Below are positions 1 to 64,000 of a DNA stretch of 64,000 nucleotides, one piece after another; within the stretch, counting starts at the first letter, position 1; each line of letters begins with the position of its first letter. The stretch covers positions 1,329,628 to 1,393,627 of the forward strand of contig CP129495.1 of the NCBI GenBank assembly GCA_030584185.1. The letters run 5' to 3'. This DNA is from Acidimicrobiia bacterium (GTDB taxonomy: Bacteria; Actinomycetota; Acidimicrobiia; Spongiisociales; UBA11373). A model generated the notes under the pieces. The model saw nothing but the letters and a program-made list of their open reading frames with translations, had not been told where the DNA came from and did no database searches. The position numbers and the translations under genes are program-made.

Positions 1-406
1 CGTGCTTGTCGTCGGAGAAGATCGTCAGCACCACACGGGTGCCGGCCGGGGCCTCCCCGAGACGCTCGACGGCCCGGCTCTCCACCCACTCCATCAGGAA
101 GGACCCGACTCCTCGGGAGGTGTGGTCCGGCAGAACGGCCCCGAAGGCGTGGGGGGCGACGTGGGGTGGCCGGTTGGAGAGGAACTCGCATCCGGCGACG
201 TCCCCGAACTCCGACACCAGGAGGGCGACGTCCCTGGCGACATCGATGTGCCCCTCCCTGAGGAACGCCGCCGCCTCCGCAGGACTCAGGAACGCCCGCC
301 CGGATTGGGAGTGCTGGGCGAAGGCATACCGCTCGGCGATGTCATCGACGATCTCGTCGGTCGCGGTGACCGCTCGATAGCCGGCCGGTGGTTTGAGGCT
401 GAACAT
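1..406 (-). CDS. GNAT-family N-acetyltransferase (3' end off the left edge)
   Basis: 135 codons are visible, starting at an ATG at 406; the C-terminus lies beyond the window. Residues 88-105 contain a beta strand GAVLP followed by RGVGSFLMEW. This is the acetyl-CoA pyrophosphate-binding signature (R/Q-x-x-G-x-G/A) of GNAT acyltransferases, which move an acyl group from CoA to an amine. The substrate cannot be told from what is visible. A weak AGAGGTGG lies about 11 nt before the start. The gene diverges from the regulator at 469 across a 62-nt gap, so the regulator may control it; that is inference from position only. Confidence 0.7.
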   Translation of the reverse strand, partial: MFSLKPPAGYRAVTATDEIVDDIAERYAFAQHSQSGRAFLSPAEAAAFLREGHIDVARDVALLVSEFGDVAGCEFLSNRPPHVAPHAFGAVLPDHTSRGVGSFLMEWVESRAVERLGEAPAGTRVVLTIFSDDKH

Positions 407-456
407 GGGTTTGACGCCACCTCTACCTATCGTTCTCAGGAATGATACAGATCGTG

Positions 457-462
457 TAGGGT
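457..462 (+). promoter_or_regulatory. -10-like hexamer of a leaderless promoter
   Basis: TAGGGT ends 6 nt before the GTG start at 469, and no ribosome binding site is visible. This spacing puts transcription start at or next to the start codon. The same layout recurs at other genes in the window. Confidence 0.45.
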
Positions 463-468
463 TCCCGC

Positions 469-1005
469 GTGGAGCTGGCACCGGAGATCGAGGCGCTACT
501 CCATCCGGCGCGCCTCCGCCTGGCGCGGGTGCTCTCCGAGCGGTCGCTCACCGTCGATGAGTTGGCCGGGGCCGTGCCCGACATCCCCCGATCTTCGATC
601 TACCGGCACCTGGCGCGTCTCGTCGCCTCCGGCGTCGTGGAGGTCGTGGAACATCGCCACGGCCAGGGAGGGCCGCAGCGGGTGTACCGCCTGGTCGAGG
701 GATCCGGGCAGATCACAACCTCGCAGGCTGCGGAGCTCGGCGTGGCCGACCTCACCCGGCTGTTCACCGGGTTCGTGGGCTCGCTGCTCGCCGACTGGGA
801 GCGCTACGTCGCCACCGATCCCGACCCCGCCGTGGCCACCCCGACCTTCTCCCAGGTGTGGATCGGTGCCGACCGAGCGGAGATGTCGGAGCTCATGGGG
901 CGGCTGCGCGAGTTGATCGAGCCCTACCGAGAACGCCCCGGCGTGCGCCGCACGCTGAGCATCGTCGTCCTGCCCACCGGCGAGGGGGCGGATCGGATCG
1001 GGTAG
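469..1005 (+). CDS. Winged-helix transcriptional regulator (ArsR/HTH_20 type)
   Basis: A 178-residue protein with a GTG start. Residues 8-75 form a typical winged helix-turn-helix: a leading helix LHPARLRLARVL, a recognition-helix stretch IPRSSIYRHLARL, and a wing VVEVVEHRHGQGGPQRVYRL. The remaining ~100 residues look helical and may bind a ligand or dimerise; no catalytic motif is seen. Proteins of this architecture are usually dimeric repressors or activators of nearby genes. It diverges from the acetyltransferase and is followed by an uncharacterised gene. Start chosen because the hexamer TAGGGT sits 6 nt upstream and the fold begins within the first ten residues. Confidence 0.75.
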   Translation: MELAPEIEALLHPARLRLARVLSERSLTVDELAGAVPDIPRSSIYRHLARLVASGVVEVVEHRHGQGGPQRVYRLVEGSGQITTSQAAELGVADLTRLFTGFVGSLLADWERYVATDPDPAVATPTFSQVWIGADRAEMSELMGRLRELIEPYRERPGVRRTLSIVVLPTGEGADRIG

Positions 1006-1113
1006 GTGCCTTCCGCCGGTGACCTCCAGGCGGGCGGTGCAAGACCGACGGCGAGGACGCCCTGGCGAACACCCGTTCGTGGTGCTACGGTGCCTGCCCC
1101 GTCGAAGAGCAGC

Positions 1114-2037
1114 ATGGAAGAGCGTCCGGGCGATTGGGATCGGTTGGCGCATCACGCCCGGATCCTGCGCGACCTCCACGCCGGAGTGGCCGTGAGCCCG
1201 GAGTTCGACTCGCCGGCGATGCGGCGTCGAATCGCAGGCCTCCGGATCACCGAACGCCTCTGCCAGGACCGGCAGGCGGAGGCTTCTCGAAGGCGAGCCG
1301 AACTGGAGACCACCCTTGCGGACATCGTGGCCCGGGCACCGCGGGTGGTGCCGGCTCCGAAGCCGCCCCGGTCGACGGTTTTCGTACCGGGCACGACCCC
1401 CGGCGCCTCGCCGCCTCCGAGCTTCTGGATGCCTCGGCGCACGGCGCACGACCTCGAGCAGTTCTGGTCTCCGACGGTCGTGCTCGGGTTCCGGGCGTGG
1501 GACGTGCGCCGGCAGGTGTGGGGCGCCAAGCGGCCCTGGCTCACCCCCACCTATTGGGCCGGCTGTGTCGCCCACGGCGCGGAGGCATTCGACGACGAGG
1601 TACCCCACACCGACGGGCGCTGTGGCCGACCTCCCTGCGGGATCTACGCCACCAAGGCGCCCGAGATGCTGCTCGAGGAACTGGAGAGCGAGGCCAACCG
1701 GACCGCATTCGGGCTGGTGGCGCTGTCCGGCAAGGTGGTCGAACACACCGCCGGGTATCGGGCCGCCGAGGCGCGGGTCCTCGCCGTCTGCGTGCGCCAG
1801 GGGAACACGGTGATCGAGGTCGCTCCCGAGGACCTGCCCGGATTCTTCGCCGACCCCTGCGAGTTGCTGGACCCGTTGCTCGAGGCCTCGCCCGCCCGGC
1901 AGGCGGGAGGGCCGGAGACCGGCCAGGTGTCCGCCACTGTTACCCGCCACCGGGACGGCGGGGAGGCACGCCGGGCAATAGCCCGTCTCCTGGTGTCGGC
2001 CTACGACCGATGGGCGGGTGAGGGTCTCACGGCATGA
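1114..2037 (+). CDS. Uncharacterised protein with CGIYAxK and VVEHxxGYRA motifs
   Basis: I do not recognise a function. The frame is open from a GTG at 1006, but the ATG at 1114 (MEERPGDWDRL) is the more natural start, giving 307 residues. The N-terminal third is charged and helical, followed by a Pro-rich linker. The C-terminal half has a Trp-rich stretch (residues 120-150), then Cys-containing DGRCGRPPCGIYATK, then LSGKVVEHTAGYRAAEARVLAV. Similar CGIYA...GxVVEHxxGYRAExA motifs occur in uncharacterised proteins of actinobacteria and chloroflexi as I recall them, so this is probably a conserved domain of unknown role. No signal peptide or membrane segment is seen. The 228 nt after it (2038-2265) hold nothing I can support. 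Confidence 0.6.
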   Translation: MEERPGDWDRLAHHARILRDLHAGVAVSPEFDSPAMRRRIAGLRITERLCQDRQAEASRRRAELETTLADIVARAPRVVPAPKPPRSTVFVPGTTPGASPPPSFWMPRRTAHDLEQFWSPTVVLGFRAWDVRRQVWGAKRPWLTPTYWAGCVAHGAEAFDDEVPHTDGRCGRPPCGIYATKAPEMLLEELESEANRTAFGLVALSGKVVEHTAGYRAAEARVLAVCVRQGNTVIEVAPEDLPGFFADPCELLDPLLEASPARQAGGPETGQVSATVTRHRDGGEARRAIARLLVSAYDRWAGEGLTA

Positions 2038-2265
2038 CGCCGGCCCGACTGCGAGCCGGGCGAGAGACCTGCCGGACCATGGCGGTGTGCTGGGCGACGG
2101 GACGCCACAACCGAGCTCCGGCCGCCTACCACCGTCCAGCCGCACCCCAGGCATCGTCACGAACGGCGACCCCGGCCGTGTGGCAGGTGGCGGGGCTTTC
2201 GGCAGGGACACCTTCGAGTCGTGCGACGGGCGCCTCCGCCCTGCGGTGCGCTCCGGTCACTAGCC

Positions 2266-3681
2266 CTAGATCCGGTAGGTGCTGTTCCCCCGCTTCAGGT
2301 ACCGGCCGTCGCCCGGCTTGCCGTGATAGGCACCGTCGGACACGACCACCCGGCCCCTCGAGAGCACCGTCTCCACCTTGCCGGTGAGCTCCTTGCCCTC
2401 GTAGGCCGAGTAGTCGACCCGCATGTGCTGGTTGGCCACCGAGATGGTGTGCTTCTTGTTCGGGTCGAAGACGACGATGTCGGCGTCGGTTCCCGGTGCG
2501 ATGGTGCCCTTCTGCGGATACAGACCGAACATCTTCGCCGGCGTTGTCGCCATCAGCTCGACGAACCGGTTGAGGCCGATCCGGCCTCCGGCGACCCCGG
2601 CGGAGAACATCGCCTCGAAGCGGGGCTCCACACCCGGCATCCCATTGGGGATCTTCGAGAAGTCGCTCTCGCCGAGGCGCTTCTGGATCCCCAGCTCCGG
2701 GTGCTCGTCCATGCAGAACGGGCAGTGGTCGGTGGACACCACCTGCAGGTCGTTGGTGCGCAGGCCGGTCCACAGGGCCTCCTGATGGCCGGCGGCCCGA
2801 TCCCGCATCGGGGGTGAGCACACGTACTTGGCCCCCTCGAACCCGTCCTGCATCTCCTCCAACCCGAAGTAGAGGTACTGCGGGCAGGTCTCGGCGAAGA
2901 TGTTGAGGCCCCGGTCACGCGCCGCCTTCACTTCTTCGAGGGCCTCCTTGGCCGACATGTGGACGATGTAGAGCTGGGCTCCGGTGAGCTCGGCGAGCAC
3001 GATCGCCCTATGCGCCGCCTCGCCCTCCAGCAGGGACTTGCGCACCAGGGCGTGGTGGATCGGGTCGGTCTCGCCACGAGCCAGGGCTTGGGCCACATAG
3101 ACGTCGATGGCGATGCCGTTCTCGGCGTGCATGCAGATGGTGGCCCCGATCTCCGCCGCCTTCTGCATCGCCCGCAGGATCTCGCCGTCGTCGGAGTAGA
3201 ACACCCCCGGGTAGGCCATGAACAGCTTGAAGGAGGTGACCCCCTCGTCGCTCAGGATGTCCATCTCCTTGAGCGTCTGATCGTTGATGTCGCCGGTGAT
3301 CATGTGTAGGCCGTAGTCGATGGCGACGTTGCCGTCCGCCTTGGCGCGCCACGCCTCGTACCCCTCCATGGCCGATCCGCCCTTGGTCTGGACGGCGAAG
3401 TCGATGATCGTGGTGGTGCCGCCCCAGGCGGCCGCCCGGGTGCCGGTCTCGAAGGAGTCGGAGGCGAAGGTCCCGCCGAACGGCAGCTCCATGTGGGTGT
3501 GCACATCGATCCCGCCAGGGAACACGTACTTGCCGGTGGCGTCGATGACCGTGTCCGCCTTCCAGTCCTGGGTGCCGTGGGCGGCTAGGGCCACCACCTT
3601 CTCGCCGTCGATGAGGACATCGGCCGCCATGGTCTCGGTGGCGGTGACGACGGTTCCGTTGGTGATGAGAGTGGTGGGCAT
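2266..3681 (-). CDS. hydA: Dihydropyrimidinase (D-hydantoinase family)
   Basis: A 471-residue amidohydrolase of normal length. It hydrolyses the ring of 5,6-dihydrouracil or dihydrothymine (also hydantoins) to N-carbamoyl-beta-amino acids in the cytoplasm, step two of reductive pyrimidine catabolism. The binuclear metal site is complete: HTH at residues 61-63, the lysine that becomes carboxylated at K152 (SFKLFMAYPG), H185 (MHAENG), H241 (YIVHMS) and D318 (STDHCPF). The ATG at 3681 is preceded by GAAGGGAG. The upstream leader contains the heptamer array 3706-3796, so its promoter must lie in or beyond that array. Partner enzymes are the aminotransferase at 6804 and the amidase at 10393. Substrate choice between dihydropyrimidine and hydantoin cannot be settled from sequence. 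Confidence 0.93.
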   Translation of the reverse strand: MPTTLITNGTVVTATETMAADVLIDGEKVVALAAHGTQDWKADTVIDATGKYVFPGGIDVHTHMELPFGGTFASDSFETGTRAAAWGGTTTIIDFAVQTKGGSAMEGYEAWRAKADGNVAIDYGLHMITGDINDQTLKEMDILSDEGVTSFKLFMAYPGVFYSDDGEILRAMQKAAEIGATICMHAENGIAIDVYVAQALARGETDPIHHALVRKSLLEGEAAHRAIVLAELTGAQLYIVHMSAKEALEEVKAARDRGLNIFAETCPQYLYFGLEEMQDGFEGAKYVCSPPMRDRAAGHQEALWTGLRTNDLQVVSTDHCPFCMDEHPELGIQKRLGESDFSKIPNGMPGVEPRFEAMFSAGVAGGRIGLNRFVELMATTPAKMFGLYPQKGTIAPGTDADIVVFDPNKKHTISVANQHMRVDYSAYEGKELTGKVETVLSRGRVVVSDGAYHGKPGDGRYLKRGNSTYRI

Positions 3682-3705
3682 GAGGGGCTCCCTTCAAGGT
3701 CGGCG

Positions 3706-3796
3706 ATTCGCGATTCGCGATTCGCAATTCGCGATTCGTAATTCGCAATTCGCAATTCGTAATTCGCAATTCGCAATTCGCGATTCGTGATTCGTT
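3706..3796. repeat. Heptanucleotide array, 13 units of ATTCGYR (left arm)
   Basis: Thirteen contiguous 7-bp units with no interruption. The first five bases ATTCG are invariant. Positions 6-7 vary as CG, CA, TA or TG, a pyrimidine-purine step, and the final unit ends TT. One inverted unit CGCGAAT follows at 3800-3806 and could close a small hairpin. The array lies in the leader of the dihydropyrimidinase gene and faces a second array of the opposite orientation at 4264-4330, with the four-helix-bundle gene between them. Confidence 0.9.
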
Positions 3797-3902
3797 CAGC
3801 GCGAATCTACTCAGGGTTGCGCCTGGTCGTCGCGGTGGTCGGGCCTGCCTTCGACACCAAGGGGGTTTCCCGCAATCCGTCGGCGTGATAGATGTGCACA
3901 GG

Positions 3903-4253
3903 ATGCGCGATCTCGGCAACAGCCGGGTGCTGGACAACGCGAAGGCCCTGGTGCGCACGATCTACGAACTCACCCGGACGCTCCCCGACGACGAGCGGTT
4001 CGGACTCACCAGTCAACTCCGTCGCGCCGCCGTGTCGGTTGCGGCGAACATCGCCGAGGGACTCGGACGAGGCTCACAAGGTGATCTCGAGCGATTCCTC
4101 CGGGTGGCATCCGGCTCGGCCGCCGAGGTCGTCGTGCTGCTCGACCTTGTCGAGGACCTCTACGGCATACGGGATGACGAAGTTGTCGACGCCATCGAGC
4201 ACATCCGCCGACAGCTGACGCTGCTCACCCGACGCGTCAACGCGGCACGTTGA
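3903..4253 (+). CDS. Four-helix bundle protein (S23 / 23S rRNA intervening-sequence protein family)
   Basis: 116 residues from ATG 3903; the frame is open to a GTG at 3885, but homologues begin with MRDxxNxxV as here. Family hallmarks are visible: LTSQLRRAAVSVAANIAEGLGRGS in the middle (two pieces around residues 40-63), then FLRVASGSAAEVVVLLDLVEDLY. Family members were first seen inside 23S rRNA intervening sequences and also as accessory proteins (Avd) of diversity-generating retroelements, forming positively charged ring-like oligomers; most genomic copies have no known role. Here there is no rRNA or reverse transcriptase nearby. Instead the gene is bracketed by inverted heptamer arrays (3706-3796 and 4264-4330), which suggests an inserted unit; that is inference. 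Confidence 0.88.
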   Translation: MRDLGNSRVLDNAKALVRTIYELTRTLPDDERFGLTSQLRRAAVSVAANIAEGLGRGSQGDLERFLRVASGSAAEVVVLLDLVEDLYGIRDDEVVDAIEHIRRQLTLLTRRVNAAR

Positions 4254-4263
4254 GCCCAGCCCG

Positions 4264-4330
4264 CACGAATCGCGAATCGCGAATCGCGAATCGCGAATCG
4301 CGAATCACGAATCGCGAATCGCGAATCGCG
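4264..4330. repeat. Heptanucleotide array, 9 units of YRCGAAT (right arm, inverted)
   Basis: Nine contiguous 7-bp units, seven CGCGAAT and two CACGAAT, plus a partial CGCG. They are the reverse complement of the ATTCGYR units at 3706-3796. The array stops one base before the stop codon of the lipoprotein gene on the minus strand. With the left array it encloses the four-helix-bundle gene. Confidence 0.9.
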
Positions 4331-4331
4331 C

Positions 4332-5564
4332 TCACGGATGATTCGCGTCGAGCTCCGTGACCAGCAGGTTGCCCGGGATCAGGGCACCGGTCTCGTAGGT
4401 GCCCACCCAGATGTCGTAAGTGCCGTCGAGGGCGGTGATGAAGTCGATCGTCGGGTTGAAGGTGTCGTACGAGTCGTCGGCACACCACCAGTCGCCGGCG
4501 GGATCGTTGATCACCATCACGGTGTCCGCAGACGGGTCGTCGGCGACGAAGTAGACCCGCAACGAGTTGCCGGCGGCACCGCTGAAGACCAGCTCGAGGT
4601 CGGGCTGGGAGGTGACGAACCCGGCGCATTCGCCTCCCAGGTAGGCGGAGACATCGATGTCGCCTCCGGCCTCCATGGCCAGTGCCTGCGGATCGGGCTC
4701 GAAGCCACTGATCAGTTCGGCACTGCCGTAGTTGGCGTCGAGGGCGGCGTCCAGCGCCCCACCGTCCCCGGTCAGGTTGTTGACGTAGAACGAGTTGACG
4801 ATCTCGTCGGCGGCTGCCAGATCGGCTTCCGAGATCATGGTGATGGCCACGAGCACGGTGAACTCCTCACCCGGGGGACGGGCGATGATCACCGCCTGAG
4901 CGGTACCCACACCGTCACAGTTCTCCCACCAGTCGAGCACCCCGGCGTAGGCGCCGTCGTCGTACTCGTAGCGGCCGGCGTAGGTGCACTCGCCGGAGAG
5001 GGGGGCGAAGACGTCGAGGATCTCCTCCACGGACCCGACGAGGAGGGCGGTGGCGCCAAAGGTGACGCCAGGTGTCGTCCAGGTGGAGTTCCAGTCGGCG
5101 ATGCTCGGGGCGGAGGTCACCTGCACCCCGATGCCGTCGGGGCCGGCGTCCAACCCGAACGGGTTGTCCACCCAGGCGCCGCCTTCCACGTCCGACCAGG
5201 CCGCCGGAACGTTCACGGTCAGGATCCCGGTGTCGTCGGTGATCGCCACGTACTCGTCGTACACATTGCCGGTCGGCTCGTCGGGGATCTCAGTGGGCGC
5301 CTCGCCCTGCTGCAACCCACTGGCCAGGGACAGGCCTTCGGCACGGTTGTCGCCGGGCTTGGTCGTGTCGGTGACCGCCGTCGTCGTGGTAGTCGGGATG
5401 GCCGTGGTCACCGGGGCGGCGGTGGTATCGGGGGACGCGGTGGTGGAGCTCGGGGCGGCCTCCCCGCCACAGGCGGCCACAGCGACCAGGAACAGGCCGA
5501 GGACGAGTCGAACGAGATGGCGGGACGTGGGAATCCTCCGGTAGATGGACGCGGATGATCGCAC
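4332..5564 (-). CDS. Putative secreted lipoprotein, Thr-rich linker, function unknown
   Basis: The frame is open from a TTG at 5651. No ATG exists near the signal peptide, so the GTG at 5564 (about 410 residues) is the better guess; neither start has a strong ribosome binding site. An Arg-containing n-region and hydrophobic stretch end in the lipobox VAAC, followed by an Ala/Thr/Pro-rich linker typical of actinobacterial lipoproteins. The rest (about 330 residues) is acidic, rich in Asp, Gly, Trp and aromatic strands and looks like an extracellular beta domain; two conserved-looking halves can be seen around the Cys pair GECTYAG and ENCDGVG. No enzyme motif is recognised. The stop codon abuts the right heptamer array. 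Confidence 0.65.
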   Translation of the reverse strand: MRSSASIYRRIPTSRHLVRLVLGLFLVAVAACGGEAAPSSTTASPDTTAAPVTTAIPTTTTTAVTDTTKPGDNRAEGLSLASGLQQGEAPTEIPDEPTGNVYDEYVAITDDTGILTVNVPAAWSDVEGGAWVDNPFGLDAGPDGIGVQVTSAPSIADWNSTWTTPGVTFGATALLVGSVEEILDVFAPLSGECTYAGRYEYDDGAYAGVLDWWENCDGVGTAQAVIIARPPGEEFTVLVAITMISEADLAAADEIVNSFYVNNLTGDGGALDAALDANYGSAELISGFEPDPQALAMEAGGDIDVSAYLGGECAGFVTSQPDLELVFSGAAGNSLRVYFVADDPSADTVMVINDPAGDWWCADDSYDTFNPTIDFITALDGTYDIWVGTYETGALIPGNLLVTELDANHP

Positions 5565-5678
5565 TCGCCGGGTGGAAGGCAAAGTTGGCGTGACGATCAG
5601 GGACGGGGGCTGCTCCCGTGGCGATCGGCTGTGCGCTCGCTCAATCGCCAATCACTAGTCGCGGTCGAACCACCACTA

Positions 5679-6062
5679 TCAGGTCGCCGGCGCCTCCAGC
5701 ACGAACTCGGCGAGGAACCGGGTGACTAGCAAGCCGGCGATCGGGGCGATCAGGGCGAAGATCGGGATACGGGTCGGGTCGCTGCCGGTCTCGAACACCG
5801 GAGCCGCCAGGCTCACCACCGTCACCACCAGCCACACGGCGGCGGTACTCAGACCCACGATTCGCCAGGCGCTCTCCGGGGCGTCGCGGCGGCCCCGGGC
5901 GAACCGGGCGAGCGCCATGGTGGCGAGCGCACCCCACAGCCAGTTGATCGCCACCGACACCTTGAGGTGCTCCTGCTGGCTGCCACTGACGAAATCCGGC
6001 GACCACACCGAGGTGACGATCACCGCCATGGCGATCAGCGACCACTGCTTGCTCGGCTTCAT
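5679..6062 (-). CDS. Small integral membrane protein, function unknown
   Basis: 127 residues. The ATG at 6062 (MKPSKQWSL) is preceded by a strong AAGGAGG at 5-nt spacing, which decides the start over the in-frame upstream ATG at 6080. Four hydrophobic segments are visible (roughly residues 8-24, 40-55, 68-88, 100-120), separated by short polar loops. No motif or family is recognised. It stands alone between the lipoprotein gene and the toxin-antitoxin pair. Confidence 0.65.
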   Translation of the reverse strand: MKPSKQWSLIAMAVIVTSVWSPDFVSGSQQEHLKVSVAINWLWGALATMALARFARGRRDAPESAWRIVGLSTAAVWLVVTVVSLAAPVFETGSDPTRIPIFALIAPIAGLLVTRFLAEFVLEAPAT

Positions 6063-6155
6063 TCGACCTCCTTGCACCACGGTACTCCCGAGGAGGTCGC
6101 AAGAGACGATGCGACAGTGATGCGGGGCGTCCCGAAGGCTCCCGTGCCGAAGCCC

Positions 6156-6467
6156 TCAGCAGCCGGTCGCATCGGCCAGGGTGCGGCACGCCTCCGCCAT
6201 CCGGCGTGGCGTCAGTGCCGTGACCCGACGGCGGAAGCGATCCCGAAGAACGCTGTGCAGGCTGTCGAAGTTGACGACACACTCCGCCGGGACGCCATCG
6301 AGATCGGGTGTGAGCATCATCTCAGCCGTCGTCCCCCGCCGGGTGCGGGTGAGAGCGGCCACCACGACCGAGCCGATCCGATCGGCCACCGGATCCCGGG
6401 TCAGCACCAGTACCGGACGGTCGCCGCCCGGAACCGCGGCGAACCACACCTCACCGCGACGCATCAT
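6156..6467 (-). CDS. mazF: MazF/PemK-type mRNA interferase toxin
   Basis: 103 residues from ATG 6467 (a second ATG follows at 6464). The family opening RRGEVWFAAVPGGDRPVLVLTRD is present in two recognisable blocks (GEVWxxxxPGxxRPxLVL), followed by VVVAALT and VPAECVVNFDSLHSV. Members are ribosome-independent, sequence-specific endoribonucleases that cleave mRNA in the cytoplasm. The start overlaps the end of the antitoxin gene by 17 bp, the usual coupled arrangement. The frame extends upstream to 6578, but that stretch is antitoxin sequence in another frame. Confidence 0.88.
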   Translation of the reverse strand: MMRRGEVWFAAVPGGDRPVLVLTRDPVADRIGSVVVAALTRTRRGTTAEMMLTPDLDGVPAECVVNFDSLHSVLRDRFRRRVTALTPRRMAEACRTLADATGC

Positions 6468-6702
6468 CCCAATCCGACCAGTCCTCGGCCGGACCCCAGT
6501 CGGAGACCTCCTCGAGGGAGGCCTCGGCGGGGGTGAGTGGGGTCGCCTGCCAGGCAGCCGCATCCCTCTCGGCGCCAAGGCGGGCCAGATGATCGTGCAG
6601 GGCAGCCCGGAGCAATTCAGAGCGGTCGACCCCGAGCTGCTCGGCCCAGTCGTCGGCCCGTGATGCCAGGTCGTCGTCCACCCGGAAGGAGAGCATCGTC
6701 AT
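6451..6702 (-). CDS. Ribbon-helix-helix antitoxin of the MazF pair
   Basis: 83 residues (81 if ATG 6696 is used). The N-terminus MLSFRVDDDLASRADDWAEQ reads as a beta strand plus helix of a CopG/MetJ-like ribbon-helix-helix, followed by LGVDRSELLRAALHDHL; the acidic tail with repeated Trp/Asp (SDWGPAEDWSDWDD) is expected to wrap the toxin. It should neutralise the toxin and repress the operon. The inverted repeat at 6698-6726 overlaps the start codon and is the likely operator. Confidence 0.82.
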   Translation of the reverse strand: MTMLSFRVDDDLASRADDWAEQLGVDRSELLRAALHDHLARLGAERDAAAWQATPLTPAEASLEEVSDWGPAEDWSDWDDASR

Positions 6703-6726
6703 ACATTGCTAAGTATCATGTATGAC
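6698..6726 (-). promoter_or_regulatory. Operator/promoter of the MazF operon, 9-bp inverted repeat
   Basis: GTCATACAT and ATGTATGAC form a perfect 9-bp inverted repeat around an 11-nt AT-rich spacer that includes -10-like hexamers (GATACT, TACTTA on the minus strand). The repeat covers the antitoxin start codon, so the transcript is probably leaderless and autorepressed. Confidence 0.65.
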
Positions 6727-6803
6727 AACCCAAATCAAGGGGTACGCGAGCTCTCACGGCCGCATCTCTCATCGCTGCATCGACCCAGGGGTAGACGCGT
6801 CCA

Positions 6804-8096
6804 CTACCGAGCTGCGTCGATGATCGCCCTCTCCAGGATCGCCATGCCCTCGTCGGCCTCGTCCTCGGTGAGCGACAGCGGCGGGGCGATCCGCAGGCAG
6901 TTTCCGTGCAGGCCGCCCTTGCCGATCAGCAGCCCGCCCTCACGGGCCTTCTCCAGGATCGTCCCGGCGGCACCAGGGTTCGGCTCCTTGCCGCCCGGCT
7001 TGACCAGCTCCACCCCGATCATCAGGCCCTTGCCCCGAACCTCTCCGATGATCTCCATCCGTTCGCCCAGATCCTCGATCGCCGACTTGAGCCGACGGCC
7101 CACCTTGGATGAGTTGGTCTGAAGATCCTGCTCCAGCAGGTAGTCCAGGTTGGCCAGGGCGCCGGCCATCACCAGCGGGTTGCCGCCGAAGGTGGAGATC
7201 GAGTTGGCCTTCAGGCAGTCCATGAGCTCGCCACGGGCGATCACCCCCCCGAGGGACAACCCGTTCCCCAGCCCCTTGGCGAAGGTGATCATGTCGGGCA
7301 CTATCCCGTGGGCCTGGTAGCCCCAGAAGTTCTCTCCGGTGCGGCCCCATCCGGTCTGCACCTCGTCGGAGATGAACAGGATCCCCCGCTGATCGAGCAC
7401 CCTCTTCATCTCACCGAAGAAGCCGTCCGGGGGCACCACGAACCCTCCGACGCCCTGGATCGGCTCGGCGATCATGCAGGCCACGTCACCGGCGGTGGCG
7501 ATCTCCAGCATGTCCTCCAGGTCGGCGACGCAGGCGGCGGTGAACTCGGCGTCGGGCAGGTGCCCGAACGGCGAGCGGTACTTGTAGCCGCCGTGGACGT
7601 AGGTGACCTGCACCGGCGACAGGCTGGTCGCCGACCAGGACCGGTTGCCGGTGATGGCGACGGCGGTGAACGACCGCCCGTGGTACGAGTTGCGGATCGC
7701 CAGCACCTGGTTCGAGTTCCGGTAGGCGGTGGCCAGCAGGAGTGCGGTGTCGTTGGCCTCGGTGCCGCTGTTGACGAAGAACACCTTGGCATCGGGAATC
7801 CCCGACAGTGCCGCCAGGCGTTCGGCCAGCTCGATCTGGCCCTCGATCAGGTACAGGGTCGAGGTGTGGAGCATGCGCGCCGCCTGCTCCTGGATGGCCT
7901 TCACCACCGACGGCGTCTTGTACCCGGTCATCGTGGTCAGGATTCCGCCGAAGAAGTCCAGGTACTCGTTGCCTTCGGCGTCGACGACGCGGCGACCGTC
8001 CCCGTCGACCAGGGCGATCGGCTGTTGGTAGTAGAGGGCGAGCCAGGCGGGCAGGATCGCCTTGTGCCGGCTCAGGAGTTCGGCATGGGTGCTCAT
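6804..8096 (-). CDS. Class-III PLP aminotransferase, probable beta-alanine/omega-amino acid transaminase
   Basis: 430 residues, full length for class III (AGXT2/omega-aminotransferase-like) enzymes. PLP site features: SGTEAN (residues 110-115), YHG (138-140), the acidic pair region FISDEVQTGWGRTG with D244, and the Schiff-base lysine K274 in ITFAKGLGNG; STFGGNP precedes the C-terminal domain. The reaction would move an amino group from beta-alanine or 3-aminoisobutyrate to a keto acid, giving malonate semialdehyde. The substrate is inferred from the dihydropyrimidinase (2266) and amidase (10393) on the same strand; class membership alone does not fix it. ATG at 8096. Confidence 0.88.
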   Translation of the reverse strand: MSTHAELLSRHKAILPAWLALYYQQPIALVDGDGRRVVDAEGNEYLDFFGGILTTMTGYKTPSVVKAIQEQAARMLHTSTLYLIEGQIELAERLAALSGIPDAKVFFVNSGTEANDTALLLATAYRNSNQVLAIRNSYHGRSFTAVAITGNRSWSATSLSPVQVTYVHGGYKYRSPFGHLPDAEFTAACVADLEDMLEIATAGDVACMIAEPIQGVGGFVVPPDGFFGEMKRVLDQRGILFISDEVQTGWGRTGENFWGYQAHGIVPDMITFAKGLGNGLSLGGVIARGELMDCLKANSISTFGGNPLVMAGALANLDYLLEQDLQTNSSKVGRRLKSAIEDLGERMEIIGEVRGKGLMIGVELVKPGGKEPNPGAAGTILEKAREGGLLIGKGGLHGNCLRIAPPLSLTEDEADEGMAILERAIIDAAR

Positions 8097-8163
8097 CGTC
8101 GCCAGGGCTCCTCGAATCGGGGACCGCGAAGGCTAGCGATGGCAAGCCTGCCCGGAGGAGGTA

Positions 8164-9360
8164 TCAGGTCTCGCCGAAGAGGCGACCCCGCTCGGTGACC
8201 ACGATCACCGCCGTGGCGGCGACCGCCGCCAGGAAGAAGGCGGTGATCATCGGGGTGACCGTGCCATCGAAGGTGCGGTCGATGAGAGCCCCGAGCACTG
8301 TCCCTCCCAGGAGGGAGAACGACCCGATGATCGACGAGGCGGTTCCCGCCACCTCGCCGAGAGGCGCCATGGCGATCGAGTTGGCGTTGGCGATGAGCAA
8401 GCCGTGGGCAGCGAGCGACAGGCCGAGAAGGGTGACGAAGGTGACGAAGTCGGGGGCGCCTCCCCCGACGACGGCCACCGCCAGCGTGACCCCGGCGCCG
8501 ACCACATAGGCGAACAGAGCACCGTGGACGATGCGCCGTGCCCCGATCCGGCTCACCAGCATCCCGTTGAAGAAGATGGCGATCCCGATGACCAAGGCGA
8601 GTCCGCCGAAGATGATCGGGAACTGATCGCCCCGGCCGTAGACGTCCTGCCACACCCGCTCCGAGCTGGCCAGGTAGGAGACGAAGGCGCCGAACACGAA
8701 GGTGAGCCCCACGGTGTAGCCGACCGCCTGTCGGTTGGTGACCACCAGGCGGGCCGCCCGAGCGATGGGCCGCACCTGGAGGCGGGAGATCCGGTACTCC
8801 GGGCGCAGGGTCTCGGGGAGTCGCAGCATCCACAGGAACACGCAGCCGGCGAGGGCGGCACACAGCCAGAAGAGGAACCGCCAATCGAACCAGCGCAGCA
8901 GCAGGGCCCCCAGGCTGGGGGCGACGACCGGCACCAGGATGAACACGGCGGCGATGAACGACATGACCCGGGCCATTCGATCGCCCGAGTAGATGTCGCG
9001 CACTATCCCCAGCGACACCACCCGCGGGCCCGCCGAGCCGACTCCCCATAGGAAACGAAAGGCGAGCACCCAGCCCAGGGTGCCGGAGAGCGCCGATCCG
9101 ACTGCGCCCACGGCGAAGATGGCGAGACCGGCGTACAGCACCGGCTTGCGGCCGAACCGATCGGCCAGTGGCCCGTAGAACAGCTGGGCGGCCGCCATCC
9201 CCAGGAAGAACACGGTGATGATCGATGCCGCCCCTGCCGAATCCGGGGCCATCCCGAACTCGGCGCGGATCTCGGCGAATGCGGGCAGCACGATGTCGAT
9301 CGACATGGCGGTGAGCGCCATCGTCGCCGCCATCAGGGCGACGAACTCGATCCGGCCCAC
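8164..9360 (-). CDS. MFS transporter, Bcr/CflA type
   Basis: 398 residues with about 12 hydrophobic segments. The N-terminal MSIDIVLPAF motif (residues 19-28) marks the Bcr/CflA group, and the loop 2-3 signature GPLADRFGRKPV (residues 63-74) marks the major facilitator superfamily. Members export drugs or small metabolites using the proton gradient. Start is a GTG at 9360. It lies between two pyrimidine-degradation genes on the same strand, so export or uptake of an intermediate is possible but not shown. Confidence 0.85.
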   Translation of the reverse strand: MGRIEFVALMAATMALTAMSIDIVLPAFAEIRAEFGMAPDSAGAASIITVFFLGMAAAQLFYGPLADRFGRKPVLYAGLAIFAVGAVGSALSGTLGWVLAFRFLWGVGSAGPRVVSLGIVRDIYSGDRMARVMSFIAAVFILVPVVAPSLGALLLRWFDWRFLFWLCAALAGCVFLWMLRLPETLRPEYRISRLQVRPIARAARLVVTNRQAVGYTVGLTFVFGAFVSYLASSERVWQDVYGRGDQFPIIFGGLALVIGIAIFFNGMLVSRIGARRIVHGALFAYVVGAGVTLAVAVVGGGAPDFVTFVTLLGLSLAAHGLLIANANSIAMAPLGEVAGTASSIIGSFSLLGGTVLGALIDRTFDGTVTPMITAFFLAAVAATAVIVVTERGRLFGET

Positions 9361-9574
9361 CCGGCCGGTTGCGGGTTCACGATGTGTGGGAATCCCGCCA
9401 GGTTATTGCCGACTGGAACGTCTGAAATCGGGGCGCCCGGGGGACGTCACCGGATGTAACCGGCCCGGCCTCGTGTCGCGCGACGGCAGCGTCGTCTGCG
9501 GCGATTCGGCATGCCACCGTGCCAGGCCATGGCTCCGGAGGGATGCGGCGCTCCGGCGAAGCCTCCATGTCAAC

Positions 9575-9606
9575 TGGTACCTCGCTACCATCAACACTGG
9601 TAATCT
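9575..9606 (+). promoter_or_regulatory. vapBC promoter with TGGTA/TACCA inverted repeat
   Basis: TGGTA at 9575-9579 and TACCA at 9586-9590 form an inverted repeat, and another TGGTA begins at 9598. TAATCT (9601-9606) ends 6 nt before the ATG at 9613 and looks like a leaderless -10. An AbrB-type antitoxin would be expected to bind here. The rest of the gap from 9361 holds nothing else I can support. Confidence 0.45.
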
Positions 9607-9612
9607 CCACCC

Positions 9613-9858
9613 ATGATAGCCACCATCGACGCGGCCGGGCGCGTGGTGATCCCCAAGGCGTTTCGCGACGGCCTCGGGCTCACCGGAGGTGAGGAACTCG
9701 AGATCTCCGTCCGCGACGGGACGATCCTCATCGAGCCGAAGCCGGTGCCGGTCACCCTCGTCGAGACACCCGACGGGCCGGTGGCAGTCCCCGACCGAAC
9801 GCTGCCACCTCTCACCGACGACATCGTCCGCGACACCCTTGAGCACGTCCGCAGGTGA
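9613..9858 (+). CDS. vapB: AbrB/MazE-type antitoxin of the VapC pair
   Basis: 81 residues. The N-terminus MIATIDAAGRVVIPKAFRD is the swapped-hairpin AbrB DNA-binding signature (D-x-x-G-R-V-x-I-P), followed by LGLTGGEELEI. The Pro-rich acidic C-terminus would bind the toxin. It overlaps the toxin gene in the GTGA arrangement, so translation is coupled. Expected roles are toxin neutralisation and autorepression. Confidence 0.88.
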   Translation: MIATIDAAGRVVIPKAFRDGLGLTGGEELEISVRDGTILIEPKPVPVTLVETPDGPVAVPDRTLPPLTDDIVRDTLEHVRR

Positions 9859-10262
9859 TCGCCGTCGACACCAGCGTCGTGGTCCCGGCGTTCGCCTCCT
9901 GGCACGAGGCCCACGGGGCGGCTATCAGACTCCTCGCGGAGAGCCCGGTGCTCCCGGCACATGTCGCCGTGGAGGCCTACTCGGTGCTCACCCGCCTCCC
10001 CATGCCCCACCGGGTGCCAGGCACGATCGTCATCGACTACCTCGATCGGGTGTTCCCGCCAGATCGGCGGCTGACCGCTTCGGCCGAAACACAGATCGAG
10101 ATCACGCGGAGGTCCGCCGCGGCAGGCGTCGACGGAGGAGGCGTGTACGACGCTCTGGTGGCGGCAACGGTGCTGGAACACGGGGCCACCCTGGTCACCC
10201 GCGACCGCCGGGCGGCTCCCGTCTATAGGGCGATAGGAGTCGACTTCAGGCTGGACTCGTGA
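9855..10262 (+). CDS. vapC: VapC-type PIN-domain ribonuclease toxin
   Basis: 135 residues from GTG 9855. The PIN acidic residues are present: D5 (MIAVDTSVVV), E in VAVEAYSVL (about residue 40), D in GVYDALVAATVL (about 99) and D in LVTRDRRA (about 117). The NYN/PIN nuclease fold cleaves RNA with Mg2+ or Mn2+; VapC targets are commonly tRNA or rRNA loops, but the target here is unknown. It ends 9 nt before the degenerate heptamer array at 10272. Confidence 0.88.
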   Translation: MIAVDTSVVVPAFASWHEAHGAAIRLLAESPVLPAHVAVEAYSVLTRLPMPHRVPGTIVIDYLDRVFPPDRRLTASAETQIEITRRSAAAGVDGGGVYDALVAATVLEHGATLVTRDRRAAPVYRAIGVDFRLDS

Positions 10263-10271
10263 GGATGCGCG

Positions 10272-10382
10272 ATTCGCGATTCGCAATTAGCAATTCGCTA
10301 TGCGGAATCCGCAATGCGCGACGCGTCAGGCCATTGGATCGCGTTCAACCTCGGTACGAATCGCGAACTGCCGATCGCGAAT
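10272..10382. repeat. Degenerate heptamer arrays in inverted orientation without an enclosed gene
   Basis: Left arm 10272-10320 has seven 7-bp steps beginning ATTCGCG, ATTCGCA, ATTAGCA, ATTCGCT and then decaying. Right arm 10355-10382 has TACGAAT, CGCGAAC, TGCCGAT, CGCGAAT in the opposite orientation. Only 34 nt lie between. The units match those flanking the four-helix-bundle gene 6 kb away. The pair occupies most of the gap between vapC and the amidase gene. Confidence 0.75.
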
Positions 10383-10392
10383 CGCTACTCCT

Positions 10393-11235
10393 CTACCCCT
10401 CGACCAGCGGCCCGTAGGCGTCCGGACGGCGGTCCCGGTAGAAGGCCCACTGCTGGCGGACCTCCTCGATCAGATCCATGTCAAGGTCGCGTACGATCAC
10501 CTGCTCGTCGGTGTCGCTGGCCGCCTCGCCCACCACCTGACCCCTCGGGTTCACGAAGTACGACGAGCCGTAGAAGTCGTTGTCGCCAAGCGGCTCCTTC
10601 CCCACCCGGTTGATCGCCCCGATGTAGTACTCGTTGGCCACCGCCGCCGCCGGCTGCTCCAGGTTCCACAGGTACATCGACAGCCCGCGGCTGGTCGCCG
10701 ACGGGTTGAACACGATCTTGGCCCCGGCCAGGCCCAGCGCCCGCCAACCCTCCGGGAAGTGCCGGTCGTAACAGATGTACACCCCGATCCGCCCCACGGC
10801 GGTGTCGAAGATCGGGTATCCCATGTTGCCGGGACGGAAGTAGAACTTCTCCCAGAACCCCTTCACGTGGGGGATGTGGGTCTTGCGGTACTTCCCCAAG
10901 TAGGTGCCGTCGGCGTCGATGACGGCGGCGGTGTTGTAGTAGAAGCCCTCCTGCTCCACCTCGAACATCGGGACCACCAGCACCATCCCGGTCTCCCTGG
11001 CCAGGTCCTGCATGGCCCTGGTGGTCGGCCCGTCGGGGATCGGCTCGGTGTACGAGAAGTACTCGTTCTCCTGTACCTGGCAGAAGTAAGGGCCGTAGAA
11101 CAGCTCCTGGAAGCAGAGCACCTGGGCGCCGTCCTCGGCGGCCTGACGGGCGAGGGCGACATGCTTGTCCAGCATCGACTGCTTGTCGCCGGTCCACTCG
11201 GCCTGGATGAGGGCGGCACGCACGATGTTCGCCAT
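10393..11235 (-). CDS. Nitrilase-superfamily amidohydrolase, probable beta-ureidopropionase
   Basis: 280 residues. The carbon-nitrogen hydrolase triad is complete: E44 (CFQELFYGPYF), K118 (YRKTHIPH) and C155 (ICYDRHFPEGWR). The enzyme would hydrolyse N-carbamoyl-beta-alanine to beta-alanine, CO2 and ammonia, the third step of reductive pyrimidine degradation; the FYFRPGN and CYDRHFPE context resembles N-carbamoyl amidases rather than true nitrilases. The ATG at 11235 is preceded by AAGGAGA at 9 nt. Its genes for steps two and four are upstream on the same strand but separated by toxin-antitoxin modules. Confidence 0.88.
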   Translation of the reverse strand: MANIVRAALIQAEWTGDKQSMLDKHVALARQAAEDGAQVLCFQELFYGPYFCQVQENEYFSYTEPIPDGPTTRAMQDLARETGMVLVVPMFEVEQEGFYYNTAAVIDADGTYLGKYRKTHIPHVKGFWEKFYFRPGNMGYPIFDTAVGRIGVYICYDRHFPEGWRALGLAGAKIVFNPSATSRGLSMYLWNLEQPAAAVANEYYIGAINRVGKEPLGDNDFYGSSYFVNPRGQVVGEAASDTDEQVIVRDLDMDLIEEVRQQWAFYRDRRPDAYGPLVEG

Positions 11236-11359
11236 GGGCGGGTTCTCCTTCGAATCGGCGGGGGCAAAGACTACGCCACCGGCCGGAACATGGCAGGTCT
11301 CACCCCGCTCTCACCGCCGTCTTCGGTTCCCCTTGGTCGTTGCCGACGAGAATGCCCGG

Positions 11360-12553
11360 ATGCACAGGACCATCGCCCTCGTGCTCGCCGCCACCATGCT
11401 CACCGCCTGTGGCGATAAGGCGTCACCCCCGATCCCAGATCCTTCCGGGCCGGCCCCGGAGGCGACCATCGCCCCCTCATCAACCACGGAGGCGCTGACC
11501 ACGGTGCCGGAGGCGAGCGGTCTCGCCTGGACACGAACCGACTTCGTGGCCCAGGTCGGAGGCAGCGTGCTCCACGTCTCCGACCTCCTCCTCACCTCAG
11601 AGGGCATCCTCGTCGCCGGGTTCTACGGCGAGGGAACCGGCGCCCTGGTAGCCAGCGCCTCTATCGACACCCTCGACTGGGAGGTTTCCCTCGTGCCCGG
11701 CGGACAGCAGACGCGCGACATCGTCGAGCTCCCCGACGGGAGCCTGCTCCTAACCGGATCCGCAGCCTCCGGCTTGGCGATCGTGTGGCGCGATTCGGGT
11801 GCCGGCTGGGAGCCGGTGGGCACCGACGACCTGCCCCGCCGCGACGCCTCCCTCGGCTGGGACCTGGAGGTTCTCGACGACGGCAGCGTCCTCCTGGCTA
11901 CCGACTCGCTGGCCAACGACCCGGAGCGGGACAACCCGGCGGTTCACCGTTCCACCGACAGGGGTGACTCCTGGGCGACGGTGGCGATCCTCCCCGGCCT
12001 GGGTGCTCTGGCCCTGGCCGAGCTCCCCGACGGCACGGTGCTGGCCGCCACCGAGGAGTCGGCCGAGCACGACGACCCGGCGACCGCCGGACAGGCGTGG
12101 GTGTACCGGTCCACCGACGGTGGGGTCACATGGGGCGACCCGGTCGCCCTCCCCGGGGCCAACCGGGTCTACTCGATGACCGTCATGTCCGACGGGAGCG
12201 TCTGGGCGGGGACCGGCATCTCCGGTGAGATCCTCCGGTCGGACGATGGCGGTCGCTCCTGGTCCCCCGTCACCCACGTCCCCTCGACGAACATGGCCCG
12301 ACCGGATGGCGAGGCCGAAGTCCCCGCCACCCGGGTGTACTCCATCCTCGAGCTCGCCGACGGGCGGATCCTCGCCGGCACCGGGAACCAGGCCGGGGAG
12401 ATCTTCGTGACCTCGGACGGAGGCAATACCTGGGAGCGGACCGGGTCCACCGGCCCCAACAACGTGGTGTGGGGCCTGCTCCAGGCGCCCGACGGCACGA
12501 TCTGGGCCGGCACCGGGTCCAGCCGCGGCGACCTGCTGCACGGCACCGGCTGA
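11360..12553 (+). CDS. Lipoprotein with BNR/Asp-box beta-propeller repeats
   Basis: 397 residues from ATG 11360 (the open frame reaches further upstream only inside the neighbouring gene). A short signal peptide ends in the lipobox LTAC. At least four Asp-box motifs S-x-D-x-G-x-x-W are visible (STDRGDSW, STDGGVTW, SDDGGRSW, TSDGGNTW), interleaved with ELPDGTVLA-type strands, the pattern of sialidase-like propellers and photosystem-assembly Ycf48-like proteins. No sialidase catalytic Arg triad or Tyr is evident, so it is probably a binding or scaffold propeller outside the membrane rather than a glycosidase. Confidence 0.75.
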   Translation: MHRTIALVLAATMLTACGDKASPPIPDPSGPAPEATIAPSSTTEALTTVPEASGLAWTRTDFVAQVGGSVLHVSDLLLTSEGILVAGFYGEGTGALVASASIDTLDWEVSLVPGGQQTRDIVELPDGSLLLTGSAASGLAIVWRDSGAGWEPVGTDDLPRRDASLGWDLEVLDDGSVLLATDSLANDPERDNPAVHRSTDRGDSWATVAILPGLGALALAELPDGTVLAATEESAEHDDPATAGQAWVYRSTDGGVTWGDPVALPGANRVYSMTVMSDGSVWAGTGISGEILRSDDGGRSWSPVTHVPSTNMARPDGEAEVPATRVYSILELADGRILAGTGNQAGEIFVTSDGGNTWERTGSTGPNNVVWGLLQAPDGTIWAGTGSSRGDLLHGTG

Positions 12554-12574
12554 CCGAATCCCAGGGACGTCTGG

Positions 12575-12580
12575 CATGAT
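12575..12580 (+). promoter_or_regulatory. -10-like hexamer of a leaderless promoter
   Basis: CATGAT ends 6 nt before the GTG at 12587, with the intervening TCCCGG closely resembling the TCCCGC seen before the gene at 469. Confidence 0.4.
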
Positions 12581-12586
12581 TCCCGG

Positions 12587-13000
12587 GTGAGCCTCCCCCT
12601 GGTCGTCGCCGCAGTCCTGCTCTTCGCCGTCGGCGCCGCCCACTCGTGGCTCGGCGAGCGCCACATCCTGATCAGGCTGCTGCGCCGTACCGACCTGCCT
12701 CACCTCTTCGGTGGCGACGCCTTCACCAAGAGCACGCTTCGGTTCGCCTGGCACCTGACCACGGTCGCCTGGTTCGGGTTCGCCTGGGTGCTGCTGCTCC
12801 TCGCCGCCGAGATCGGAACCGACTCCCCCTCGACCGCGGTGCTCGTCTTTACGCCGTACGAAGCTCCGGCCAGGATCGGGGATGCAGTGGCCGCCACCTT
12901 TGCCACCAGCGCCGTGATCACCGCTGTGGCGACCCGGGCGCGTCACCTGGCGTGGCTGGTGTTCGCCGCCGTCGCCGTTCTCACCTGGCTGGCCGTCTGA
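12587..13000 (+). CDS. Integral membrane protein, function unknown
   Basis: 137 residues with four hydrophobic helices (about 4-20, 52-72, 88-108 and 118-136). An Arg-rich cytoplasmic loop, HILIRLLRRTDLPHLFGG, follows helix 1. No known family is recognised. The GTG at 12587 is supported by the -10-like hexamer just upstream. It converges on the Cys-containing gene at 13003 with only 2 nt between them. Confidence 0.65.
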   Translation: MSLPLVVAAVLLFAVGAAHSWLGERHILIRLLRRTDLPHLFGGDAFTKSTLRFAWHLTTVAWFGFAWVLLLLAAEIGTDSPSTAVLVFTPYEAPARIGDAVAATFATSAVITAVATRARHLAWLVFAAVAVLTWLAV

Positions 13001-13002
13001 GG

Positions 13003-13431
13003 TCAGGGACGGCGGACTCGGCCCGGGTCGTGGCCCTGTGCCCAGTAGCCGGCCTGGATCCACTCGAAGTGAAGCCGCCGGCACTCCTCTCGCTTGCGGG
13101 TGGCCATCCCCTCCCATCTGCGGTTGATGGCGAAGGCGCCGTCGAAGTCCTTCTCCGCCTGGGCAGCGGCGACCTCCTCGCCCCACTGCCGCATCATCGA
13201 GCCCAACTCCTCCTGGCATGCCTCCCAGGCCGCCTCGCGGTCCCGGGCGACCGTGACCCACCATGAAGCGGAGAAGGTGCGCTCCTCGGTGACCGCCGCC
13301 GCCGAAGACCCCCCGGCCTTGCAGTCGTGACCCGAGTCGGCGATCGGCTCCCCGCAGTCGGCACAGGTCTCGCTCAAGACTCCTCCGAGGTCTGTGTAGT
13401 GCTTCCCCTCTCGGTGGCAGATTAGCCCCAC
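13003..13431 (-). CDS. Small protein with putative zinc-binding N-terminus, function unknown
   Basis: 142 residues, GTG start. The N-terminal 45 residues contain CHREGKHYT, CADC and HDC, enough Cys and His to bind one zinc. The rest is a charged helical region rich in Trp, Glu and Arg, ending in basic DPGRVRRP. No family is recognised. The helical part resembles a coiled coil, so a scaffold or nucleic acid binding role is possible, but nothing in the sequence settles it. Confidence 0.55.
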   Translation of the reverse strand: MGLICHREGKHYTDLGGVLSETCADCGEPIADSGHDCKAGGSSAAAVTEERTFSASWWVTVARDREAAWEACQEELGSMMRQWGEEVAAAQAEKDFDGAFAINRRWEGMATRKREECRRLHFEWIQAGYWAQGHDPGRVRRP

Positions 13432-13453
13432 ACCGCCTCCGCTGCAGACGAGG

Positions 13454-13489
13454 AGAGAGGCCCCGGGTGGGAGTCCGCGGGGCCTCTCT
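13454..13489 (-). terminator. Strong GC hairpin between two minus-strand genes
   Basis: AGAGAGGCCCCG and CGGGGCCTCTCT form a perfect 12-bp stem with a 12-nt loop, just downstream of the surface-protein stop codon at 13509. A T-rich tail is weak on both strands, so it may act as a bidirectional or transcript-stabilising hairpin. Confidence 0.6.
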
Positions 13490-13508
13490 TCGTCGCGGCG
13501 GCCGGTCC

Positions 13509-15374
13509 CTATTCGGTGACGGTCATCGGGAACTCGAACACGGTGCCGCCCACGTTCACGGTCACGGTGAACGGCTCGCCGATCGGTGCGCCGGAGAAGA
13601 ACACCTGCTTCTGCCAGTTCCCCTCGCCGTCGGCGGTGGTCGACCCCGACCCGTAGGCGCTGGTGATGTCCACCGAGGTCCCCGCCGGAGCGGTCCCGTG
13701 GTAGATGTCGTAGGGCGGGTCCTCACTGCAGGAGCCGTATGTCTTGTTGGCGGTCTTCTCCACCTCGCCGGGGGCGTAGTGGGAGGTGAACTGGTAGGTG
13801 CCCCAGGTCTCACCGTTCACCTTCACGGTCACCGGGAACGGCTGACCGGCGGGCGGCAGGGTGGTGAAGTGCAGCTTCTTCAGCCACTCGATCCCCTCGG
13901 TGGTGTAGGACGCCGACCCGTACTCGCTCAGGATCTCGATCTGGGTGCCCACGGGGGCGGTCCCATGGAACTTGATCCAGGGCGATGCATCCCACGACTC
14001 GGTGTTGTACTGGTTCACGGTCGTCTCGACGTTGCTGGCGTCGAACCATGAGGTGAACGGATAGGTTCCGTACACCTGGCCATTCACCTTGACCGTCACG
14101 GCGAACTGCTGACCGACCGGAGGCAGGGTCGAGAAGTACAGCTTGAAGTAGTACTCCCCGTTGGAGTCGACGGTCATGTCGGCCGACCCGTACTCGCTGA
14201 TCGCCGCCAGGGTCGTGCCCGGCGCCGCCGTGCCGTAGAACTTGACCCACGGTGAGGCGGCCCAGGACTCGGTGTTGTACTGGGTGAGGCTGAAACCGGA
14301 GGTGGTCGTCGTGGCGCTGTAGTTGGACGTGAAGTAGTAGGTGCTCCACTTCTCCCCGTTCACCTTGACCGTGATCGGGAACTTCACGCCCTTGGGGGCG
14401 CCGGAGAACCACACCTTCAGGCTGAACTCGCCCGACTCGCCGACCGTCAGGTCCGCCGACCCGTACTCGCTGATGGCAGCGATCGTGGTGCCTGCCGGGG
14501 CGGTCCCGTGGAACCGGGTGTACGGATCCTTCGAGTTCGAAGATGTGCCCTCCTGGGAGATGCCGATCGAAGGCGCAGGTGGCGGGCTCATCTCGGTGTG
14601 GATCCACAGGAAGTCGAACTCGAACGCCTGCTCTCCCACCATCACCGTGATCGGGAACGGCTCGCCGGCGGGCTGGCCCTCGAACCACACCTTGAGCAGC
14701 CAGGAGCCGTGCTCACCAGCAGTCGTCGAGGCCGAGCCGAACTCGGAGGTGGCCACGATCTCGGTCCCGGGCGGAGCGGTGCCGAAGAACTTCTCATAAG
14801 GCGTGGTCGAATCGCTCTCGCCGAACACCTGATGGGCCTCGACGACGACCGATGCGGGGTCCCACAGCCAGGTGAACTCGAAGTCGTGGCTGACGCCCTC
14901 GATGGTGAGCGTCACCGGGAAGGTGACGCCGGAAGGCGGATCCTCGAACCACAGCTTGAGGCTGAACCGCCCGTCGTCACCCACGCTCGTGGAGGCGCTT
15001 CCGTACGGTGAGTAGGCGAGGACCTCTGCGCCCGGTGTCCCGGTGCCGCTGAACTTGGTGTAGGCCTCGGGCCCCGTTGCCTTCGAGTTGCCCTGCCACA
15101 CACCGGGGCCGGGCGTCCCGTTCTCGGGCAGGGCGACCAGGCCCGGATCTGCCGGGAGAGTCGGGTCGACCGTTGCGGTCTCCTCAGAGGGCGTCTCGGT
15201 GATCATCGAGGCCAGCGCCATGGAGGCGAAGGCAATGGCCAGCGCTCCGGCGAGCCCGACGAGCACGGAAAGCCGGTGCCGGCGGGCGACGGCGGGCATC
15301 CCCACAGGGCTCACGCCGGTGAGCGAACGCTGCAGAGCAATCGCGGCGTGCTGGGCTCGGGTGTCGATGTTCAT
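13509..15374 (-). CDS. Membrane-anchored surface protein with six Ig-like repeats
   Basis: 621 residues from ATG 15374, preceded by AGGTGGGA. A ~33-residue cytoplasmic N-terminus and one membrane helix (about residues 35-57) are followed by six repeats of roughly 75-95 residues. Each repeat has a core HGTAPAGTxI, SEYGSA, a Gly turn, KVWF, P-x-G-x-x-F-x-V-T-V-x-V-x-G. The third to fifth repeats are joined by linkers containing TQYNTESW or NQYNTESW. The pattern suggests a stalk of beta-sandwich domains outside the cell. The start overlaps the ECF sigma gene stop (ATGA), so the two are translated together, and the N-terminal segment sits where an anti-sigma factor is normally encoded. Whether it binds the sigma factor is untested inference. 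Confidence 0.75.
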   Translation of the reverse strand: MNIDTRAQHAAIALQRSLTGVSPVGMPAVARRHRLSVLVGLAGALAIAFASMALASMITETPSEETATVDPTLPADPGLVALPENGTPGPGVWQGNSKATGPEAYTKFSGTGTPGAEVLAYSPYGSASTSVGDDGRFSLKLWFEDPPSGVTFPVTLTIEGVSHDFEFTWLWDPASVVVEAHQVFGESDSTTPYEKFFGTAPPGTEIVATSEFGSASTTAGEHGSWLLKVWFEGQPAGEPFPITVMVGEQAFEFDFLWIHTEMSPPPAPSIGISQEGTSSNSKDPYTRFHGTAPAGTTIAAISEYGSADLTVGESGEFSLKVWFSGAPKGVKFPITVKVNGEKWSTYYFTSNYSATTTTSGFSLTQYNTESWAASPWVKFYGTAAPGTTLAAISEYGSADMTVDSNGEYYFKLYFSTLPPVGQQFAVTVKVNGQVYGTYPFTSWFDASNVETTVNQYNTESWDASPWIKFHGTAPVGTQIEILSEYGSASYTTEGIEWLKKLHFTTLPPAGQPFPVTVKVNGETWGTYQFTSHYAPGEVEKTANKTYGSCSEDPPYDIYHGTAPAGTSVDITSAYGSGSTTADGEGNWQKQVFFSGAPIGEPFTVTVNVGGTVFEFPMTVTE

Positions 15375-15904
15375 GTGCTGTCCCACCTCTCGTCGAGCCG
15401 TCGGGCGAGACGCTCCCGCCCGTTGTGGAGATGGACCTTCACCGTGTTCTCGGTGCAGCCGAGGATCCCGGCGATTTCGGCCACCGGGCGATCCTCCAGG
15501 TAGTGGAGGGCGATCACCTGCGCCTGACGGTTGGGAAGCCCTCGCACCGCCTTCCAGAAATCGGCGTCCTCGGCCGGAAGCCGCGGCAGGTACTCGTCGC
15601 GCGGCTTGAACCGCGCAAGCGCCCAAGCCTCCCGAACCCGGGTCCGGAAGGCCGACACCGCCAGGTTGGACACCACCCGGCGCACCCACGCCTCCGGGCG
15701 GTCGAACCCCCCGATGCGGTCCCACTGCTTGTGGGCGGCGAGGAAGGCGTCCTGGGCGATGTCCTCGGCAACGAGGCGGCTTCCCGAGAGTGCGAACGCG
15801 AGACCCACGACGGCGCGGTACTCGCGCCGGTAGAAGGACTCGAAGTCGGGGACGGCATGGATCGAGCGGAGGCCTTCGATCTCCTCCGCCGTCCTCTCCG
15901 TCAT
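15371..15904 (-). CDS. ECF RNA polymerase sigma factor (SigE-like subgroup)
   Basis: 177 residues from ATG 15904, chosen over ATG 15934 because GAGGTGG lies 6 nt upstream of the former. Region 2 is FYRREYRAVVGLAFALSGSRLVAEDIAQDAFLAA; region 4 is LPNRQAQVIALHYLEDRPVAEIAGILGCTENTVKVHLHNGRERL, with the helix-turn-helix at its end (each quoted here by its key words, about residues 22-55 and 118-160). ECF factors redirect RNA polymerase to small regulons. Its stop overlaps the start of the repeat surface protein, which may be both its target and its regulator. No separate anti-sigma gene is seen. Confidence 0.88.
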   Translation of the reverse strand: MTERTAEEIEGLRSIHAVPDFESFYRREYRAVVGLAFALSGSRLVAEDIAQDAFLAAHKQWDRIGGFDRPEAWVRRVVSNLAVSAFRTRVREAWALARFKPRDEYLPRLPAEDADFWKAVRGLPNRQAQVIALHYLEDRPVAEIAGILGCTENTVKVHLHNGRERLARRLDERWDST

Positions 15905-16133
15905 GGAGCGCCACCTCGCTGGCTGAATGGTCATCTCGCGGGTAACTCGCTGTTAGGGGCTGGAAGGTTTACCGGTTTCTTCGGCAACCGTCAGGTCGGC
16001 CCTGAGTGGTTCGCCTTCGGCGGCTCTGGCGGAGATCGGGATGCGATCGCAGTGACGTCGGCATGCTCCTGCCTCGGGCGAAGGTTGGACGGGCCTGGCC
16101 GGCCTGTGGGGTCAATCGGCTGGCTGCCGCGGC

Positions 16134-16139
16134 GATAAT
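16134..16139 (+). promoter_or_regulatory. -10-like hexamer of a leaderless promoter
   Basis: GATAAT ends 6 nt before the ATG at 16146, with GTCCCG between. No ribosome binding site is visible. Confidence 0.45.
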
Positions 16140-16145
16140 GTCCCG

Positions 16146-16433
16146 ATGATCCGCTTCATGCTCTCGACGTGGACCGTCGCCTTCGGCTGGGGCTGGTGGG
16201 TGATCGCCCCGAAGAGCGGGGTGACGCGTGTCGTCGTCCTCCTGATCCTGACCGCGAGCACCACCGCGCTCGCCCTGATGATGCAGGCCAGGTCGCGGCG
16301 CCTGCGAGGAGACCACGAATACGTGACGGCTCGACTCGAGTACCACAGTGGGTTCTCTCGGGCCCGATGGCGTCGCACCGAGACCTCTCGAGGTGACGAC
16401 GGTGGCAGCGAGTTCAGCCTGGGTGGCTGGTAG
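16146..16433 (+). CDS. Small membrane protein, function unknown
   Basis: 95 residues. Two hydrophobic helices (about residues 3-20, Trp-rich, and 27-46) are followed by a basic segment MQARSRRLRGDHEY and a charged, Ser/Arg-rich tail. No family is recognised. The leaderless promoter-like hexamer upstream and its position in an otherwise empty 570-nt gap support it as a real gene. Confidence 0.5.
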   Translation: MIRFMLSTWTVAFGWGWWVIAPKSGVTRVVVLLILTASTTALALMMQARSRRLRGDHEYVTARLEYHSGFSRARWRRTETSRGDDGGSEFSLGGW

Positions 16434-16480
16434 GTGCACCGCCCGCGATCCCGGTTGCGCACCGGTAACCTCCCCGCCCG

Positions 16481-17254
16481 ATGAGCACCGCTGCGGTCTC
16501 GATCAGGCAGGTCTCCAAGACCTTCAACGAAGGCTCCGCCGACCGCGTCGAGGCGCTGTCGGGAATCGACCTCGCGATCGCCCCCGGCGAGTTCGTCTCG
16601 CTCATCGGGCCGTCAGGGTGTGGCAAGAGCACCCTGCTGCGTCTCGTGGGCGACCTGGCCCAGCCGACCGCCGGCGAGATCCTGGTCAATGGGAAGCCGG
16701 CCGCTCAGGCCAGGCGCGATCGCGACTACGGCATCGTCTTCCAACAGGCCACCCTCTACGACTGGCGAACCGTGCTGCGCAACGTGGAGCTGCCACTGGA
16801 GGTGATGGGTCGTCCCCGCGACGATCGCACCGCCCGTGCCCGGGCCATGCTCGACCTGGTCCAACTCGCCGAGTTCGACCGCCACTTCCCGTTTCAGCTG
16901 TCGGGAGGGATGCAGCAGCGCGTGGCCATCGCCCGGGCGCTCTCATTCGAGCCGGGCCTGTTGCTGATGGATGAGCCGTTCGGGGCGCTCGACGAGATGA
17001 CCCGGGAGCGAATGCAGGCCGAGCTACTTCGCATCTGGTCACAGACCGGCACCACGGTCGTCTTCGTCACCCATTCGATCCCGGAGGCGGTGTTCCTGTC
17101 GTCGAGGGTGGTGGTGATGTCCCCCCGACCAGGCCAGGTCTCCGGGATCATCGACATCGACCTGCCGCAACCCCGCGACGACGACACCCGCGAGGATCGG
17201 CGCTTCTACGAGAAGCTCACCGAGGTGCGCGAGGCACTGCGCGGGGCCGGATGA
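16481..17254 (+). CDS. ABC importer ATPase of the nitrate/sulfonate/NMT1 class
   Basis: 257 residues. Walker A GPSGCGKST (43-51), Q-loop VFQQ (near 88), ABC signature LSGGMQQ (140-146) and Walker B LLLMDEP (160-166) are all intact. It powers the importer encoded with the permease at 17251 (ATGA overlap) and the binding lipoprotein at 18135. The family serves taurine, sulfonates, nitrate or pyrimidine-like substrates. TAACCT lies 9 nt before the ATG. The neighbourhood of pyrimidine degradation genes suggests a pyrimidine or hydantoin substrate (inference). Confidence 0.92.
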   Translation: MSTAAVSIRQVSKTFNEGSADRVEALSGIDLAIAPGEFVSLIGPSGCGKSTLLRLVGDLAQPTAGEILVNGKPAAQARRDRDYGIVFQQATLYDWRTVLRNVELPLEVMGRPRDDRTARARAMLDLVQLAEFDRHFPFQLSGGMQQRVAIARALSFEPGLLLMDEPFGALDEMTRERMQAELLRIWSQTGTTVVFVTHSIPEAVFLSSRVVVMSPRPGQVSGIIDIDLPQPRDDDTREDRRFYEKLTEVREALRGAG

Positions 17255-18057
17255 CCACGCACGTCGCCGGCCGTGCCGGTCGGTTCGGGCTAGTCGCCCG
17301 CTACCTGCCCCCGGTGCTCATCTTCATCTCCGGGATCCTCCTGTGGGAGGCCACCGTCCGGATCTTCGACATCAAGGGGTTCATCCTCCCCAAGCCGTCG
17401 CGGATCATCACGGTGTTCTCACAGGAGTTCTCGGTAGTCGTCTCTGCGGGCTGGTTCACGATGCGCAAGGCGATGCTGGGGTTCGCCTTCGGAGCCACTG
17501 CCGGGGTGGGCGTCGCCCTGGTGACCGCCCGCTGGCCCCTGATCCGCGACGGCGCCATGCCGCTTGCCATCGCCGTCAACTCGACCCCGATCATCGCCTT
17601 GGCGCCGATCATGAACAACTGGTTCCCGATCACCAGCATGTGGCCCGGCGCTGTGGTGGTCGCCCTGGTGGTCTTCTTCCCGGTGATGATCAACACGGTG
17701 CGGGGCCTCACCGAGGTTCGCCCGGGGTTCCTCGAGCTGATGGACTCCTACGGAGCAGCCCCGCGGGATGTGTTGCGCAAGGTGCGCGCTCCCAACTCCT
17801 TGCCGTTCGTGTTCGCCGCATTCAAGGTGGGGACCACTCTCAGCGTGATCGCCGCAGTCGTCAGCGAGTACTTCGGCGGGTCCCGCCAGGCCCTGGGCGT
17901 GTACATCTCACAGCAGGCGGCGCTGTTCCACTTCGCCGAGGCCTGGGCGGCGATCCTGGTCGCCTCGTTCTCCGGCCTGGTCTTCTACCTGGCGGTGGTC
18001 CTGGCGGAGCGGGCCTTCATCCCGTGGCACGCCTCGGTCCGCAACCTAACGACCTGA
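17251..18057 (+). CDS. ABC importer permease (BPD type, SsuC/ThiX-like)
   Basis: 268 residues with about six membrane helices. The coupling-loop motif appears as ELMDSYGAAPRDVLRKVRAP (around residues 160-180), where it would contact the ATPase. The start overlaps the ATPase stop, so the two are co-translated. The same ELMxSYxAxxxxxLxKxRxPxSxPxVF pattern occurs in the permease at 61401, so the two are paralogues and may form a heterodimer. Confidence 0.9.
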   Translation: MTTHVAGRAGRFGLVARYLPPVLIFISGILLWEATVRIFDIKGFILPKPSRIITVFSQEFSVVVSAGWFTMRKAMLGFAFGATAGVGVALVTARWPLIRDGAMPLAIAVNSTPIIALAPIMNNWFPITSMWPGAVVVALVVFFPVMINTVRGLTEVRPGFLELMDSYGAAPRDVLRKVRAPNSLPFVFAAFKVGTTLSVIAAVVSEYFGGSRQALGVYISQQAALFHFAEAWAAILVASFSGLVFYLAVVLAERAFIPWHASVRNLTT

Positions 18058-18134
18058 GCCCGGCACGACGACCGCCGGCCGCGTAACCTGGCGTCCTGGC
18101 CGAGCAGACCGCTTCGCCGGGAGGGAGACAGAAA

Positions 18135-19253
18135 GTGATCATGAGGAAGAGACGCCTCGCCAGCCTGTTCGCCGTACTCGCCGCCTTCGCCCTGGTGGCG
18201 ACGGCGTGTGGTGACGACGACGCCGAAACCACGACCACGGCAGCCGCAGAACTGACCAGCGTCAAGGTGCAGCTGCAGTGGGTGACCCAATCACAGTTCG
18301 CCGGGTACTTCGCAGCCGTCGACCAGGGCTTCTACGCCGAGGAGGGCCTGGACGTGGAGATCCTCGAGGGGGCGGTCGACATCGTCCCACAGCAGATGGT
18401 GGCTTCGGGCCAGGCCGAGTTCGGCCTCGCCTGGGTTCCCAAAGCGCTGGTGTCCAACGAGGAGGGTGCCGACCTGATCAACATCGGGCAGGTGTTCCAA
18501 CGCTCCGGGACCCTCATGGTCTCCTGGGCGGATTCGGGGATCACCAGCCCGACCGACTGGGAAGGCAAGAAGGTGGGCACCTGGGGGTTCGGCAACGAGT
18601 TCGAACTGACGGCTGCCATCGAGCTCTTCGAGGTGACCCCGGCCGAAATCGTCCAGCAGCCGTTCGACATGTCGCTGCTGCTCAACAGGGAGATCGACTC
18701 GGCGCAGGCCATGACCTACAACGAGTACGCCCAGGTGCTGGAGGCGACCAACCCGGACACCGGTGAGCTCTACACCCCGGACGATCTGAGCGTCATCGAC
18801 TTCAACGACCTGGGTACCGCCATGCTCCAGGACGCCATCTGGGTGCGGGCCGACTGGCTCGAAGACGAGGCCAACCAGGACATCGCCGAGCGGTTCCTGC
18901 GCGCAACGTTCCGCGGCTGGATCTTCTGCCGCGACAACTTCGAGGAATGCGTGGACATCGTCCTCGACAACGGGCCCACCTTGGGAGCCAGCCACCAGGC
19001 CTGGCAGCTCAATGAGATCAACAAGCTGATCTGGCCGTCGCCTGCAGGCATCGGCGTGATGGACCCGCTGCTGTGGGCGCAGACGGTCACCGTGGCCACC
19101 GGCCAGGGCGTGATCTCGAGTTCGCCCGCCGACGGCACCTACCGCACCGACCTGGCCGAGGCGGCCGTGGCGAGCCTCAAGGCCGACGGGTTCGACACCG
19201 AGGGCAACGGCTTCACACCACGCGAAGTCACCCTCAACCCGGGCGGCGAGTAG
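18135..19253 (+). CDS. NMT1/THI5-like substrate-binding lipoprotein
   Basis: 372 residues. GTG 18135 is chosen because GGGAGGGAG lies about 7 nt upstream; an ATG follows two codons later. The signal peptide ends in lipobox VATAC. The mature part opens with VKVQLQWVTQSQFAGYFAAV and GFYAEEGLDVEI, the family hallmark of pyrimidine-precursor and related binding proteins. It captures the substrate outside the membrane and hands it to the permease. Tandem position with the ATPase and permease and the strong terminator at 19271 define a three-gene operon. The ligand is not fixed by sequence; uracil, a hydroxymethylpyrimidine or a hydantoin are candidates. Confidence 0.88.
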   Translation: MIMRKRRLASLFAVLAAFALVATACGDDDAETTTTAAAELTSVKVQLQWVTQSQFAGYFAAVDQGFYAEEGLDVEILEGAVDIVPQQMVASGQAEFGLAWVPKALVSNEEGADLINIGQVFQRSGTLMVSWADSGITSPTDWEGKKVGTWGFGNEFELTAAIELFEVTPAEIVQQPFDMSLLLNREIDSAQAMTYNEYAQVLEATNPDTGELYTPDDLSVIDFNDLGTAMLQDAIWVRADWLEDEANQDIAERFLRATFRGWIFCRDNFEECVDIVLDNGPTLGASHQAWQLNEINKLIWPSPAGIGVMDPLLWAQTVTVATGQGVISSSPADGTYRTDLAEAAVASLKADGFDTEGNGFTPREVTLNPGGE

Positions 19254-19270
19254 GCCCCCGAAACGACGAA

Positions 19271-19301
19271 GAAGCGGGGCGCCCTCAGGGCGCCCCGCTT
19301 C
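19271..19301 (+). terminator. Rho-independent terminator of the ABC importer operon
   Basis: A perfect 14-bp stem (GAAGCGGGGCGCCC paired with its complement) closes a 3-nt loop TCA, followed by TGTCTG. It starts 18 nt after the stop codon of the binding-protein gene. The rest of the gap to 19495 holds nothing I can support. Confidence 0.88.
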
Positions 19302-19495
19302 TGTCTGCTCGACGACCCCTCGAGAGGGATCGGCCGCTGGCGACCGCTGGAGGAGGAAGGGAATCCCCCCATGCGTTCCGGTGGAGTGGGACGATCCGGC
19401 CGCTCGAGTGCGATATCGGCGGAGGCCCAAATACCTTGAGTGTTTGTTTTCCCTACTCCAAGTGGCTAGTTCCTGGCCTCTCCCTGTCCTTCCCG

Positions 19496-19501
19496 TAGAC
19501 T
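19496..19501 (+). promoter_or_regulatory. -10-like hexamer of a leaderless promoter
   Basis: TAGACT ends 6 nt before the ATG at 19508 of the 40-residue gene and would drive it together with the overlapping gene at 19630. Confidence 0.45.
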
Positions 19502-19507
19502 CCGAGG

Positions 19508-19630
19508 ATGCCCCGCCACCTCCTGCGCGCCCTGGCAATCGCCGCTCTGACTGCGTTGGGCTTGGCCGCCATGGTCTGCAGGCGGCCCCACCTGCCGCCT
19601 GGGCGCCCGGGTCGCTGGGACCCCGCCTGA
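19508..19630 (+). CDS. 40-residue membrane microprotein
   Basis: A short frame MPRHLLRALAIAALTALG plus LAAMVCRR and a Pro/Arg-rich tail. It has a positively charged N-terminus, one hydrophobic helix and a Cys at residue 24. Its TGA shares its last base with the ATG of the next gene (TGATG), the arrangement of translationally coupled genes, and TAGACT lies 6 nt upstream as a leaderless -10. Function unknown. It could instead be a leader peptide for the next gene, or a signal sequence separated from it by a frameshift. Confidence 0.5.
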   Translation: MPRHLLRALAIAALTALGLAAMVCRRPHLPPGRPGRWDPA

Positions 19631-20361
19631 TGCGGCTGGCCCTGCACCCGACCGGCGAAGCCGGCAGGCGAGCCGGCCTGATACTCCTGGCGGAGGCCGA
19701 ACTGGTGGCGCTCGGACTGTACGGGTACGACGGTCCACGGATCTCCGATCGTCGCACCATGACGATCGGTGGGCTCGACGGGTTCGACCTGCTGATCACC
19801 GACGACCCGGAGCCGACCCCGATCGCCGCCATCGCCGCCGAGGATGGGGTTCACTGTGTCGCCGCCGGGGAGGCGTCGGCGGAGGTGGCCGGCCATTACT
19901 CCGCAGCCGGGCTGACACTGCTCGATGGAGTCGGTCTTGCCGGGCTCGCCGCCACGCTCGCCATCCACGAGGCGGCGCGGGTCGAGGATTCGGCCGAGGT
20001 CACTGCCGCCTGGACCGTGCCAGGCAAGCCGCTTCGTCGCGGCATCGCCGTCGGATTCCCCGCGCCGGTCGGCGCGCGCTGGGGGCGCCCGACGGCGGGC
20101 GGCATCGAGGTGCCCATCGCAGGGGCTTGGGGAGCGGCGGCGGCCACCGTGAGGGGCCGGGTCGATGGCTCCTGGACGGAGCGCCTGGTCGGAGTGGCCG
20201 ACGATCGGTGGCATCTGGAGGGGATCACCCTTGCGGCAGGGGCGCTGGTCGTGGCCAGGGGACTGGCGCCCGCCGGGCGGAGCCAGCCACCCGACGTCGC
20301 CGGCGCCTTTCTCTCGGCCGCTCTTGGGGTCGGCCTGGGCGTCGCCACCCACATCTCCTGA
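19630..20361 (+). CDS. Uncharacterised protein coupled to a microprotein
   Basis: 243 residues from ATG 19630. The open frame extends upstream to 19381, but that part overlaps the microprotein and has no good start. The product is Ala/Gly/Val-rich with alternating strands and helices, e.g. LLITDDPEPTPIAAIAAEDGVHCVAAGE, which suggests a Rossmann-like N-terminal half, and a C-terminal segment LEGITLAAGALVVARGLAP. No nucleotide-binding Gly-rich loop or catalytic motif stands out and no family is recognised. It is convergent with the DUF3566 gene. Confidence 0.55.
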   Translation: MRLALHPTGEAGRRAGLILLAEAELVALGLYGYDGPRISDRRTMTIGGLDGFDLLITDDPEPTPIAAIAAEDGVHCVAAGEASAEVAGHYSAAGLTLLDGVGLAGLAATLAIHEAARVEDSAEVTAAWTVPGKPLRRGIAVGFPAPVGARWGRPTAGGIEVPIAGAWGAAAATVRGRVDGSWTERLVGVADDRWHLEGITLAAGALVVARGLAPAGRSQPPDVAGAFLSAALGVGLGVATHIS

Positions 20362-20382
20362 GGGCTGTTCGGCCCGACGGCG

Positions 20383-20889
20383 TCAGGCGGTTCGTTCCAC
20401 CTCAGGGGCGACCGGAGGATCAACCGGGTCCATCACCAATGCCGGTCGGGGTGTCGGGATGGCACCTCGCTTGGGCGCCGCCGTCGTCCGGCTACCCGAC
20501 GGAAGCGTCACCCGGGGACGCGACACCGATGTGCCCGTCGTCTCCTCGAGCATCACCACTTCGATGCCTCCCACCAGATCGGTGATCAGGTTGTAGATCA
20601 CGGCGCCCAGGGTGAAGAGTCCGGTCAGGAGGATGGTTCCCACCACGGCCAGCACCAGCACGATCCTGAAATAGGTGGCTCCGTCGAGCGTGATTCCGTC
20701 GACCAGGCCGACCTGCATCGCCAGATCGTTGATCTTGTCGGGGATTCCGGCGTTGACGAAGATCGCCCAGAAGATCACCATCCCCAGAACGACCGCCAGC
20801 GCCATGAGGGCGTTGAACACGGCCGAGACCTTGAGTACGGTCCACGGGTCGATTCTTCGAATGACGCGCCGTACACGCTGGACGGCCAT
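20383..20889 (-). CDS. DUF3566 membrane protein downstream of gyrA
   Basis: 168 residues. The N-terminus VRRVIRRIDPWTVLKVSAVF leads into two membrane helices (about 25-48 and 75-100) with GVxNxLVGGIE-like NLITDLVGGIEVVMLEE after the second, followed by a Ser/Thr/Pro tail. DUF3566 proteins are found immediately after gyrA in many actinobacteria, as here (77-nt gap, same strand). Function is unknown; the position suggests co-transcription with gyrase. GGGAG lies upstream of the ATG at 20889. Confidence 0.85.
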   Translation of the reverse strand: MAVQRVRRVIRRIDPWTVLKVSAVFNALMALAVVLGMVIFWAIFVNAGIPDKINDLAMQVGLVDGITLDGATYFRIVLVLAVVGTILLTGLFTLGAVIYNLITDLVGGIEVVMLEETTGTSVSRPRVTLPSGSRTTAAPKRGAIPTPRPALVMDPVDPPVAPEVERTA

Positions 20890-20966
20890 GACGCTCCCGT
20901 TCCGGGTCCTGTGAGGTTACCGAGGGTCTCGGACTTTGTGTGGCATCCCAGCGCCTCGCCCCCCCA

Positions 20967-23411
20967 TCAGTCCCCGCCGTCGACCTCTTCCCGCGGCACC
21001 AGGGCGAACGCCGACACCTCCGCGCCGGGCGCCGTGTTCATCACCTTCACCCCCGAGGCGTCCCGCTTCTGGCGCGAGATCGTGTCGGTGTTCATGCGGA
21101 TGACCACGCCGTCCGACGAGGTGACGAAGATCTCCGAGTTGGGAGCGACGGTCCGGGCGGCCACCAGGCTGCCGCGCACCCGGGTGAGCTTCATCGCCTT
21201 CACCCCGACACCGCCGCGGGTCTGGCGACGGAACTCGGTGAGCTTGGTCCGCTTGCCGTACCCACCCGTGGTGAGCAGCAGCACCTCGTCACCCTCCTGG
21301 TCGGACGCAGCCGAGACGACCCGATCTCCCTCCCGCAGACGGACCCCCCGGACCCCCTGCGTGCCTCTCCCGGTAGCCCGGATGTCGGTCTCCTTGAAAC
21401 GGATGCCGTTGCCGTCCCTCGTGAAGAGCAGCACGTCGTTCTTGCCCATGGTGGTACGAACCGCGACCACCTCGTCGTCCTCCTGGAGCTTGATCGCCAC
21501 CAGGGTCGCGTTGCGGCTCTCGTACTCCTTGAACTCGGTCTTCTTCACCAGGCCCTTTCGGGTGGCCATCACCAGGTAGCGCGAGGTCTCGTAGTCGCGG
21601 GTGTCGACCACCGCCTCGATCGCCTCATCGGGGCCGAGAGGCATCACCGACTGGGCCAGGACCCCCTTGCCCGTCCGTTCCTTGCGGGGAATCTCATGAC
21701 CCTTGACCCGATACACCTTTCCCCTGTTGGTGAAGAACAACAAGAAGGTGTGGGCGGTGGTGTGGACCAGATGGGTGATGAGGTCGTCCTGGCGCACGGT
21801 CTCCGCCCGCACGCCCCTGCCCCCTCGACCCTGGGTCTTGTAGGAGGAGGCGTTGACCGCCTTGAGGTAGCCGTTGCCGGTGACCGTCACCACGATCTCC
21901 TCGTCGGCTATCAGGTCCTCGAGAGACATGTCCCCCTCGTCGGGAATGATCCGGCTCCGGCGTTCGTCGGCGAACTTCTCCCGAACCTCGCGCAGCTCGT
22001 CGGCTATCAGTGCCCTGCGCCTCGCCGGGCTCTTCAGCAGTCCCTCCAGGAACTTGATCGTCTTCTGTAGGTCGTCCCATTCCTCGCGCAGCTTGGTGGT
22101 CTCCAGGGCGGTGAGCCGGCGCAGCGGCATGTCGAGGATGTGGGTCGCCTGGATCTCGCTCAGGGAGAAGCGTTCCATGAGGGTGGTGCGCGCCACCTCG
22201 GTGTCCGCCGAGGCCCGGATGATCGCCACCACCTCGTCGATGTTGTCCAGGGCGATCAGCAGACCCTCGATGATGTGCGCCCGGGCCAGGGCCTTGTCGA
22301 GACGGAACCGGGTGCGGCGTTCCACCACCTCCATCTGGTGATCGACGTAGTAGCCGATCATCTGGCCGACGTTGAGCGTGCGGGGCACTCCGTCGACCAG
22401 CGCCACCATGTTGACTCCGAAGGTCTCCTGGAGCTGGGTGTTCTTGTAGAGCTGGTTGAGTACGACCTGCGAGACGGCATCCCGCTTCAACTCGATGACG
22501 AGGCGGGTCCCGTTGCGATCCGACTCGTCCCGCAGGTCGGCGATCCCGGTGATCTTCTTGTCCTTCACGAGGTCGGCGATCTTCTCCATGACCCGATCGC
22601 GCGACACCTGGTACGGGATCTCGGTGACCACGATGGCGGAGCGGCCCTTGCGCACCTCCTCCACCTCGGCGACGGCGCGCATCTTCACCGATCCTCGGCC
22701 CGTGAGCAGGGCGTCGCGCACCCCCTTGTTGCCCAGGATGTAGGCGCCGGTGGGGAAGTCGGGACCCTTCACGAACCGGAGGAACTCATCGGGGCCGGCG
22801 TCGGGGTTCTCGAGGAAGTGGACCACGGCGTCGATCACCTCCCCCAGGTTGTGCGGCGGAATGTTGGTCGCCATCCCCACGGCGATTCCCGTGGAGCCGT
22901 TCACCAGAAGGTTGGGGAACCGCGCCGGGAGGACCCGTGGCTCCTGTCGCTCGCCCGAGTAGTTGTCCTCGAAGTCGACGGTGTCCTCGTCGATGCCGTC
23001 GAGGAGCCTCAGAGCCAGGTGGTTGAGCCGGGCCTCGGTGTAGCGCATCGCCGCCGGCGGGTCGTCCACCGTCCCGAAGTTCCCCTGGGGCTGCACCATC
23101 GGGTAGCGGCTGGCGAACTCCTGGCCGAGGCGGACCATGGCGTCGTAGATCGCCTCCCCCGAGTGGGGGTGGAACCAGCCCATCACGTCGCCGACCACGC
23201 GGGCGCTCTTGCGAAACGGTGCAGTCGGCCTGCTTCCCGAGTCGTACATCGAGTAGAGGATCCGGCGATGCACCGGCTTGAGACCGTCACGTACGTCCGG
23301 CAGAGCCCGCGAGACGATCACCGACATGGCGTACTCGAGGAAGGAGGCCTTCACCTCCTGCTCGATGTCGATCAGCTCGACGCGCCCGGTCTCTTCCCTG
23401 TCGTCGGTCAT
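20967..23411 (-). CDS. gyrA: DNA gyrase subunit A
   Basis: 814 residues. GyrA cuts and rejoins DNA and, with GyrB, introduces negative supercoils. Catalytic Tyr is Y124 (AAMRYTE). The C-terminal wrapping domain has six-bladed repeats and a GyrA-box-like QGRGGRG. Two oddities: the quinolone-region helix reads HPHSGEAIYD (residues 81-90) where HPHGDSAIYD or close relatives are usual, putting Glu at the Ser83-equivalent position; and the usual VDGDPPAAMRYTE lacks one Gly (VDDPPAAMRY). Twelve nt separate it from gyrB, so they form an operon. Confidence 0.97.
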   Translation of the reverse strand: MTDDREETGRVELIDIEQEVKASFLEYAMSVIVSRALPDVRDGLKPVHRRILYSMYDSGSRPTAPFRKSARVVGDVMGWFHPHSGEAIYDAMVRLGQEFASRYPMVQPQGNFGTVDDPPAAMRYTEARLNHLALRLLDGIDEDTVDFEDNYSGERQEPRVLPARFPNLLVNGSTGIAVGMATNIPPHNLGEVIDAVVHFLENPDAGPDEFLRFVKGPDFPTGAYILGNKGVRDALLTGRGSVKMRAVAEVEEVRKGRSAIVVTEIPYQVSRDRVMEKIADLVKDKKITGIADLRDESDRNGTRLVIELKRDAVSQVVLNQLYKNTQLQETFGVNMVALVDGVPRTLNVGQMIGYYVDHQMEVVERRTRFRLDKALARAHIIEGLLIALDNIDEVVAIIRASADTEVARTTLMERFSLSEIQATHILDMPLRRLTALETTKLREEWDDLQKTIKFLEGLLKSPARRRALIADELREVREKFADERRSRIIPDEGDMSLEDLIADEEIVVTVTGNGYLKAVNASSYKTQGRGGRGVRAETVRQDDLITHLVHTTAHTFLLFFTNRGKVYRVKGHEIPRKERTGKGVLAQSVMPLGPDEAIEAVVDTRDYETSRYLVMATRKGLVKKTEFKEYESRNATLVAIKLQEDDEVVAVRTTMGKNDVLLFTRDGNGIRFKETDIRATGRGTQGVRGVRLREGDRVVSAASDQEGDEVLLLTTGGYGKRTKLTEFRRQTRGGVGVKAMKLTRVRGSLVAARTVAPNSEIFVTSSDGVVIRMNTDTISRQKRDASGVKVMNTAPGAEVSAFALVPREEVDGGD

Positions 23412-23423
23412 CCCTGAAGGCTC

Positions 23424-25469
<2,046 letters not shown>

Positions 25470-25477
<8 letters not shown>

Positions 25478-25814
25478 GGTCCCCGTCGTCGCGAAAGCCC
25501 ACGTCAGAGGGCTTTTTTCTGCTTCCGACGGTCAACCTCACCGAGGTCACGCACCCGGAGCCGTAGCGGGCGGCGAGCCTCTCCACCAGGTCGCCGATCC
25601 TGAACTTGAGGAGCGAGGCGGCGGTCCCGTCGACGACGCTCAGCACCAACTCGCCGGCGCCGTAGGCGACCGGGACCGAGAGGTCGGAGAACGGCGGGCC
25701 GGCGACCTCATCCCACTCGTCGGCGAGTCGAGCCGCGTCGAACTCCTCCGGCATCCCCAACCTCTTCAGCAACTCGGGCAGGCCGTTGCCCACGGGGTAG
25801 AGGCCTTCGCTCAC
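25470..25814 (-). CDS. dciA: DciA-type helicase loader (DUF721)
   Basis: 114 residues from GTG 25814, overlapping the recF stop (GTGA). The order recF-DUF721-gyrB matches actinobacterial origins, and DUF721 proteins are known as DciA, which helps load DnaB onto origin DNA. The KH-like region ADEWDEVAGPPFSDLSVPV and LVLSVVDGTAASLLKFRIGDLVERL is visible (about residues 28-80), with a basic tail. The DnaB partner is encoded at 60035. A much longer frame in the same register runs back through recF, but that part is recF sequence in another frame. Confidence 0.85.
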
Positions 25815-26911
25815 GCCGCAACCCTCCCGTCGAGAACGTGCCACGTTCGGCCGCTGAGGGGAACCTCCTCTGGCCGCGCCGAGGTGATGAACACCTGGGA
25901 TGTAGGCAGCTGACGAACCAACCGCAGGCTGCGTTCGGCGTCCAGTTCCGAGAACACGTCGTCGAGCAGGAGTATGGGCTCCACGGACCTCAGGGTGGCG
26001 ATGGTCCGGTAGGCCGCCAGCCGCAGCCCCAATGCGATAGACCGCTGTTCTCCCTGGCTCGCCCTGGACCGAACGTCGCGGCCATCGAGGAGGAGGCGGA
26101 TCTCGTCCCGCTGGGGACCCACCGTGGTCAGGCGCCGCTCCATGTCCGTCTGCCGCGCCTCCGTGAGCGCCTGGTGCAGCCGCTCCCCCATCACCTCGCG
26201 ATCGGTGCCGGGCTCCACGAGATCGACTCCCCACCCCGCGTACTCCCAGGAGAGAGCAGCCGACTGCTGGTCCATCTCCCGATACGAAGCGGCCGCCTCG
26301 GGAGCGGCCAGGACAAGGGCCTCCAGCCTCCTGGCCATCACCACAGATCCGGTCTTGGCCAGGCGCTCGTCCAGGACGTCGAGGGTGGTCGCGTCGGCGC
26401 CACGGCCGTGACGCTTCAACAGGGCGTTGCGCTGACGCAGGACGCGCTCCAGCTCGACCTGTTCGACGGCGGCCGCCGGCCACAGCTGCACCGCAAGGTC
26501 GTCGAGGAACTCACGCCTGAGCGCCGGCCCCCGCTTCACCAGGTCCAGGTCGTCGGGGAGAAACGCCACCACCGCCAGAACCGCCGCCAGGTCGGACCGT
26601 CCGCGAAGGCGCTTTCCGTTCAGGAGCGCTCGTCGCGGACCCGACACGAAGATCTCCACCTCTACGGTCGCCTCGCTCGGACCGGCATCGAACCCTCCCC
26701 GGATGATCGCCGACATCTCCCCTGTCGCCACGAGTGCTGCGTCCGGGGAGCGGCGAAACGACGTCGTCGTCGCCAGATAGGAGATCGCCTCCAACACCGA
26801 GGTCTTGCCGGCCCCGTTGTCGCCGACGAGAACGTTGATCCCCGGTGCGGGGGAGAACGACAGACTGTCGTAACACCTGAAGCGCTCGGCGGCGAGCCAC
26901 TCCAGGCGCAC
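25811..26911 (-). CDS. recF: DNA replication and repair protein RecF
   Basis: 366 residues, GTG start. An SMC-like ATPase of recombinational repair at gaps and stalled forks. Walker A GDNGAGKTS is at 30-38; the signature-like ASQGEQRSIALGLRLA and Walker B ILLLDDVFSELDAERS are in the C-terminal third. It follows dnaN by 13 nt and overlaps dciA, so dnaN-recF-dciA is an operon. Confidence 0.95.
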   Translation of the reverse strand: MRLEWLAAERFRCYDSLSFSPAPGINVLVGDNGAGKTSVLEAISYLATTTSFRRSPDAALVATGEMSAIIRGGFDAGPSEATVEVEIFVSGPRRALLNGKRLRGRSDLAAVLAVVAFLPDDLDLVKRGPALRREFLDDLAVQLWPAAAVEQVELERVLRQRNALLKRHGRGADATTLDVLDERLAKTGSVVMARRLEALVLAAPEAAASYREMDQQSAALSWEYAGWGVDLVEPGTDREVMGERLHQALTEARQTDMERRLTTVGPQRDEIRLLLDGRDVRSRASQGEQRSIALGLRLAAYRTIATLRSVEPILLLDDVFSELDAERSLRLVRQLPTSQVFITSARPEEVPLSGRTWHVLDGRVAA

Positions 26912-26924
26912 CCGACGCCGCCCC

Positions 26925-28004
26925 TTACAGCCGTACCGGCATCAGCAGGTAGAGGAAGGCAGCTTCGCCCTCCCCACGCAGCACGGCCGGCTTGAGGGGA
27001 TCGAGGACCTCGAGCTCGATCGTGTCGACGCCGATCGCGGTCACCCCGTCGTTGAGATACCTGTTGTTGAAGGCGATGGTCATCTCCTCCCCGGTGTACT
27101 CCGCCTCGACATGCTCGACCTCGCCTCCGACGTCCTGCCTGCTGACGCTCACCTCGACGCCACCCTCCTGGAGGGCGAGCCTGACGGGGATGTGCTCTTC
27201 GGCGACCAGCGAGGCTCGGTCGATGGCCTCCAAGAGGGCTCGCCGGTCGATGCGGAGCTTGTTCGGATACCCGTCGGGGAGAAGCCTCCTGTAGTCCGGG
27301 AACGTCCCCTCGATCAGCCTCGTGGTCACAGTTCCCCGCGTCGAGGCGAACGCCGCCTCCCGTTCGCCGATCGCCACCTTGATCTGGCCCGAGCCGATCG
27401 CCCGCACCGCCTCGCGCAGCGCCCTCACCGGCACCAGGCCGGTGAGGCTCACCTCGGCGGCGGGGACATCTCTCACCGCCAGGCGATAGGAATCGGTGGC
27501 GACCATGCGCAGGGCGCCGGCCTGCTCCTCGAAGTGGACCCCGGTGAGGACCGGCCGACCGTCGTCGGAGGCGGTTGCCACCGCCACCTGGGCGATGGCG
27601 GACTCCAGCGCTGCGCCGTCGATCTCGACCGCTCCCGACAGGTCCGGATCGGTGAGCTTGGGGAAGTCGTCCACGGGGAACCCGCGGAAGCGGAACACCG
27701 GCCCTCCGCCGCTGATCTCCACCTCGCCCTCCTGCGCCTGAAGGACGATCGCCCCCGGGGGCAACTTCCGCACCGCCTCGACGGCGTACCTCGCAGGCAA
27801 CACGGCCGCCCCATCCTCCAGGACCTCCACCTCGAGCTCCGTGCGGATGGTCAAGTCCAGATCGGTACCCGTGACCGCCAGGGTCTTGCCGACGACCTCG
27901 ACGTACAACCCCTGGAGGATGGGGAGAGGCGCCCGCGTCCCCACCGCCCGGGCAGCTCGGCTGAGCACGTCAACCAGGTCGTCGCGTTCCGCTCGAATAC
28001 GCAC
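26925..28004 (-). CDS. dnaN: DNA polymerase III beta sliding clamp
   Basis: 359 residues, GTG start at 28004. Three repeated clamp domains are expected and the C-terminal VLRGEGEAAFLYLLMPVRL end matches the conserved LMPMRL-type terminus. The dimeric ring tethers polymerase III to DNA. It begins 9 nt from the AT-rich edge of oriC, so origin unwinding and dnaN transcription share that DNA. Confidence 0.96.
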   Translation of the reverse strand: MRIRAERDDLVDVLSRAARAVGTRAPLPILQGLYVEVVGKTLAVTGTDLDLTIRTELEVEVLEDGAAVLPARYAVEAVRKLPPGAIVLQAQEGEVEISGGGPVFRFRGFPVDDFPKLTDPDLSGAVEIDGAALESAIAQVAVATASDDGRPVLTGVHFEEQAGALRMVATDSYRLAVRDVPAAEVSLTGLVPVRALREAVRAIGSGQIKVAIGEREAAFASTRGTVTTRLIEGTFPDYRRLLPDGYPNKLRIDRRALLEAIDRASLVAEEHIPVRLALQEGGVEVSVSRQDVGGEVEHVEAEYTGEEMTIAFNNRYLNDGVTAIGVDTIELEVLDPLKPAVLRGEGEAAFLYLLMPVRL

Positions 28005-28012
28005 AGATCGGC

Positions 28013-28192
28013 CTTTCTCTCTTCTACTTCTCTTCAGTATTCATAAGCCAACAGCAGTAGTAGTAGGGGGTGTGGATTGTGGACGAATCGTCGAATCCGC
28101 TGGTCGAGGGTGCATTGGCCCTCCACACACCTGTGGACGAAGGGACCCTGTCTTCCACAGGCACAGATGAGTGGCGGTTGGCCTGTGGACCA
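28013..28192. other. oriC: Replication origin oriC between dnaA and dnaN
   Basis: Five DnaA-box-like 9-mers: TGTGGATTG (28071-28079), TGTGGACGA (28078-28086 and 28132-28140), TCTTCCACA in the other orientation (28151-28159) and TGTGGACCA (28184-28192). On the dnaN side are GGGG (28067-28070), five trinucleotides CAG CAG TAG TAG TAG (28052-28066), then an AT-rich, pyrimidine-rich stretch 28013-28050. This order of box, GC clamp, DnaA-trio and unwinding element follows the bacterial basal origin plan. Confidence 0.85.
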
Positions 28193-28193
28193 C

Positions 28194-29564
28194 TCATCGA
28201 GTTCTCCGCAGACTTTGCAACAGGGCTGTGACACGATCGAACAGGGTCGGGTCGATGGTCATGAGGCGGTTGACGTTGTTGACGCCGTGAAGCACCGTGG
28301 TGTGGTCGCGCCCTCCGAACAAGCCGCCGATCTTTGGCAGCGAGAGGTCGGTCAACTCCCGGCACAGGTACATGGCGACCTGTCGGGCGCGGGCCAGGGG
28401 CTGCCGCCTGCTGGGGCCCTCGAGGTCGGGCATGGAGACACCGAAGGACTCGGCGGTCGCAACCAGGATTCGCTGAGGACTGATCGGAGCCTGCCCATGG
28501 GCCGGGCCAAGGTCCTGGAGCACGTCCTCGGCCATGGCCAGGTCGATCGGCTGCTGCGTCAGGGCGGCGTACGCCGTGACCCGGGTCAGCGCTCCTTCCA
28601 GCTCCCGAATGTTGTCCACCACCCGGTTGGCGATGAACTCGAGGACAGCCTGGGGGACCTTGACCGGGGCGTAGGCGGCGTTCTTGCGGAGAATCGCCAA
28701 CCGGGTCTCGACGTCGGGGGGCTGGATGTCGGTGGTGAGCCCCCACTCGAAGCGGCTCCGGATCCGATCCTCGAGTGAAGAGAGCGACCGTGGCGGCCGA
28801 TCGGCCGAGAACACGAGTTGCTTTCCCGCCTCGTACAGGGAGTTGAAGGTGTGGAAGAACTCCTCGAGGATCTGTTCCTTGCCCTCCAGGAACTGCACGT
28901 CGTCGAGCAACAACATGTCGACGCCGCGGTACCGACCCTTGAACTCGTCCATGCGCTTCTTGCGAATCCCGTCGATGAACTGGTTGAAGAACGCCTCCGA
29001 CGACAGGTAGGTGATCTGCAGGCGAGGGTTGAGGTCGTGTCCGTGCTGGGCGATCGCCTGCAGCAGGTGGGTCTTCCCCAGGCCGGCGCCGCCGAACACG
29101 AAGAGGGGGTTGTAGTGGCCGCCCGGCTGTTCGGCGATGGCCATGGCGGCGGCGTGGGCGAAGCGATTGCCCTGGCCGACGACGAAGTTCTCGAACGAGT
29201 ACTTAGGGACCAGGCGACCGTCTTCCGGTCCGACGCTCCCCCCGGGAGCGATCACCGGGGCCGTCGGCTCCGGCTCCGGTTCGTCGTCCATGATGGGTCC
29301 GTCAAAGGCAGGATCTTCGGAGGCGGCGAGCTCGACGACGACGCCGGGGTGGAAGGTCTCGGCGGCCACCTCGGTGAGGAGTTCGCTGTACTTGTCGGCG
29401 ACCCAACGCAGGTGGAACTCGCTGGGAGCGACGACGCGGACGACGCTGCCGTCCACCTCGAGGACCAGGCTCTCCAGCCATGCTCTCCATGTGACGGGGG
29501 TCACGCGGCCCTTCAGTGCGTGGCGAAAGCGCTCCCAATTGTCCGCGGCAGGATGCGGCTCCAC
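28194..29564 (-). CDS. dnaA: Chromosomal replication initiator DnaA
   Basis: 456 residues from GTG 29564. The frame is open to a TTG at 29588, but AAGGAG and GGGGAGG lie just before 29564. Domain I (to about 85), acidic linker rich in DEPEPEP, AAA+ domain with Walker A GGAGLGKTH (about 158-166) and Walker B LLLDDVQFL, and domain IV with the DnaA-box-binding GGRDHTTVLHGVNNV near the C-terminus are all present. It unwinds oriC, which begins right after its stop codon. DnaA boxes at 29609-29640 in its own leader suggest autoregulation. Confidence 0.97.
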   Translation of the reverse strand: MEPHPAADNWERFRHALKGRVTPVTWRAWLESLVLEVDGSVVRVVAPSEFHLRWVADKYSELLTEVAAETFHPGVVVELAASEDPAFDGPIMDDEPEPEPTAPVIAPGGSVGPEDGRLVPKYSFENFVVGQGNRFAHAAAMAIAEQPGGHYNPLFVFGGAGLGKTHLLQAIAQHGHDLNPRLQITYLSSEAFFNQFIDGIRKKRMDEFKGRYRGVDMLLLDDVQFLEGKEQILEEFFHTFNSLYEAGKQLVFSADRPPRSLSSLEDRIRSRFEWGLTTDIQPPDVETRLAILRKNAAYAPVKVPQAVLEFIANRVVDNIRELEGALTRVTAYAALTQQPIDLAMAEDVLQDLGPAHGQAPISPQRILVATAESFGVSMPDLEGPSRRQPLARARQVAMYLCRELTDLSLPKIGGLFGGRDHTTVLHGVNNVNRLMTIDPTLFDRVTALLQSLRRTR

Positions 29565-29608
29565 GTCCTCCCCTTCTCTCCTTGGCAACGGCCCCTACTC
29601 CCATCCGG

Positions 29609-29640
29609 TTCTCCACAGGACTATCCACAACTGTGGAGAA
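29609..29640. promoter_or_regulatory. DnaA-box palindrome upstream of dnaA
   Basis: TTCTCCACA (29609-29617) and TGTGGAGAA (29632-29640) are perfect inverted copies around CTATCCACA (29621-29629), one mismatch from the consensus box. They lie between the dnaA start and its likely promoter. The surrounding gap 29565-30027 (463 nt) otherwise holds the dnaA promoter at 29735, the rpmH promoter at 29961 and no gene that I can support. Confidence 0.7.
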
Positions 29641-29734
29641 CGACGGATTTCCCGTTCTCGCCCCTGCCGGGTGGTCCGTGCGCCTCCAAACCCGGCTGGT
29701 GGGAAGTGACCGGTGGGGCACCCGGTGACCGGCG

Positions 29735-29764
29735 AGTATATGGAGTGGCTCCGGGAGCCCACAA
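29735..29764 (-). promoter_or_regulatory. Probable dnaA promoter
   Basis: On the minus strand TTGTGG (29764-29759), an 18-nt spacer and TATACT (29740-29735). The transcript would have a leader of about 165 nt carrying the DnaA-box palindrome. Confidence 0.5.
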
Positions 29765-29960
29765 GATCGTGAAATCCGCGGCTAGACGCCGGCTCCAGTC
29801 GAGGTCCGCGCGATGAGACCCCTTTGTTTTCAACGGATTTCGACGACGAGTTTCGCGCCCTCGACAACCGATGGGGTTTCCTGGGTGACGGTTGAGCCTT
29901 GGTCTACTTTTCGCGACACACGGCGATTGTTCGCGCCGTGGTGCCTGTGGTGATCCGCCT

Positions 29961-29989
29961 TTGACATTGCGCCGCCGGCTTCGTACCCT
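29961..29989 (+). promoter_or_regulatory. Promoter of the rpmH-rnpA-yidD-yidC-jag operon
   Basis: TTGACA (29961-29966), a 17-nt spacer and TACCCT (29984-29989) precede the rpmH ATG by 38 nt. Confidence 0.65.
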
Positions 29990-30027
29990 TCCGACCCGAC
30001 GCATCTTCTCGTCCCGGGACTCCCCCC

Positions 30028-30162
30028 ATGAAGCGCACCTATCAGCCGAACGTTCGCCGCCGCAAGCGGCGCCATGGCTTCCGACTCCGCATGAGGACCA
30101 GGGCCGGACGCGCCATCCTCAAGCGCCGTCGGTCGAAGGGCCGTAGCCGCCTCAGCGCGTAG
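30028..30162 (+). CDS. rpmH: Ribosomal protein bL34
   Basis: 44 residues starting [18 protein letters not shown], the near-invariant L34 sequence, and ending in KGRSRLSA. It is a basic large-subunit ribosomal protein. It is the first gene of the origin-proximal plus-strand operon. The open frame of rnpA without a start codon runs antisyntactically into its 3' part (from 30095). Confidence 0.97.
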
Positions 30163-30208
30163 GGCTCGACCCTACGCTTCCCTGACCAGGAGCACCGACA
30201 TCGGGAGG

Positions 30209-30481
30209 GTGCGACGGAGTGGAGTCCGGCGTAGGGTCGGCGGCATCACCCTCGTCGCTGCCTCTGGCGAGCCGGGTCCCCCACGGGTCGCCGTGGTCGT
30301 TGGTCGTTCTGTCGGATCGGCGGTGCGACGCAACCGGGCCAAGCGGAGGCTCCGGGAGGCCCTGTGCCGGTGCCCGCTCCGAGACGGGCGCGACTATGTG
30401 GTCGCCGGCGGCCAGGAGGCGGTCGGTGCGCCGTTCGAGACGCTGGTGTCCTGGCTGACCAGGGCGCTGGAGGAGGAGTGA
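30209..30481 (+). CDS. rnpA: Ribonuclease P protein component
   Basis: 90 residues from GTG 30209; protein subunit of RNase P, which trims tRNA 5' leaders. The RNR signature [16 protein letters not shown] is intact. Oddity: conserved RnpA N-terminal sequence ([12 protein letters not shown], normally L-x-R-S-x-D-F-x-x-V) is encoded in frame upstream of this GTG. The frame is open back to 30095, inside rpmH, without any ATG, GTG or TTG. A CTG at 30182 is the only near-cognate candidate that would include it. The true protein is therefore probably longer, about 99 residues or more. Confidence 0.88.
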
Positions 30482-30483
30482 GA

Positions 30484-30792
30484 GTGCAGGCAGCAGAAGC
30501 CGGAACAGAGGCCCGCGAGAGGCTGGTCGGCGGGCTTCGCCCGTACCAGGCCGGCTGGTGGTTGCAGCGACCGATCCTGGCGTATCGGGCAACCCTGTCC
30601 CCTCTCCTCGGCAACCGTTGCCGATACCTCCCCTCGTGTTCGGCCTACGCCTTCGAGGCGATCGACAGGTGGGGGGCGGTTCGCGGGAGTTGGCTTGCGT
30701 TGCGACGCCTGGGCCGCTGCCATCCGTGGCGCCAAGGCGGTTTCGATCCGGTACCGACTCGGCCCGGACATCCCGACGAGGAGGTGGGTTGA
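30484..30792 (+). CDS. yidD: Membrane protein insertion efficiency factor YidD
   Basis: 102 residues from GTG 30484, with GGAGGAG 5 nt upstream (30472-30478). The family core is complete: [21 protein letters not shown] and [12 protein letters not shown], then [10 protein letters not shown] and GGFDPVP. It is a small amphipathic helper of YidC-dependent membrane insertion. TGATG overlap with yidC and 2-nt gap after rnpA mark one operon. Confidence 0.93.
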
Positions 30793-31715
30793 TGTCGTCG
30801 ATCTGGAACGGGCTCCAGGACCTGCTCGGGGGAACCCTGACGTTCTTCTACGAATGGATTCCCAACTTCGGGATCGCCGTGATCCTTCTCACCATCGCCG
30901 TAGGCCTGGTGATGTTCCCGTTGACCCTGAAGCAGACCCGCTCCATGAAGGCCATGCAGGAGATCCAGCCCGAGATCAAGCGTATTCAGCGCGAGTTCAA
31001 GGCCGACAAGCCCGCCCAGCAGGCGGCGATGATGGCGCTCTACAAGGAAAAGGGCGTCAACCCGGCTGCGGGTTGCCTGCCCCTGCTCTTGCAGATGCCG
31101 ATCTGGTTCGCCCTGTTCAGCGTGTTGCGTTCCTTCTCCGCCGCATCGAGCGACCCCCTGAAGTACGTCACCTCGGGCAGCGACCTGGAGGCTGCGATCG
31201 CCGCCGGAAAGTCGCTCGACTTTTTGTGGATGGATTTGGCAGTCTCCCCAAACGAGGCCCTCAGTGGCAGCGAGGCGCTGGGGATCAGCGGGAGCTTCAT
31301 GGGGGCGGTTCCCTACCTGCTCACCATCGCCCTGGTCGTTCTCACCGCCTACTGGCAGCAGAAGCAGACGATGGCCAAGCAGCAGCCCGGACAGCAGCAG
31401 CCCGGACAGGCCATCATGAAGATTTTTCCACTCTTCTTTGGTTTCATATCGTTCAATCTTCCCGCTGGTCTCGTGGTGTACTTCGCGGCCAGCCAGCTGT
31501 TCCGGATCGGCCAGCAGGCCTTGATCTTGAACCTCGACGACAGGCGGGATGAGCCCGCTGCTCGGCCGGCCAAGGCCAAGGGCGGTGCGCCCGGCAGTCA
31601 GGGCCCGGGGCGGGCAGTGGAGACTCAGGCCGAGGCGGCCACACCGCAGCGGCCGGAGAGCCGACGGCCCCAAGGGTCCAAGAAGCGGCGCAACAAGAAG
31701 CGCAGAAGGAGTTGA
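30792..31715 (+). CDS. yidC: Membrane protein insertase YidC/Oxa1
   Basis: 307 residues from ATG 30792, overlapping the yidD stop. Helices: residues 25-50, 100-120, 170-190 and a C-terminal pair; the Oxa1 core LTLKQTRSMKAMQEIQPEIKRIQ and GCLPLLLQMPIWFALFSVLR is typical. A long basic cytoplasmic tail (after about residue 250, ending KKRRNKKRRRS) may touch the ribosome. No periplasmic P1 domain, as usual for Gram-positive types. Confidence 0.94.
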   Translation: MSSIWNGLQDLLGGTLTFFYEWIPNFGIAVILLTIAVGLVMFPLTLKQTRSMKAMQEIQPEIKRIQREFKADKPAQQAAMMALYKEKGVNPAAGCLPLLLQMPIWFALFSVLRSFSAASSDPLKYVTSGSDLEAAIAAGKSLDFLWMDLAVSPNEALSGSEALGISGSFMGAVPYLLTIALVVLTAYWQQKQTMAKQQPGQQQPGQAIMKIFPLFFGFISFNLPAGLVVYFAASQLFRIGQQALILNLDDRRDEPAARPAKAKGGAPGSQGPGRAVETQAEAATPQRPESRRPQGSKKRRNKKRRRS

Positions 31716-31717
31716 CG

Positions 31718-32584
31718 ATGGTGGAATGGGTCGAGGTCGAAGGGCCGAGCGTCGACACGGCGATACAAGCAGCACTCAACGAGCTGGGCCTTGCGTCGAG
31801 AGACGAGGCGGACATCGAGATCATCAGGGAGGGCCAGCGCGGTTTTCTCGGCATGGGGGGTACCGACGCCCTGGTTCGAGTCAAGCGCAAGGAGGAGTCG
31901 GCCAACAAGAGGCGCCGAGGCCGGGGGGGTCGCCGCAGTGAGGACGCAGGCTCGGGCGGAGCGAAGAGACCCGACGAGGGTCGGCGACCGAGGGTCGGCG
32001 ACCGAGCGCCGGCAGGTGATTCGCGCTCGAAGGAGAGAGCACCGCGGTCCGGCAGGGAGAAGACCGATCAGCGTCGAGCCAAGGAGGCCCCGGTGCGAAC
32101 GCCATCATCCGATGATGATCGGGAGGAGATCTCGATCGAGGAACAACAAACGGTGATCACGACATTCCTCAATGGGTTGCTCACTGCATTCGGTCTGGAG
32201 GGAACCGTCGCCGGCCGTATCGAGGACGAGGCGATCTTCGTCGACGTGACGGGCGAGCAGACCGAGGCGTTGGTCGGTGCCAAGGGGAGCAACATCCAGG
32301 CGACCTTGGAGCTCTGCCGCACCGTTGTGCAGCGGCGCACGATGGCTGGAGCGAAGATCAGGCTCGACATCGCCGGATACTCGGAGCGACGCCGTGAGGC
32401 ACTCCGGATCTACGCCGCCCGTCTGGCGGAGAAGGTCCTGTCCGAGGGTGGCGAGGTCATGCTGGAGCCCATGAACGCCGCCGACCGCAAGGTGGTTCAC
32501 GACACGATCGCCGAGATGGAGGGCGTTCGGTCTTTCAGCGAGGGCGAGGAACCGCGTCGATCGGTCGTGATCGCCGCAGAGTGA
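31718..32584 (+). CDS. jag: RNA-binding protein Jag/KhpB (Jag-N, KH, R3H)
   Basis: 288 residues from ATG 31718, with AGAAGGAG 6 nt upstream, which decides against the TTG at 31712. Jag-N domain: WVEVEGPSVDTAIQAALNEL and RGFLGMGGTDALVRV (1-55). A ~85-residue Arg/Lys/Ser-rich linker follows. KH domain has VGAKGSNIQATLELCRTVV, and R3H ends with ADRKVVHDTIAEMEGVRSFSEGEEPRR. It partners with KhpA in RNA-based control of cell division and envelope growth in Gram-positives. Last gene of the operon, followed by a terminator. Confidence 0.93.
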   Translation: MVEWVEVEGPSVDTAIQAALNELGLASRDEADIEIIREGQRGFLGMGGTDALVRVKRKEESANKRRRGRGGRRSEDAGSGGAKRPDEGRRPRVGDRAPAGDSRSKERAPRSGREKTDQRRAKEAPVRTPSSDDDREEISIEEQQTVITTFLNGLLTAFGLEGTVAGRIEDEAIFVDVTGEQTEALVGAKGSNIQATLELCRTVVQRRTMAGAKIRLDIAGYSERRREALRIYAARLAEKVLSEGGEVMLEPMNAADRKVVHDTIAEMEGVRSFSEGEEPRRSVVIAAE

Positions 32585-32602
32585 AGTAGGCAAGGTTCGA
32601 AT

Positions 32603-32630
32603 GGGGGGTCGACGGCAGCGTCGGCCCCCC
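32603..32630 (+). terminator. Rho-independent terminator after jag
   Basis: GGGGGGTCGAC pairs with GTCGGCCCCCC (one G-T wobble) around a 6-nt loop, followed by TTCTTGTTT. The T-run overlaps the first parS site. Confidence 0.75.
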
Positions 32631-32634
32631 TTCT

Positions 32635-32719
32635 TGTTTCACGTGGAACACCCGGATGGTACGACACACCGTTTCACGTGGAACACCCGGATGGTACGAC
32701 ACACCGTTTCACGTGGAAC
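32635..32719. repeat. parS: Three parS centromere sites in a 35-bp tandem repeat
   Basis: GTTTCACGTGGAAC occurs at 32636-32649, 32671-32684 and 32706-32719, exactly 35 bp apart. The whole 35-bp unit is repeated perfectly twice (32636-32670, 32671-32705), followed by a third partial copy. The 14-mer is the near-palindromic ParB-binding site of bacterial chromosomes. The cluster sits between jag and rsmG, 0.7 kb from parA. Confidence 0.93.
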
Positions 32720-32764
32720 ACCACCTGAGGGCATCGGTGCGCCGCGAGCCGCGGGTATGCTTGC

Positions 32765-33415
32765 ATGGTGCCAGACTCTTCCGAACTCGCAGCCAGGGCC
32801 GCCGAGTGGGCGGGTCATGGCTTCGATGAAGGTCGCGCCGCACTGCTGGAGGATTTCGCCGCCTGGCTGATCGCTGAAGCGATGCCGGCGGGAGGCCTCG
32901 GCCCACGCGAAGGGGGCCGCTTGTGGGGGAGGCACATTGCCGACTCGCTCACATTCGCCAGTGCGTGGGAGGTACCTCCCCTCGAGATCCTGGACGTGGG
33001 TAGTGGTGTCGGGCTGCCCGGGATCCCGCTGGCCATCCTTTGGCCCGAGACCGAGGTCACTCTCCTCGATCGTGGCGGAAGGCGCATCCGACTCCTCAGG
33101 CGAGCCATTCAGGTGTTGGGTTTGACCAACGTCCACTTCGCCCAGGGCGACGTCTTCGACGTGGCGGACACCTGGGTCGGCATCACGTTTCGAGGTTCTG
33201 TGAAGCCTCCCGAGGCCGTTGGATTGTCGGCACGGATGCTGGTTCCAGGTGGTGTATCGGTGGTCGGACTCAGCCGGCGAGAGGATCCCCCGGAGCGCGG
33301 CCGCGACCTGATCGGCGTGGCCGAAGCACTTGGTCTAGCGGCTCGAATCGAGAGGGTTCCCTCGGAGGTCCTTGACGGAGCCGCCTGGCTCCTTATCATG
33401 ACGGCCGGTGAATGA
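32765..33415 (+). CDS. rsmG: 16S rRNA 7-methylguanosine methyltransferase RsmG (GidB)
   Basis: 216 residues. It methylates N7 of 16S G527 (E. coli numbering) using SAM. The SAM loop LEILDVGSGVGLPGIPLAI (around residues 73-91), the preceding HIADSL and the C-terminal VKPPEAVGLSARMLVPGG are visible. ATG 32765 chosen; GTG 32768 is also possible. Overlaps parA by 8 bp, giving the widespread rsmG-parA-parB order. Confidence 0.93.
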   Translation: MVPDSSELAARAAEWAGHGFDEGRAALLEDFAAWLIAEAMPAGGLGPREGGRLWGRHIADSLTFASAWEVPPLEILDVGSGVGLPGIPLAILWPETEVTLLDRGGRRIRLLRRAIQVLGLTNVHFAQGDVFDVADTWVGITFRGSVKPPEAVGLSARMLVPGGVSVVGLSRREDPPERGRDLIGVAEALGLAARIERVPSEVLDGAAWLLIMTAGE

Positions 33416-34199
33416 ACCCGTCTCCCCACACGGAGTCGTAGTCGCCGTCGCCAATCAGAAGGGCGGCGTCGGGAAGTCGACCACGACGATCAATCTGGCT
33501 GCGGCACTCGCCAAGAGGGGCGAACGGGTTCTCGTCGTGGACACCGACCCCCAGGCCAACGCCACCAGCGGTCTCGGGGTGGACCGGAGGACCGTGGAGA
33601 GGTCGATCTACGACGTCCTGGTGGGGGACACCACCCTCGACGAGATCCTGGAGCCGACAGCGATGAAGAACCTCTTCGTCGCCCCCTCCACCATCGACCT
33701 GGCCGCCGTCGAGATCGAGCTCGTTGCCCGATACTCGCGGGAGCGTCTGTTGGCCAACGCACTCTCCAGGATGGAGCAGAAGTTCGCGACAGTGTTCATC
33801 GACTCACCACCGAGCCTCGGTCTGATCACGGTGAATGCGCTCACCGCAGCCCATGAGGTGCTGATTCCCATTCAGGCGGAGTACTACGCCCTCGAGGGTC
33901 TCACCCAATTGCTGCGGTCGATCCAAGCGATTCAGACCAACCTTAACCCTCAACTCAAGATTGAGGGAGCGGTGATCACCATGTACGATCGGCGGACGAC
34001 GCTGGCGGCAGATGTGGAGAGACAGGTGAGGGAGTACTTCGGCGATGTCGCCTACGAGACGATCATCCCTCGGGTGATCCGGCTCGCCGAGGCGCCCTCC
34101 TTCGGTGAGCCGATCGAGTCCTTCGATCCCAAGAGCGTCGGTGCCAAGGCGTACCGAGCGCTGGCCGACGAGTTCAGGAGGAGACATGGCAGCGCGTAA
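33408..34199 (+). CDS. parA: Chromosome partitioning ATPase ParA (Soj)
   Basis: 263 residues from GTG 33408. Deviant Walker A KGGVGKSTT (18-26), Walker A-prime VVDTDPQANAT (43-53) and Walker B VFIDSPPSLG are intact; no N-terminal regulatory domain, so it is the chromosomal Soj type. It moves ParB-parS complexes over the nucleoid by ATP-dependent dimerisation. The 3' end overlaps parB by 14 bp. Confidence 0.95.
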   Translation: MNEPVSPHGVVVAVANQKGGVGKSTTTINLAAALAKRGERVLVVDTDPQANATSGLGVDRRTVERSIYDVLVGDTTLDEILEPTAMKNLFVAPSTIDLAAVEIELVARYSRERLLANALSRMEQKFATVFIDSPPSLGLITVNALTAAHEVLIPIQAEYYALEGLTQLLRSIQAIQTNLNPQLKIEGAVITMYDRRTTLAADVERQVREYFGDVAYETIIPRVIRLAEAPSFGEPIESFDPKSVGAKAYRALADEFRRRHGSA

Positions 34200-35049
34200 G
34201 TCAGGGCTGGGACGGGGCCTGGAGGCACTGTTGGCGGCCGAAACACCCGTGGAGGGCTACGCCACGCTTCCGGTCGACAGCATCGATCCGAACCGGCGCC
34301 AGCCCAGGGAGCGATTCGACAGCGAGGCCCTGGAGTCCCTGGCCGATTCCATCAGGAGCGTCGGCCTCCTCCAACCGATCGTGGTGCGGCCTGCAGGCGC
34401 CGACGGCCGCCATGAGCTCGTGGCGGGCGAACGCCGCTTGCGGGCGGCGCGAATGGCCGGCCTCACCGAGATCCCGGCCGTGATCAAGGACGGCGACGAC
34501 GAGGGACGACTGGTCGAGGCGGTCGTGGAGAACGTGCAGCGCCAGGACCTCGACGTGCTCGAGGAGGCGGCGGCGTACCGAGTCCTCATGGAAGATTTTG
34601 GGTTGACTCACGACGAGGTGGCCAGCCGGGTGGCGAAGAGCCGGTCGGCGGTGACGAACACGGTTCGTCTTCTCAACCTCCCCGGAGCGATTCAGGCTCT
34701 TCTGGCGGAGGGAACCCTCAGCGCCGGTGCGGGCCGGGCGCTGCTGGGAACCAGCGACATCGCATTCGCCGTGAGAACGGCGCAGCGGGCCGTCGCCGAG
34801 GGATGGTCGGTGCGCCAGGTGGAGGATGCGGTACGGGCTCGTGAGAGCGAAGACGGTGATTCGGCGCCCAAGCCGCGACCCCGGGTGGAGCGTTCGGCGC
34901 AGATCCTCGCTCTCGAGGAACGCCTGGGGGAACGGCTGGGTAGCCCGGTTCGGATCGACTACAGCAGGCGCGGCGGAGGCCGCCTCACAGTGCGCTTCGG
35001 TTCATTGGACGACCTGGAACGGATCTACCGCGCACTTCTCGGAGGCTGA
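34186..35049 (+). CDS. parB: Chromosome partitioning protein ParB (Spo0J)
   Basis: 287 residues from ATG 34186 with AGGAGGAG just upstream. The N-terminal ParA-stimulating peptide SGLGRGLEALLA, the CTP-binding box GERRLRAARMAG (about 82-93) and VENVQRQDLDVLEEAAAYR, the helix-turn-helix TLTHDEVASRVAKSRSAVTNTVRLL (as GLTHDEVA..., about 143-165) and a C-terminal dimerisation domain are visible. It loads at the parS repeats at 32635. The 3' end overlaps the convergent pseudo-amidase gene by 25 bp. Confidence 0.95.
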   Translation: MAARKSGLGRGLEALLAAETPVEGYATLPVDSIDPNRRQPRERFDSEALESLADSIRSVGLLQPIVVRPAGADGRHELVAGERRLRAARMAGLTEIPAVIKDGDDEGRLVEAVVENVQRQDLDVLEEAAAYRVLMEDFGLTHDEVASRVAKSRSAVTNTVRLLNLPGAIQALLAEGTLSAGAGRALLGTSDIAFAVRTAQRAVAEGWSVRQVEDAVRARESEDGDSAPKPRPRVERSAQILALEERLGERLGSPVRIDYSRRGGGRLTVRFGSLDDLERIYRALLGG

Positions 35050-36011
35050 CCTTCGGCCGCCGCCTGCAGCCACGACTCGATGTCTCGCACGACAGTCCGG
35101 CCGAGTGCCGAATCGAGGCGGGGAAGCGAGACCACCACCGCCGGGGCCCGCGTCGCCCGCAGCAGCGGGGTGTTTCGGCCCAGCGGCTTGACCCCGAGCG
35201 CAGCAGCCAACCCTGAGGCGATGGCCGCACCGGCCTCGCTGTGGGTCTGCGCCGACGCGAAGTAGTAGATGCCGGGCTCGTCGCTGTCGGGATGACAGAA
35301 GGCGAGAACCATGTCGGCCGCCACCTCGTTCGAGTGATCGGCGCGAAGCCTCTCGGCGGGCCTGGTGTCGGCGGACCGTGACAGTATCGCCTGACCCCCG
35401 ACGTCGCGCACGGTGAGCGACGCGGCGCCGGCCGCCGTCCAGGCCTCCGCCGCCTCGTGATCGTCGCGACAGAAGGCGTCGATGAACACCCGCTGACCCA
35501 CCAGGCCCGTCGGAAGTGATGACAGCCACACCCGCTCACGAACATGGTGGCGTCCCATCTTTGCCGTCTCCCTGCCGACCAGGCTCAGCTCGCCCACCAT
35601 CTCGGGCCCGACGATCCCGTCCTCGCTCATCTGGCGGTTCTGCTGATAGTCGAGCACGGCGCGCAGGGTCGCCGCGCCGAAGATCCCGTCCACCCTGCCG
35701 GCATCGAAACCGAGGGCGTTCAGGCGCCGCTGCAGGTCGGCGACGTCGTCGCCGTGGAGCATGGGCATCCGGTGGTAGAGGAGGCGGTCCCCCAGGCGGT
35801 GTCCGGCATCGACCATGGTGCGCCAGGTCTCGCGTCCCACCATCCCGTCAGGCGTGAGTCGCCGCGCCTTCTGGAAGGCGCGCACCGCCGACATCGTGCC
35901 TTCGTCGAAGACTCCGGGCGGGTCGGGAGCAGTGGAGAACCCGAGCGCCACCAGGCGGTCCTGAATGTCTCGGACCGCCTCGCCGGTGTCACCTACTCGA
36001 TAGAGCGCCAC
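35025..36011 (-). CDS. cwlM: CwlM-like peptidoglycan-binding pseudo-amidase
   Basis: 328 residues. Two peptidoglycan-binding_1 domains (about 4-68 and 80-145; each with V-x-x-L-Q-x-x-L-x-x-L-G-F and D-G-x-F/V-G-x-x-T) are followed by an amidase_3-like domain. The zinc ligands expected in LDPGHGG and in the Glu and His positions are missing: VFIDAFCRDDHEA and VLAFCHPDSDEPG stand there. That fits CwlM of mycobacteria, an inactive amidase relative that regulates MurA, and the trxB-trxA-cwlM order is the same. No signal peptide is seen, as for cytoplasmic CwlM. It overlaps parB tail to tail. Confidence 0.85.
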   Translation of the reverse strand: MALYRVGDTGEAVRDIQDRLVALGFSTAPDPPGVFDEGTMSAVRAFQKARRLTPDGMVGRETWRTMVDAGHRLGDRLLYHRMPMLHGDDVADLQRRLNALGFDAGRVDGIFGAATLRAVLDYQQNRQMSEDGIVGPEMVGELSLVGRETAKMGRHHVRERVWLSSLPTGLVGQRVFIDAFCRDDHEAAEAWTAAGAASLTVRDVGGQAILSRSADTRPAERLRADHSNEVAADMVLAFCHPDSDEPGIYYFASAQTHSEAGAAIASGLAAALGVKPLGRNTPLLRATRAPAVVVSLPRLDSALGRTVVRDIESWLQAAAEGQPPRSAR

Positions 36012-36036
36012 GGCGCAATGGTCGCAGGACCGGGCG

Positions 36037-36363
36037 TCAGGAGATGAACTCGGCGAGGTCGGCGAGCATGGCGTGCTTGGGCCGGGCCCCCACGATCCGC
36101 TTCTTCTCGACGCCGCCCTGGAACACGATCAAGGTCGGGATGCTCATCACGTCGTACTTGAGGGCGGTCTGCTGGTTGGCATCGACGTCGAGCTTTCCCA
36201 CCCTCAGCTTCCCCTCGTACTCGGTGGCGATCTCGGCGACGATCGGAGCGATCATGCGGCACGGCCCGCACCACTCGGCCCAGAAGTCGACGAGAACTGG
36301 GGTGTCGCCGGCGATCAGTGAGTCGAAGTCGGCGTCGGTTGCGGTGATCGTGTTGTCTCCCAT
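36037..36363 (-). CDS. trxA: Thioredoxin
   Basis: 108 residues from ATG 36363 (frame open to GTG 36387). The redox site WCGPC is at 31-35, with the cis-Pro motif SIPTLIVFQGG in the second half. It is a cytoplasmic dithiol reductant recycled by the reductase at 36439. Confidence 0.95.
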   Translation of the reverse strand: MGDNTITATDADFDSLIAGDTPVLVDFWAEWCGPCRMIAPIVAEIATEYEGKLRVGKLDVDANQQTALKYDVMSIPTLIVFQGGVEKKRIVGARPKHAMLADLAEFIS

Positions 36364-36438
36364 GTCGTGTGCCCTTGCGGGCCTCACCTCCTTGGATGTC
36401 TTGGTCTCTTGCGAACAGGGGGCTTCCGGTGGTCGCCC

Positions 36439-37356
36439 CTACTCCTGGTTCTCCAGCCACCGCTGGGCGTCGATGGCTGCCTGGCAGCCCATTCCTGCTG
36501 CGGTGATCGCCTGCCGGTAGGTGTGGTCGACGACGTCCCCGCCGCCGAACACACCCTCCACCGAAGTGGCGGTCCCCTGGAATGTCTTCAGATAGCCCTT
36601 CTCGTCCAGGTCGAGTTGACCGCGGAAGAGGTCCGTGTTGGGCGTGTGGCCGATGGCGACGAACACCCCTTCCGTGGCAAGTTCTTCCACCTCGCCGGTC
36701 ACGGTGTCCTTCAGGGCGACACCGCTCACTGCGGTGTCGCCGAGCACCTCGGCCACGACTGCGTTCCACCGGACCTGGACCTTGGGGTGGTCGAGGACGC
36801 GCTGCGCCATGATCTGCGATGCACGGAACTCGTCACGGCGATGCACGACGGTGACCCTGGAGGCGAACCGCGTGAGGAAGAGCGCCTCCTCCATCGCCGA
36901 GTCGCCGCCTCCGACCACCACGATCTCCCGGTCCTTGAAGAAGAACCCGTCGCAGGTGGCGCAAGCGCTCACGCCATGGCCGCGCAACTTCTCCTCACCG
37001 GGGACCTCCATCCAGCGGGCCGACGCGCCCGTGGACACGATCACCGCTTCCGACCGGTGCTCCTCGTCGCCGACCCACACGCCGAAGGGAGTCGAGGAGA
37101 AGTCGACGCGTGATGCGTCGGAGGTGATGAATCGGGTGCCGAACCGTTCCGCCTGTTTGCGAAAGAGGCCCATCATCTCCGGGCCCATGATCCCGTCGGG
37201 AAACCCTGGATAGTTCTCCACTTCGGTGGTCAGCATCAGCTGTCCGCCGGCGGCAATGCCTTCGATCACGAGTGGGTCGAGGCCGGCGCGCGCCGCGTAG
37301 ATGGCGGCGGTCAGCCCGGCCGGACCCGACCCGACGATGATCACCTTCTCGGTCAT
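36439..37356 (-). CDS. trxB: Thioredoxin reductase
   Basis: 305 residues from ATG 37356, with GGAGAGA upstream. FAD site GSGPAGLTAAIYAARA (9-24), redox pair C132 and C135 (SACATCDGFFF), NADPH site VVGGGDSAMEEA (about 147-158) and the C-terminal FAD motif GVFGGGDVVDHTYRQ are intact. It transfers electrons from NADPH to thioredoxin. The start overlaps the stop of the small membrane protein gene. Confidence 0.95.
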   Translation of the reverse strand: MTEKVIIVGSGPAGLTAAIYAARAGLDPLVIEGIAAGGQLMLTTEVENYPGFPDGIMGPEMMGLFRKQAERFGTRFITSDASRVDFSSTPFGVWVGDEEHRSEAVIVSTGASARWMEVPGEEKLRGHGVSACATCDGFFFKDREIVVVGGGDSAMEEALFLTRFASRVTVVHRRDEFRASQIMAQRVLDHPKVQVRWNAVVAEVLGDTAVSGVALKDTVTGEVEELATEGVFVAIGHTPNTDLFRGQLDLDEKGYLKTFQGTATSVEGVFGGGDVVDHTYRQAITAAGMGCQAAIDAQRWLENQE

Positions 37357-37679
37357 TGTCTCTCCGCTCTGGTGCGCTTCGCCCACAACAACGCTCCGCC
37401 GAGCAGGAATACTCCCCCGACGACGGCGTAGGCGATCTCCATCGATCCCCCACAGTCACACAGCTTGTAGATCAAGCGGTCGGAGAGGCGGAACAGCCCG
37501 ACCAGGAAGAAGATGAATGCGGTTGCGACCAGCACCATCGCCACCATGCCCAGGGTGATGAATGTGATGACCCGGGCCACGCGATCGACGGTGAGGCTAC
37601 GGATGCGCTCCGCCAGAGCCTCCAGGAACTCGGCGATTCGCACCGGGAAATCGGGCCCTTCGTCCGCTGGCTGGGTCAT
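37353..37679 (-). CDS. Small membrane protein coupled to trxB
   Basis: 108 residues. A soluble N-terminus (1-30) precedes two membrane helices (about 38-65 and 80-98), with CDCGG between them and a basic end AKRTRAERQ. Cys residues in the loop next to a thioredoxin system hint at a redox role, but this is only suggestive. ATGA overlap with trxB and position after the anti-sigma gene suggest one operon. Family not recognised. Confidence 0.7.
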   Translation of the reverse strand: MTQPADEGPDFPVRIAEFLEALAERIRSLTVDRVARVITFITLGMVAMVLVATAFIFFLVGLFRLSDRLIYKLCDCGGSMEIAYAVVGGVFLLGGALLWAKRTRAERQ

Positions 37680-37743
37680 GGGCCGAGGTTAGCGTCGACC
37701 CGTCGGGGCCAAGGCCAGCGACAGGCACCGCAGCGAGGCGGGT

Positions 37744-38631
37744 TCAGGGGATCTCGACCGGTGAGGTGCAGTCGTCGACCGGGAAGGCGTAGAGGGTTCC
37801 GACTGGGTCGGCTTCGGCAGGCACGGCGAAGTAGACGACGTAGCCGGTGGCCGCGCCGGCCTCCTCTGTGGGCACGTACTCGAAGTGGTCGAACTCGACG
37901 TCTGCCAGCAGGGCCCCGGCCTCCTGCGCGCAGGCTGCTTCGGGAAGCGCCGCCGCGGTGAGCGTCGCCAGCTGGTCGGGATCGGAGCGCACTGCGGCCA
38001 GTTCGCTCATCAAGACCGTCTCGAGAGGGTCGGCACCAGCGGTGACGGTCGCCGCCTCGGTCGTGGTCACCTCGGTCGCCGCCACCGTCGTGATCGTCGT
38101 CGATTCGGAGGTCTTCAAGTCCTCCTCGGGAATTGCGGCAGAAGGCTCCCGCGCGCTCTCGGAGGTATCGGTCCCGTCTTCGGCGGTGGCGACGGCGGCC
38201 TCGGCGAAGGTGGTTGCCCCTGCCGAGTCGTCGCCTCCGGAGGAGAGCATGTCGGCAACGGGGACCACCATCACCAGGGCTGCCAGGCCTACTGCGGCGA
38301 CCCCGATGGCTCCCCACGGAATCCGCTTCTCGCCAGGCGGGCTCAGACGAACTCCTGCGCCCGTTGCCGCGGTCGATCTCCGGTCGAGGATGGCTCCGTC
38401 CTCGATACCCAGTGCCGACGCCACCGCCGAGTGCAGGATGGAGCGCTCGGAGTCGGTGAGCGACGGCTCAGGTGCCTCGTGAAGGACGGAGAGAGCCAGG
38501 CGCTGGCGGGTGAGCTCGGCCGCCGCCCTGGGGTCGGCGGCGATCGCGGCCTCGAGGGCGGCGGCATCGGAGGGGTCGAGCCTTCCCTCGGCAAGTGCGG
38601 CAATGGTGTCCAGGTCGAATCTACGCATCAT
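37744..38631 (-). CDS. Membrane-anchored anti-sigma factor (RsmA-like position)
   Basis: 295 residues from ATG 38631; ATG 38640 and 38628 are alternatives, and AAAGGG lies 9 nt before 38631. The N-terminus FDLDTIAALAEGRLDPSDAAALEAAIAAD is an anti-sigma-type helical domain without the HxxxCxxC zinc motif. One membrane helix (about 115-140) leads to an extracytoplasmic Thr/Ser/Glu-rich linker and a small domain with Cys residues. It overlaps the sigma gene by 11 bp. Synteny with sigM-rsmA-trxB of mycobacteria supports the role. Confidence 0.8.
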   Translation of the reverse strand: MMRRFDLDTIAALAEGRLDPSDAAALEAAIAADPRAAAELTRQRLALSVLHEAPEPSLTDSERSILHSAVASALGIEDGAILDRRSTAATGAGVRLSPPGEKRIPWGAIGVAAVGLAALVMVVPVADMLSSGGDDSAGATTFAEAAVATAEDGTDTSESAREPSAAIPEEDLKTSESTTITTVAATEVTTTEAATVTAGADPLETVLMSELAAVRSDPDQLATLTAAALPEAACAQEAGALLADVEFDHFEYVPTEEAGAATGYVVYFAVPAEADPVGTLYAFPVDDCTSPVEIP

Positions 38632-39205
38632 CGGCTTCATCCCTTTGAGTGTCTGAGGGGTGGTCGCGGTTCCCGAGAGCATCGGCGAGCAGGCGACGAC
38701 CCCGGAACAGGCGTGACTTGACCGTTCCCACGGGGACGCCCAATGCCTCGGCCACGGTGTGCAGCCCCAGTCCCTCTACGTCGGCCAGGACCACGGCGGC
38801 CCGAAACTCGGCGGGCAGCGCAGCCAGCGCCCGTTCCAACTCGGGGCGAAGGTCGGCCGACATGTAGCCGTCCTCGGATGTGGGATCCGCCGGGTCGTGA
38901 CCTTCGGGGATGGTCTCGACTCGATGGCGTCGCGCTCGGCGGGCCAGGTCGTAGCAGGTGTTGATGGCGACGCGATACAGCCAGGTGGAGAAGGCGGCTC
39001 GACCCGAGAACCGGTCTGCCTTGCGCAGTACCGTGATGAAGGTCTCCTGGGTGGCCTCGAGCGCCGTATCCCGATCCCGGAGCATGCGCAGGCAGACGGC
39101 AAAGACACGATCCTCGTGAGCGCGCATCAGCTCCTCGAATGCGGCGGTGTCTCCCCGGAGGTACGCCTGTACCAGTTCGGCGTCGCGCTCCGCTCGGTCG
39201 GTCAC
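38621..39205 (-). CDS. sigM: ECF sigma factor, SigM-like
   Basis: 194 residues from GTG 39205 with GGAGTGA upstream; longer upstream frame discarded because it is degV in another frame. Region 2: AFEELMRAHEDRVFAVCLRML and TQETFITVLRKADRF, STWLYRVAINTCYD; region 4: LPAEFRAAVVLADVEGLGLHTVAEALGVPVGTVKSRLFRGRRLL (about residues 125-168), with the recognition helix at GTVKSRLFRG. In mycobacteria SigM lies next to its anti-sigma factor, trxB, trxA and cwlM as here; symbol by synteny rather than by alignment. Confidence 0.88.
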   Translation of the reverse strand: MTDRAERDAELVQAYLRGDTAAFEELMRAHEDRVFAVCLRMLRDRDTALEATQETFITVLRKADRFSGRAAFSTWLYRVAINTCYDLARRARRHRVETIPEGHDPADPTSEDGYMSADLRPELERALAALPAEFRAAVVLADVEGLGLHTVAEALGVPVGTVKSRLFRGRRLLADALGNRDHPSDTQRDEADDA

Positions 39206-39209
39206 GAGG

Positions 39210-40055
39210 TCACTCCGCTGAGTCGCCCAGGAGGTAGGCGATCCCGGCGACGCCAGGACCGGCGTGAGTTCCCACGACCGGCCCCAGACGCGCCAGCATC
39301 GGTGTCTCCCCGTGGGTCTCGGCCACCGACTCCACGAAACTCGACAGGTCGGCCGGTTCGGAGTGGACCACCGCCAGGCGTCGCACACGATCGCCGAGGT
39401 CGGCGAGATGTGCGATGACCGCCTCCAGGGCCCTGCGCCGGGTTCGAACCCGACCCGCCGCCGCCACCTCCCCGTCGGCGAACGTGATCAGCGGCTTGAA
39501 ATCGAGCAGGCTCCCGAAGAACGCCTGCGCCGGGCCGATACGGCCTCCCCGGCGCAGGTGGTCGAGGGTGTCCAGGGCGGCGAACAGGTTGGAGCCGGCT
39601 GCTGCCCGGCGTGCGGCCGCACCCACCTCGTCCAGGCTGCCCCCCGCAGCCGCGGTCTCGGCGGCGTCCAGGGCCACCAGGCCCAGGGCGGCCGACACCA
39701 GGCCGGAGTCGATCACCTGTATGGGGATGCCGCCGGGATACTGCTCGGCGGCCAGCGTCGCCGCCTGGTGTGTTGCCGAGATGCGCGAGGAGAGGGTCAC
39801 CACCAGGATTCCATCGGCCCCCTCGCCGGAGAGCCTGGTGAACGTCTCTTGGAAGCGCCCGATCGAAGGAGCGGCGGTCGATGGAGCCTCCGGTGCCGCC
39901 ATCAGGCGTTCCCAGAACTGGTCCCCATCGAGGTCGTTGCCGTCGACGAAGTCGTCCTCGCCGAAGCGGATGGTGAGGGGCACCACGGCAATTCGATGAC
40001 GGGCGATCTCCTCCTGCGGTAGGTCACATGATGAGTCGGTGACGATGCGGATCAC
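39210..40055 (-). CDS. DegV-family fatty-acid-binding protein
   Basis: 281 residues. The opening IRIVTDSSCDLP is the family signature, followed by IRFGEDDFVDG and TAAPSIGRFQETFTRL, VVTLSSRISATHQAA and the C-terminal VVGTHAGPGVAGIAYLLG. DegV proteins bind fatty acids and can act as the FakB subunit of fatty acid kinase; no FakA is in this window. It ends 4 nt before the sigma gene and may be co-transcribed with it. Confidence 0.88.
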   Translation of the reverse strand: MIRIVTDSSCDLPQEEIARHRIAVVPLTIRFGEDDFVDGNDLDGDQFWERLMAAPEAPSTAAPSIGRFQETFTRLSGEGADGILVVTLSSRISATHQAATLAAEQYPGGIPIQVIDSGLVSAALGLVALDAAETAAAGGSLDEVGAAARRAAAGSNLFAALDTLDHLRRGGRIGPAQAFFGSLLDFKPLITFADGEVAAAGRVRTRRRALEAVIAHLADLGDRVRRLAVVHSEPADLSSFVESVAETHGETPMLARLGPVVGTHAGPGVAGIAYLLGDSAE

Positions 40056-40117
40056 TGCAGCCTCCGGTCAGGTGGGTCGATTGTCGCAGGCCCCCCCGAA
40101 AGCCGGTGGGATCCGCT

Positions 40118-40837
40118 TCAGGCGCTGCGAAGGACCTCGAGCGGCTCGTCGAGAGTGTCGAACCCTTCCGCCTCGTACAGGTGCATTGCCGCCGGGTTGT
40201 CGTGCATCGTGTTCAGCATGATCGTTCCCGCACCCTGGCGGGCCGCCCAGCGTGCCGCGGCCCTCACCAGCGATCTGCCCATTCCGGTTCGCTGCTGTCG
40301 GGGGTCGACCGCCACCCGCTGCAGGTAAGCGAGGCGCGAGCCCATGCCGGCGACGGCGAACCCGCTCAATCCGGACTCCGGGCCCCGCACCACCAGCAGC
40401 ACCGATACTGAGGTGGCGTTCATCGATTCGGTGAGAGCCGCTGCATCGAAGCGCCAGAACGATGAGAAGGCAGCGGCGTCGATGCGCAGCACCTCGGCGA
40501 TGTCGTCGCTCCCCCCCACCACGACGAGGTGACCCGGCGGAGGAACCGAGTCCAGTCTTCGCCGCATGAGGGCGAGTCCGGTGTGCGGTGTGAAACCTGC
40601 GTCACGCCAGGATCGCTGAGCCGATCTGGGGAGCGGGGGCGAGAGGACGCCTTCGGTTCCGGCTTCGAGCAGGGCGCCGACACAATCGCCGATGAAGCCG
40701 GGACCTGCGGTCCGGACGAGACGGAGCTGCGCCATGGGGATCACATCGTTCCATGGTCGCGCCTCGGCGCGGGCCCATCCACGACGAAGCGAGACCGGCC
40801 CCGGCCAGGTTCCCTCGATCCGAACGGTCGCAGTCAC
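40118..40837 (-). CDS. GNAT-family N-acetyltransferase
   Basis: 239 residues, GTG start. The C-terminal half has the GNAT acetyl-CoA motif LQRVAVDPRQQRTGMGRSLVRAA (motif A, about 167-189; here quoted by its core) and the motif-B helix MHLYEAEGFDTL. The N-terminal ~90 residues are an extra domain with little similarity to known folds, or a degenerate second GNAT half. Substrate unknown. TACCAT lies 7 nt before the start. Confidence 0.8.
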   Translation of the reverse strand: MTATVRIEGTWPGPVSLRRGWARAEARPWNDVIPMAQLRLVRTAGPGFIGDCVGALLEAGTEGVLSPPLPRSAQRSWRDAGFTPHTGLALMRRRLDSVPPPGHLVVVGGSDDIAEVLRIDAAAFSSFWRFDAAALTESMNATSVSVLLVVRGPESGLSGFAVAGMGSRLAYLQRVAVDPRQQRTGMGRSLVRAAARWAARQGAGTIMLNTMHDNPAAMHLYEAEGFDTLDEPLEVLRSA

Positions 40838-40844
40838 CGGCGAG

Positions 40845-40850
40845 ATGGTA
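40845..40850 (-). promoter_or_regulatory. -10-like hexamer of a leaderless promoter (minus strand)
   Basis: TACCAT on the minus strand ends 7 nt before the GTG at 40837; it is the reverse partner of the plus-strand promoter at 40887. Confidence 0.4.
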
Positions 40851-40886
40851 TCGGTGCCTTCGCCCCCTCCCGCCGGAAGACCGTCC

Positions 40887-40892
40887 TAGCCT
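40887..40892 (+). promoter_or_regulatory. -10-like hexamer of a leaderless promoter
   Basis: TAGCCT ends 7 nt before the ATG at 40900; no ribosome binding site is seen. Confidence 0.4.
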
Positions 40893-40899
40893 CCTTGGG

Positions 40900-41928
40900 A
40901 TGCTTCCCGCGCTGATCATCACCGACGACGCCTGCCGTCGCCACGCCACCGGTTACGGTCACCCCGAGCGCCCGGAGCGTCTCGAGGCGGCGTTGCGCGG
41001 GGTCGAGGCCTGGGGAGGCCCCTTGGAGTTCGAGACGGCACCACCGGCGACAGTCGGGCAACTGACACTGGTCCACAGTGCCTCGCATGTCGACTACATC
41101 GAGCGGTTCTGTGAGTCGGGCGGAGGTTCGCTCGATGCCGACACTCGAGCCGTCTCCGCCTCATGGGATGCGGCGCTGCACGCCGCCGGGGCGGGGCCGG
41201 CCGCAGCCGAGGCCATCGACGGGGGTCGCGCCCGGTTCGCCTTCCTGCCGGTCCGTCCCCCCGGCCATCACGCTCGCCCCGATCAGGCGATGGGGTTCTG
41301 CCTCTTCAACAACGTCGCCATCCTCGCCGAGCACCTCACGCGGCGGGGGAACCGGGTCGCCATCGTCGACTGGGACGTCCATCACGGCAACGGCACCCAG
41401 GAGGCGTTCGAGGCGAGGCCCGACATCCTCTACGTTTCCCTCCACGAGTTTCCTCAGTATCCGGGCAGCGGTTGGACCGACGAGACCGGGGTCGGCGCCG
41501 GCGCCGGCACCACCGTCAACATTCCGCTGCCCGCAGGTGCGCGTGGTGACGCCTACGCCGCCGCATTCGACCGCATCGTCGACCCGGTCCTCTCAGGTTT
41601 CCGACCCGATCACGTGTTGATCAGCTGCGGCTTCGACGCCCACCGGCTCGATCCCCTGGCCAACCTCTGTCTCGAGACCGACGACTACTCCTGGATGGCG
41701 GCTCGCCTCGCCGCCCACGGGACGCCGGTGATCGCCGTGCTCGAAGGGGGATACGACCTGAGGGCGGTCGAGGAGTCGACCTCCTCCCTGCTGGCCGGGC
41801 TCCACGGTGCGGCGCCGGCTCCGTCGCCGGGCTCGCCCCGAGCGGCTTTCGGCCTGATCGAGATGGCGGTCCGAGCCGTCGGCCGCCACTGGGATGAGGT
41901 TCAAGCCGGAGACAGGGCCGACCGATAG
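40900..41928 (+). CDS. Histone deacetylase-fold hydrolase (AcuC/acetylpolyamine amidohydrolase family)
   Basis: 342 residues from ATG 40900. Zinc-hydrolase hallmarks: RPPGHHA (His pair about 123-124), DWDVHHGNGTQ (metal-binding Asp and His), GFDAHRLDPL (second Asp) and VLEGGYDL. Family members remove acetyl groups from lysine, acetoin-related regulators or polyamines. The bacterial substrate cannot be assigned here. The frame upstream of 40900 is the divergent acetyltransferase promoter region. Confidence 0.9.
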   Translation: MLPALIITDDACRRHATGYGHPERPERLEAALRGVEAWGGPLEFETAPPATVGQLTLVHSASHVDYIERFCESGGGSLDADTRAVSASWDAALHAAGAGPAAAEAIDGGRARFAFLPVRPPGHHARPDQAMGFCLFNNVAILAEHLTRRGNRVAIVDWDVHHGNGTQEAFEARPDILYVSLHEFPQYPGSGWTDETGVGAGAGTTVNIPLPAGARGDAYAAAFDRIVDPVLSGFRPDHVLISCGFDAHRLDPLANLCLETDDYSWMAARLAAHGTPVIAVLEGGYDLRAVEESTSSLLAGLHGAAPAPSPGSPRAAFGLIEMAVRAVGRHWDEVQAGDRADR

Positions 41929-41955
41929 CAATCCCGACTCCGTCGGAAGAACCCC

Positions 41956-43047
41956 ATGAGTTTCCATCAAGCCGCCATCGAGTCGCTGCTCGCCGAGGCC
42001 GTGGCCGCCGAGGCGTCCGATCTCCACCTGCGCGCCGGAAGCCCGCCGATCCTGCGCGTCGACGGGGATCTCCGGCTGTTGGACCGACCGCCCCTGACCG
42101 AGATCGACGTCGCCACCTACCTCGGGGAGCTGATACCGGATCGGCTCGAGGTGGAGTTCAAGCAGACCAACGAGGCCGACTTCGCCTTCAGTTCGCAGGA
42201 CGGAGAACGCTTCCGGATCAATGCCTTTCGGCAGCGGGGAAGGTTGACCGTCGCCCTGCGCCTGCTCAAGCGGCCCACCGGAGACTTCGATGCCCTCGGC
42301 CTGCCCCCGGTGCTGGAGCGAATCTGCGCCGAACGTCGCGGCCTGGTCCTGGTGACGGGACCCACCGGTTCCGGGAAGTCGACGACGCTTTCAGCCCTGG
42401 TGGACCGGATCAACGGCACCCGCCGGGTCAACATCATCACCATCGAGGACCCCATCGAGACCGTGCACGACGACAAGGTCGGGATCGTCAGCCAGCGCGA
42501 GGTCGGGGTCGACACCGCCGGTTTCGGCGAAGCGATGCGTCGCGCCGTCCGCCAGGACCCCGATGTGATCCTCATCGGGGAGATGCGTGACGCCGAGACC
42601 GTCGATGCCGCCCTCAAGGCTGCGGAGACCGGCCACCTGGTCCTTTCCTCCTTGCACACTCTCGACGCAGCCGAGACCGTCAACCGGATCCTCGACTTCT
42701 TCCCCTCCGGGTTGCAGCAGCAGGTGCGGCTGCTGCTCGCCGGGACCCTGAGGGCGATCCTCAGCCAGCGGCTCCTTCCGAGAGCCGAGGGAACGGGCCG
42801 GGTGCCGGCGGTCGAGGTGTTGATCAACACCGAGCGGGTGGCCGAGCGCATCGCCGATCCCGCAGCGACCCACGAGATCCCCGACGTGATCGCCGACGGC
42901 GCCTTCTACGGCATGGAGACCTTCGACCAGGCACTCCTGCGCCTGGCGGCGTCGGGGGTGGTCACCTTCGATGTGGCCCTGCTCCATGCCACCAAGCCCG
43001 CCGACCTGCGGCTGCGCGCCCAGCAGTTGGGCCTGCTCGGCACCTGA
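41956..43047 (+). CDS. pilT: PilT-like type IV pilus retraction ATPase
   Basis: 363 residues. N-terminal PAS-like region ASDLHLRAGSPPILRVDGDL, Walker A GPTGSGKSTT (about 134-143), Asp box ITIEDPIE, Walker B DVILIGEMRD and His box SLHTLDAAETVNRILDFFP are all as in PilT hexameric ATPases. PilT depolymerises pili for twitching motility or DNA uptake. No pilin or assembly genes are in the window, so the rest of the system, if any, lies elsewhere. It follows the hydrolase gene by 27 nt. Confidence 0.9.
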   Translation: MSFHQAAIESLLAEAVAAEASDLHLRAGSPPILRVDGDLRLLDRPPLTEIDVATYLGELIPDRLEVEFKQTNEADFAFSSQDGERFRINAFRQRGRLTVALRLLKRPTGDFDALGLPPVLERICAERRGLVLVTGPTGSGKSTTLSALVDRINGTRRVNIITIEDPIETVHDDKVGIVSQREVGVDTAGFGEAMRRAVRQDPDVILIGEMRDAETVDAALKAAETGHLVLSSLHTLDAAETVNRILDFFPSGLQQQVRLLLAGTLRAILSQRLLPRAEGTGRVPAVEVLINTERVAERIADPAATHEIPDVIADGAFYGMETFDQALLRLAASGVVTFDVALLHATKPADLRLRAQQLGLLGT

Positions 43048-43131
43048 GGTGTCTCGGGCCACCTTGCCGGTGGGAGCCGTGCTCCTCCTGGGACATCGGG
43101 GCTTGGCTCGCCTTCCTCGTCGGGGCGGCAA

Positions 43132-43137
43132 TACCAT
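43132..43137 (+). promoter_or_regulatory. -10-like hexamer of a leaderless promoter
   Basis: TACCAT ends 6 nt before the ATG at 43144 of the CCA enzyme gene. Confidence 0.4.
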
Positions 43138-43143
43138 CGCCGC

Positions 43144-44532
43144 ATGATCCCGGCCCGGCTTCAGCCCCTGCTGCGCGCCACCGGCGTGCCGGCGCGCGTG
43201 GCGCAGCGCTTCGCCGCCGCCGGTCACGAGGCGTTCCTGGTCGGGGGGGGAGTGCGCGACGCCCTGCTGGGGCGGGAGCGGGAGGAGACGGAGTACGACT
43301 TCACCACGGCGGCGCCTCCCGACGTCATCCACGAACTGCTCGAGGGGTGGGCACAAGGAGTCGTCACCGTGGGCAAGGAGTTCGGCACGATCGGCGCCAG
43401 GCTCGATGGAGTCCTGGTGGAGGTGACCACCTTTCGCAGCGAGGTGTACCGCGACGACAGCCGCAAGCCCTCCGTGGAGTTCACCGACGACCTCGCCACC
43501 GATCTGTCCAGGCGCGACTTCACCGTCAACGCCCTGGCGCTGCGGATCGTGCCCGAGCCCGAGATCATCGATCCCCATGGGGGCCTGGTCGATCTCGGTT
43601 CCGGTCTGCTGCGTACCCCCCTCTCTCCCGAGATCGCCTTCGGAGACGACCCGCTGCGAATGCTGCGGCTGTACCGGTTCGTCTCGACCCTCGGGTTCGT
43701 GCCAGATCCGGCCGCCCTGGCCGCGGCGGCTGCGATGTCGGATCGCCTCGTGATCGTCAGTGCCGAGCGGATCCGGGAGGAGCTGGACCGCCTGATGGTC
43801 GGCGACCATGTCGAGGCGGCTCTATGGGGGGTGGTGGAGAGCGGTCTCGCCGAGCACTTCATTCCGGAGATCCCGGCCTTGGCACTGGAACAGGATCCCC
43901 GGCACAGCCACAAGGACGTGCTCGCCCACACCATCGCCGTGGTGGGTAAGTGCCCGCCGGATCGGATCGTGCGGCTGGCGGCTCTGTTCCACGATGTGGG
44001 AAAGCCGCAGACCAGGGAAGTCGGTCCCGAGGGCGTCTCCTTCCACCACCACGAGGTGGTCGGGGCCCGGATGACGCGCTCCCGCCTCCAGGAGCTGCGC
44101 TACCCGAAGGACGACGTCGACGACGTCGTGGATCTGGTGTATCTGCACATGCGTCCCCACACCTTCAAGCTGGGATGGAGCGACAGGGCGGTGCGTCGCT
44201 ACGTACGAGACGCCGGCCACCTCCTGGAGAGGCTCAACACCCTCGTCCGATGCGATGTCACCACGGCCAACGACAAGAAGGCCCGGCAGATCCAGCGAGG
44301 AATCGACGAGATGGAACGCCGGATCGCCGAGCTGCGCCAACAGGAGGAGATCGACTCGATCCGGCCGCCGCTGGACGGACACGCCGTCATGCAGCATCTC
44401 GCCTTGGCGCCGGGACCGATGGTGGGGGAAGCCCTAGACATGCTGCTCGAGCATCGTCTCGACCATGGTCCGCTCTCCGAAGAGGAGGCCCTGGGCCTTC
44501 TCGACCGTTGGTGGGCCGAACGGCAGCAGTAG
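43144..44532 (+). CDS. cca: CCA tRNA nucleotidyltransferase with HD domain
   Basis: 462 residues. The polymerase-beta head has LVGGGVRDALLGR (about 31-43) and EYDFTTAA, then FTDDLATDLSRRDFTVNALAL and the arm DDPLRMLRLYRF. The C-terminal HD region has HKDVLAHTIAVV and LAALFHDVGKPQTR. The enzyme adds or repairs the 3' CCA end of tRNA; the HD part probably has phosphohydrolase activity. In mycobacteria the equivalent pcnA gene lies near the sigM block, as here. Confidence 0.93.
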   Translation: MIPARLQPLLRATGVPARVAQRFAAAGHEAFLVGGGVRDALLGREREETEYDFTTAAPPDVIHELLEGWAQGVVTVGKEFGTIGARLDGVLVEVTTFRSEVYRDDSRKPSVEFTDDLATDLSRRDFTVNALALRIVPEPEIIDPHGGLVDLGSGLLRTPLSPEIAFGDDPLRMLRLYRFVSTLGFVPDPAALAAAAAMSDRLVIVSAERIREELDRLMVGDHVEAALWGVVESGLAEHFIPEIPALALEQDPRHSHKDVLAHTIAVVGKCPPDRIVRLAALFHDVGKPQTREVGPEGVSFHHHEVVGARMTRSRLQELRYPKDDVDDVVDLVYLHMRPHTFKLGWSDRAVRRYVRDAGHLLERLNTLVRCDVTTANDKKARQIQRGIDEMERRIAELRQQEEIDSIRPPLDGHAVMQHLALAPGPMVGEALDMLLEHRLDHGPLSEEEALGLLDRWWAERQQ

Positions 44533-44609
44533 GGGCGTCCCGACAAGCATCAGGCGGCGGAGCCTCAGTTCGACGGCAGCTCCTTTTGCGGGCTGGCGTC
44601 GGCCGAGTC

Positions 44610-45491
44610 TCAGGTGGAGGCGGCGAGGCGCCCTTCGAGGAACTCGATGATCGCCCCCGCCACGTCCACGCCGCTGGCTCCTTCGATTCCTTCCAGGCCG
44701 GGGGAGGCGTTCACCTCGATCACCAGGGGGCCGGACCGGGACCGCAGCATGTCGACCCCGCACACGTCCAGACCGAGAGTGGTTGCGGCGGCTATGGCGG
44801 CGGCCGCCTCGGCCTCGGTGAGCTCGACCGGGTTGGCCGTGGCCCCCCGATGGATGTTCGCCCGGAACTCCCCTTCGGCGGCGACTCGTTCCATCGAGGC
44901 GACTATCCGGCCGCCGACCACGAAGGCGCGCAGGTCGGTGTTCTCCGCCTCGGTGATGAACCGCTGCACAAGGATGTTGGCATCGAGCTGCCGGAAGGCT
45001 GCGATCACCGACTGAGCCGCATTACGGGTCTCGGCGAGCACCACACCCATGCCCTGGGTGCCCTCGAGCAGCTTCACCACATAGGGCGGCTTCCCCACGA
45101 CCTCGAGCAGCCCGTCGATGTCCTTCGTCGAGTGGGCGAAGCTGGTCACCGGCAGCCCCACGCCGGCGCGAGCGAGCAGCTGCAGGGACCGCAGCTTGTC
45201 GCGCGCCCGGGCGATCGCCTGGGATTCGTTGGCGGTGAGGACGTGCATCATCTCGAACTGGCGCACGACCGCAGTCCCGTAGAAGGTGTAGGCGGCGCCG
45301 ATGCGAGGGATCACGGCGTCGAAGGCGAGCTCCCTTCCGGCGAGCAGGACCCGGGGGCGCTTCGATGTGATGTCCATGTAGCAGCGCAGGTAGTCGACCA
45401 CCGAGACCTGGTGACCTCTCATACCGGCGGCCTCCACCAGCCTGCTCGTGGAGTAGAGGGACGCCTGCCTGCTGAGGACTCCGATCCTCAT
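44610..45491 (-). CDS. rimK: RimK-family ATP-grasp glutamate ligase
   Basis: 293 residues. Start [18 protein letters not shown] and the ATP-grasp elements [37 protein letters not shown] and [16 protein letters not shown] (metal-binding Glu and Asn) match RimK. Family members add glutamate to proteins (E. coli S6 C-terminus) or to cofactors; rpsF is in this window at 58467, but its C-terminus ends HKFVRPV, not in glutamates. It is the last of four overlapping minus-strand genes. Confidence 0.88.
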
Positions 45492-45934
45492 GGCAGGTCA
45501 CCCAGCAGATAGGAGGCATCCGGATCGACCACCACTCGCCCCTTCATCGCCTCGCGCCCGATGAGCATGCGGTACTGCATCCGGTTGCGTCGCGCCAGAT
45601 TGACATCGATCGACCAGTGCTCGCCTGCGACTTCGAGGGTGGTGCGGATCACGACGCGCTCCTCCTCGCGCCCGCCCCGTCCCGGATTCCTGATCGTTCG
45701 CACGTCCACGATCGGTGCCTCCGCCTCCACGGTGCGGTCGCGATCGAGGTGCACCAGGAACCGAACCCGGTCACCGGAGTCATCGGGGATGAGCCGTACC
45801 CGGGAGACGTCTATCGACGAAGAGACGGCGCCGGTATCGATCTTGGCCTCGATGCGCGGGATACCGAGGTCGGGGAGGCCCACCCACTCCCGCCAACCGA
45901 CGGTCTGCTTGGTCTCCGCAGCGCCGTCGGTCAT
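45488..45934 (-). CDS. RimB/retropepsin-like aspartic protease (PF05618 type)
   Basis: 148 residues. The protease motif is [11 protein letters not shown] with Asp33-Thr34-Gly35, matching D-T-G-A-x-T-S-A of the ATP-dependent-zinc-protease-like family, and a second conserved block is [23 protein letters not shown]. RimB-type proteins trim the glutamate tails made by RimK. The gene overlaps rimK (ATGA) and the methyltransferase-like gene upstream (also ATGA), so the pair is expected to work together. Confidence 0.85.
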
Positions 45935-46701
45935 GGCTTCGGGGGCCTGGGGAAGAAGGCGCTCGTACGACGCACGTACTCCTCGTATCCGGGGCGGCGG
46001 CTGGTGATGGTGCGCTCGAGGAGGGTCACCCCGCTGACCCGGAGCAGGAGGAACGACATCAGCAGCGGCCCGACCACCGTCCACAGCGAGGCCGGGCGCG
46101 CCACCGCCACCAGGAAGTGACCCCACCACACGGTGAAGTCCCCGAAGTAGTTGGGGTGACGGCTGTACCTCCATAGTCCGCCATCCATGACCGTCCCCGC
46201 GTTCTCCGGGCTTCGCTTGAAGCGGACCAACTGAAGGTCGCCCACCGTCTCGAAGAAGAACCCGACCGCCCACACGGCGACACCTGCGATGGCGATCAGG
46301 CCGGGAGCGCCGCCGTCGACCATGGCCACCTGCACCGGGAGCGACACCACCCAGGCCAGGAGCGCCTGCAGGAGGAACACCGTCCCCAGGCTGACCGCTG
46401 GGAATCGCCGACCCCACCGCCTGCGGAACTCCTGGTACCGGTAGTCCTCGCCCTTGCCCAGGTTGCGTATCGCCAGATGCAATCCCAGTCGCAGTCCCCA
46501 CACGGTCACCAGGATCGCCAGCAACAACCCCCTGCCTCCGGGGTCTTCGGCGGTGACGAAGGCGGTCCAGGCGATGAGAACGAACCCCGGCCCCCAGAAC
46601 GGGTCGACTATCGAGGCGTCCCGAACCAGGAGGCTGATCACCCACAACACGGTGAATGCCCCCACCGCCACCAGCCCCGAGGTGAGCAGGACCTGGCTCA
46701 T
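45931..46701 (-). CDS. DUF1295 / isoprenylcysteine methyltransferase-like membrane protein
   Basis: 256 residues with about six membrane helices. The early [10 protein letters not shown] and [21 protein letters not shown] and the late [22 protein letters not shown] with [17 protein letters not shown] are hallmarks of DUF1295 (steroid 5-alpha-reductase/ICMT-like). Such proteins are SAM-dependent methyltransferases or NADPH-dependent reductases of membrane lipids; the activity here is unknown. It overlaps both neighbours by 4 bp. Confidence 0.85.
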
Positions 46702-48143
46702 CGGCAGGCGTATCCGCGTTCCTCGGCGGCGGCCGCTATCCGCCTGGCCATCCGGGGGAAGACGATGCGGTGGGGGACGAGCAGGCCGTACCAGTAGATG
46801 CGTCCGGGGAGCCCCCGGGGTCGGAACCAGGCGGTCTGCACCAGGTCGGCGCCGTGTTCGGTGGGCCGCGTCTCCCACTCCAGCCAGGCTTCGCCGGGCA
46901 GCCGCATCTCGGCTCGAAGCCGCAGGCTGGAGCCGGCGACAACGTCTTCGACTCGCCAGAAGTCGATCGCCTCTCCCACTCGGACCTCGGTGGGGTGGCG
47001 CCTCCCGCGCCGCAGGCCAACCCCGCCGACGAGGCGGTCGAGCAGGCCACGGATCCGCCAGGCCCAATCCAGTCCGTAGTACCCGGTGCGTCCCCCGATC
47101 CGACTGAAGGCCCAGAACAGGTGCTCTGAATCGGTGTCCGTGGGAACGACCTGGCGGTCCATGTACACGGTTCCTCCCGACCAGTCGGGATCGGTGGCAA
47201 CGGGCGCCGCCGGATGGGAGTCGGCGTCGCTCCATCGCGTGATGACACCGCCGGGAAGCCTGGAGAGGGCGCGCCTGACCGCCTCCCGATACGGGGTGGG
47301 CTCGATCTCGACCAGCTCCTGCGGATCGTGAACGACCACCTCCGACCGGAGGCTCTCCACGAGCGGTCGGGCGACGCTTGGGGGGAGCGGCGTCACCAGT
47401 CCTATCCACAGCGACGACAGGCGGGGTGTGAGAAAGGGGAGACGCACGAAGCGGCGCCTTCGCAGCCCGGCCTCCTCGGCGTAGATCTGCATCATCTCCT
47501 CGTAGGTCAGGACTTCCGGGCCGCCCACTTCGGCGACTTTGGTTTCCGTGGACGGATCCTCGAGCGCTCCGACCAGGATTTCGAGCACGTCGCGAACGGC
47601 AATCGGTTGGCACCGGGTTCTGACCCATCTGGGTGTGGTCATCACCGGGAGGACCTCGGTGAGTGAACGAAGCATCTCGAAGGAGAGGGAGCCCGACCCG
47701 ATGATCACCGCGGCGCGCACCTCGGTCACCGGTGTTGCGCCTTCGGCCAGGATCCTTCCCACCTCGTGTCGGCTGCTCAAGTGGGGCGAGTGCTCGTCGC
47801 CTTCGTCCCCCAGGCCGCCGAGGTACACCAGTCGCCCCAGCGTCGATGCCTCGGCGGCGTCGCGAAAGCAGGATGCCGCTCGACGGTCGATCTCCTCGAA
47901 CCCCTTGCCGGCGGCCATCGAGTGAACCAGGTAGAAGGCGGCCTGGCATCCCTCCATCGCCTCCTTCACCGCCCCCGGGTCGAGGACGTCGCCTGCGAAG
48001 ACCTCCACCTGATGTCGCCATGGATGCAGCGCCAACTTCTTGGGGTTGCGAGCCAGACAGCGAACCTCGTGGCCCTCCTCCAGGAGGCGGGGCACGAGGC
48101 GGCCTCCGATGTATCCGGTGGCGCCGGTGACGAGGATGCGCAT
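46698..48143 (-). CDS. SDR-family NAD(P)-binding protein fused to a DUF2867 domain
   Basis: 481 residues. N-terminal extended Rossmann domain with [15 protein letters not shown] (6-20), [14 protein letters not shown] and YLVHSM, resembling NmrA-like SDRs that lack the classical catalytic Tyr-x-x-x-Lys. The C-terminal ~170 residues (from RWSDADSHP) match the DUF2867 (START-like) pattern ending near [17 protein letters not shown]. Function is unknown; redox or lipid-quinone work is possible. First gene of the four-gene operon with rimK. Confidence 0.85.
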
Positions 48144-48225
48144 GGGGAGCGCGAGGCTAGGCGTCGAGGACGGCTTAGTTGGCGAGAACCGCCGCCCAAT
48201 GGAAGAGATCGCAGCCGACGGCCGC

Positions 48226-48231
48226 TACATT
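48226..48231 (+). promoter_or_regulatory. -10-like hexamer of a leaderless promoter
   Basis: TACATT ends 7 nt before the ATG at 48239. Confidence 0.4.
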
Positions 48232-48238
48232 CCATGCG

Positions 48239-48625
48239 ATGGGATTTCGCGCCAATGCCTTCGGGAGTTCTGCACTCCACGTTTACCCGGTCCGCCCGGG
48301 CATGGCCGAGGGCGCCCGAGCCCTGGTCGCCGAGCTGATGGGCCCCCGCCGGGGTGAGTGGGCCGAATCCAAGCGCCGCCGCGGCATCGGGCGCGTCGCC
48401 ATGTCGCTGGTACACGAGGACGGCCGCGACCTGTTCGTGACGGCGGTTCAGGGTTCGGCCCCGGTCGCCGGCGTGGCTGCCCTGGCCGGCTCCGAGGATC
48501 CCTTCGATGTCTGGCTGCGAGGCCGCATGACCGAACTGTTCGAAGAACCCCTGGCGGTGGAGCATCTCGCCGACACCGCCCCCAGACCGGGACCCTGGCG
48601 GGGAATGAGGAGGTTCTCACGATGA
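48239..48625 (+). CDS. Small cytoplasmic protein of unknown function
   Basis: 128 residues from ATG 48239, chosen because TACATT lies 7 nt upstream; the frame is open to 48179. The sequence YPVRPGMAEGARALVAELMGPRRGEWAESKRRRGI, then MSLVHEDGRDLFVTAVQGSAP (blocks at about 15-75) suggests a small alpha-beta barrel of the kind seen in DUF6176/EthD-like proteins; this is a guess. The stop overlaps the lipoprotein metallopeptidase gene (ATGA). Confidence 0.6.
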   Translation: MGFRANAFGSSALHVYPVRPGMAEGARALVAELMGPRRGEWAESKRRRGIGRVAMSLVHEDGRDLFVTAVQGSAPVAGVAALAGSEDPFDVWLRGRMTELFEEPLAVEHLADTAPRPGPWRGMRRFSR

Positions 48626-50199
48626 GAAGGTTGTTGGTGGTGTTGATTGCGCTCACGGTGGTGTCCACTGCGTGCGGCGACAACGCTTCCCCGCTCTCGG
48701 CCACCACGACCACCCGGGCGGCGACCACCACCACCGCCGGTGAGGCGAACGAGTATCCGCAGGAGATCGTCGATGCCTACATGGAGGGGTGCACCGGTGA
48801 GGACTCCTACGGCTTCTGCCTGTGCACCATCGAGGAGATCCAGGAGCGGATGGATCTCGCCGAGTTCCTCGAGTGGTCGGAGACCTTCAGCGACTCCGAC
48901 CCGGTAGCGGTCGACATCATCACCACCTGCGGCGGTACCCCGCCCGGTCCCGATCCGGATCCTGATCCCGATCCAGGCCCGCTGACCATCGACCAGCTGA
49001 TCTCCCTGTCGATCGTCGACCTCGAGGAGTTCTGGTCGGCGGAGATGCCGGCGGTCTGGGGGATCGACTATCAGCCGGTGGCAGCCTTCGGGCCCTACTA
49101 CGTGTCCCGTGGCGACGTCCCCGAGTGTGGCGGGCCGCTGGGTCCCGAGTCGTACTCCCAGAACGCCTTCTACTGCTCGGTCGACGACACCGTGCAGTGG
49201 GACATCGAGGATCTGATCCTTCCCCTCTACGAGGAGTACGGAGACTTCACGGTGGCCCTGGTGATGGCCCACGAGTGGGGCCACGCCATCCAGGCGCGTT
49301 TCGGATTCTCCGACGAGCATCCGACGATCGTCCAGGAGCTCCAGGCTGACTGCCTGGCAGGGGCCTGGACCTTCTACGTCGACTCGGGGCAGAGCCAGAA
49401 CCTGATCCTGGAGCCGGGCGACCTCGAAGAGGCCATGGCCGGGTTCCTACTCATCGGTGATGGCCTGGGCACCGCCCCCGACGGCCCCAACGCCCACGGT
49501 GGCTCGTTCGATCGTCTGACCGCCTTCTTCGACGGGTTCAACAACGGGGTCGCCGCCTGCGACACGTATCAGGAGACCTATCCGCCTGTCGTCTTCATCG
49601 AGCTCGACCCGGCGTACAGCGGAAACCTCCCCTACGACACCGCAGCCACCGTCCTCATCGACGCCCTCGAGGGGTTCTGGGCGATCGTCTTCCCCGACGC
49701 CTTCGGGATGGAGTGGATCCCCATGTCGGGCGCCTACGAGTACTACCCGTCGAGCGGGGACGTTCCCTCGTGCGGCGGCTTCTTCGAGGACCCCGAGTTC
49801 TATCCGGGGAACGCCTTCTACTGCGAGGACGAGGACTTCGCCGCTTGGGACGGGGAAGGGCTGTTCCCCTATCTCTATGACGAGATCGGCGACTTCGCCA
49901 TGGCGCTGGTCCTCGCCGACCTGTGGGGGAGGGCCGTCTTGGCCCGGCTCGAGTATCCGGTGTTCGGGCCCGAAGCCCAGCTGCAGGTCGACTGCATGGC
50001 CGGTGCCTGGACGGCGGCGCTGACCTTTGAGGACAACCCGATGCAGCTGTGGCTCTCGGCCGGCGATCTCGAGGAGGGGATCGCCGGTTTCCTGCTGCTC
50101 TCGGCGGTGCCTGGATCGGAGGGAGCGGTCAGCGCCTTCCAGCGCTTCGAGGCGTTCAAGGGGGGAGTGTTCGACGGCATCTCGGCGTGCGGGCTCTGA
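48622..50199 (+). CDS. Lipoprotein with duplicated neutral zinc metallopeptidase domain, second copy inactive
   Basis: 525 residues from ATG 48622. Signal peptide with lipobox STAC18, a Cys-rich segment (residues 57-105), a Pro-Asp repeat linker (108-120), then two homologous domains. Domain 1 has VMAHEWGHAIQ with zinc ligands H217 and H221 and catalytic E218, and QELQADCLAGAW with E239, like YpfJ-type metallopeptidases. Domain 2 (from about residue 345) repeats the same strands, but the site reads VLADLWGRAVL and AQLQVDCMAGAW, losing all ligands. Expected on the outer face of the membrane; substrate unknown. Confidence 0.85.
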   Translation: MRRLLVVLIALTVVSTACGDNASPLSATTTTRAATTTTAGEANEYPQEIVDAYMEGCTGEDSYGFCLCTIEEIQERMDLAEFLEWSETFSDSDPVAVDIITTCGGTPPGPDPDPDPDPGPLTIDQLISLSIVDLEEFWSAEMPAVWGIDYQPVAAFGPYYVSRGDVPECGGPLGPESYSQNAFYCSVDDTVQWDIEDLILPLYEEYGDFTVALVMAHEWGHAIQARFGFSDEHPTIVQELQADCLAGAWTFYVDSGQSQNLILEPGDLEEAMAGFLLIGDGLGTAPDGPNAHGGSFDRLTAFFDGFNNGVAACDTYQETYPPVVFIELDPAYSGNLPYDTAATVLIDALEGFWAIVFPDAFGMEWIPMSGAYEYYPSSGDVPSCGGFFEDPEFYPGNAFYCEDEDFAAWDGEGLFPYLYDEIGDFAMALVLADLWGRAVLARLEYPVFGPEAQLQVDCMAGAWTAALTFEDNPMQLWLSAGDLEEGIAGFLLLSAVPGSEGAVSAFQRFEAFKGGVFDGISACGL

Positions 50200-50217
50200 G
50201 GCGATTCGGGAGGGCCG

Positions 50218-51009
50218 GTGGCTGAGGAAGGCGGCTCGAGCGGCTGGCGACAACCGCTCTATCGGCTGTACGAGAGCCGGCTGGTCCGGTCACTGGACCG
50301 GTCGCGGCTCCCCCACCACGTCGGGGTGATCCTCGACGGGCATCGCCGTTACGCCCGCAGGGCCGGAATGGCCGACTACGCCGCTTCCTACCGGGCCGGC
50401 ATGAACAAACTGGTCGAGTTCCTCGGCTGGTGTCGCGACCTGTCGATAGCCGAGACCACTTGCTGGCTGCTCTCTCGTGAGAACCTGGAGCGACCCGCAT
50501 CCGAGCTCGATCCCTACTACGACGTCCTGGAGGAGCTCTTCGAGAGGCTTCCCTCGACGCCCGGGGGCAGCGATCTGCGTTACGGCGTCATCGGCAGCCT
50601 GGAGCTGCTCCCCGAGCGGCTCCGCGATGCGGCGGAGCGGCTCGAGGGCCGCTCGGGTAGCAACGGCAGAAGGCTCACGATCGCTCTTGCCTACGGCGGC
50701 CGCCAGGAGATCGTCGACGCCGTACGCGATCTCGTGGGCAAGCTGGCCGCCGAGGGCCTGGCCGGAGAGGAGATCGCTGCCCGGATCGATGCGGCCGAGA
50801 TCGGCCGGCACCTCTACACCCCCGACCTTCCCGATCCCGACCTGGTGATCCGAACCAGCGGCGAGTCGCGGCTCTCCGGATTCCTCTTGTGGCAGGCGGC
50901 CTACGCCGAGTACTCGTTCGTCGACGTCCACTGGCCCGGGTTCCGTCGGGTCGACTTCCTGCGTGCCCTGCGCGACTTCACCAGCCGTGAGCGACGGTTC
51001 GGCCGGTGA
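50218..51009 (+). CDS. uppS: cis-Prenyltransferase (UppS / Z-farnesyl diphosphate synthase family)
   Basis: 263 residues from GTG 50218 with GGGAGGG upstream. It condenses isopentenyl diphosphate units in cis to make polyprenyl carriers for wall synthesis. The pyrophosphate motif reads LDGHRRYARRAG, where DGNxRWA is usual (Asn to His, Trp to Tyr); the next motif reads LLSRENLERP in place of FSTENWxRP. The C-terminal LPDPDLVIRTSGESRLSGF and YSFVDVHWPGF are intact. The substitutions resemble short-chain enzymes more than classic UppS, so product length is uncertain. Confidence 0.88.
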   Translation: MAEEGGSSGWRQPLYRLYESRLVRSLDRSRLPHHVGVILDGHRRYARRAGMADYAASYRAGMNKLVEFLGWCRDLSIAETTCWLLSRENLERPASELDPYYDVLEELFERLPSTPGGSDLRYGVIGSLELLPERLRDAAERLEGRSGSNGRRLTIALAYGGRQEIVDAVRDLVGKLAAEGLAGEEIAARIDAAEIGRHLYTPDLPDPDLVIRTSGESRLSGFLLWQAAYAEYSFVDVHWPGFRRVDFLRALRDFTSRERRFGR

Positions 51010-51245
51010 GCTCAGCGGAATCGGTGCTGGTGATCTCCGGTGCCGTCTTTGGTGTGGGGGCGATCGTAGGGGGGGTGTTCCTCCTGCGTTGGTCGCGCAG
51101 GAGCGAACGCATGGTGGTGCGGCCGCAGCGGCTGCGCCATGCCGTTGCCGGCGACCCGTGGGCCGATCCGATTCGCCCGATGACGGATGAGGGGCCGCCC
51201 GGTGGACGGCCCCACACCCGACAGGGAGGTGATCCGACGGCCTGA
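51006..51245 (+). CDS. Small single-pass membrane protein coupled to the prenyltransferase
   Basis: 79 residues from GTG 51006, overlapping the previous stop (GTGA). One N-terminal helix (about 7-28, ISGAVFGVGAIVGGVFLL), then a basic RWSRRSERMVVRPQRLRH stretch and a Pro/Gly-rich tail. No family recognised. The overlap and topology support a real, co-translated gene. Confidence 0.6.
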   Translation: MSSAESVLVISGAVFGVGAIVGGVFLLRWSRRSERMVVRPQRLRHAVAGDPWADPIRPMTDEGPPGGRPHTRQGGDPTA

Positions 51246-51324
51246 GGCCTTCGTGATGTCTGGTTCGGTGCATCCAGGGCACACTTGAGCGATTCGATGA
51301 ATCACCCTCGGCCGCGATCCGTCG

Positions 51325-51330
51325 TACAGT
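51325..51330 (+). promoter_or_regulatory. -10-like hexamer of a leaderless promoter
   Basis: TACAGT ends 7 nt before the GTG at 51338. Confidence 0.4.
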
Positions 51331-51337
51331 CTCGACC

Positions 51338-51946
51338 GTGAACGTGGTCGTCTTCCGCTCGTCGCTGCGCCTGATGTTCCTCGCCCTGCTGGCGGTTCCC
51401 GCCATCCTGCTGGCGGTCGACATGATGTGGAGCCACCGCTGGTACCCCGCCCCGGAGACCTGGGATCGGGTGGTCGGCACCACCATCGACGCCTTCGGGA
51501 GCACCGTCGAGGTCAAGGAGACGGTGCTCAGCGCCGACGGCCAGGCCCAGCAGCGTCGCGATCGGGCGTTCGGAACAGTGCTCCTCCTCTCCGGTGTGGC
51601 GGCGATGGGGCTCTCGGTCAACAGCCTGCTGCGACCGCGACCGTTGCTGCGGGCCGGGGACGAGGGCATCTCGATCCGGGTGGACGGGGCCAGGCACCTT
51701 CCGCGGCTCTTTCCGTGGGAGGCGATCGCCGAGATCAGGTCGGGAGTGCGTGACGACGAAGGCGCCGCCTTCGAGGTGCTCTCGATCAGGTTTCACGACG
51801 CCGACATGGTTCCGGTGGACCCGGAAGGAGGGTTGGCCGACCCTCCCTGGTTGCATTTTTGGACCGACGACTGGGAGGTACCGGCGCACCGTCTGGCTCC
51901 TCTGCTCGAACCGGGGATCCACCGTGCCGCCGGGGCCGGTCGGTGA
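51338..51946 (+). CDS. Membrane protein with cytoplasmic PH-like domain, function unknown
   Basis: 202 residues. Two membrane helices (about 10-28 and 78-96) flank a ~45-residue loop with Trp and charged residues. The C-terminal ~100 residues ([27 protein letters not shown]) look like a bacterial PH-type domain: a strand, a conserved Pro-Trp before a helix, and more strands. The stop overlaps the endonuclease IV start (GTGA), so the two are co-translated. No family assignment beyond that. Confidence 0.65.
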
Positions 51947-52707
51947 TCCCGGTAGGCGCCCACGTCCCGAGCGACCGGCCGCTGGAGGAGGCTGCGGCCC
52001 GATCCGCCGACGCCATACAGATCTTCCTCTCGAGCCCGCAGACCTGGAAGGCCCCACTGCCCCGACACGACGCCGCCGAGCTGGCCGCATCCGGTATCCC
52101 GATCTTCGTCCACTCTCCGTATCTGGTGAACCTGGCGTCGCCCAACAACCGGATCCGGATCCCGAGCCGCAAGATCCTCGACGACACCATCCGGGCGGCG
52201 GCGACGATCGGAGCCGCAGGGGTGGTGGTGCACGGCGGGCACGTCGGAGACGACGAGGACCTGGCGGTGGGGTTCGAGCGGTGGCGAAAGGCCATGGAGT
52301 CGGTGGAGCGGTCGGTGCCGATCCTGCTCGAGAACACGGCGGGGGGCGGCAACGCCGTGCTTCGCGAGTGCGCCAACTATGGCCCCATGTGGCAGGCGAT
52401 AGGAGAGTTCGGCGTCGGTGTGTGTCTGGACACCTGTCACGCCTGGGCCGCCGGCGAGGACCTGTCCACCCTGGTCGACCGGGTGACGGCAATGACCGGT
52501 GCGGTGTCGTTGGTGCACTGCAACGACTCGCGCGATCCGGCGGGAAGCCGCCGGGATCGCCACGCCAACCTGGGAGCGGGCGAGATCCCCGAGGATCTGC
52601 TGGTCGGGTTGGTGCGTGCCGCCGGGGCGGTCGCCATCGTGGAGACCCCGGGGGGTGCCGAGGAGCAGGGCCAGGACATCGCCTGGCTGCGGAGCCGGCT
52701 GTCGTGA
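51943..52707 (+). CDS. nfo: Endonuclease IV (AP endonuclease)
   Basis: 254 residues from GTG 51943. A TIM-barrel enzyme that nicks DNA 5' of abasic sites using three zinc ions. Ligand-bearing motifs are [65 protein letters not shown] and IVETPGG, at the expected order and spacing. The N-terminus IPVGAHV is the family start. Confidence 0.93.
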
Positions 52708-52799
52708 CCCGTTGCGGCAACTGGCTGCCGCAACCGAAGCGGTGAAGCGCCCAACGGTCGGCGATAATCGTTCGACGTAGTCGATTGAAGGGCGGTCCG

Positions 52800-53282
52800 A
52801 TGGGACGCATCGAGCAGACCCGGCTTCCCGGCGTGGGCATCCGGTACGACTTCACCACGGAGGAGGGTCGGCGGGTGGGTGTCATCCACCACCGGTCGGG
52901 CCGCCGCGAGGTGTTCGTCTGCTCCCCGGACGATCCCGATGCCGTGGAGGTGTCGGTGGATTTCAATGAGGACGAGGCGCACGACCTCGTCGACGTGCTC
53001 GGGGGCACCGAGGTGGTGGAGACCCTGGCGACCATCCACCGGATCGAGGGACTGGCGATCGACTGGCTCGGCGTGGATCCTGATACCCCGTACGCCGGTC
53101 GCACCATCGGCGATGCCCGGATCCGCACCCGCACCGGTGTTTCGGTGGTGGCCGTACTCCGGGGCGAGGATCCGTTCCCGGCACCGGGGCCCGAGTTCAC
53201 CATCGAGCCCGGTGACGTACTGGTCGTCGTCGGGACCGCCGAAGGAGTCGAGGCGGCACACCAGATCCTCGGATCGGGCTGA
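52800..53282 (+). CDS. KhtT-like regulatory subunit of a K+/H+ antiporter (TrkA-C domain)
   Basis: 160 residues from ATG 52800, with AAGGGCGG about 7 nt upstream. N-terminus IEQTRLPGVGIRYDFTTEEGRRVGVI is the KhtT-type domain; the TrkA-C domain covers the rest (WLGVDPDTPYAGRTIGDARIRTRTGVSVVAVLR, ...FTIEPGDVLVVVGT; about 90-155). In Bacillus KhtT binds c-di-AMP and gates KhtU. The antiporter gene follows 3 nt after the stop. Confidence 0.88.
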   Translation: MGRIEQTRLPGVGIRYDFTTEEGRRVGVIHHRSGRREVFVCSPDDPDAVEVSVDFNEDEAHDLVDVLGGTEVVETLATIHRIEGLAIDWLGVDPDTPYAGRTIGDARIRTRTGVSVVAVLRGEDPFPAPGPEFTIEPGDVLVVVGTAEGVEAAHQILGSG

Positions 53283-53285
53283 GCC

Positions 53286-54428
53286 GTGGACGAAGGGGCG
53301 CGGCTGCTCCTGGAGCTCGGCGGGGTCATCCTCGCCTTGGCCGTTCTCGCCCGCCTTGCGGTGCGGATCGGCCTGTCGCCGATCCCGCTGTATCTGATCG
53401 GCGGGCTCGCCTTCGGTGAGGGCGGTCTGTTCCCCGTGGTCACCTCCGAGGAGTTCATCGCCACCGGTGCCGAGTTCGGAGTGATCCTGTTGCTGCTGAT
53501 GCTGGGCCTCGAGTTCAGCGCCAGGGAGCTGGTCTCCAGCATGCGCTCCACTTTGGGGTCGGGGATCTTCGATCTGGTGCTCAACTACACCCCGGGGTTC
53601 GTGGCTGGCCTCCTGCTGGGCCTGGGGACGACGGGCGCCCTGTTCCTCGGCGGCATCACCTACATCTCGTCGTCCGGTGTGATCGCCAAGCTGGTTCACG
53701 ATCTCGGCTGGATGGGGAACCGGGAGACCCCCCTCGTGTTGATGCTGCTGGTGTTCGAGGATCTGGCGATGGCCGTGCTGCTGCCGATCCTGGCCGCCGT
53801 GGCCGTCGGCGGAGCTGCATCGAGTGTTGTGCTCACCGTCGCTGCAGCGCTGATGGCGGTGGCGGCGATCCTGACGATCGCTGCTCGCCACGGAGACCGG
53901 GTGAGCCGGCTGATCTTCTCCGGCTCGGACGAGGTCAACCTGTTGACCCTGCTCGGGGTGACCCTGCTCGTCGCCGGGTTCGCCGAGCGTCTCAGCGTAT
54001 CGGCGGCGGTGGGTGCCTTCCTGGTGGGGATCGGAGTCTCCGGTGACGCCGTGGCCAGGGCACGTGCCCTGCTGTCTCCTTTGCGCGACCTGTTCGCTGC
54101 CGTCTTCTTCGTGTTCTTCGCCCTGCAGATCAACCCCGAAGATCTGCGAGGCGTTGCCGTCGACGTGCTCCTGCTGACGGCGGCCACCGTGGGCACCAAG
54201 GCGCTCACCGCCTGGTGGGCGGGCCGTCGTTCCGGGATCAGCGGGCGTGGCCGGGTGCGCGCCGCGGCGTTGCTGCTGGCTCGCGGCGAGTTCTCGATAG
54301 TCATCGCCGGCCTCGGCCTGGCCGCAGGTGTCGATGGAAGGCTCGGCCCGCTGGCTGCGGGGTACGTCCTGCTCACGGCGACACTTGGGCCGATCATGGC
54401 TCGCCTCGCCGGAAGGGGTGCCCGGTAG
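53286..54428 (+). CDS. Cation:proton antiporter, CPA2 family (KhtU/KefB-like)
   Basis: 380 residues, GTG start, about 12 membrane helices. It starts like KefB-type antiporters (LLLELGGVILALAVLARLAVRIGLSPIPLYLIGGLAFG, in the first 45 residues) with LLLLMLGLEFS and VFEDLAMAVLLPILA, the helix with the acidic transport residue, and ARGEFSIVIAGLGL near the end. No C-terminal TrkA-N domain is present; that role is played by the separate KhtT-like protein. It exchanges K+ (or Na+) for H+. Confidence 0.9.
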   Translation: MDEGARLLLELGGVILALAVLARLAVRIGLSPIPLYLIGGLAFGEGGLFPVVTSEEFIATGAEFGVILLLLMLGLEFSARELVSSMRSTLGSGIFDLVLNYTPGFVAGLLLGLGTTGALFLGGITYISSSGVIAKLVHDLGWMGNRETPLVLMLLVFEDLAMAVLLPILAAVAVGGAASSVVLTVAAALMAVAAILTIAARHGDRVSRLIFSGSDEVNLLTLLGVTLLVAGFAERLSVSAAVGAFLVGIGVSGDAVARARALLSPLRDLFAAVFFVFFALQINPEDLRGVAVDVLLLTAATVGTKALTAWWAGRRSGISGRGRVRAAALLLARGEFSIVIAGLGLAAGVDGRLGPLAAGYVLLTATLGPIMARLAGRGAR

Positions 54429-54496
54429 GGGGCACTCGGACCGCAGCAACTCACCGCCGGAACTCGTCGTCTCGCGAAAACCTTCATCTCCTCGAG

Positions 54497-54525
54497 TTGA
54501 CATCGCTATATCGAGCCGATATAAC
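54497..54525 (+). promoter_or_regulatory. PadR-ino1 promoter with built-in 7-bp inverted operator
   Basis: TTGACA (54497-54502), 17-nt spacer and TATAAC (54520-54525) form the best sigma-70 promoter in the window. TATATCG and CGATATA (54507-54513 and 54517-54523) form a perfect inverted repeat across the spacer and -10, the expected place for PadR to bind. Confidence 0.75.
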
Positions 54526-54535
54526 GATTCACACA

Positions 54536-55054
54536 ATGCTCGACATGGCGATTCTCGGACTGCTCCGCGAGGGCCCGGTCCACGGCTACGAGATCAAACA
54601 GCGGCTGGTGGATCTGGGGTTCTGGCGGATCTCCTTCGGCTCCGTCTACCCGGCGCTGCGGCGTCTGGAGCGGGCCGGCTTCGTCGAGAGCGCCTCGGGT
54701 TCCGGTCGTCGCAAGGAGTACCGGATCACCGCCGAGGGCAAGGAGCATTTCCACGAGATCCTCGAGGACGAGGCCTCGGAGGTGGAGAACACGAGCGCCT
54801 TCCGGGTGAGGCTCGCCTTCTTCAAGTACATGGATCCCGACACCCGGATCGGGTTCCTAGAGCGCCGCAAGTCGGTGCTTCGCGAGCGGATCGCGGCGGC
54901 ACGCTCCTCCATGAGGCACACCGCCGACCGAGTCGATCGCTACACGCAATCGTTGATGGAGCATGGAGTGCGCTCCGCCGAGGCCGACGTGGCCTGGCTG
55001 GACGAGCTCATCGCTTCCGAACAGGGGGACGACGACGCCCCCGCTGCTTCCTAG
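54536..55054 (+). CDS. PadR-family transcriptional regulator
   Basis: 172 residues from ATG 54536 (ATG 54545 also possible). The winged-helix part [39 protein letters not shown] and [15 protein letters not shown] is the PadR signature; the C-terminal half is a long coiled-coil-like dimerisation region (about 95-155). It lies 10 nt before ino1 under the same promoter, so it probably autoregulates and controls inositol synthesis. A PadR gene also precedes ino1 in mycobacteria. Confidence 0.9.
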
Positions 55055-55064
55055 AGGAGGACAC

Positions 55065-56174
55065 ATGTCAACAGTCAAGGTCGCCATCGCCGGAGTGGGC
55101 AACTGCGCCAACTCGCTGATCCAGGGCGTCACCCACTACCGCGATGCCGACCCGGGCGCCCGGGTGCCGGGCCTGATGCACGTCGACCTGGGCGGGTACC
55201 ACGTCGGTGACGTGGAGTTCGTGGCCGCATTCGACGTCGACGCCGCCAAGGTCGGCCAGGACCTGTCGAAGGCGATGTGGTGTGGGATGAACGACACATT
55301 CCGTTTCGCCGAGGTGCCCGAACTGGGCGTCGAGGTGTTGCGGGGCCCCACCTTCGATGGTCTCGGCAAGTACTACCGGCTGACCATCGAGGAGTCCGCC
55401 GCCGAGCCCGTGGACGTGGTCAAGGCCCTGCGTGACTCGGGCGCCGACGTGCTGGTGTCGTACCTGCCGGTCGGCTCCGAGGATGCGACCCGTTTCTACG
55501 CCGAGTGCGCCCTGGAGGCGGGTGTTGCGTTCGTCAACGCCATCCCGGTGTTCATCGCCAGCGACCCGGTGTGGGCGCGCCGCTTCCACGAGGCGGGGGT
55601 TCCCATCATCGGCGACGACATCAAGTCACAGGTCGGGGCGACCATCGTCCACCGGCAGTTGGCGCGGCTCTTCGAGGATCGCGGCGTCGTGGTGGAGCGC
55701 ATGAGCCAGCTCAACGTGGGCGGGAACATGGACTTCAAGAACATGCTGGAGCGCGAGCGCCTCGAGTCGAAGAAGGTCTCGAAGACCCAGGCGGTCACCT
55801 CGCAGTTCGACCGGGAACTCGCCGACACGGACGTCCACATCGGGCCCTCCGACTACGTCCCCTGGCTGACCGACCGCAAGTGGGCGTACATCAGGATCGA
55901 GGGCCGCGCCTTCGGCGACGTGCCTCTCAATGCCGAGCTCAAGCTGGAGGTCTGGGACTCGCCCAACTCGGCAGGCGTGATCATCGACGCCGTGCGCTGC
56001 GCCAAGCTGGCGCTCGACCGGGGCATCGGCGGCCCGCTGCTGGCCCCGGCGTCGTACTTCATGAAGAGCCCGCCGGTTCAGTTCCGTGACTCGGAGGCCC
56101 ACGACTTCGTCGAAGCGTTCGCCGCAGGCAAGGACATGACCGGGGAAGCCCTGGAGGCCTACCTCAAGGGATAG
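55065..56174 (+). CDS. ino1: Inositol-3-phosphate synthase
   Basis: 369 residues from ATG 55065 with GAGGAGG just upstream. It converts glucose-6-phosphate to inositol-3-phosphate with bound NAD. NAD motif [12 protein letters not shown] (10-21), the conserved core [17 protein letters not shown] and [14 protein letters not shown], then [14 protein letters not shown] and the lysine region are all intact. Inositol feeds phosphatidylinositol and mycothiol in actinobacteria. Controlled with the PadR regulator upstream. Confidence 0.95.
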
Positions 56175-56219
56175 GGCGTCCCGTTCCCGGAAACGAGCTT
56201 CGATCCTTCGTCCGCTCCA

Positions 56220-56705
56220 TCAGTAGGCGCCGCCCAGCTTGCGGTGGTCCCACGATGCGATCCGGTCGGGCTCGACGACCACGGCGGTGTTCTTCGGGGC
56301 ATGGCGCCCGAAGGCCGCCTCCAGCGCCTCGGGTTCCAGGGTGATCGGCTCCGGCCCGACCATGGGGTACTTGGCGGCAAGTCGGCCGTACAACCCGAGC
56401 AGGTAGGCGGGGTCATCCTCTCCGTCGACCAGCCTCGCCCTTCCCCGGATCATCACGGCTCGCAGCTCCGGGTAGGCGATCCCCTCTTCTACGAGGACAG
56501 TGATGCGGGGGTCCCGGCGCAGGTTGACGATCTTCTGCGACTTGGTGAACGATCTGAAGACGATCGCCCCATCGTCGAGCAGGTACCACATGGGAGCGGT
56601 GTGGGGGTGGCCGTCGCCGCCCAGCGTGGTGACGATCAGGGTCATCCCGGCCTCGAGGAACTCGGCGCGTTCCTTCTCGGTCATGGTGATGTCCTTGCGT
56701 GCCAT
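56220..56705 (-). CDS. PPOX-class (FMN/F420-binding split-barrel) protein
   Basis: 161 residues. Split-barrel pattern GMTLIVTTLGGDGHPHTAPMWYLLDDGAIVFRS, KSQKIVNLRRDPRITVLV and ELRAVMIRGRARLV is typical of pyridoxamine-oxidase-like proteins of the actinobacterial F420-dependent group. It is likely a cofactor-dependent reductase or cofactor binder in the cytoplasm; substrate unknown. It converges on ino1. Confidence 0.85.
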   Translation of the reverse strand: MARKDITMTEKERAEFLEAGMTLIVTTLGGDGHPHTAPMWYLLDDGAIVFRSFTKSQKIVNLRRDPRITVLVEEGIAYPELRAVMIRGRARLVDGEDDPAYLLGLYGRLAAKYPMVGPEPITLEPEALEAAFGRHAPKNTAVVVEPDRIASWDHRKLGGAY

Positions 56706-56893
56706 CGGGGGTGAAGTTACCCGCCGAATGCCTCCTGGGTCGCGGCCTGTCTACGGAGAGCCCCGCCGACCCCTATCATCGGGAGGGCCCACGGGACCGG
56801 CGACAGTTGCGGCGGATCCCACGGAAGGGCGAATCGATTCGAAGACGCGCACGGATTCCTCCAACCCGCAGGGGTGGAGAGAAAGGACGAGAG

Positions 56894-57736
56894 ATGCGCG
56901 ACAAGATCACGGCCCCCAGCGTCCATGCCGGCAAGGGCGGCCCCCGGATTCGGATGATCACCGCCTACGACGCCCCGTCGGCGCGCATCGCCGACGCCGC
57001 CGAGGCCGACGTCATCCTGGTGGGCGACTCCCTGGCCAACGTGGTGCTGGGCCGGGAGACGACGCTCACCGTCACCGTCGACGACATGGTCCATCACACC
57101 GCCGCCGTGAGTGGCACCCGACCCCGGGCGCTGGTGGTGGGAGACATGCCCTGGCTCTCGTATCACGTCTCACCGGAGGAGACGGTCCGCAACGCCGGGA
57201 GGTTGGTGCAGGAGGGTGGCGCCGAGGCGGTGAAGCTCGAGGGCGGCCGCAAGCGGCTCCCGATGATCGCCGCGGTCCTCGACGCCGAGATCCCGGTGAT
57301 GGGCCACCTGGGACTGACCCCTCAGTCGGTCCACGCCATGGGCGGCTACAAGGTTCAGGGCAAGCAGGCGGAGGCGGCCCGGGAGTTGATCGCCGACGCC
57401 CGGGCACTGGACGAGGCGGGGGTGTTCTCCATAGTGCTCGAAGGTGTCCCCGACCTGCTCGCCGGGCTGATCACCAAGGAGGTGTCGGCGCCCACCATCG
57501 GGATCGGTGCCGGGCCCGACTGCGACGGACAGGTGCTGGTGTTCCACGATGTCCTGGGGATGTCGGGCAGCGGCCGCACGCCGAAGTTCGTCCGCCGGTA
57601 CGCCGACCTGGAGTCCACCGCGGTGGAGGCCGTGCGCCGCTTCTTCGAGGACGTGCAGAAGGGGGAGTTCCCTTCCGACGAGGAGAGCTATCACCTCTCC
57701 GAGGAGGCGGCACGAGCGCTTCTCTCAGACTCCTGA
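56894..57736 (+). CDS. panB: 3-methyl-2-oxobutanoate hydroxymethyltransferase
   Basis: 280 residues from ATG 56894; earlier in-frame starts lie inside the divergent gene. PanB makes ketopantoate for pantothenate and CoA. Signatures: MITAYDAPSARIAD, VGDSLANVVLG (metal Asp), KLEGG, MGHLGLTPQSVHAMGG, VLEGVPDLLAGLIT (catalytic Glu) and TIGIGAGPDCDGQVLVFHDVLGM. The other substrate branch, beta-alanine, could come from the pyrimidine pathway, but panC is not in the window. The stop overlaps the DUF192 gene. Confidence 0.94.
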   Translation: MRDKITAPSVHAGKGGPRIRMITAYDAPSARIADAAEADVILVGDSLANVVLGRETTLTVTVDDMVHHTAAVSGTRPRALVVGDMPWLSYHVSPEETVRNAGRLVQEGGAEAVKLEGGRKRLPMIAAVLDAEIPVMGHLGLTPQSVHAMGGYKVQGKQAEAARELIADARALDEAGVFSIVLEGVPDLLAGLITKEVSAPTIGIGAGPDCDGQVLVFHDVLGMSGSGRTPKFVRRYADLESTAVEAVRRFFEDVQKGEFPSDEESYHLSEEAARALLSDS

Positions 57737-58188
57737 CCGTCGCCACCCTGGTGGCGGCATGCGCCTCCTCCCCGGCTTCGACCACGCTCGGAGCAGGGCC
57801 GACGACGGGTCCGATCATGGTCCTCGAGGAGTTCGGCCGCGCCACCATCGTGATGTCCGGCGAGCGGTGGTCGGTGGCCGTGGCCGACACCCCCGAGCTG
57901 CGCGCCCGAGGGCTCATGGGTATCACCGACCTGGGCGACCTCGACGGGATGCTGTTCGTCTTCGAGGAGGACACCCGGGCGGGCTTCTGGATGAAGGACA
58001 CCCTCATCGCACTCGAGGTCGCCTTCTTCGGCGAGGACGGGGGATTCGTCGACCTGCTGACGATGGAGCCTTGCCGGGCGGACCCCTGCCCGACCCACAC
58101 CCCGTCTGGTGCCTACCGCTATGCGGTGGAGGCGCCCGAGGGGAGGCTGGCGGCGATCACCGACCTCAGGTTGGATCTCGGCGGCTAG
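57733..58188 (+). CDS. DUF192 lipoprotein-like protein with non-canonical start
   Basis: About 151 residues. DUF192 core: ELRARGLMGITDLGDLDGMLFVFEEDTRAGFWMKDTLIALEVAFFGEDG (about 58-106), with the family MxxRxxGM/F and W-M-K/N patterns, then PSGAYRYAVEAPEGRL. A hydrophobic stretch LLTVATLVAAC with a lipobox-like end precedes it. No ATG, GTG or TTG lies before that stretch in this frame; CTG 57733 overlaps the panB stop as CTGA and is the best candidate. GTG 57751 would skip the signal sequence. Confidence 0.75.
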   Translation: MTVATLVAACASSPASTTLGAGPTTGPIMVLEEFGRATIVMSGERWSVAVADTPELRARGLMGITDLGDLDGMLFVFEEDTRAGFWMKDTLIALEVAFFGEDGGFVDLLTMEPCRADPCPTHTPSGAYRYAVEAPEGRLAAITDLRLDLGG

Positions 58189-58379
58189 GAGCGCCGGTGT
58201 CTCCTCCCCCCGCAGGGGGGAGCACGGCGGAGCCGGGAGGGGGGCAGAAGCAACAGTGGCCTGACTCGGTGTCGCTGCAGGTGATGTCGCGGTTTGCCCC
58301 CTCCGGTCCCTCAGGCCCCTCTGCCCCTCTTGGAGACGAGGGAGGTCCCCACGAACACCCGACTTCCGCAACCCGCTCC

Positions 58380-58466
58380 GGTTGCGATACACTGCCGCCC
58401 TTCCCCGAACCTGCCCCGTCAGGGGCCTCTCGCAGATGCGAGTGTCCAAAGGAGGTGGAGCGCATC
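58380..58466 (+). promoter_or_regulatory. rpsF leader with short hairpin
   Basis: A TACACT hexamer (58388-58393) precedes a leader with CCCGAACC and a GCCCC-GTCA-GGGGC hairpin (58413-58426), then AAAGGAGG. Many bacteria have an S6:S18-binding RNA in this position; whether this hairpin is one is unproven. The gap 58189-58379 holds C/G-rich sequence with a short CCCCCCGCAGGGGGG hairpin (near 58206-58220) and nothing else I can support. Confidence 0.4.
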
Positions 58467-58751
58467 GTGCGCACCTACGAGTTGATGACGATATTCCGAC
58501 CGGAGATGGCTGAGGCCGACGTCCGCAAGGAAGTGGAACGACTGTCCGGCGCCCTTGCCGAACGCGGGGCCGCCATCGCGGCAGACGACTTCTGGGGCAA
58601 GAGGCGGTTCGCCTACGAGATCGACCACCTCACCGAGGGTTACTACTCGGTGCTTCGGTTCGACTCCGAGCCGGAGGCGATCGTCGACATCGACCGGGCC
58701 CTGAGCCTGTCGGACCAGGTGGTCCGCCACAAGTTCGTCCGCCCGGTGTAG
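58467..58751 (+). CDS. rpsF: Ribosomal protein bS6
   Basis: 94 residues from GTG 58467, with AAAGGAGGTGGAG just upstream; the long frame before it is not coding. The start RTYELMTIFRPEM and YEIDHLTEGYYSVLRF are typical S6. It ends HKFVRPV with no glutamate tail, which bears on the RimK question. First gene of the rpsF-ssb-rpsR-rplI cluster. Confidence 0.94.
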   Translation: MRTYELMTIFRPEMAEADVRKEVERLSGALAERGAAIAADDFWGKRRFAYEIDHLTEGYYSVLRFDSEPEAIVDIDRALSLSDQVVRHKFVRPV

Positions 58752-58823
58752 CCGTGCGAGTGTCACACCAAGCCCCTTCAATGGGGCCCGTACCCGCACC
58801 CTATTGCGCCCAGAGGTGGACCA

Positions 58824-59288
58824 ATGGCATCTAACCACGTGACCCTCATCGGAAATCTCGTCGACGATCCAGAACTCCGGTTCACTCCCGCCGGCATGGC
58901 GATGGCGAAGGTCCGCTTCGCAGTGAACCGCCGCTACCAGGACCGCAACGGTGAATGGCAGGAGGACACCTCGTTCTTCGGCGGGACCCTGTGGAGGGAG
59001 GCCGCCGAGAACGCCGCCGAGTCGTTGCAGAAGGGCATGCGGGTGATCGTCACCGGCCGCCTCGAGCAGCGGAACTGGGAGACACAGGACGGCGACAAGC
59101 GTTCGATAGTCGAGGTGGCCATCGACGAGATGGGCCCGTCCCTGCGTTGGGCGACGGCATCGGTCACCAGGTCGCCGCGTTCCGGCGACGGCGGTGGCGG
59201 AGGAGGAGCCGGCGGCGGCGGGGGAGGATCGACCCCTGCCGGCCCGGTGGCCCGCACCGACTACGGGCCCGATGAGGCGCCCTTCTAG
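58824..59288 (+). CDS. ssb: Single-stranded DNA-binding protein
   Basis: 154 residues. OB fold: NHVTLIGNLVDDPELRFTPAGMAMAKVRFAVNRR and MRVIVTGRLEQRNWE, DGDKRSIVEVAIDEMGPSLRWAT. A Gly-rich linker (about 122-138) leads to the acidic tip YGPDEAPF, a close variant of DDDIPF that recruits partner proteins. Between rpsF and rpsR as in most bacteria. Confidence 0.95.
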   Translation: MASNHVTLIGNLVDDPELRFTPAGMAMAKVRFAVNRRYQDRNGEWQEDTSFFGGTLWREAAENAAESLQKGMRVIVTGRLEQRNWETQDGDKRSIVEVAIDEMGPSLRWATASVTRSPRSGDGGGGGGAGGGGGGSTPAGPVARTDYGPDEAPF

Positions 59289-59309
59289 AAGACTTCCCCA
59301 GGAGGACAC

Positions 59310-59585
59310 ATGCCAAGGAACAACAACCCCAAGCCGAAGGTGAAGCGGCGCGCTCCCGAGCGTCTGCGCGGGCGCAACGCCAAGCCCAAGGTGTGCCTGA
59401 TCTGCACCCAGTACGACGGCAAGGTCGACTTCAAAGACGTCGCCCTCCTCCGCCGTTTCATGTCGGATCGGGTGAAGATCCGCTCGTCGCGGGTGACCGG
59501 AACCTGCCCACGATGCCAGCGCAAGGTGGCGGTCGCCATCAAGACGGCACGCGAGATGGCACTCCTGCCGTACCTGGGCCGATGA
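59310..59585 (+). CDS. rpsR: Ribosomal protein bS18, zinc-binding form
   Basis: 91 residues. [28 protein letters not shown] and the end MALLPYLGR match S18. Four Cys (29, 32, 66, 69; CLIC and CPRC) make the zinc-containing C+ version; many genomes also carry a C- copy, which is not seen here. AGGAGGA precedes the ATG. Confidence 0.96.
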
Positions 59586-60028
59586 AGGTCATCCTCATCC
59601 AGGACGTGGACGCCCTCGGGCGGACCGGCGACGTGGTCGACGTCGCCGACGGTTACGCACGCAACTATCTGGTGCCCCGCTCCAAGGCGGTGGCGGCGAC
59701 GCGCGGCGCCCTGCGCGACGCCGAGAAGGTTCGCACGGCGCGCGAGGAGGCCGATCGCAACGCCCGTCAGGCTGCGGACGAGGTCGCCCAGGCGCTGTCG
59801 GGCACCACTGTCGTGGTGGCGGCGCGTGCCGCCGACGAAGGCCGGCTCTTCGGCTCGATCGGCGTCAAGGACGTCTCCGAGGCGATCGCCAAATACACCG
59901 GCATCAGCGTCGGCAACGAGCAGATCCGTCTCGCCGGCCCCATCAAGGAGATCGGCCTGCATCAGGTCGTCGTCAAGCCCCACCCGGAGGTGGAGTTCCA
60001 GATCGTGCTGGACGTGATCCCGGCGTAG
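59582..60028 (+). CDS. rplI: Ribosomal protein bL9
   Basis: 148 residues from ATG 59582, overlapping the rpsR stop (ATGA). The N-domain [36 protein letters not shown], connecting helix and C-domain [16 protein letters not shown] are visible. Followed by dnaB 6 nt after the stop. Confidence 0.96.
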
Positions 60029-60034
60029 GAGGAG

Positions 60035-61393
60035 ATGACCACCGTCGACGGATCCCGCACCGGTTTCGGCCAGGGGGCACCCCACAACATCGAGGCCGAG
60101 GAGTCCGTGCTGGGCGCGGTGATGCTCTCTGTCGACGCCGCCAACGTCGCCCTCGAGGTCCTTCGACCGGAGGACTTCTACAAGCCAGCGCATCAATCGG
60201 TGTGGGAGGCGGTCGTCGCCCTCTTCGACGGCAACCAACCCATCGACCCGGTCACCGTCGCCGACTGGCTGCGGCGCAAGGACCTGTTGGAGAGGATCGG
60301 CGGGGTCGGCTTCATCACCTCCCTGATGGAGGCGGTGCCGTCGACCTCGAACGTCGACTACTACGCCGGGATCGTCGACGAGACCTCGGCCCGCCGCCGC
60401 CTGATGCGAGCCGGAGCGGAGGTGGGTGCGTTGGCCGGTCGCGGCGACGTGCCCATCGCCGAGGTGCTCGACCAGGCCGAGGCGGCGGTGTTCGCCGTCG
60501 CCGACGCCAAGGTGAGCCAGGGCCTGGAGCCGGTCGGCCCTTCGCTGAAGGTGACCCTGGAGCGAATCGAGGAGCTGGGTGCCACCGCCGGGGACATCAC
60601 CGGAATCCCCACCGGGTTCCACGAACTGGACCGGATGCTCGCCGGACTGCACCCCGCCAACCTGGTGGTGATGGCGGCCCGGCCCGGGATGGGCAAGTCG
60701 ACCCTGGCGATCAACATCGCCACCAACGTCTCTCTGGGAAAGCGGGTGTCGGCGGTGTTCACCCTGGAGATGAGCCGCGAGGAGATCGTCCACCGCCTGC
60801 TGGCATCCCTGGCATCGGTCGACTCGCAGAAGATCCGCACCGGACAGCTCGACATGGACCGCTGGCGCAAGCTGAGTCAGGCATCCTCGAAGCTCTTCGA
60901 GATGCCCCTGTATGTCGACGACTCGGCCGACCTCACGGTCACCAGCATCAGGGCCAAGTGCCGGCGCCTGAAGCGGTCGCTGGGTCTCGATCTGGTGGTG
61001 GTCGACTATCTGCAGCTGATGCAGGGCCCGCGCGCCGCCGACAACAGGCAGCAGGAGATCGCCGACATCAGCCGGTCGCTCAAGAATCTGGCACGGGAGC
61101 TGAAGGTGCCGGTGATCGCCGTGTCGCAGCTCAACCGGCAGTTGGAGGCGAGGGAGAACAAGCGACCCCGCCTCGGCGACCTGCGCGAGTCGGGGGCGAT
61201 CGAGCAGGACGCCGACGTGGTCATGTTCATCTATCGCGACGACTACTACGACACCACCAACCCGGAGAACCTCGGCGTCGCCGAGGTGGAGATCGCCAAG
61301 CACCGTTCGGGAGCCAGGGGGACGGTGCGCCTCGGGTTCGCCGCCGAGTTCAACCGCTTCAACAACCTGACCCGGGCCGCTCCCCCGATCTGA
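60035..61393 (+). CDS. dnaB: Replicative DNA helicase DnaB
   Basis: 452 residues, no intein. N-terminal domain PHNIEAEESVLGAVMLS and RPEDFYKPAHQ; RecA-like core with Walker A ARPGMGKST (about 211-219), Walker B VVVDYLQLM, LPRLGDLRESGAIEQDADVVMFIYR near the end. It unwinds the fork as a hexamer. The DciA-type loader at 25470 is its expected partner. Confidence 0.96.
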   Translation: MTTVDGSRTGFGQGAPHNIEAEESVLGAVMLSVDAANVALEVLRPEDFYKPAHQSVWEAVVALFDGNQPIDPVTVADWLRRKDLLERIGGVGFITSLMEAVPSTSNVDYYAGIVDETSARRRLMRAGAEVGALAGRGDVPIAEVLDQAEAAVFAVADAKVSQGLEPVGPSLKVTLERIEELGATAGDITGIPTGFHELDRMLAGLHPANLVVMAARPGMGKSTLAINIATNVSLGKRVSAVFTLEMSREEIVHRLLASLASVDSQKIRTGQLDMDRWRKLSQASSKLFEMPLYVDDSADLTVTSIRAKCRRLKRSLGLDLVVVDYLQLMQGPRAADNRQQEIADISRSLKNLARELKVPVIAVSQLNRQLEARENKRPRLGDLRESGAIEQDADVVMFIYRDDYYDTTNPENLGVAEVEIAKHRSGARGTVRLGFAAEFNRFNNLTRAAPPI

Positions 61394-61400
61394 GGCACCG

Positions 61401-62357
61401 TCAGACGGGGGTGCCCTCCACCGCAACCGGAGCGCGTCGCCGATTGCCCCGGTTCACCACCAGGTGCTCGGCCAGCGTGACCAGCGAGACGAAGGCGATG
61501 CCGAGCAGGGCCGAGACGATGATGGTGGCGAAAAGCTTCTCGGGGCCGCTCACGTAGTAGTACGAGAATGTGAGCAGGGCCCGGCCCAGACCGTCGCCGA
61601 CCCCGGCGGGGAGCTCGCCGATGATCGCCCCGATGATGCTCGCCGTCGCCGAGATCTTCAGGGCGGTGAACACATAGGGAATCGATGCCGGCACCCGGAG
61701 CTTGGTGAGGATCTGGCCTTCGGTGGCGGCGTAGGAGCGCATCAGTTCGAGCGCGTTGGGATCGGGTGAGCGGAGGCCCCGCAGCGAGTTGATGGTGACC
61801 GGGAAGAACGTCAGGTAGGCGGAGATCACCGCCACCGAGAATCCGGCGTCGTCGAGGCGGAGGGCGCCCACCACCCACGAGGGCCACGCCCCCGACCCGC
61901 CCCAGATCACCACCATGGGGGCGATGGCGATCAGCGGGATGGTCTGCGACACCACCACGAACGGCATCAGGCCCCGCTCCAGCAGTCGGGACCGGGTGAA
62001 GAGGGCGCCCAGGGCGAACCCGGCGACGCTGCCCATGACGAACCCGACCGCCGCCCGATGGAAGGTGGTCAGGGCGTTCTTGAGGAGCAGCCATCCGAGG
62101 ATGTCGGCGTTGCGGCCCCGGCTCACCGGGCGGAACAGGGCGGCGAAGATGTCCTTGACGTGGGGCATCGAGGTGTCGTCGGTGCGCACCGGCAGCCGCA
62201 CGTCGGTGAAGGGGATGGTTCCGCCGGTGGCCTGGCCCAGTGCCTTGTAGCCCTCCCACATGAGGATCAGGGAGGCCAGGATCGCCAGGAACGATCCCAG
62301 CCGCAGCAGCCACCGTGGGATGGCGCGAGGGCGGGGGAGTTCGATGGCGGCCGTCAC
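61401..62357 (-). CDS. ABC permease of the NMT1/pyrimidine-importer class (second permease)
   Basis: 318 residues, about six membrane helices. The N-terminal insert IPFTDVRLPVRTDDTSMPHVKDIFAALFRPV and the coupling loop ELMRSYAATEGQILTKLRVPASIPYVFTALK (about 178-208) match the larger permease that partners ThiX/SsuC-like permeases in pyrimidine-linked importers. It lacks a neighbouring ATPase or binding protein. The paralogue at 17251 suggests both join the importer at 16481; this is inference. Convergent with dnaB, 7 nt apart. Confidence 0.85.
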   Translation of the reverse strand: MTAAIELPRPRAIPRWLLRLGSFLAILASLILMWEGYKALGQATGGTIPFTDVRLPVRTDDTSMPHVKDIFAALFRPVSRGRNADILGWLLLKNALTTFHRAAVGFVMGSVAGFALGALFTRSRLLERGLMPFVVVSQTIPLIAIAPMVVIWGGSGAWPSWVVGALRLDDAGFSVAVISAYLTFFPVTINSLRGLRSPDPNALELMRSYAATEGQILTKLRVPASIPYVFTALKISATASIIGAIIGELPAGVGDGLGRALLTFSYYYVSGPEKLFATIIVSALLGIAFVSLVTLAEHLVVNRGNRRRAPVAVEGTPV

Positions 62358-62367
62358 CGGCGGGATG

Positions 62368-63255
62368 CTACGCCTCGACGGGTCGGGTCGCCCACCCGGC
62401 GGCGATCACCGTGGCGCCCACGAGGGCCGCCCAGGCGATCGCCGCCAGCAGGATGTGGGCAGAGACGATCGCCGCCGATGTCACCTCGGTCACCACGTGC
62501 GCACCACCGAGGGCGACGTTCCCGGTGAAGGCGACCGCCCCGGTCGTAAGCCAGTGGCGCTCCGGCAGCCCTCGTCGCCCGGCCCGCCAGGCGGCGACGC
62601 TCACCATCGCCCATCCCGCTCCCGCCGTGAGGCGATGCGCCCAGTGCAGCGCCACCTGGCGGTCGACGAACTCGGGGAACACCCTCCCCGACACCAGCGG
62701 CCATCCCTCGAAGAACTGGTTGTGCACCGACGATCCGAGGAGCATCGCCCCGTAGGCGAGCATCGCCAGCAGGCCGGCGGTCCAGGCGCGCGCCGCCGAT
62801 GGAACCATCTCCTGGCGAGGGCTTCGGGTGGCCACCACCAGCAGCACCAGCACCGCCACCAGGAGGAACGAGACCGCCAGATGGACCATCACCAGGTCGC
62901 GGTCGAGGTCACCCTTCACCACCATCCGCCCCAGCCAGGCCTGCACGGTCACCACGGCCAGGGCCGTAGAGGCTCCGGCCACCAGCACCGTGCGGCGGCG
63001 GCTTTCCCGCCAGGCGGCGATGAGCAGCGCGACGATGAGAAGCCCGACGACGACGGCCAGCCACCGGTGGGACCACTCGATGACCATGTGGTACTCCCAG
63101 CGGGGCAGCAGACCGCCGAGCACCCCTCCCTCGCACAGCGGCCACCGGTCGGCACAGCCGTACCCGCTGCCGCTTCCCCGGGTGAAGCCGCCCAGGGCGA
63201 CCAGGGTCACGGTGGCGAAGAGGGTCCAGCGCGACAGGGTCCGGGTGGTGGGCAC
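62368..63255 (-). CDS. ctaA: Heme A synthase CtaA/COX15
   Basis: 295 residues, GTG start, eight membrane helices. The first loop has a Cys pair (C34 and C41) and the conserved E60 and H63 (VIEWSHRWLA); further heme His occur in MVHLAVSF, LHWAHRLTAG and SAHILLAAIAW. It oxidises heme O to heme A for cytochrome oxidase. It lies 10 nt from the permease on the same strand and diverges from the cobalamin riboswitch. Confidence 0.9.
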   Translation of the reverse strand: MPTTRTLSRWTLFATVTLVALGGFTRGSGSGYGCADRWPLCEGGVLGGLLPRWEYHMVIEWSHRWLAVVVGLLIVALLIAAWRESRRRTVLVAGASTALAVVTVQAWLGRMVVKGDLDRDLVMVHLAVSFLLVAVLVLLVVATRSPRQEMVPSAARAWTAGLLAMLAYGAMLLGSSVHNQFFEGWPLVSGRVFPEFVDRQVALHWAHRLTAGAGWAMVSVAAWRAGRRGLPERHWLTTGAVAFTGNVALGGAHVVTEVTSAAIVSAHILLAAIAWAALVGATVIAAGWATRPVEA

Positions 63256-63309
63256 GCCCGGAGGGTAGACCCGGTCGGCGCCGGTGACGGGGCCTGCCCG
63301 CCGGCGCTA

Positions 63310-63430
63310 GAGTCGCCGTGCCGGTGAAGAGCCGGTGATGTCACGGCCAGCGAAGTCCGGTGAGAATCCGGCGCTGTCCCGCAACCGTGAAGCCCCCTCG
63401 AGGGGACGAGTCGGGTCGCCTGCCGTGTCG
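63310..63430 (+). ncRNA. Cobalamin riboswitch
   Basis: The core GGTGAGAATCC, GGCGCTGTCCCGCAACCGTGA (63360-63390) and GAGTCGGGTCGCCTGCC (63408-63424) is the B12-riboswitch signature, with an outer stem GCCGTG/CACGGC (about 63315-63355). It senses adenosylcobalamin and lowers expression when vitamin is plentiful. It controls the BtuF-like gene at 63515 through the hairpin at 63488-63513. Confidence 0.9.
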
Positions 63431-63487
63431 TCGGATTGGACACCTTCGGAGGAAGGGTTGCCAGCCAGCAACGGCGCGACAACACCT

Positions 63488-63513
63488 CCTCCTCGGAATC
63501 GAGGAGGTTTTTT
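63488..63513 (+). terminator. Riboswitch expression platform: hairpin with U-tract that also masks the ribosome binding site
   Basis: CCTCCTCG (63488-63495) pairs perfectly with CGAGGAGG (63500-63507) around the loop GAAT, followed by six T. GAGGAGG is also the Shine-Dalgarno sequence of the ATG at 63515. The hairpin can therefore end transcription or hide the ribosome site. Confidence 0.75.
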
Positions 63514-63514
63514 C

Positions 63515-64000
63515 ATGAGGAGGACCGCAGCGCTGCTGCTCGCCCTCGTACTGCTCGCCTGCGGCGACGACGCCGCGGTGACCACCACCGCACCAGCCGG
63601 GTTCTCGGTGGAGATCGCCGGGATCACCCTGGATGCTCCACCGCAGCGGATCATCTCCGGCTCCCCGACCCACACCGAGATCCTGTTCGCCATCGGCGCC
63701 GGGGACCAGGTGATCGCCGTCGACGCCTTCTCCGACTTCCCGGCCGAGGCCGCAGCACTTCCCCGGCTCGACGCCTTCAACCCGAGCGTCGAAGGGTTCG
63801 CCGCTCTCGATCCCGATCTGGTGGTGCTCACCTTCGACCCCGGCGAAGTGGTCGAGGGTCTGGCCGCTCTCGGGGTCCCGGCGCTGGTGCTCGACGCGCC
63901 GGTCACCGTCGAGGACGTCTACGTCCAGATCCTCCAACTGGGGGATCTCACCGACAACAGGGCGGGTGCCGAGGCGGTGACCGGGTCGATGCGGTCCGAC
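63515..64000 (+). CDS. btuF: BtuF-like cobalamin-binding lipoprotein (3' end off the right edge)
   Basis: 162 codons are visible. A short signal peptide ends in lipobox LLAC. The mature part has IAGITLDAPPQRIISGSPTHTEILFAIGAGDQVIAV, PRLDAFNPSVEGFAALDPDLVVL, typical of periplasmic binding proteins for B12 and siderophores (first lobe). The upstream cobalamin riboswitch supports a B12 role. The likely permease and ATPase lie beyond the window. Confidence 0.88.
   Translation, partial: MRRTAALLLALVLLACGDDAAVTTTAPAGFSVEIAGITLDAPPQRIISGSPTHTEILFAIGAGDQVIAVDAFSDFPAEAAALPRLDAFNPSVEGFAALDPDLVVLTFDPGEVVEGLAALGVPALVLDAPVTVEDVYVQILQLGDLTDNRAGAEAVTGSMRSD

Follow-up and report, generated by a model that had tools for sequence, protein, structure and literature searches.

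The window analysed here, a 64-kb stretch of DNA, carries an array of parS sites flanked upstream by jag (eloR; 31712 to 32584; NF041568 above cut-off) and downstream by rsmG, parA and parB, all four genes being encoded on the forward strand. The jag transcript is probably closed by an intrinsic-terminator-like hairpin on the same strand (32603 to 32630; 12 pairs, 10 of them G-C), which ends 4 bp 5′ of the first parS site. On the other side of the array come rsmG (gidB; 32765 to 33415; PF02527, E=1.5e-23), parA (33408 to 34199; AAA_31, E=1.6e-63), which encodes a Walker ATPase with the Walker A motif KGGVGKST and adjoins parB on the same strand, and parB itself (34186 to 35049), the sole TIGR00180 match of the genome, with GERR and ENVQR motifs. 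These family matches bear out the earlier note, made from the sequence of the window, in which the array was said to adjoin rsmG-parA-parB. The start codon of rsmG may be ATG 32765 or GTG 32768, and the latter may be the real one. The dnaA gene (28194 to 29588, reverse strand), identified by reading its translation, is followed past its 5′ end by an oriC-like gap with near-consensus DnaA boxes at 29609-29640. Both dnaA and these boxes are about 3 kb away from the array, and together they would place the replication origin close to it.

The 64-kb window contains three sites that match TGTTTCACGTGAAACA with no more than two mismatches, at 32635-32650, 32670-32685 and 32705-32720, all on the forward strand; the chance expectation is 0.05 (with up to three mismatches allowed), and no shuffled sequence gave three matches. 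The first site, TGTTTCACGTGGAACA, has one mismatch to the palindromic consensus and is identical to the common TGTTYCACGTGRAACA form, and it is the only one to carry this full 16-mer. The second and third sites both read CGTTTCACGTGGAACA: their first base is C, and they deviate from the palindromic TGTTYCACGTGRAACA type in this outer base only. The start-to-start distance is 35 bp in both intervals, for an array of 86 bp in total. Motif matching and repeat comparison thus both confirm the exact 35-bp spacing described in the earlier note, whose coordinates were correct to within one base. Its description of the repeats as perfect has to be split, however. It holds for the two complete 35-bp units, each made of a parS core and a spacer (forward strand, 32636 to 32670 and 32671 to 32705), which are identical at 35 of 35 bases, but not for the third copy (32706 to 32722, forward strand), which shares 17 bases (GTTTCACGTGGAACACC) and then diverges.

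The 14-mer GTTTCACGTGGAAC occurs three times in the single-contig genome of 2,211,559 bp, of which the window covers 1329628-1393627, and each time within the array; this is the genome-wide count that the earlier note had proposed as a check. Furthermore, no parS with one mismatch was found elsewhere in these 2,211,559 bp, and the idea of further parS sites outside the array, down to one mismatch, was therefore rejected. Sites with two mismatches number four in the rest of the genome (the counts for the reversed control pattern were 0 and 1). All the recognisable centromere sites of this chromosome are therefore contained within 86 bp. The only ParB-family protein of the genome has all three canonical domains (PF02195, PF17762 and PF23552, above cut-off), and SMC (775.8 bits) and ScpA, the proteins expected of an SMC loading site, are both encoded.

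We consider that the array is an ordinary oriC-proximal ParABS centromere and SMC-loading zone, the third parS of which arose by tandem duplication of a 35-bp unit, and we give this reading a probability of about 93%. By homology with characterized systems, ParB is expected to bind and load at the array and to recruit SMC there. In the mechanism that we propose, ParB-CTP would load at every parS and then slide away as a clamp, the sliding clamps would form a partition complex moved by ParA, and ParB at the array would recruit SMC-ScpAB. Multiple parS sites would raise loading capacity and robustness and call for no new mechanism. In Corynebacterium glutamicum, indeed, one parS is enough and the extra sites add robustness (PMC7083940). 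Single-molecule work on ParB showed no condensation with 1, 2 or 4 parS sites and condensation with 7 or more (PMC8299390), so it would be unsafe to suppose that the three sites can condense DNA unaided.

How common is such an arrangement among relatives? An exact IUPAC parS was found in 91 of the 138 genomes of the order that were searched. The absence of parS from the other 47 was considered and rejected, as many of them are explained by one-base variants at the same place, with the cores CACGGG, CCCGTG or CACGTT. Using rsmG as the anchor, we collected 120 stretches from relatives, among them 108 rsmG-anchored loci, about 100 of which have one to three parS-like sites directly 5′ of rsmG; over all the stretches of the order these sites amount to 160, whereas shuffled sequence gave about 8. 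A single site is found in many of these relatives. Two or three sites no more than 80 bp apart, most often 33-37 bp, are found in 23 of the 61 genera of the order, and in the window's own family we found pairs at 26, 34, 35, 36, 37 and 42 bp. In a sample of the phylum comprising 396 genomes and 246 genera, tight pairs (20-50 bp) were present in 81 of the genomes and 39 of the genera.

Two groups of relatives depart from the usual site sequence. In genus g35 (L109-L112 and L158-L160) the site 5′ of rsmG is consistently TGTTTCACGGGAAACA, its core altered to CACGGG, while other genera have CCCGTG or CACGTT; such altered cores suggest that the specificity of ParB may have shifted in these lineages. 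In genus g5 (L052 and L053, from G005 and G006), GTTGTCACGTGGAACA, possibly a diverged parS, is found in 36-bp tandem units that also contain GTTTCACCGTCG.

Dense clusters are not confined to the order. When one genome per species was scanned for triples of exact parS sites 22-52 bp apart, such triples turned up on at least 118 contigs. Their sources span many phyla and include Streptomyces and other actinobacteria, Bacilli, Clostridia, Flavobacterium and its relatives, several proteobacteria, acidobacteria and planctomycetes. Several perfect or near-perfect tandem parS units occur among the 80 loci listed, with unit lengths of 35 bp (L184), 44 bp (L174), 42 bp (L176) and 48 bp (L199). The first of these, from an uncultured, AT-rich member of the Bacilli (CALVQR010000002.1), carries its three parS as a perfect tandem repeat of 35 bp, which is essentially the architecture of the window. 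Another stretch, from a metagenome-assembled genome of uncultured Bacilli (L243, CALVVV010000018.1), has 15 parS at 35-37 bp, compared with three in the window; these fifteen tandem sites (4571-5117) run to the end of the stretch and form a sopC-like chromosomal array. Both stretches come from an unrelated phylum, and their spacers are AT-rich and without similarity to those of the window. Clustering of parS sites has been described as the rule (PMC8357415). The view that chromosomal parS sites are usually scattered singly, from which the earlier note set out, is contradicted by the 23 genera with sites no more than 80 bp apart and by the triples on at least 118 contigs. The array can likewise no longer be called unusual: clusters just as dense, which the same note had named as evidence against its view, are present in relatives within the order.

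The suggestion of a recent expansion fared better. The identity of the two units speaks for it, as do the two-site clusters at 33-37 bp in relatives, and the clusters at 34-37 bp in the window's own family agree with it. If two parS copies lay 35 bp apart, slippage or unequal exchange between them would duplicate one parS-plus-spacer unit, and the new unit would automatically be identical to the old one and keep the 35-bp spacing. As the spacing would thus be reproduced by construction, its equality in the two intervals needs no selection. Most likely, then, a two-site cluster became a three-site one by duplication. It is the spacing alone that leads us to infer a two-site ancestral state for the window's lineage, the spacers of other genera being unrelated.

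The position of the array raises the question of a regulatory role. A putative -10 element, TATGCT (32756 to 32761, forward strand), lies between the array and rsmG. In about one third of the 108 genomes a TANNNT precedes an in-frame start codon of rsmG by 6-8 nt: 13 genomes have it at offset 6, 20 at offset 7 and 5 at offset 8, compared with about 1 genome per offset at other positions. This placement suggests that a leaderless promoter of rsmG-parA-parB is likely to lie directly 3′ of the array. ParB bound at the array, or spreading from it, could then repress this promoter, the parS sites acting as operators. Besides the enrichment itself, parS directly abuts the -10 in genus g13 and overlaps the rsmG start codon in several single-parS genomes, and it is this abutting or overlapping that makes autoregulation of rsmG-parA-parB by ParB plausible. 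Moreover, the ParB of P. aeruginosa represses promoters next to parS3 and parS4 (PMC5521831). However, the third parS of the window ends 35 bp 5′ of the -10 and does not overlap it, and in B. subtilis genes beside parS are unaffected when Spo0J is missing (PMC7022226). We therefore regard an operator function of the array as possible but tentative, with the odds against it.

Four loci show a more compact arrangement (L132, L139, L146 and L157, from G111, G119, G130 and G123, respectively). A TATTTT-like -10 is found just 5′ of the single parS, and the GTG within the parS core CACGTG is a candidate in-frame rsmG start codon, so that parS would overlap both the transcription and the translation starts.

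A second alternative concerns the spacing. The 35 bp (about 3.4 turns) could be selected: if cooperative loading or gate closure required neighbouring ParB clamps to stand at a set distance or angle, clusters would keep to 33-37 bp even as their spacer sequences drifted. In line with this, a single 5-bp interval of spacing accounts for 10.75 of the 23 genera (p about 0.0002-0.005 according to the null, all nulls being uniform), although genera from the same order are not independent of each other and this interval was chosen after looking at the data. Spacer identity between genera is at the level of shuffled sequence (0.34 versus 0.33), and the distance from parS to rsmG, by contrast, has a standard deviation of 71 bp. 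That 33-37 bp recurs in genera whose spacers are unrelated is thus compatible with some constraint on spacing; the earlier note had raised the possibility that the spacing favours side-by-side loading of ParB. Across many phyla, the triples from 58 groups peak near 25-26, 35-38 and 45-49 bp, with none at 31-32 bp (periodicity p about 0.003), but neither this test nor that on the genera takes phylogeny into account. Furthermore, other lineages have preferences of their own: families elsewhere in the class favour 45-48 bp, one genus from another family favours 27 bp, and a genus with multiple sites, likewise from another family, often has 21-22 bp. Many relatives also function with one site. On balance we find a selected spacing rather improbable, somewhat more so than the operator function. 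A strong claim of helical phasing was dropped to a suggestion, in view of these lineage-specific spacings, 21-22 bp included, despite the p of about 0.003. The more general proposal is that parS sites in tight clusters are kept at preferred spacings (33-37 bp here; roughly 25, 36 and 46 bp more widely), which would mean that adjacent ParB clamps interact with a defined geometry at loading and would make the array a clean natural example; we think this unlikely.

Finally, an origin of the tandem repeat in misassembly, as two identical 35-bp units in a possibly metagenome-derived genome might suggest, is very improbable, since the 86-bp array should be shorter than a typical sequencing read, errors at short tandem repeats usually collapse copies, and relatives have close pairs with unrelated spacers.

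The array is thus a small local variation of the well-known ParABS system, in which tight groups of sites are normal both in relatives and in many phyla. Taken alone it carries little weight. It locates the one centromere of an actinobacterial-type lineage, and it illustrates how a parS cluster can grow through tandem duplication. A non-uniform distribution of parS-to-parS spacings would have a wider use, making cooperative loading of neighbouring ParB clamps testable.

Among known systems, the closest are the ParABS centromeres of Corynebacterium, Caulobacter and Bacillus, which share with the window a canonical 14-16-bp palindrome, a single ParA and ParB next to the site, proximity to oriC, and SMC-ScpA. 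C. glutamicum, however, has ten parS within 35 kb (PMC7083940), and the strongest parS sites of Bacillus lie kilobases from one another (PMC5815017), whereas here every site belongs to one equally spaced array of 86 bp. Myxococcus xanthus has a cluster of 22 parS in about 3 kb, at a mean distance of about 145 bp and about 4 kb from parA (PMC3899335). It resembles the window in having dense parS repeats near parA and oriC, and differs in scale, its 22 sites over some 3 kb comparing with three sites 35 bp apart. The sopC centromere of the F plasmid, a type Ia system, consists of 12 direct repeats of 43 bp, each with an inverted-repeat ParB-type site. Plasmid centromeres of the sopC kind have about ten or more direct repeats, whereas the window has, on a chromosome of 2.21 Mb, two complete units and part of a third, and so does not belong with them. 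The sequence of the site in sopC is also different, but the plan is alike, each direct repeat holding an inverted-repeat ParB-type site.
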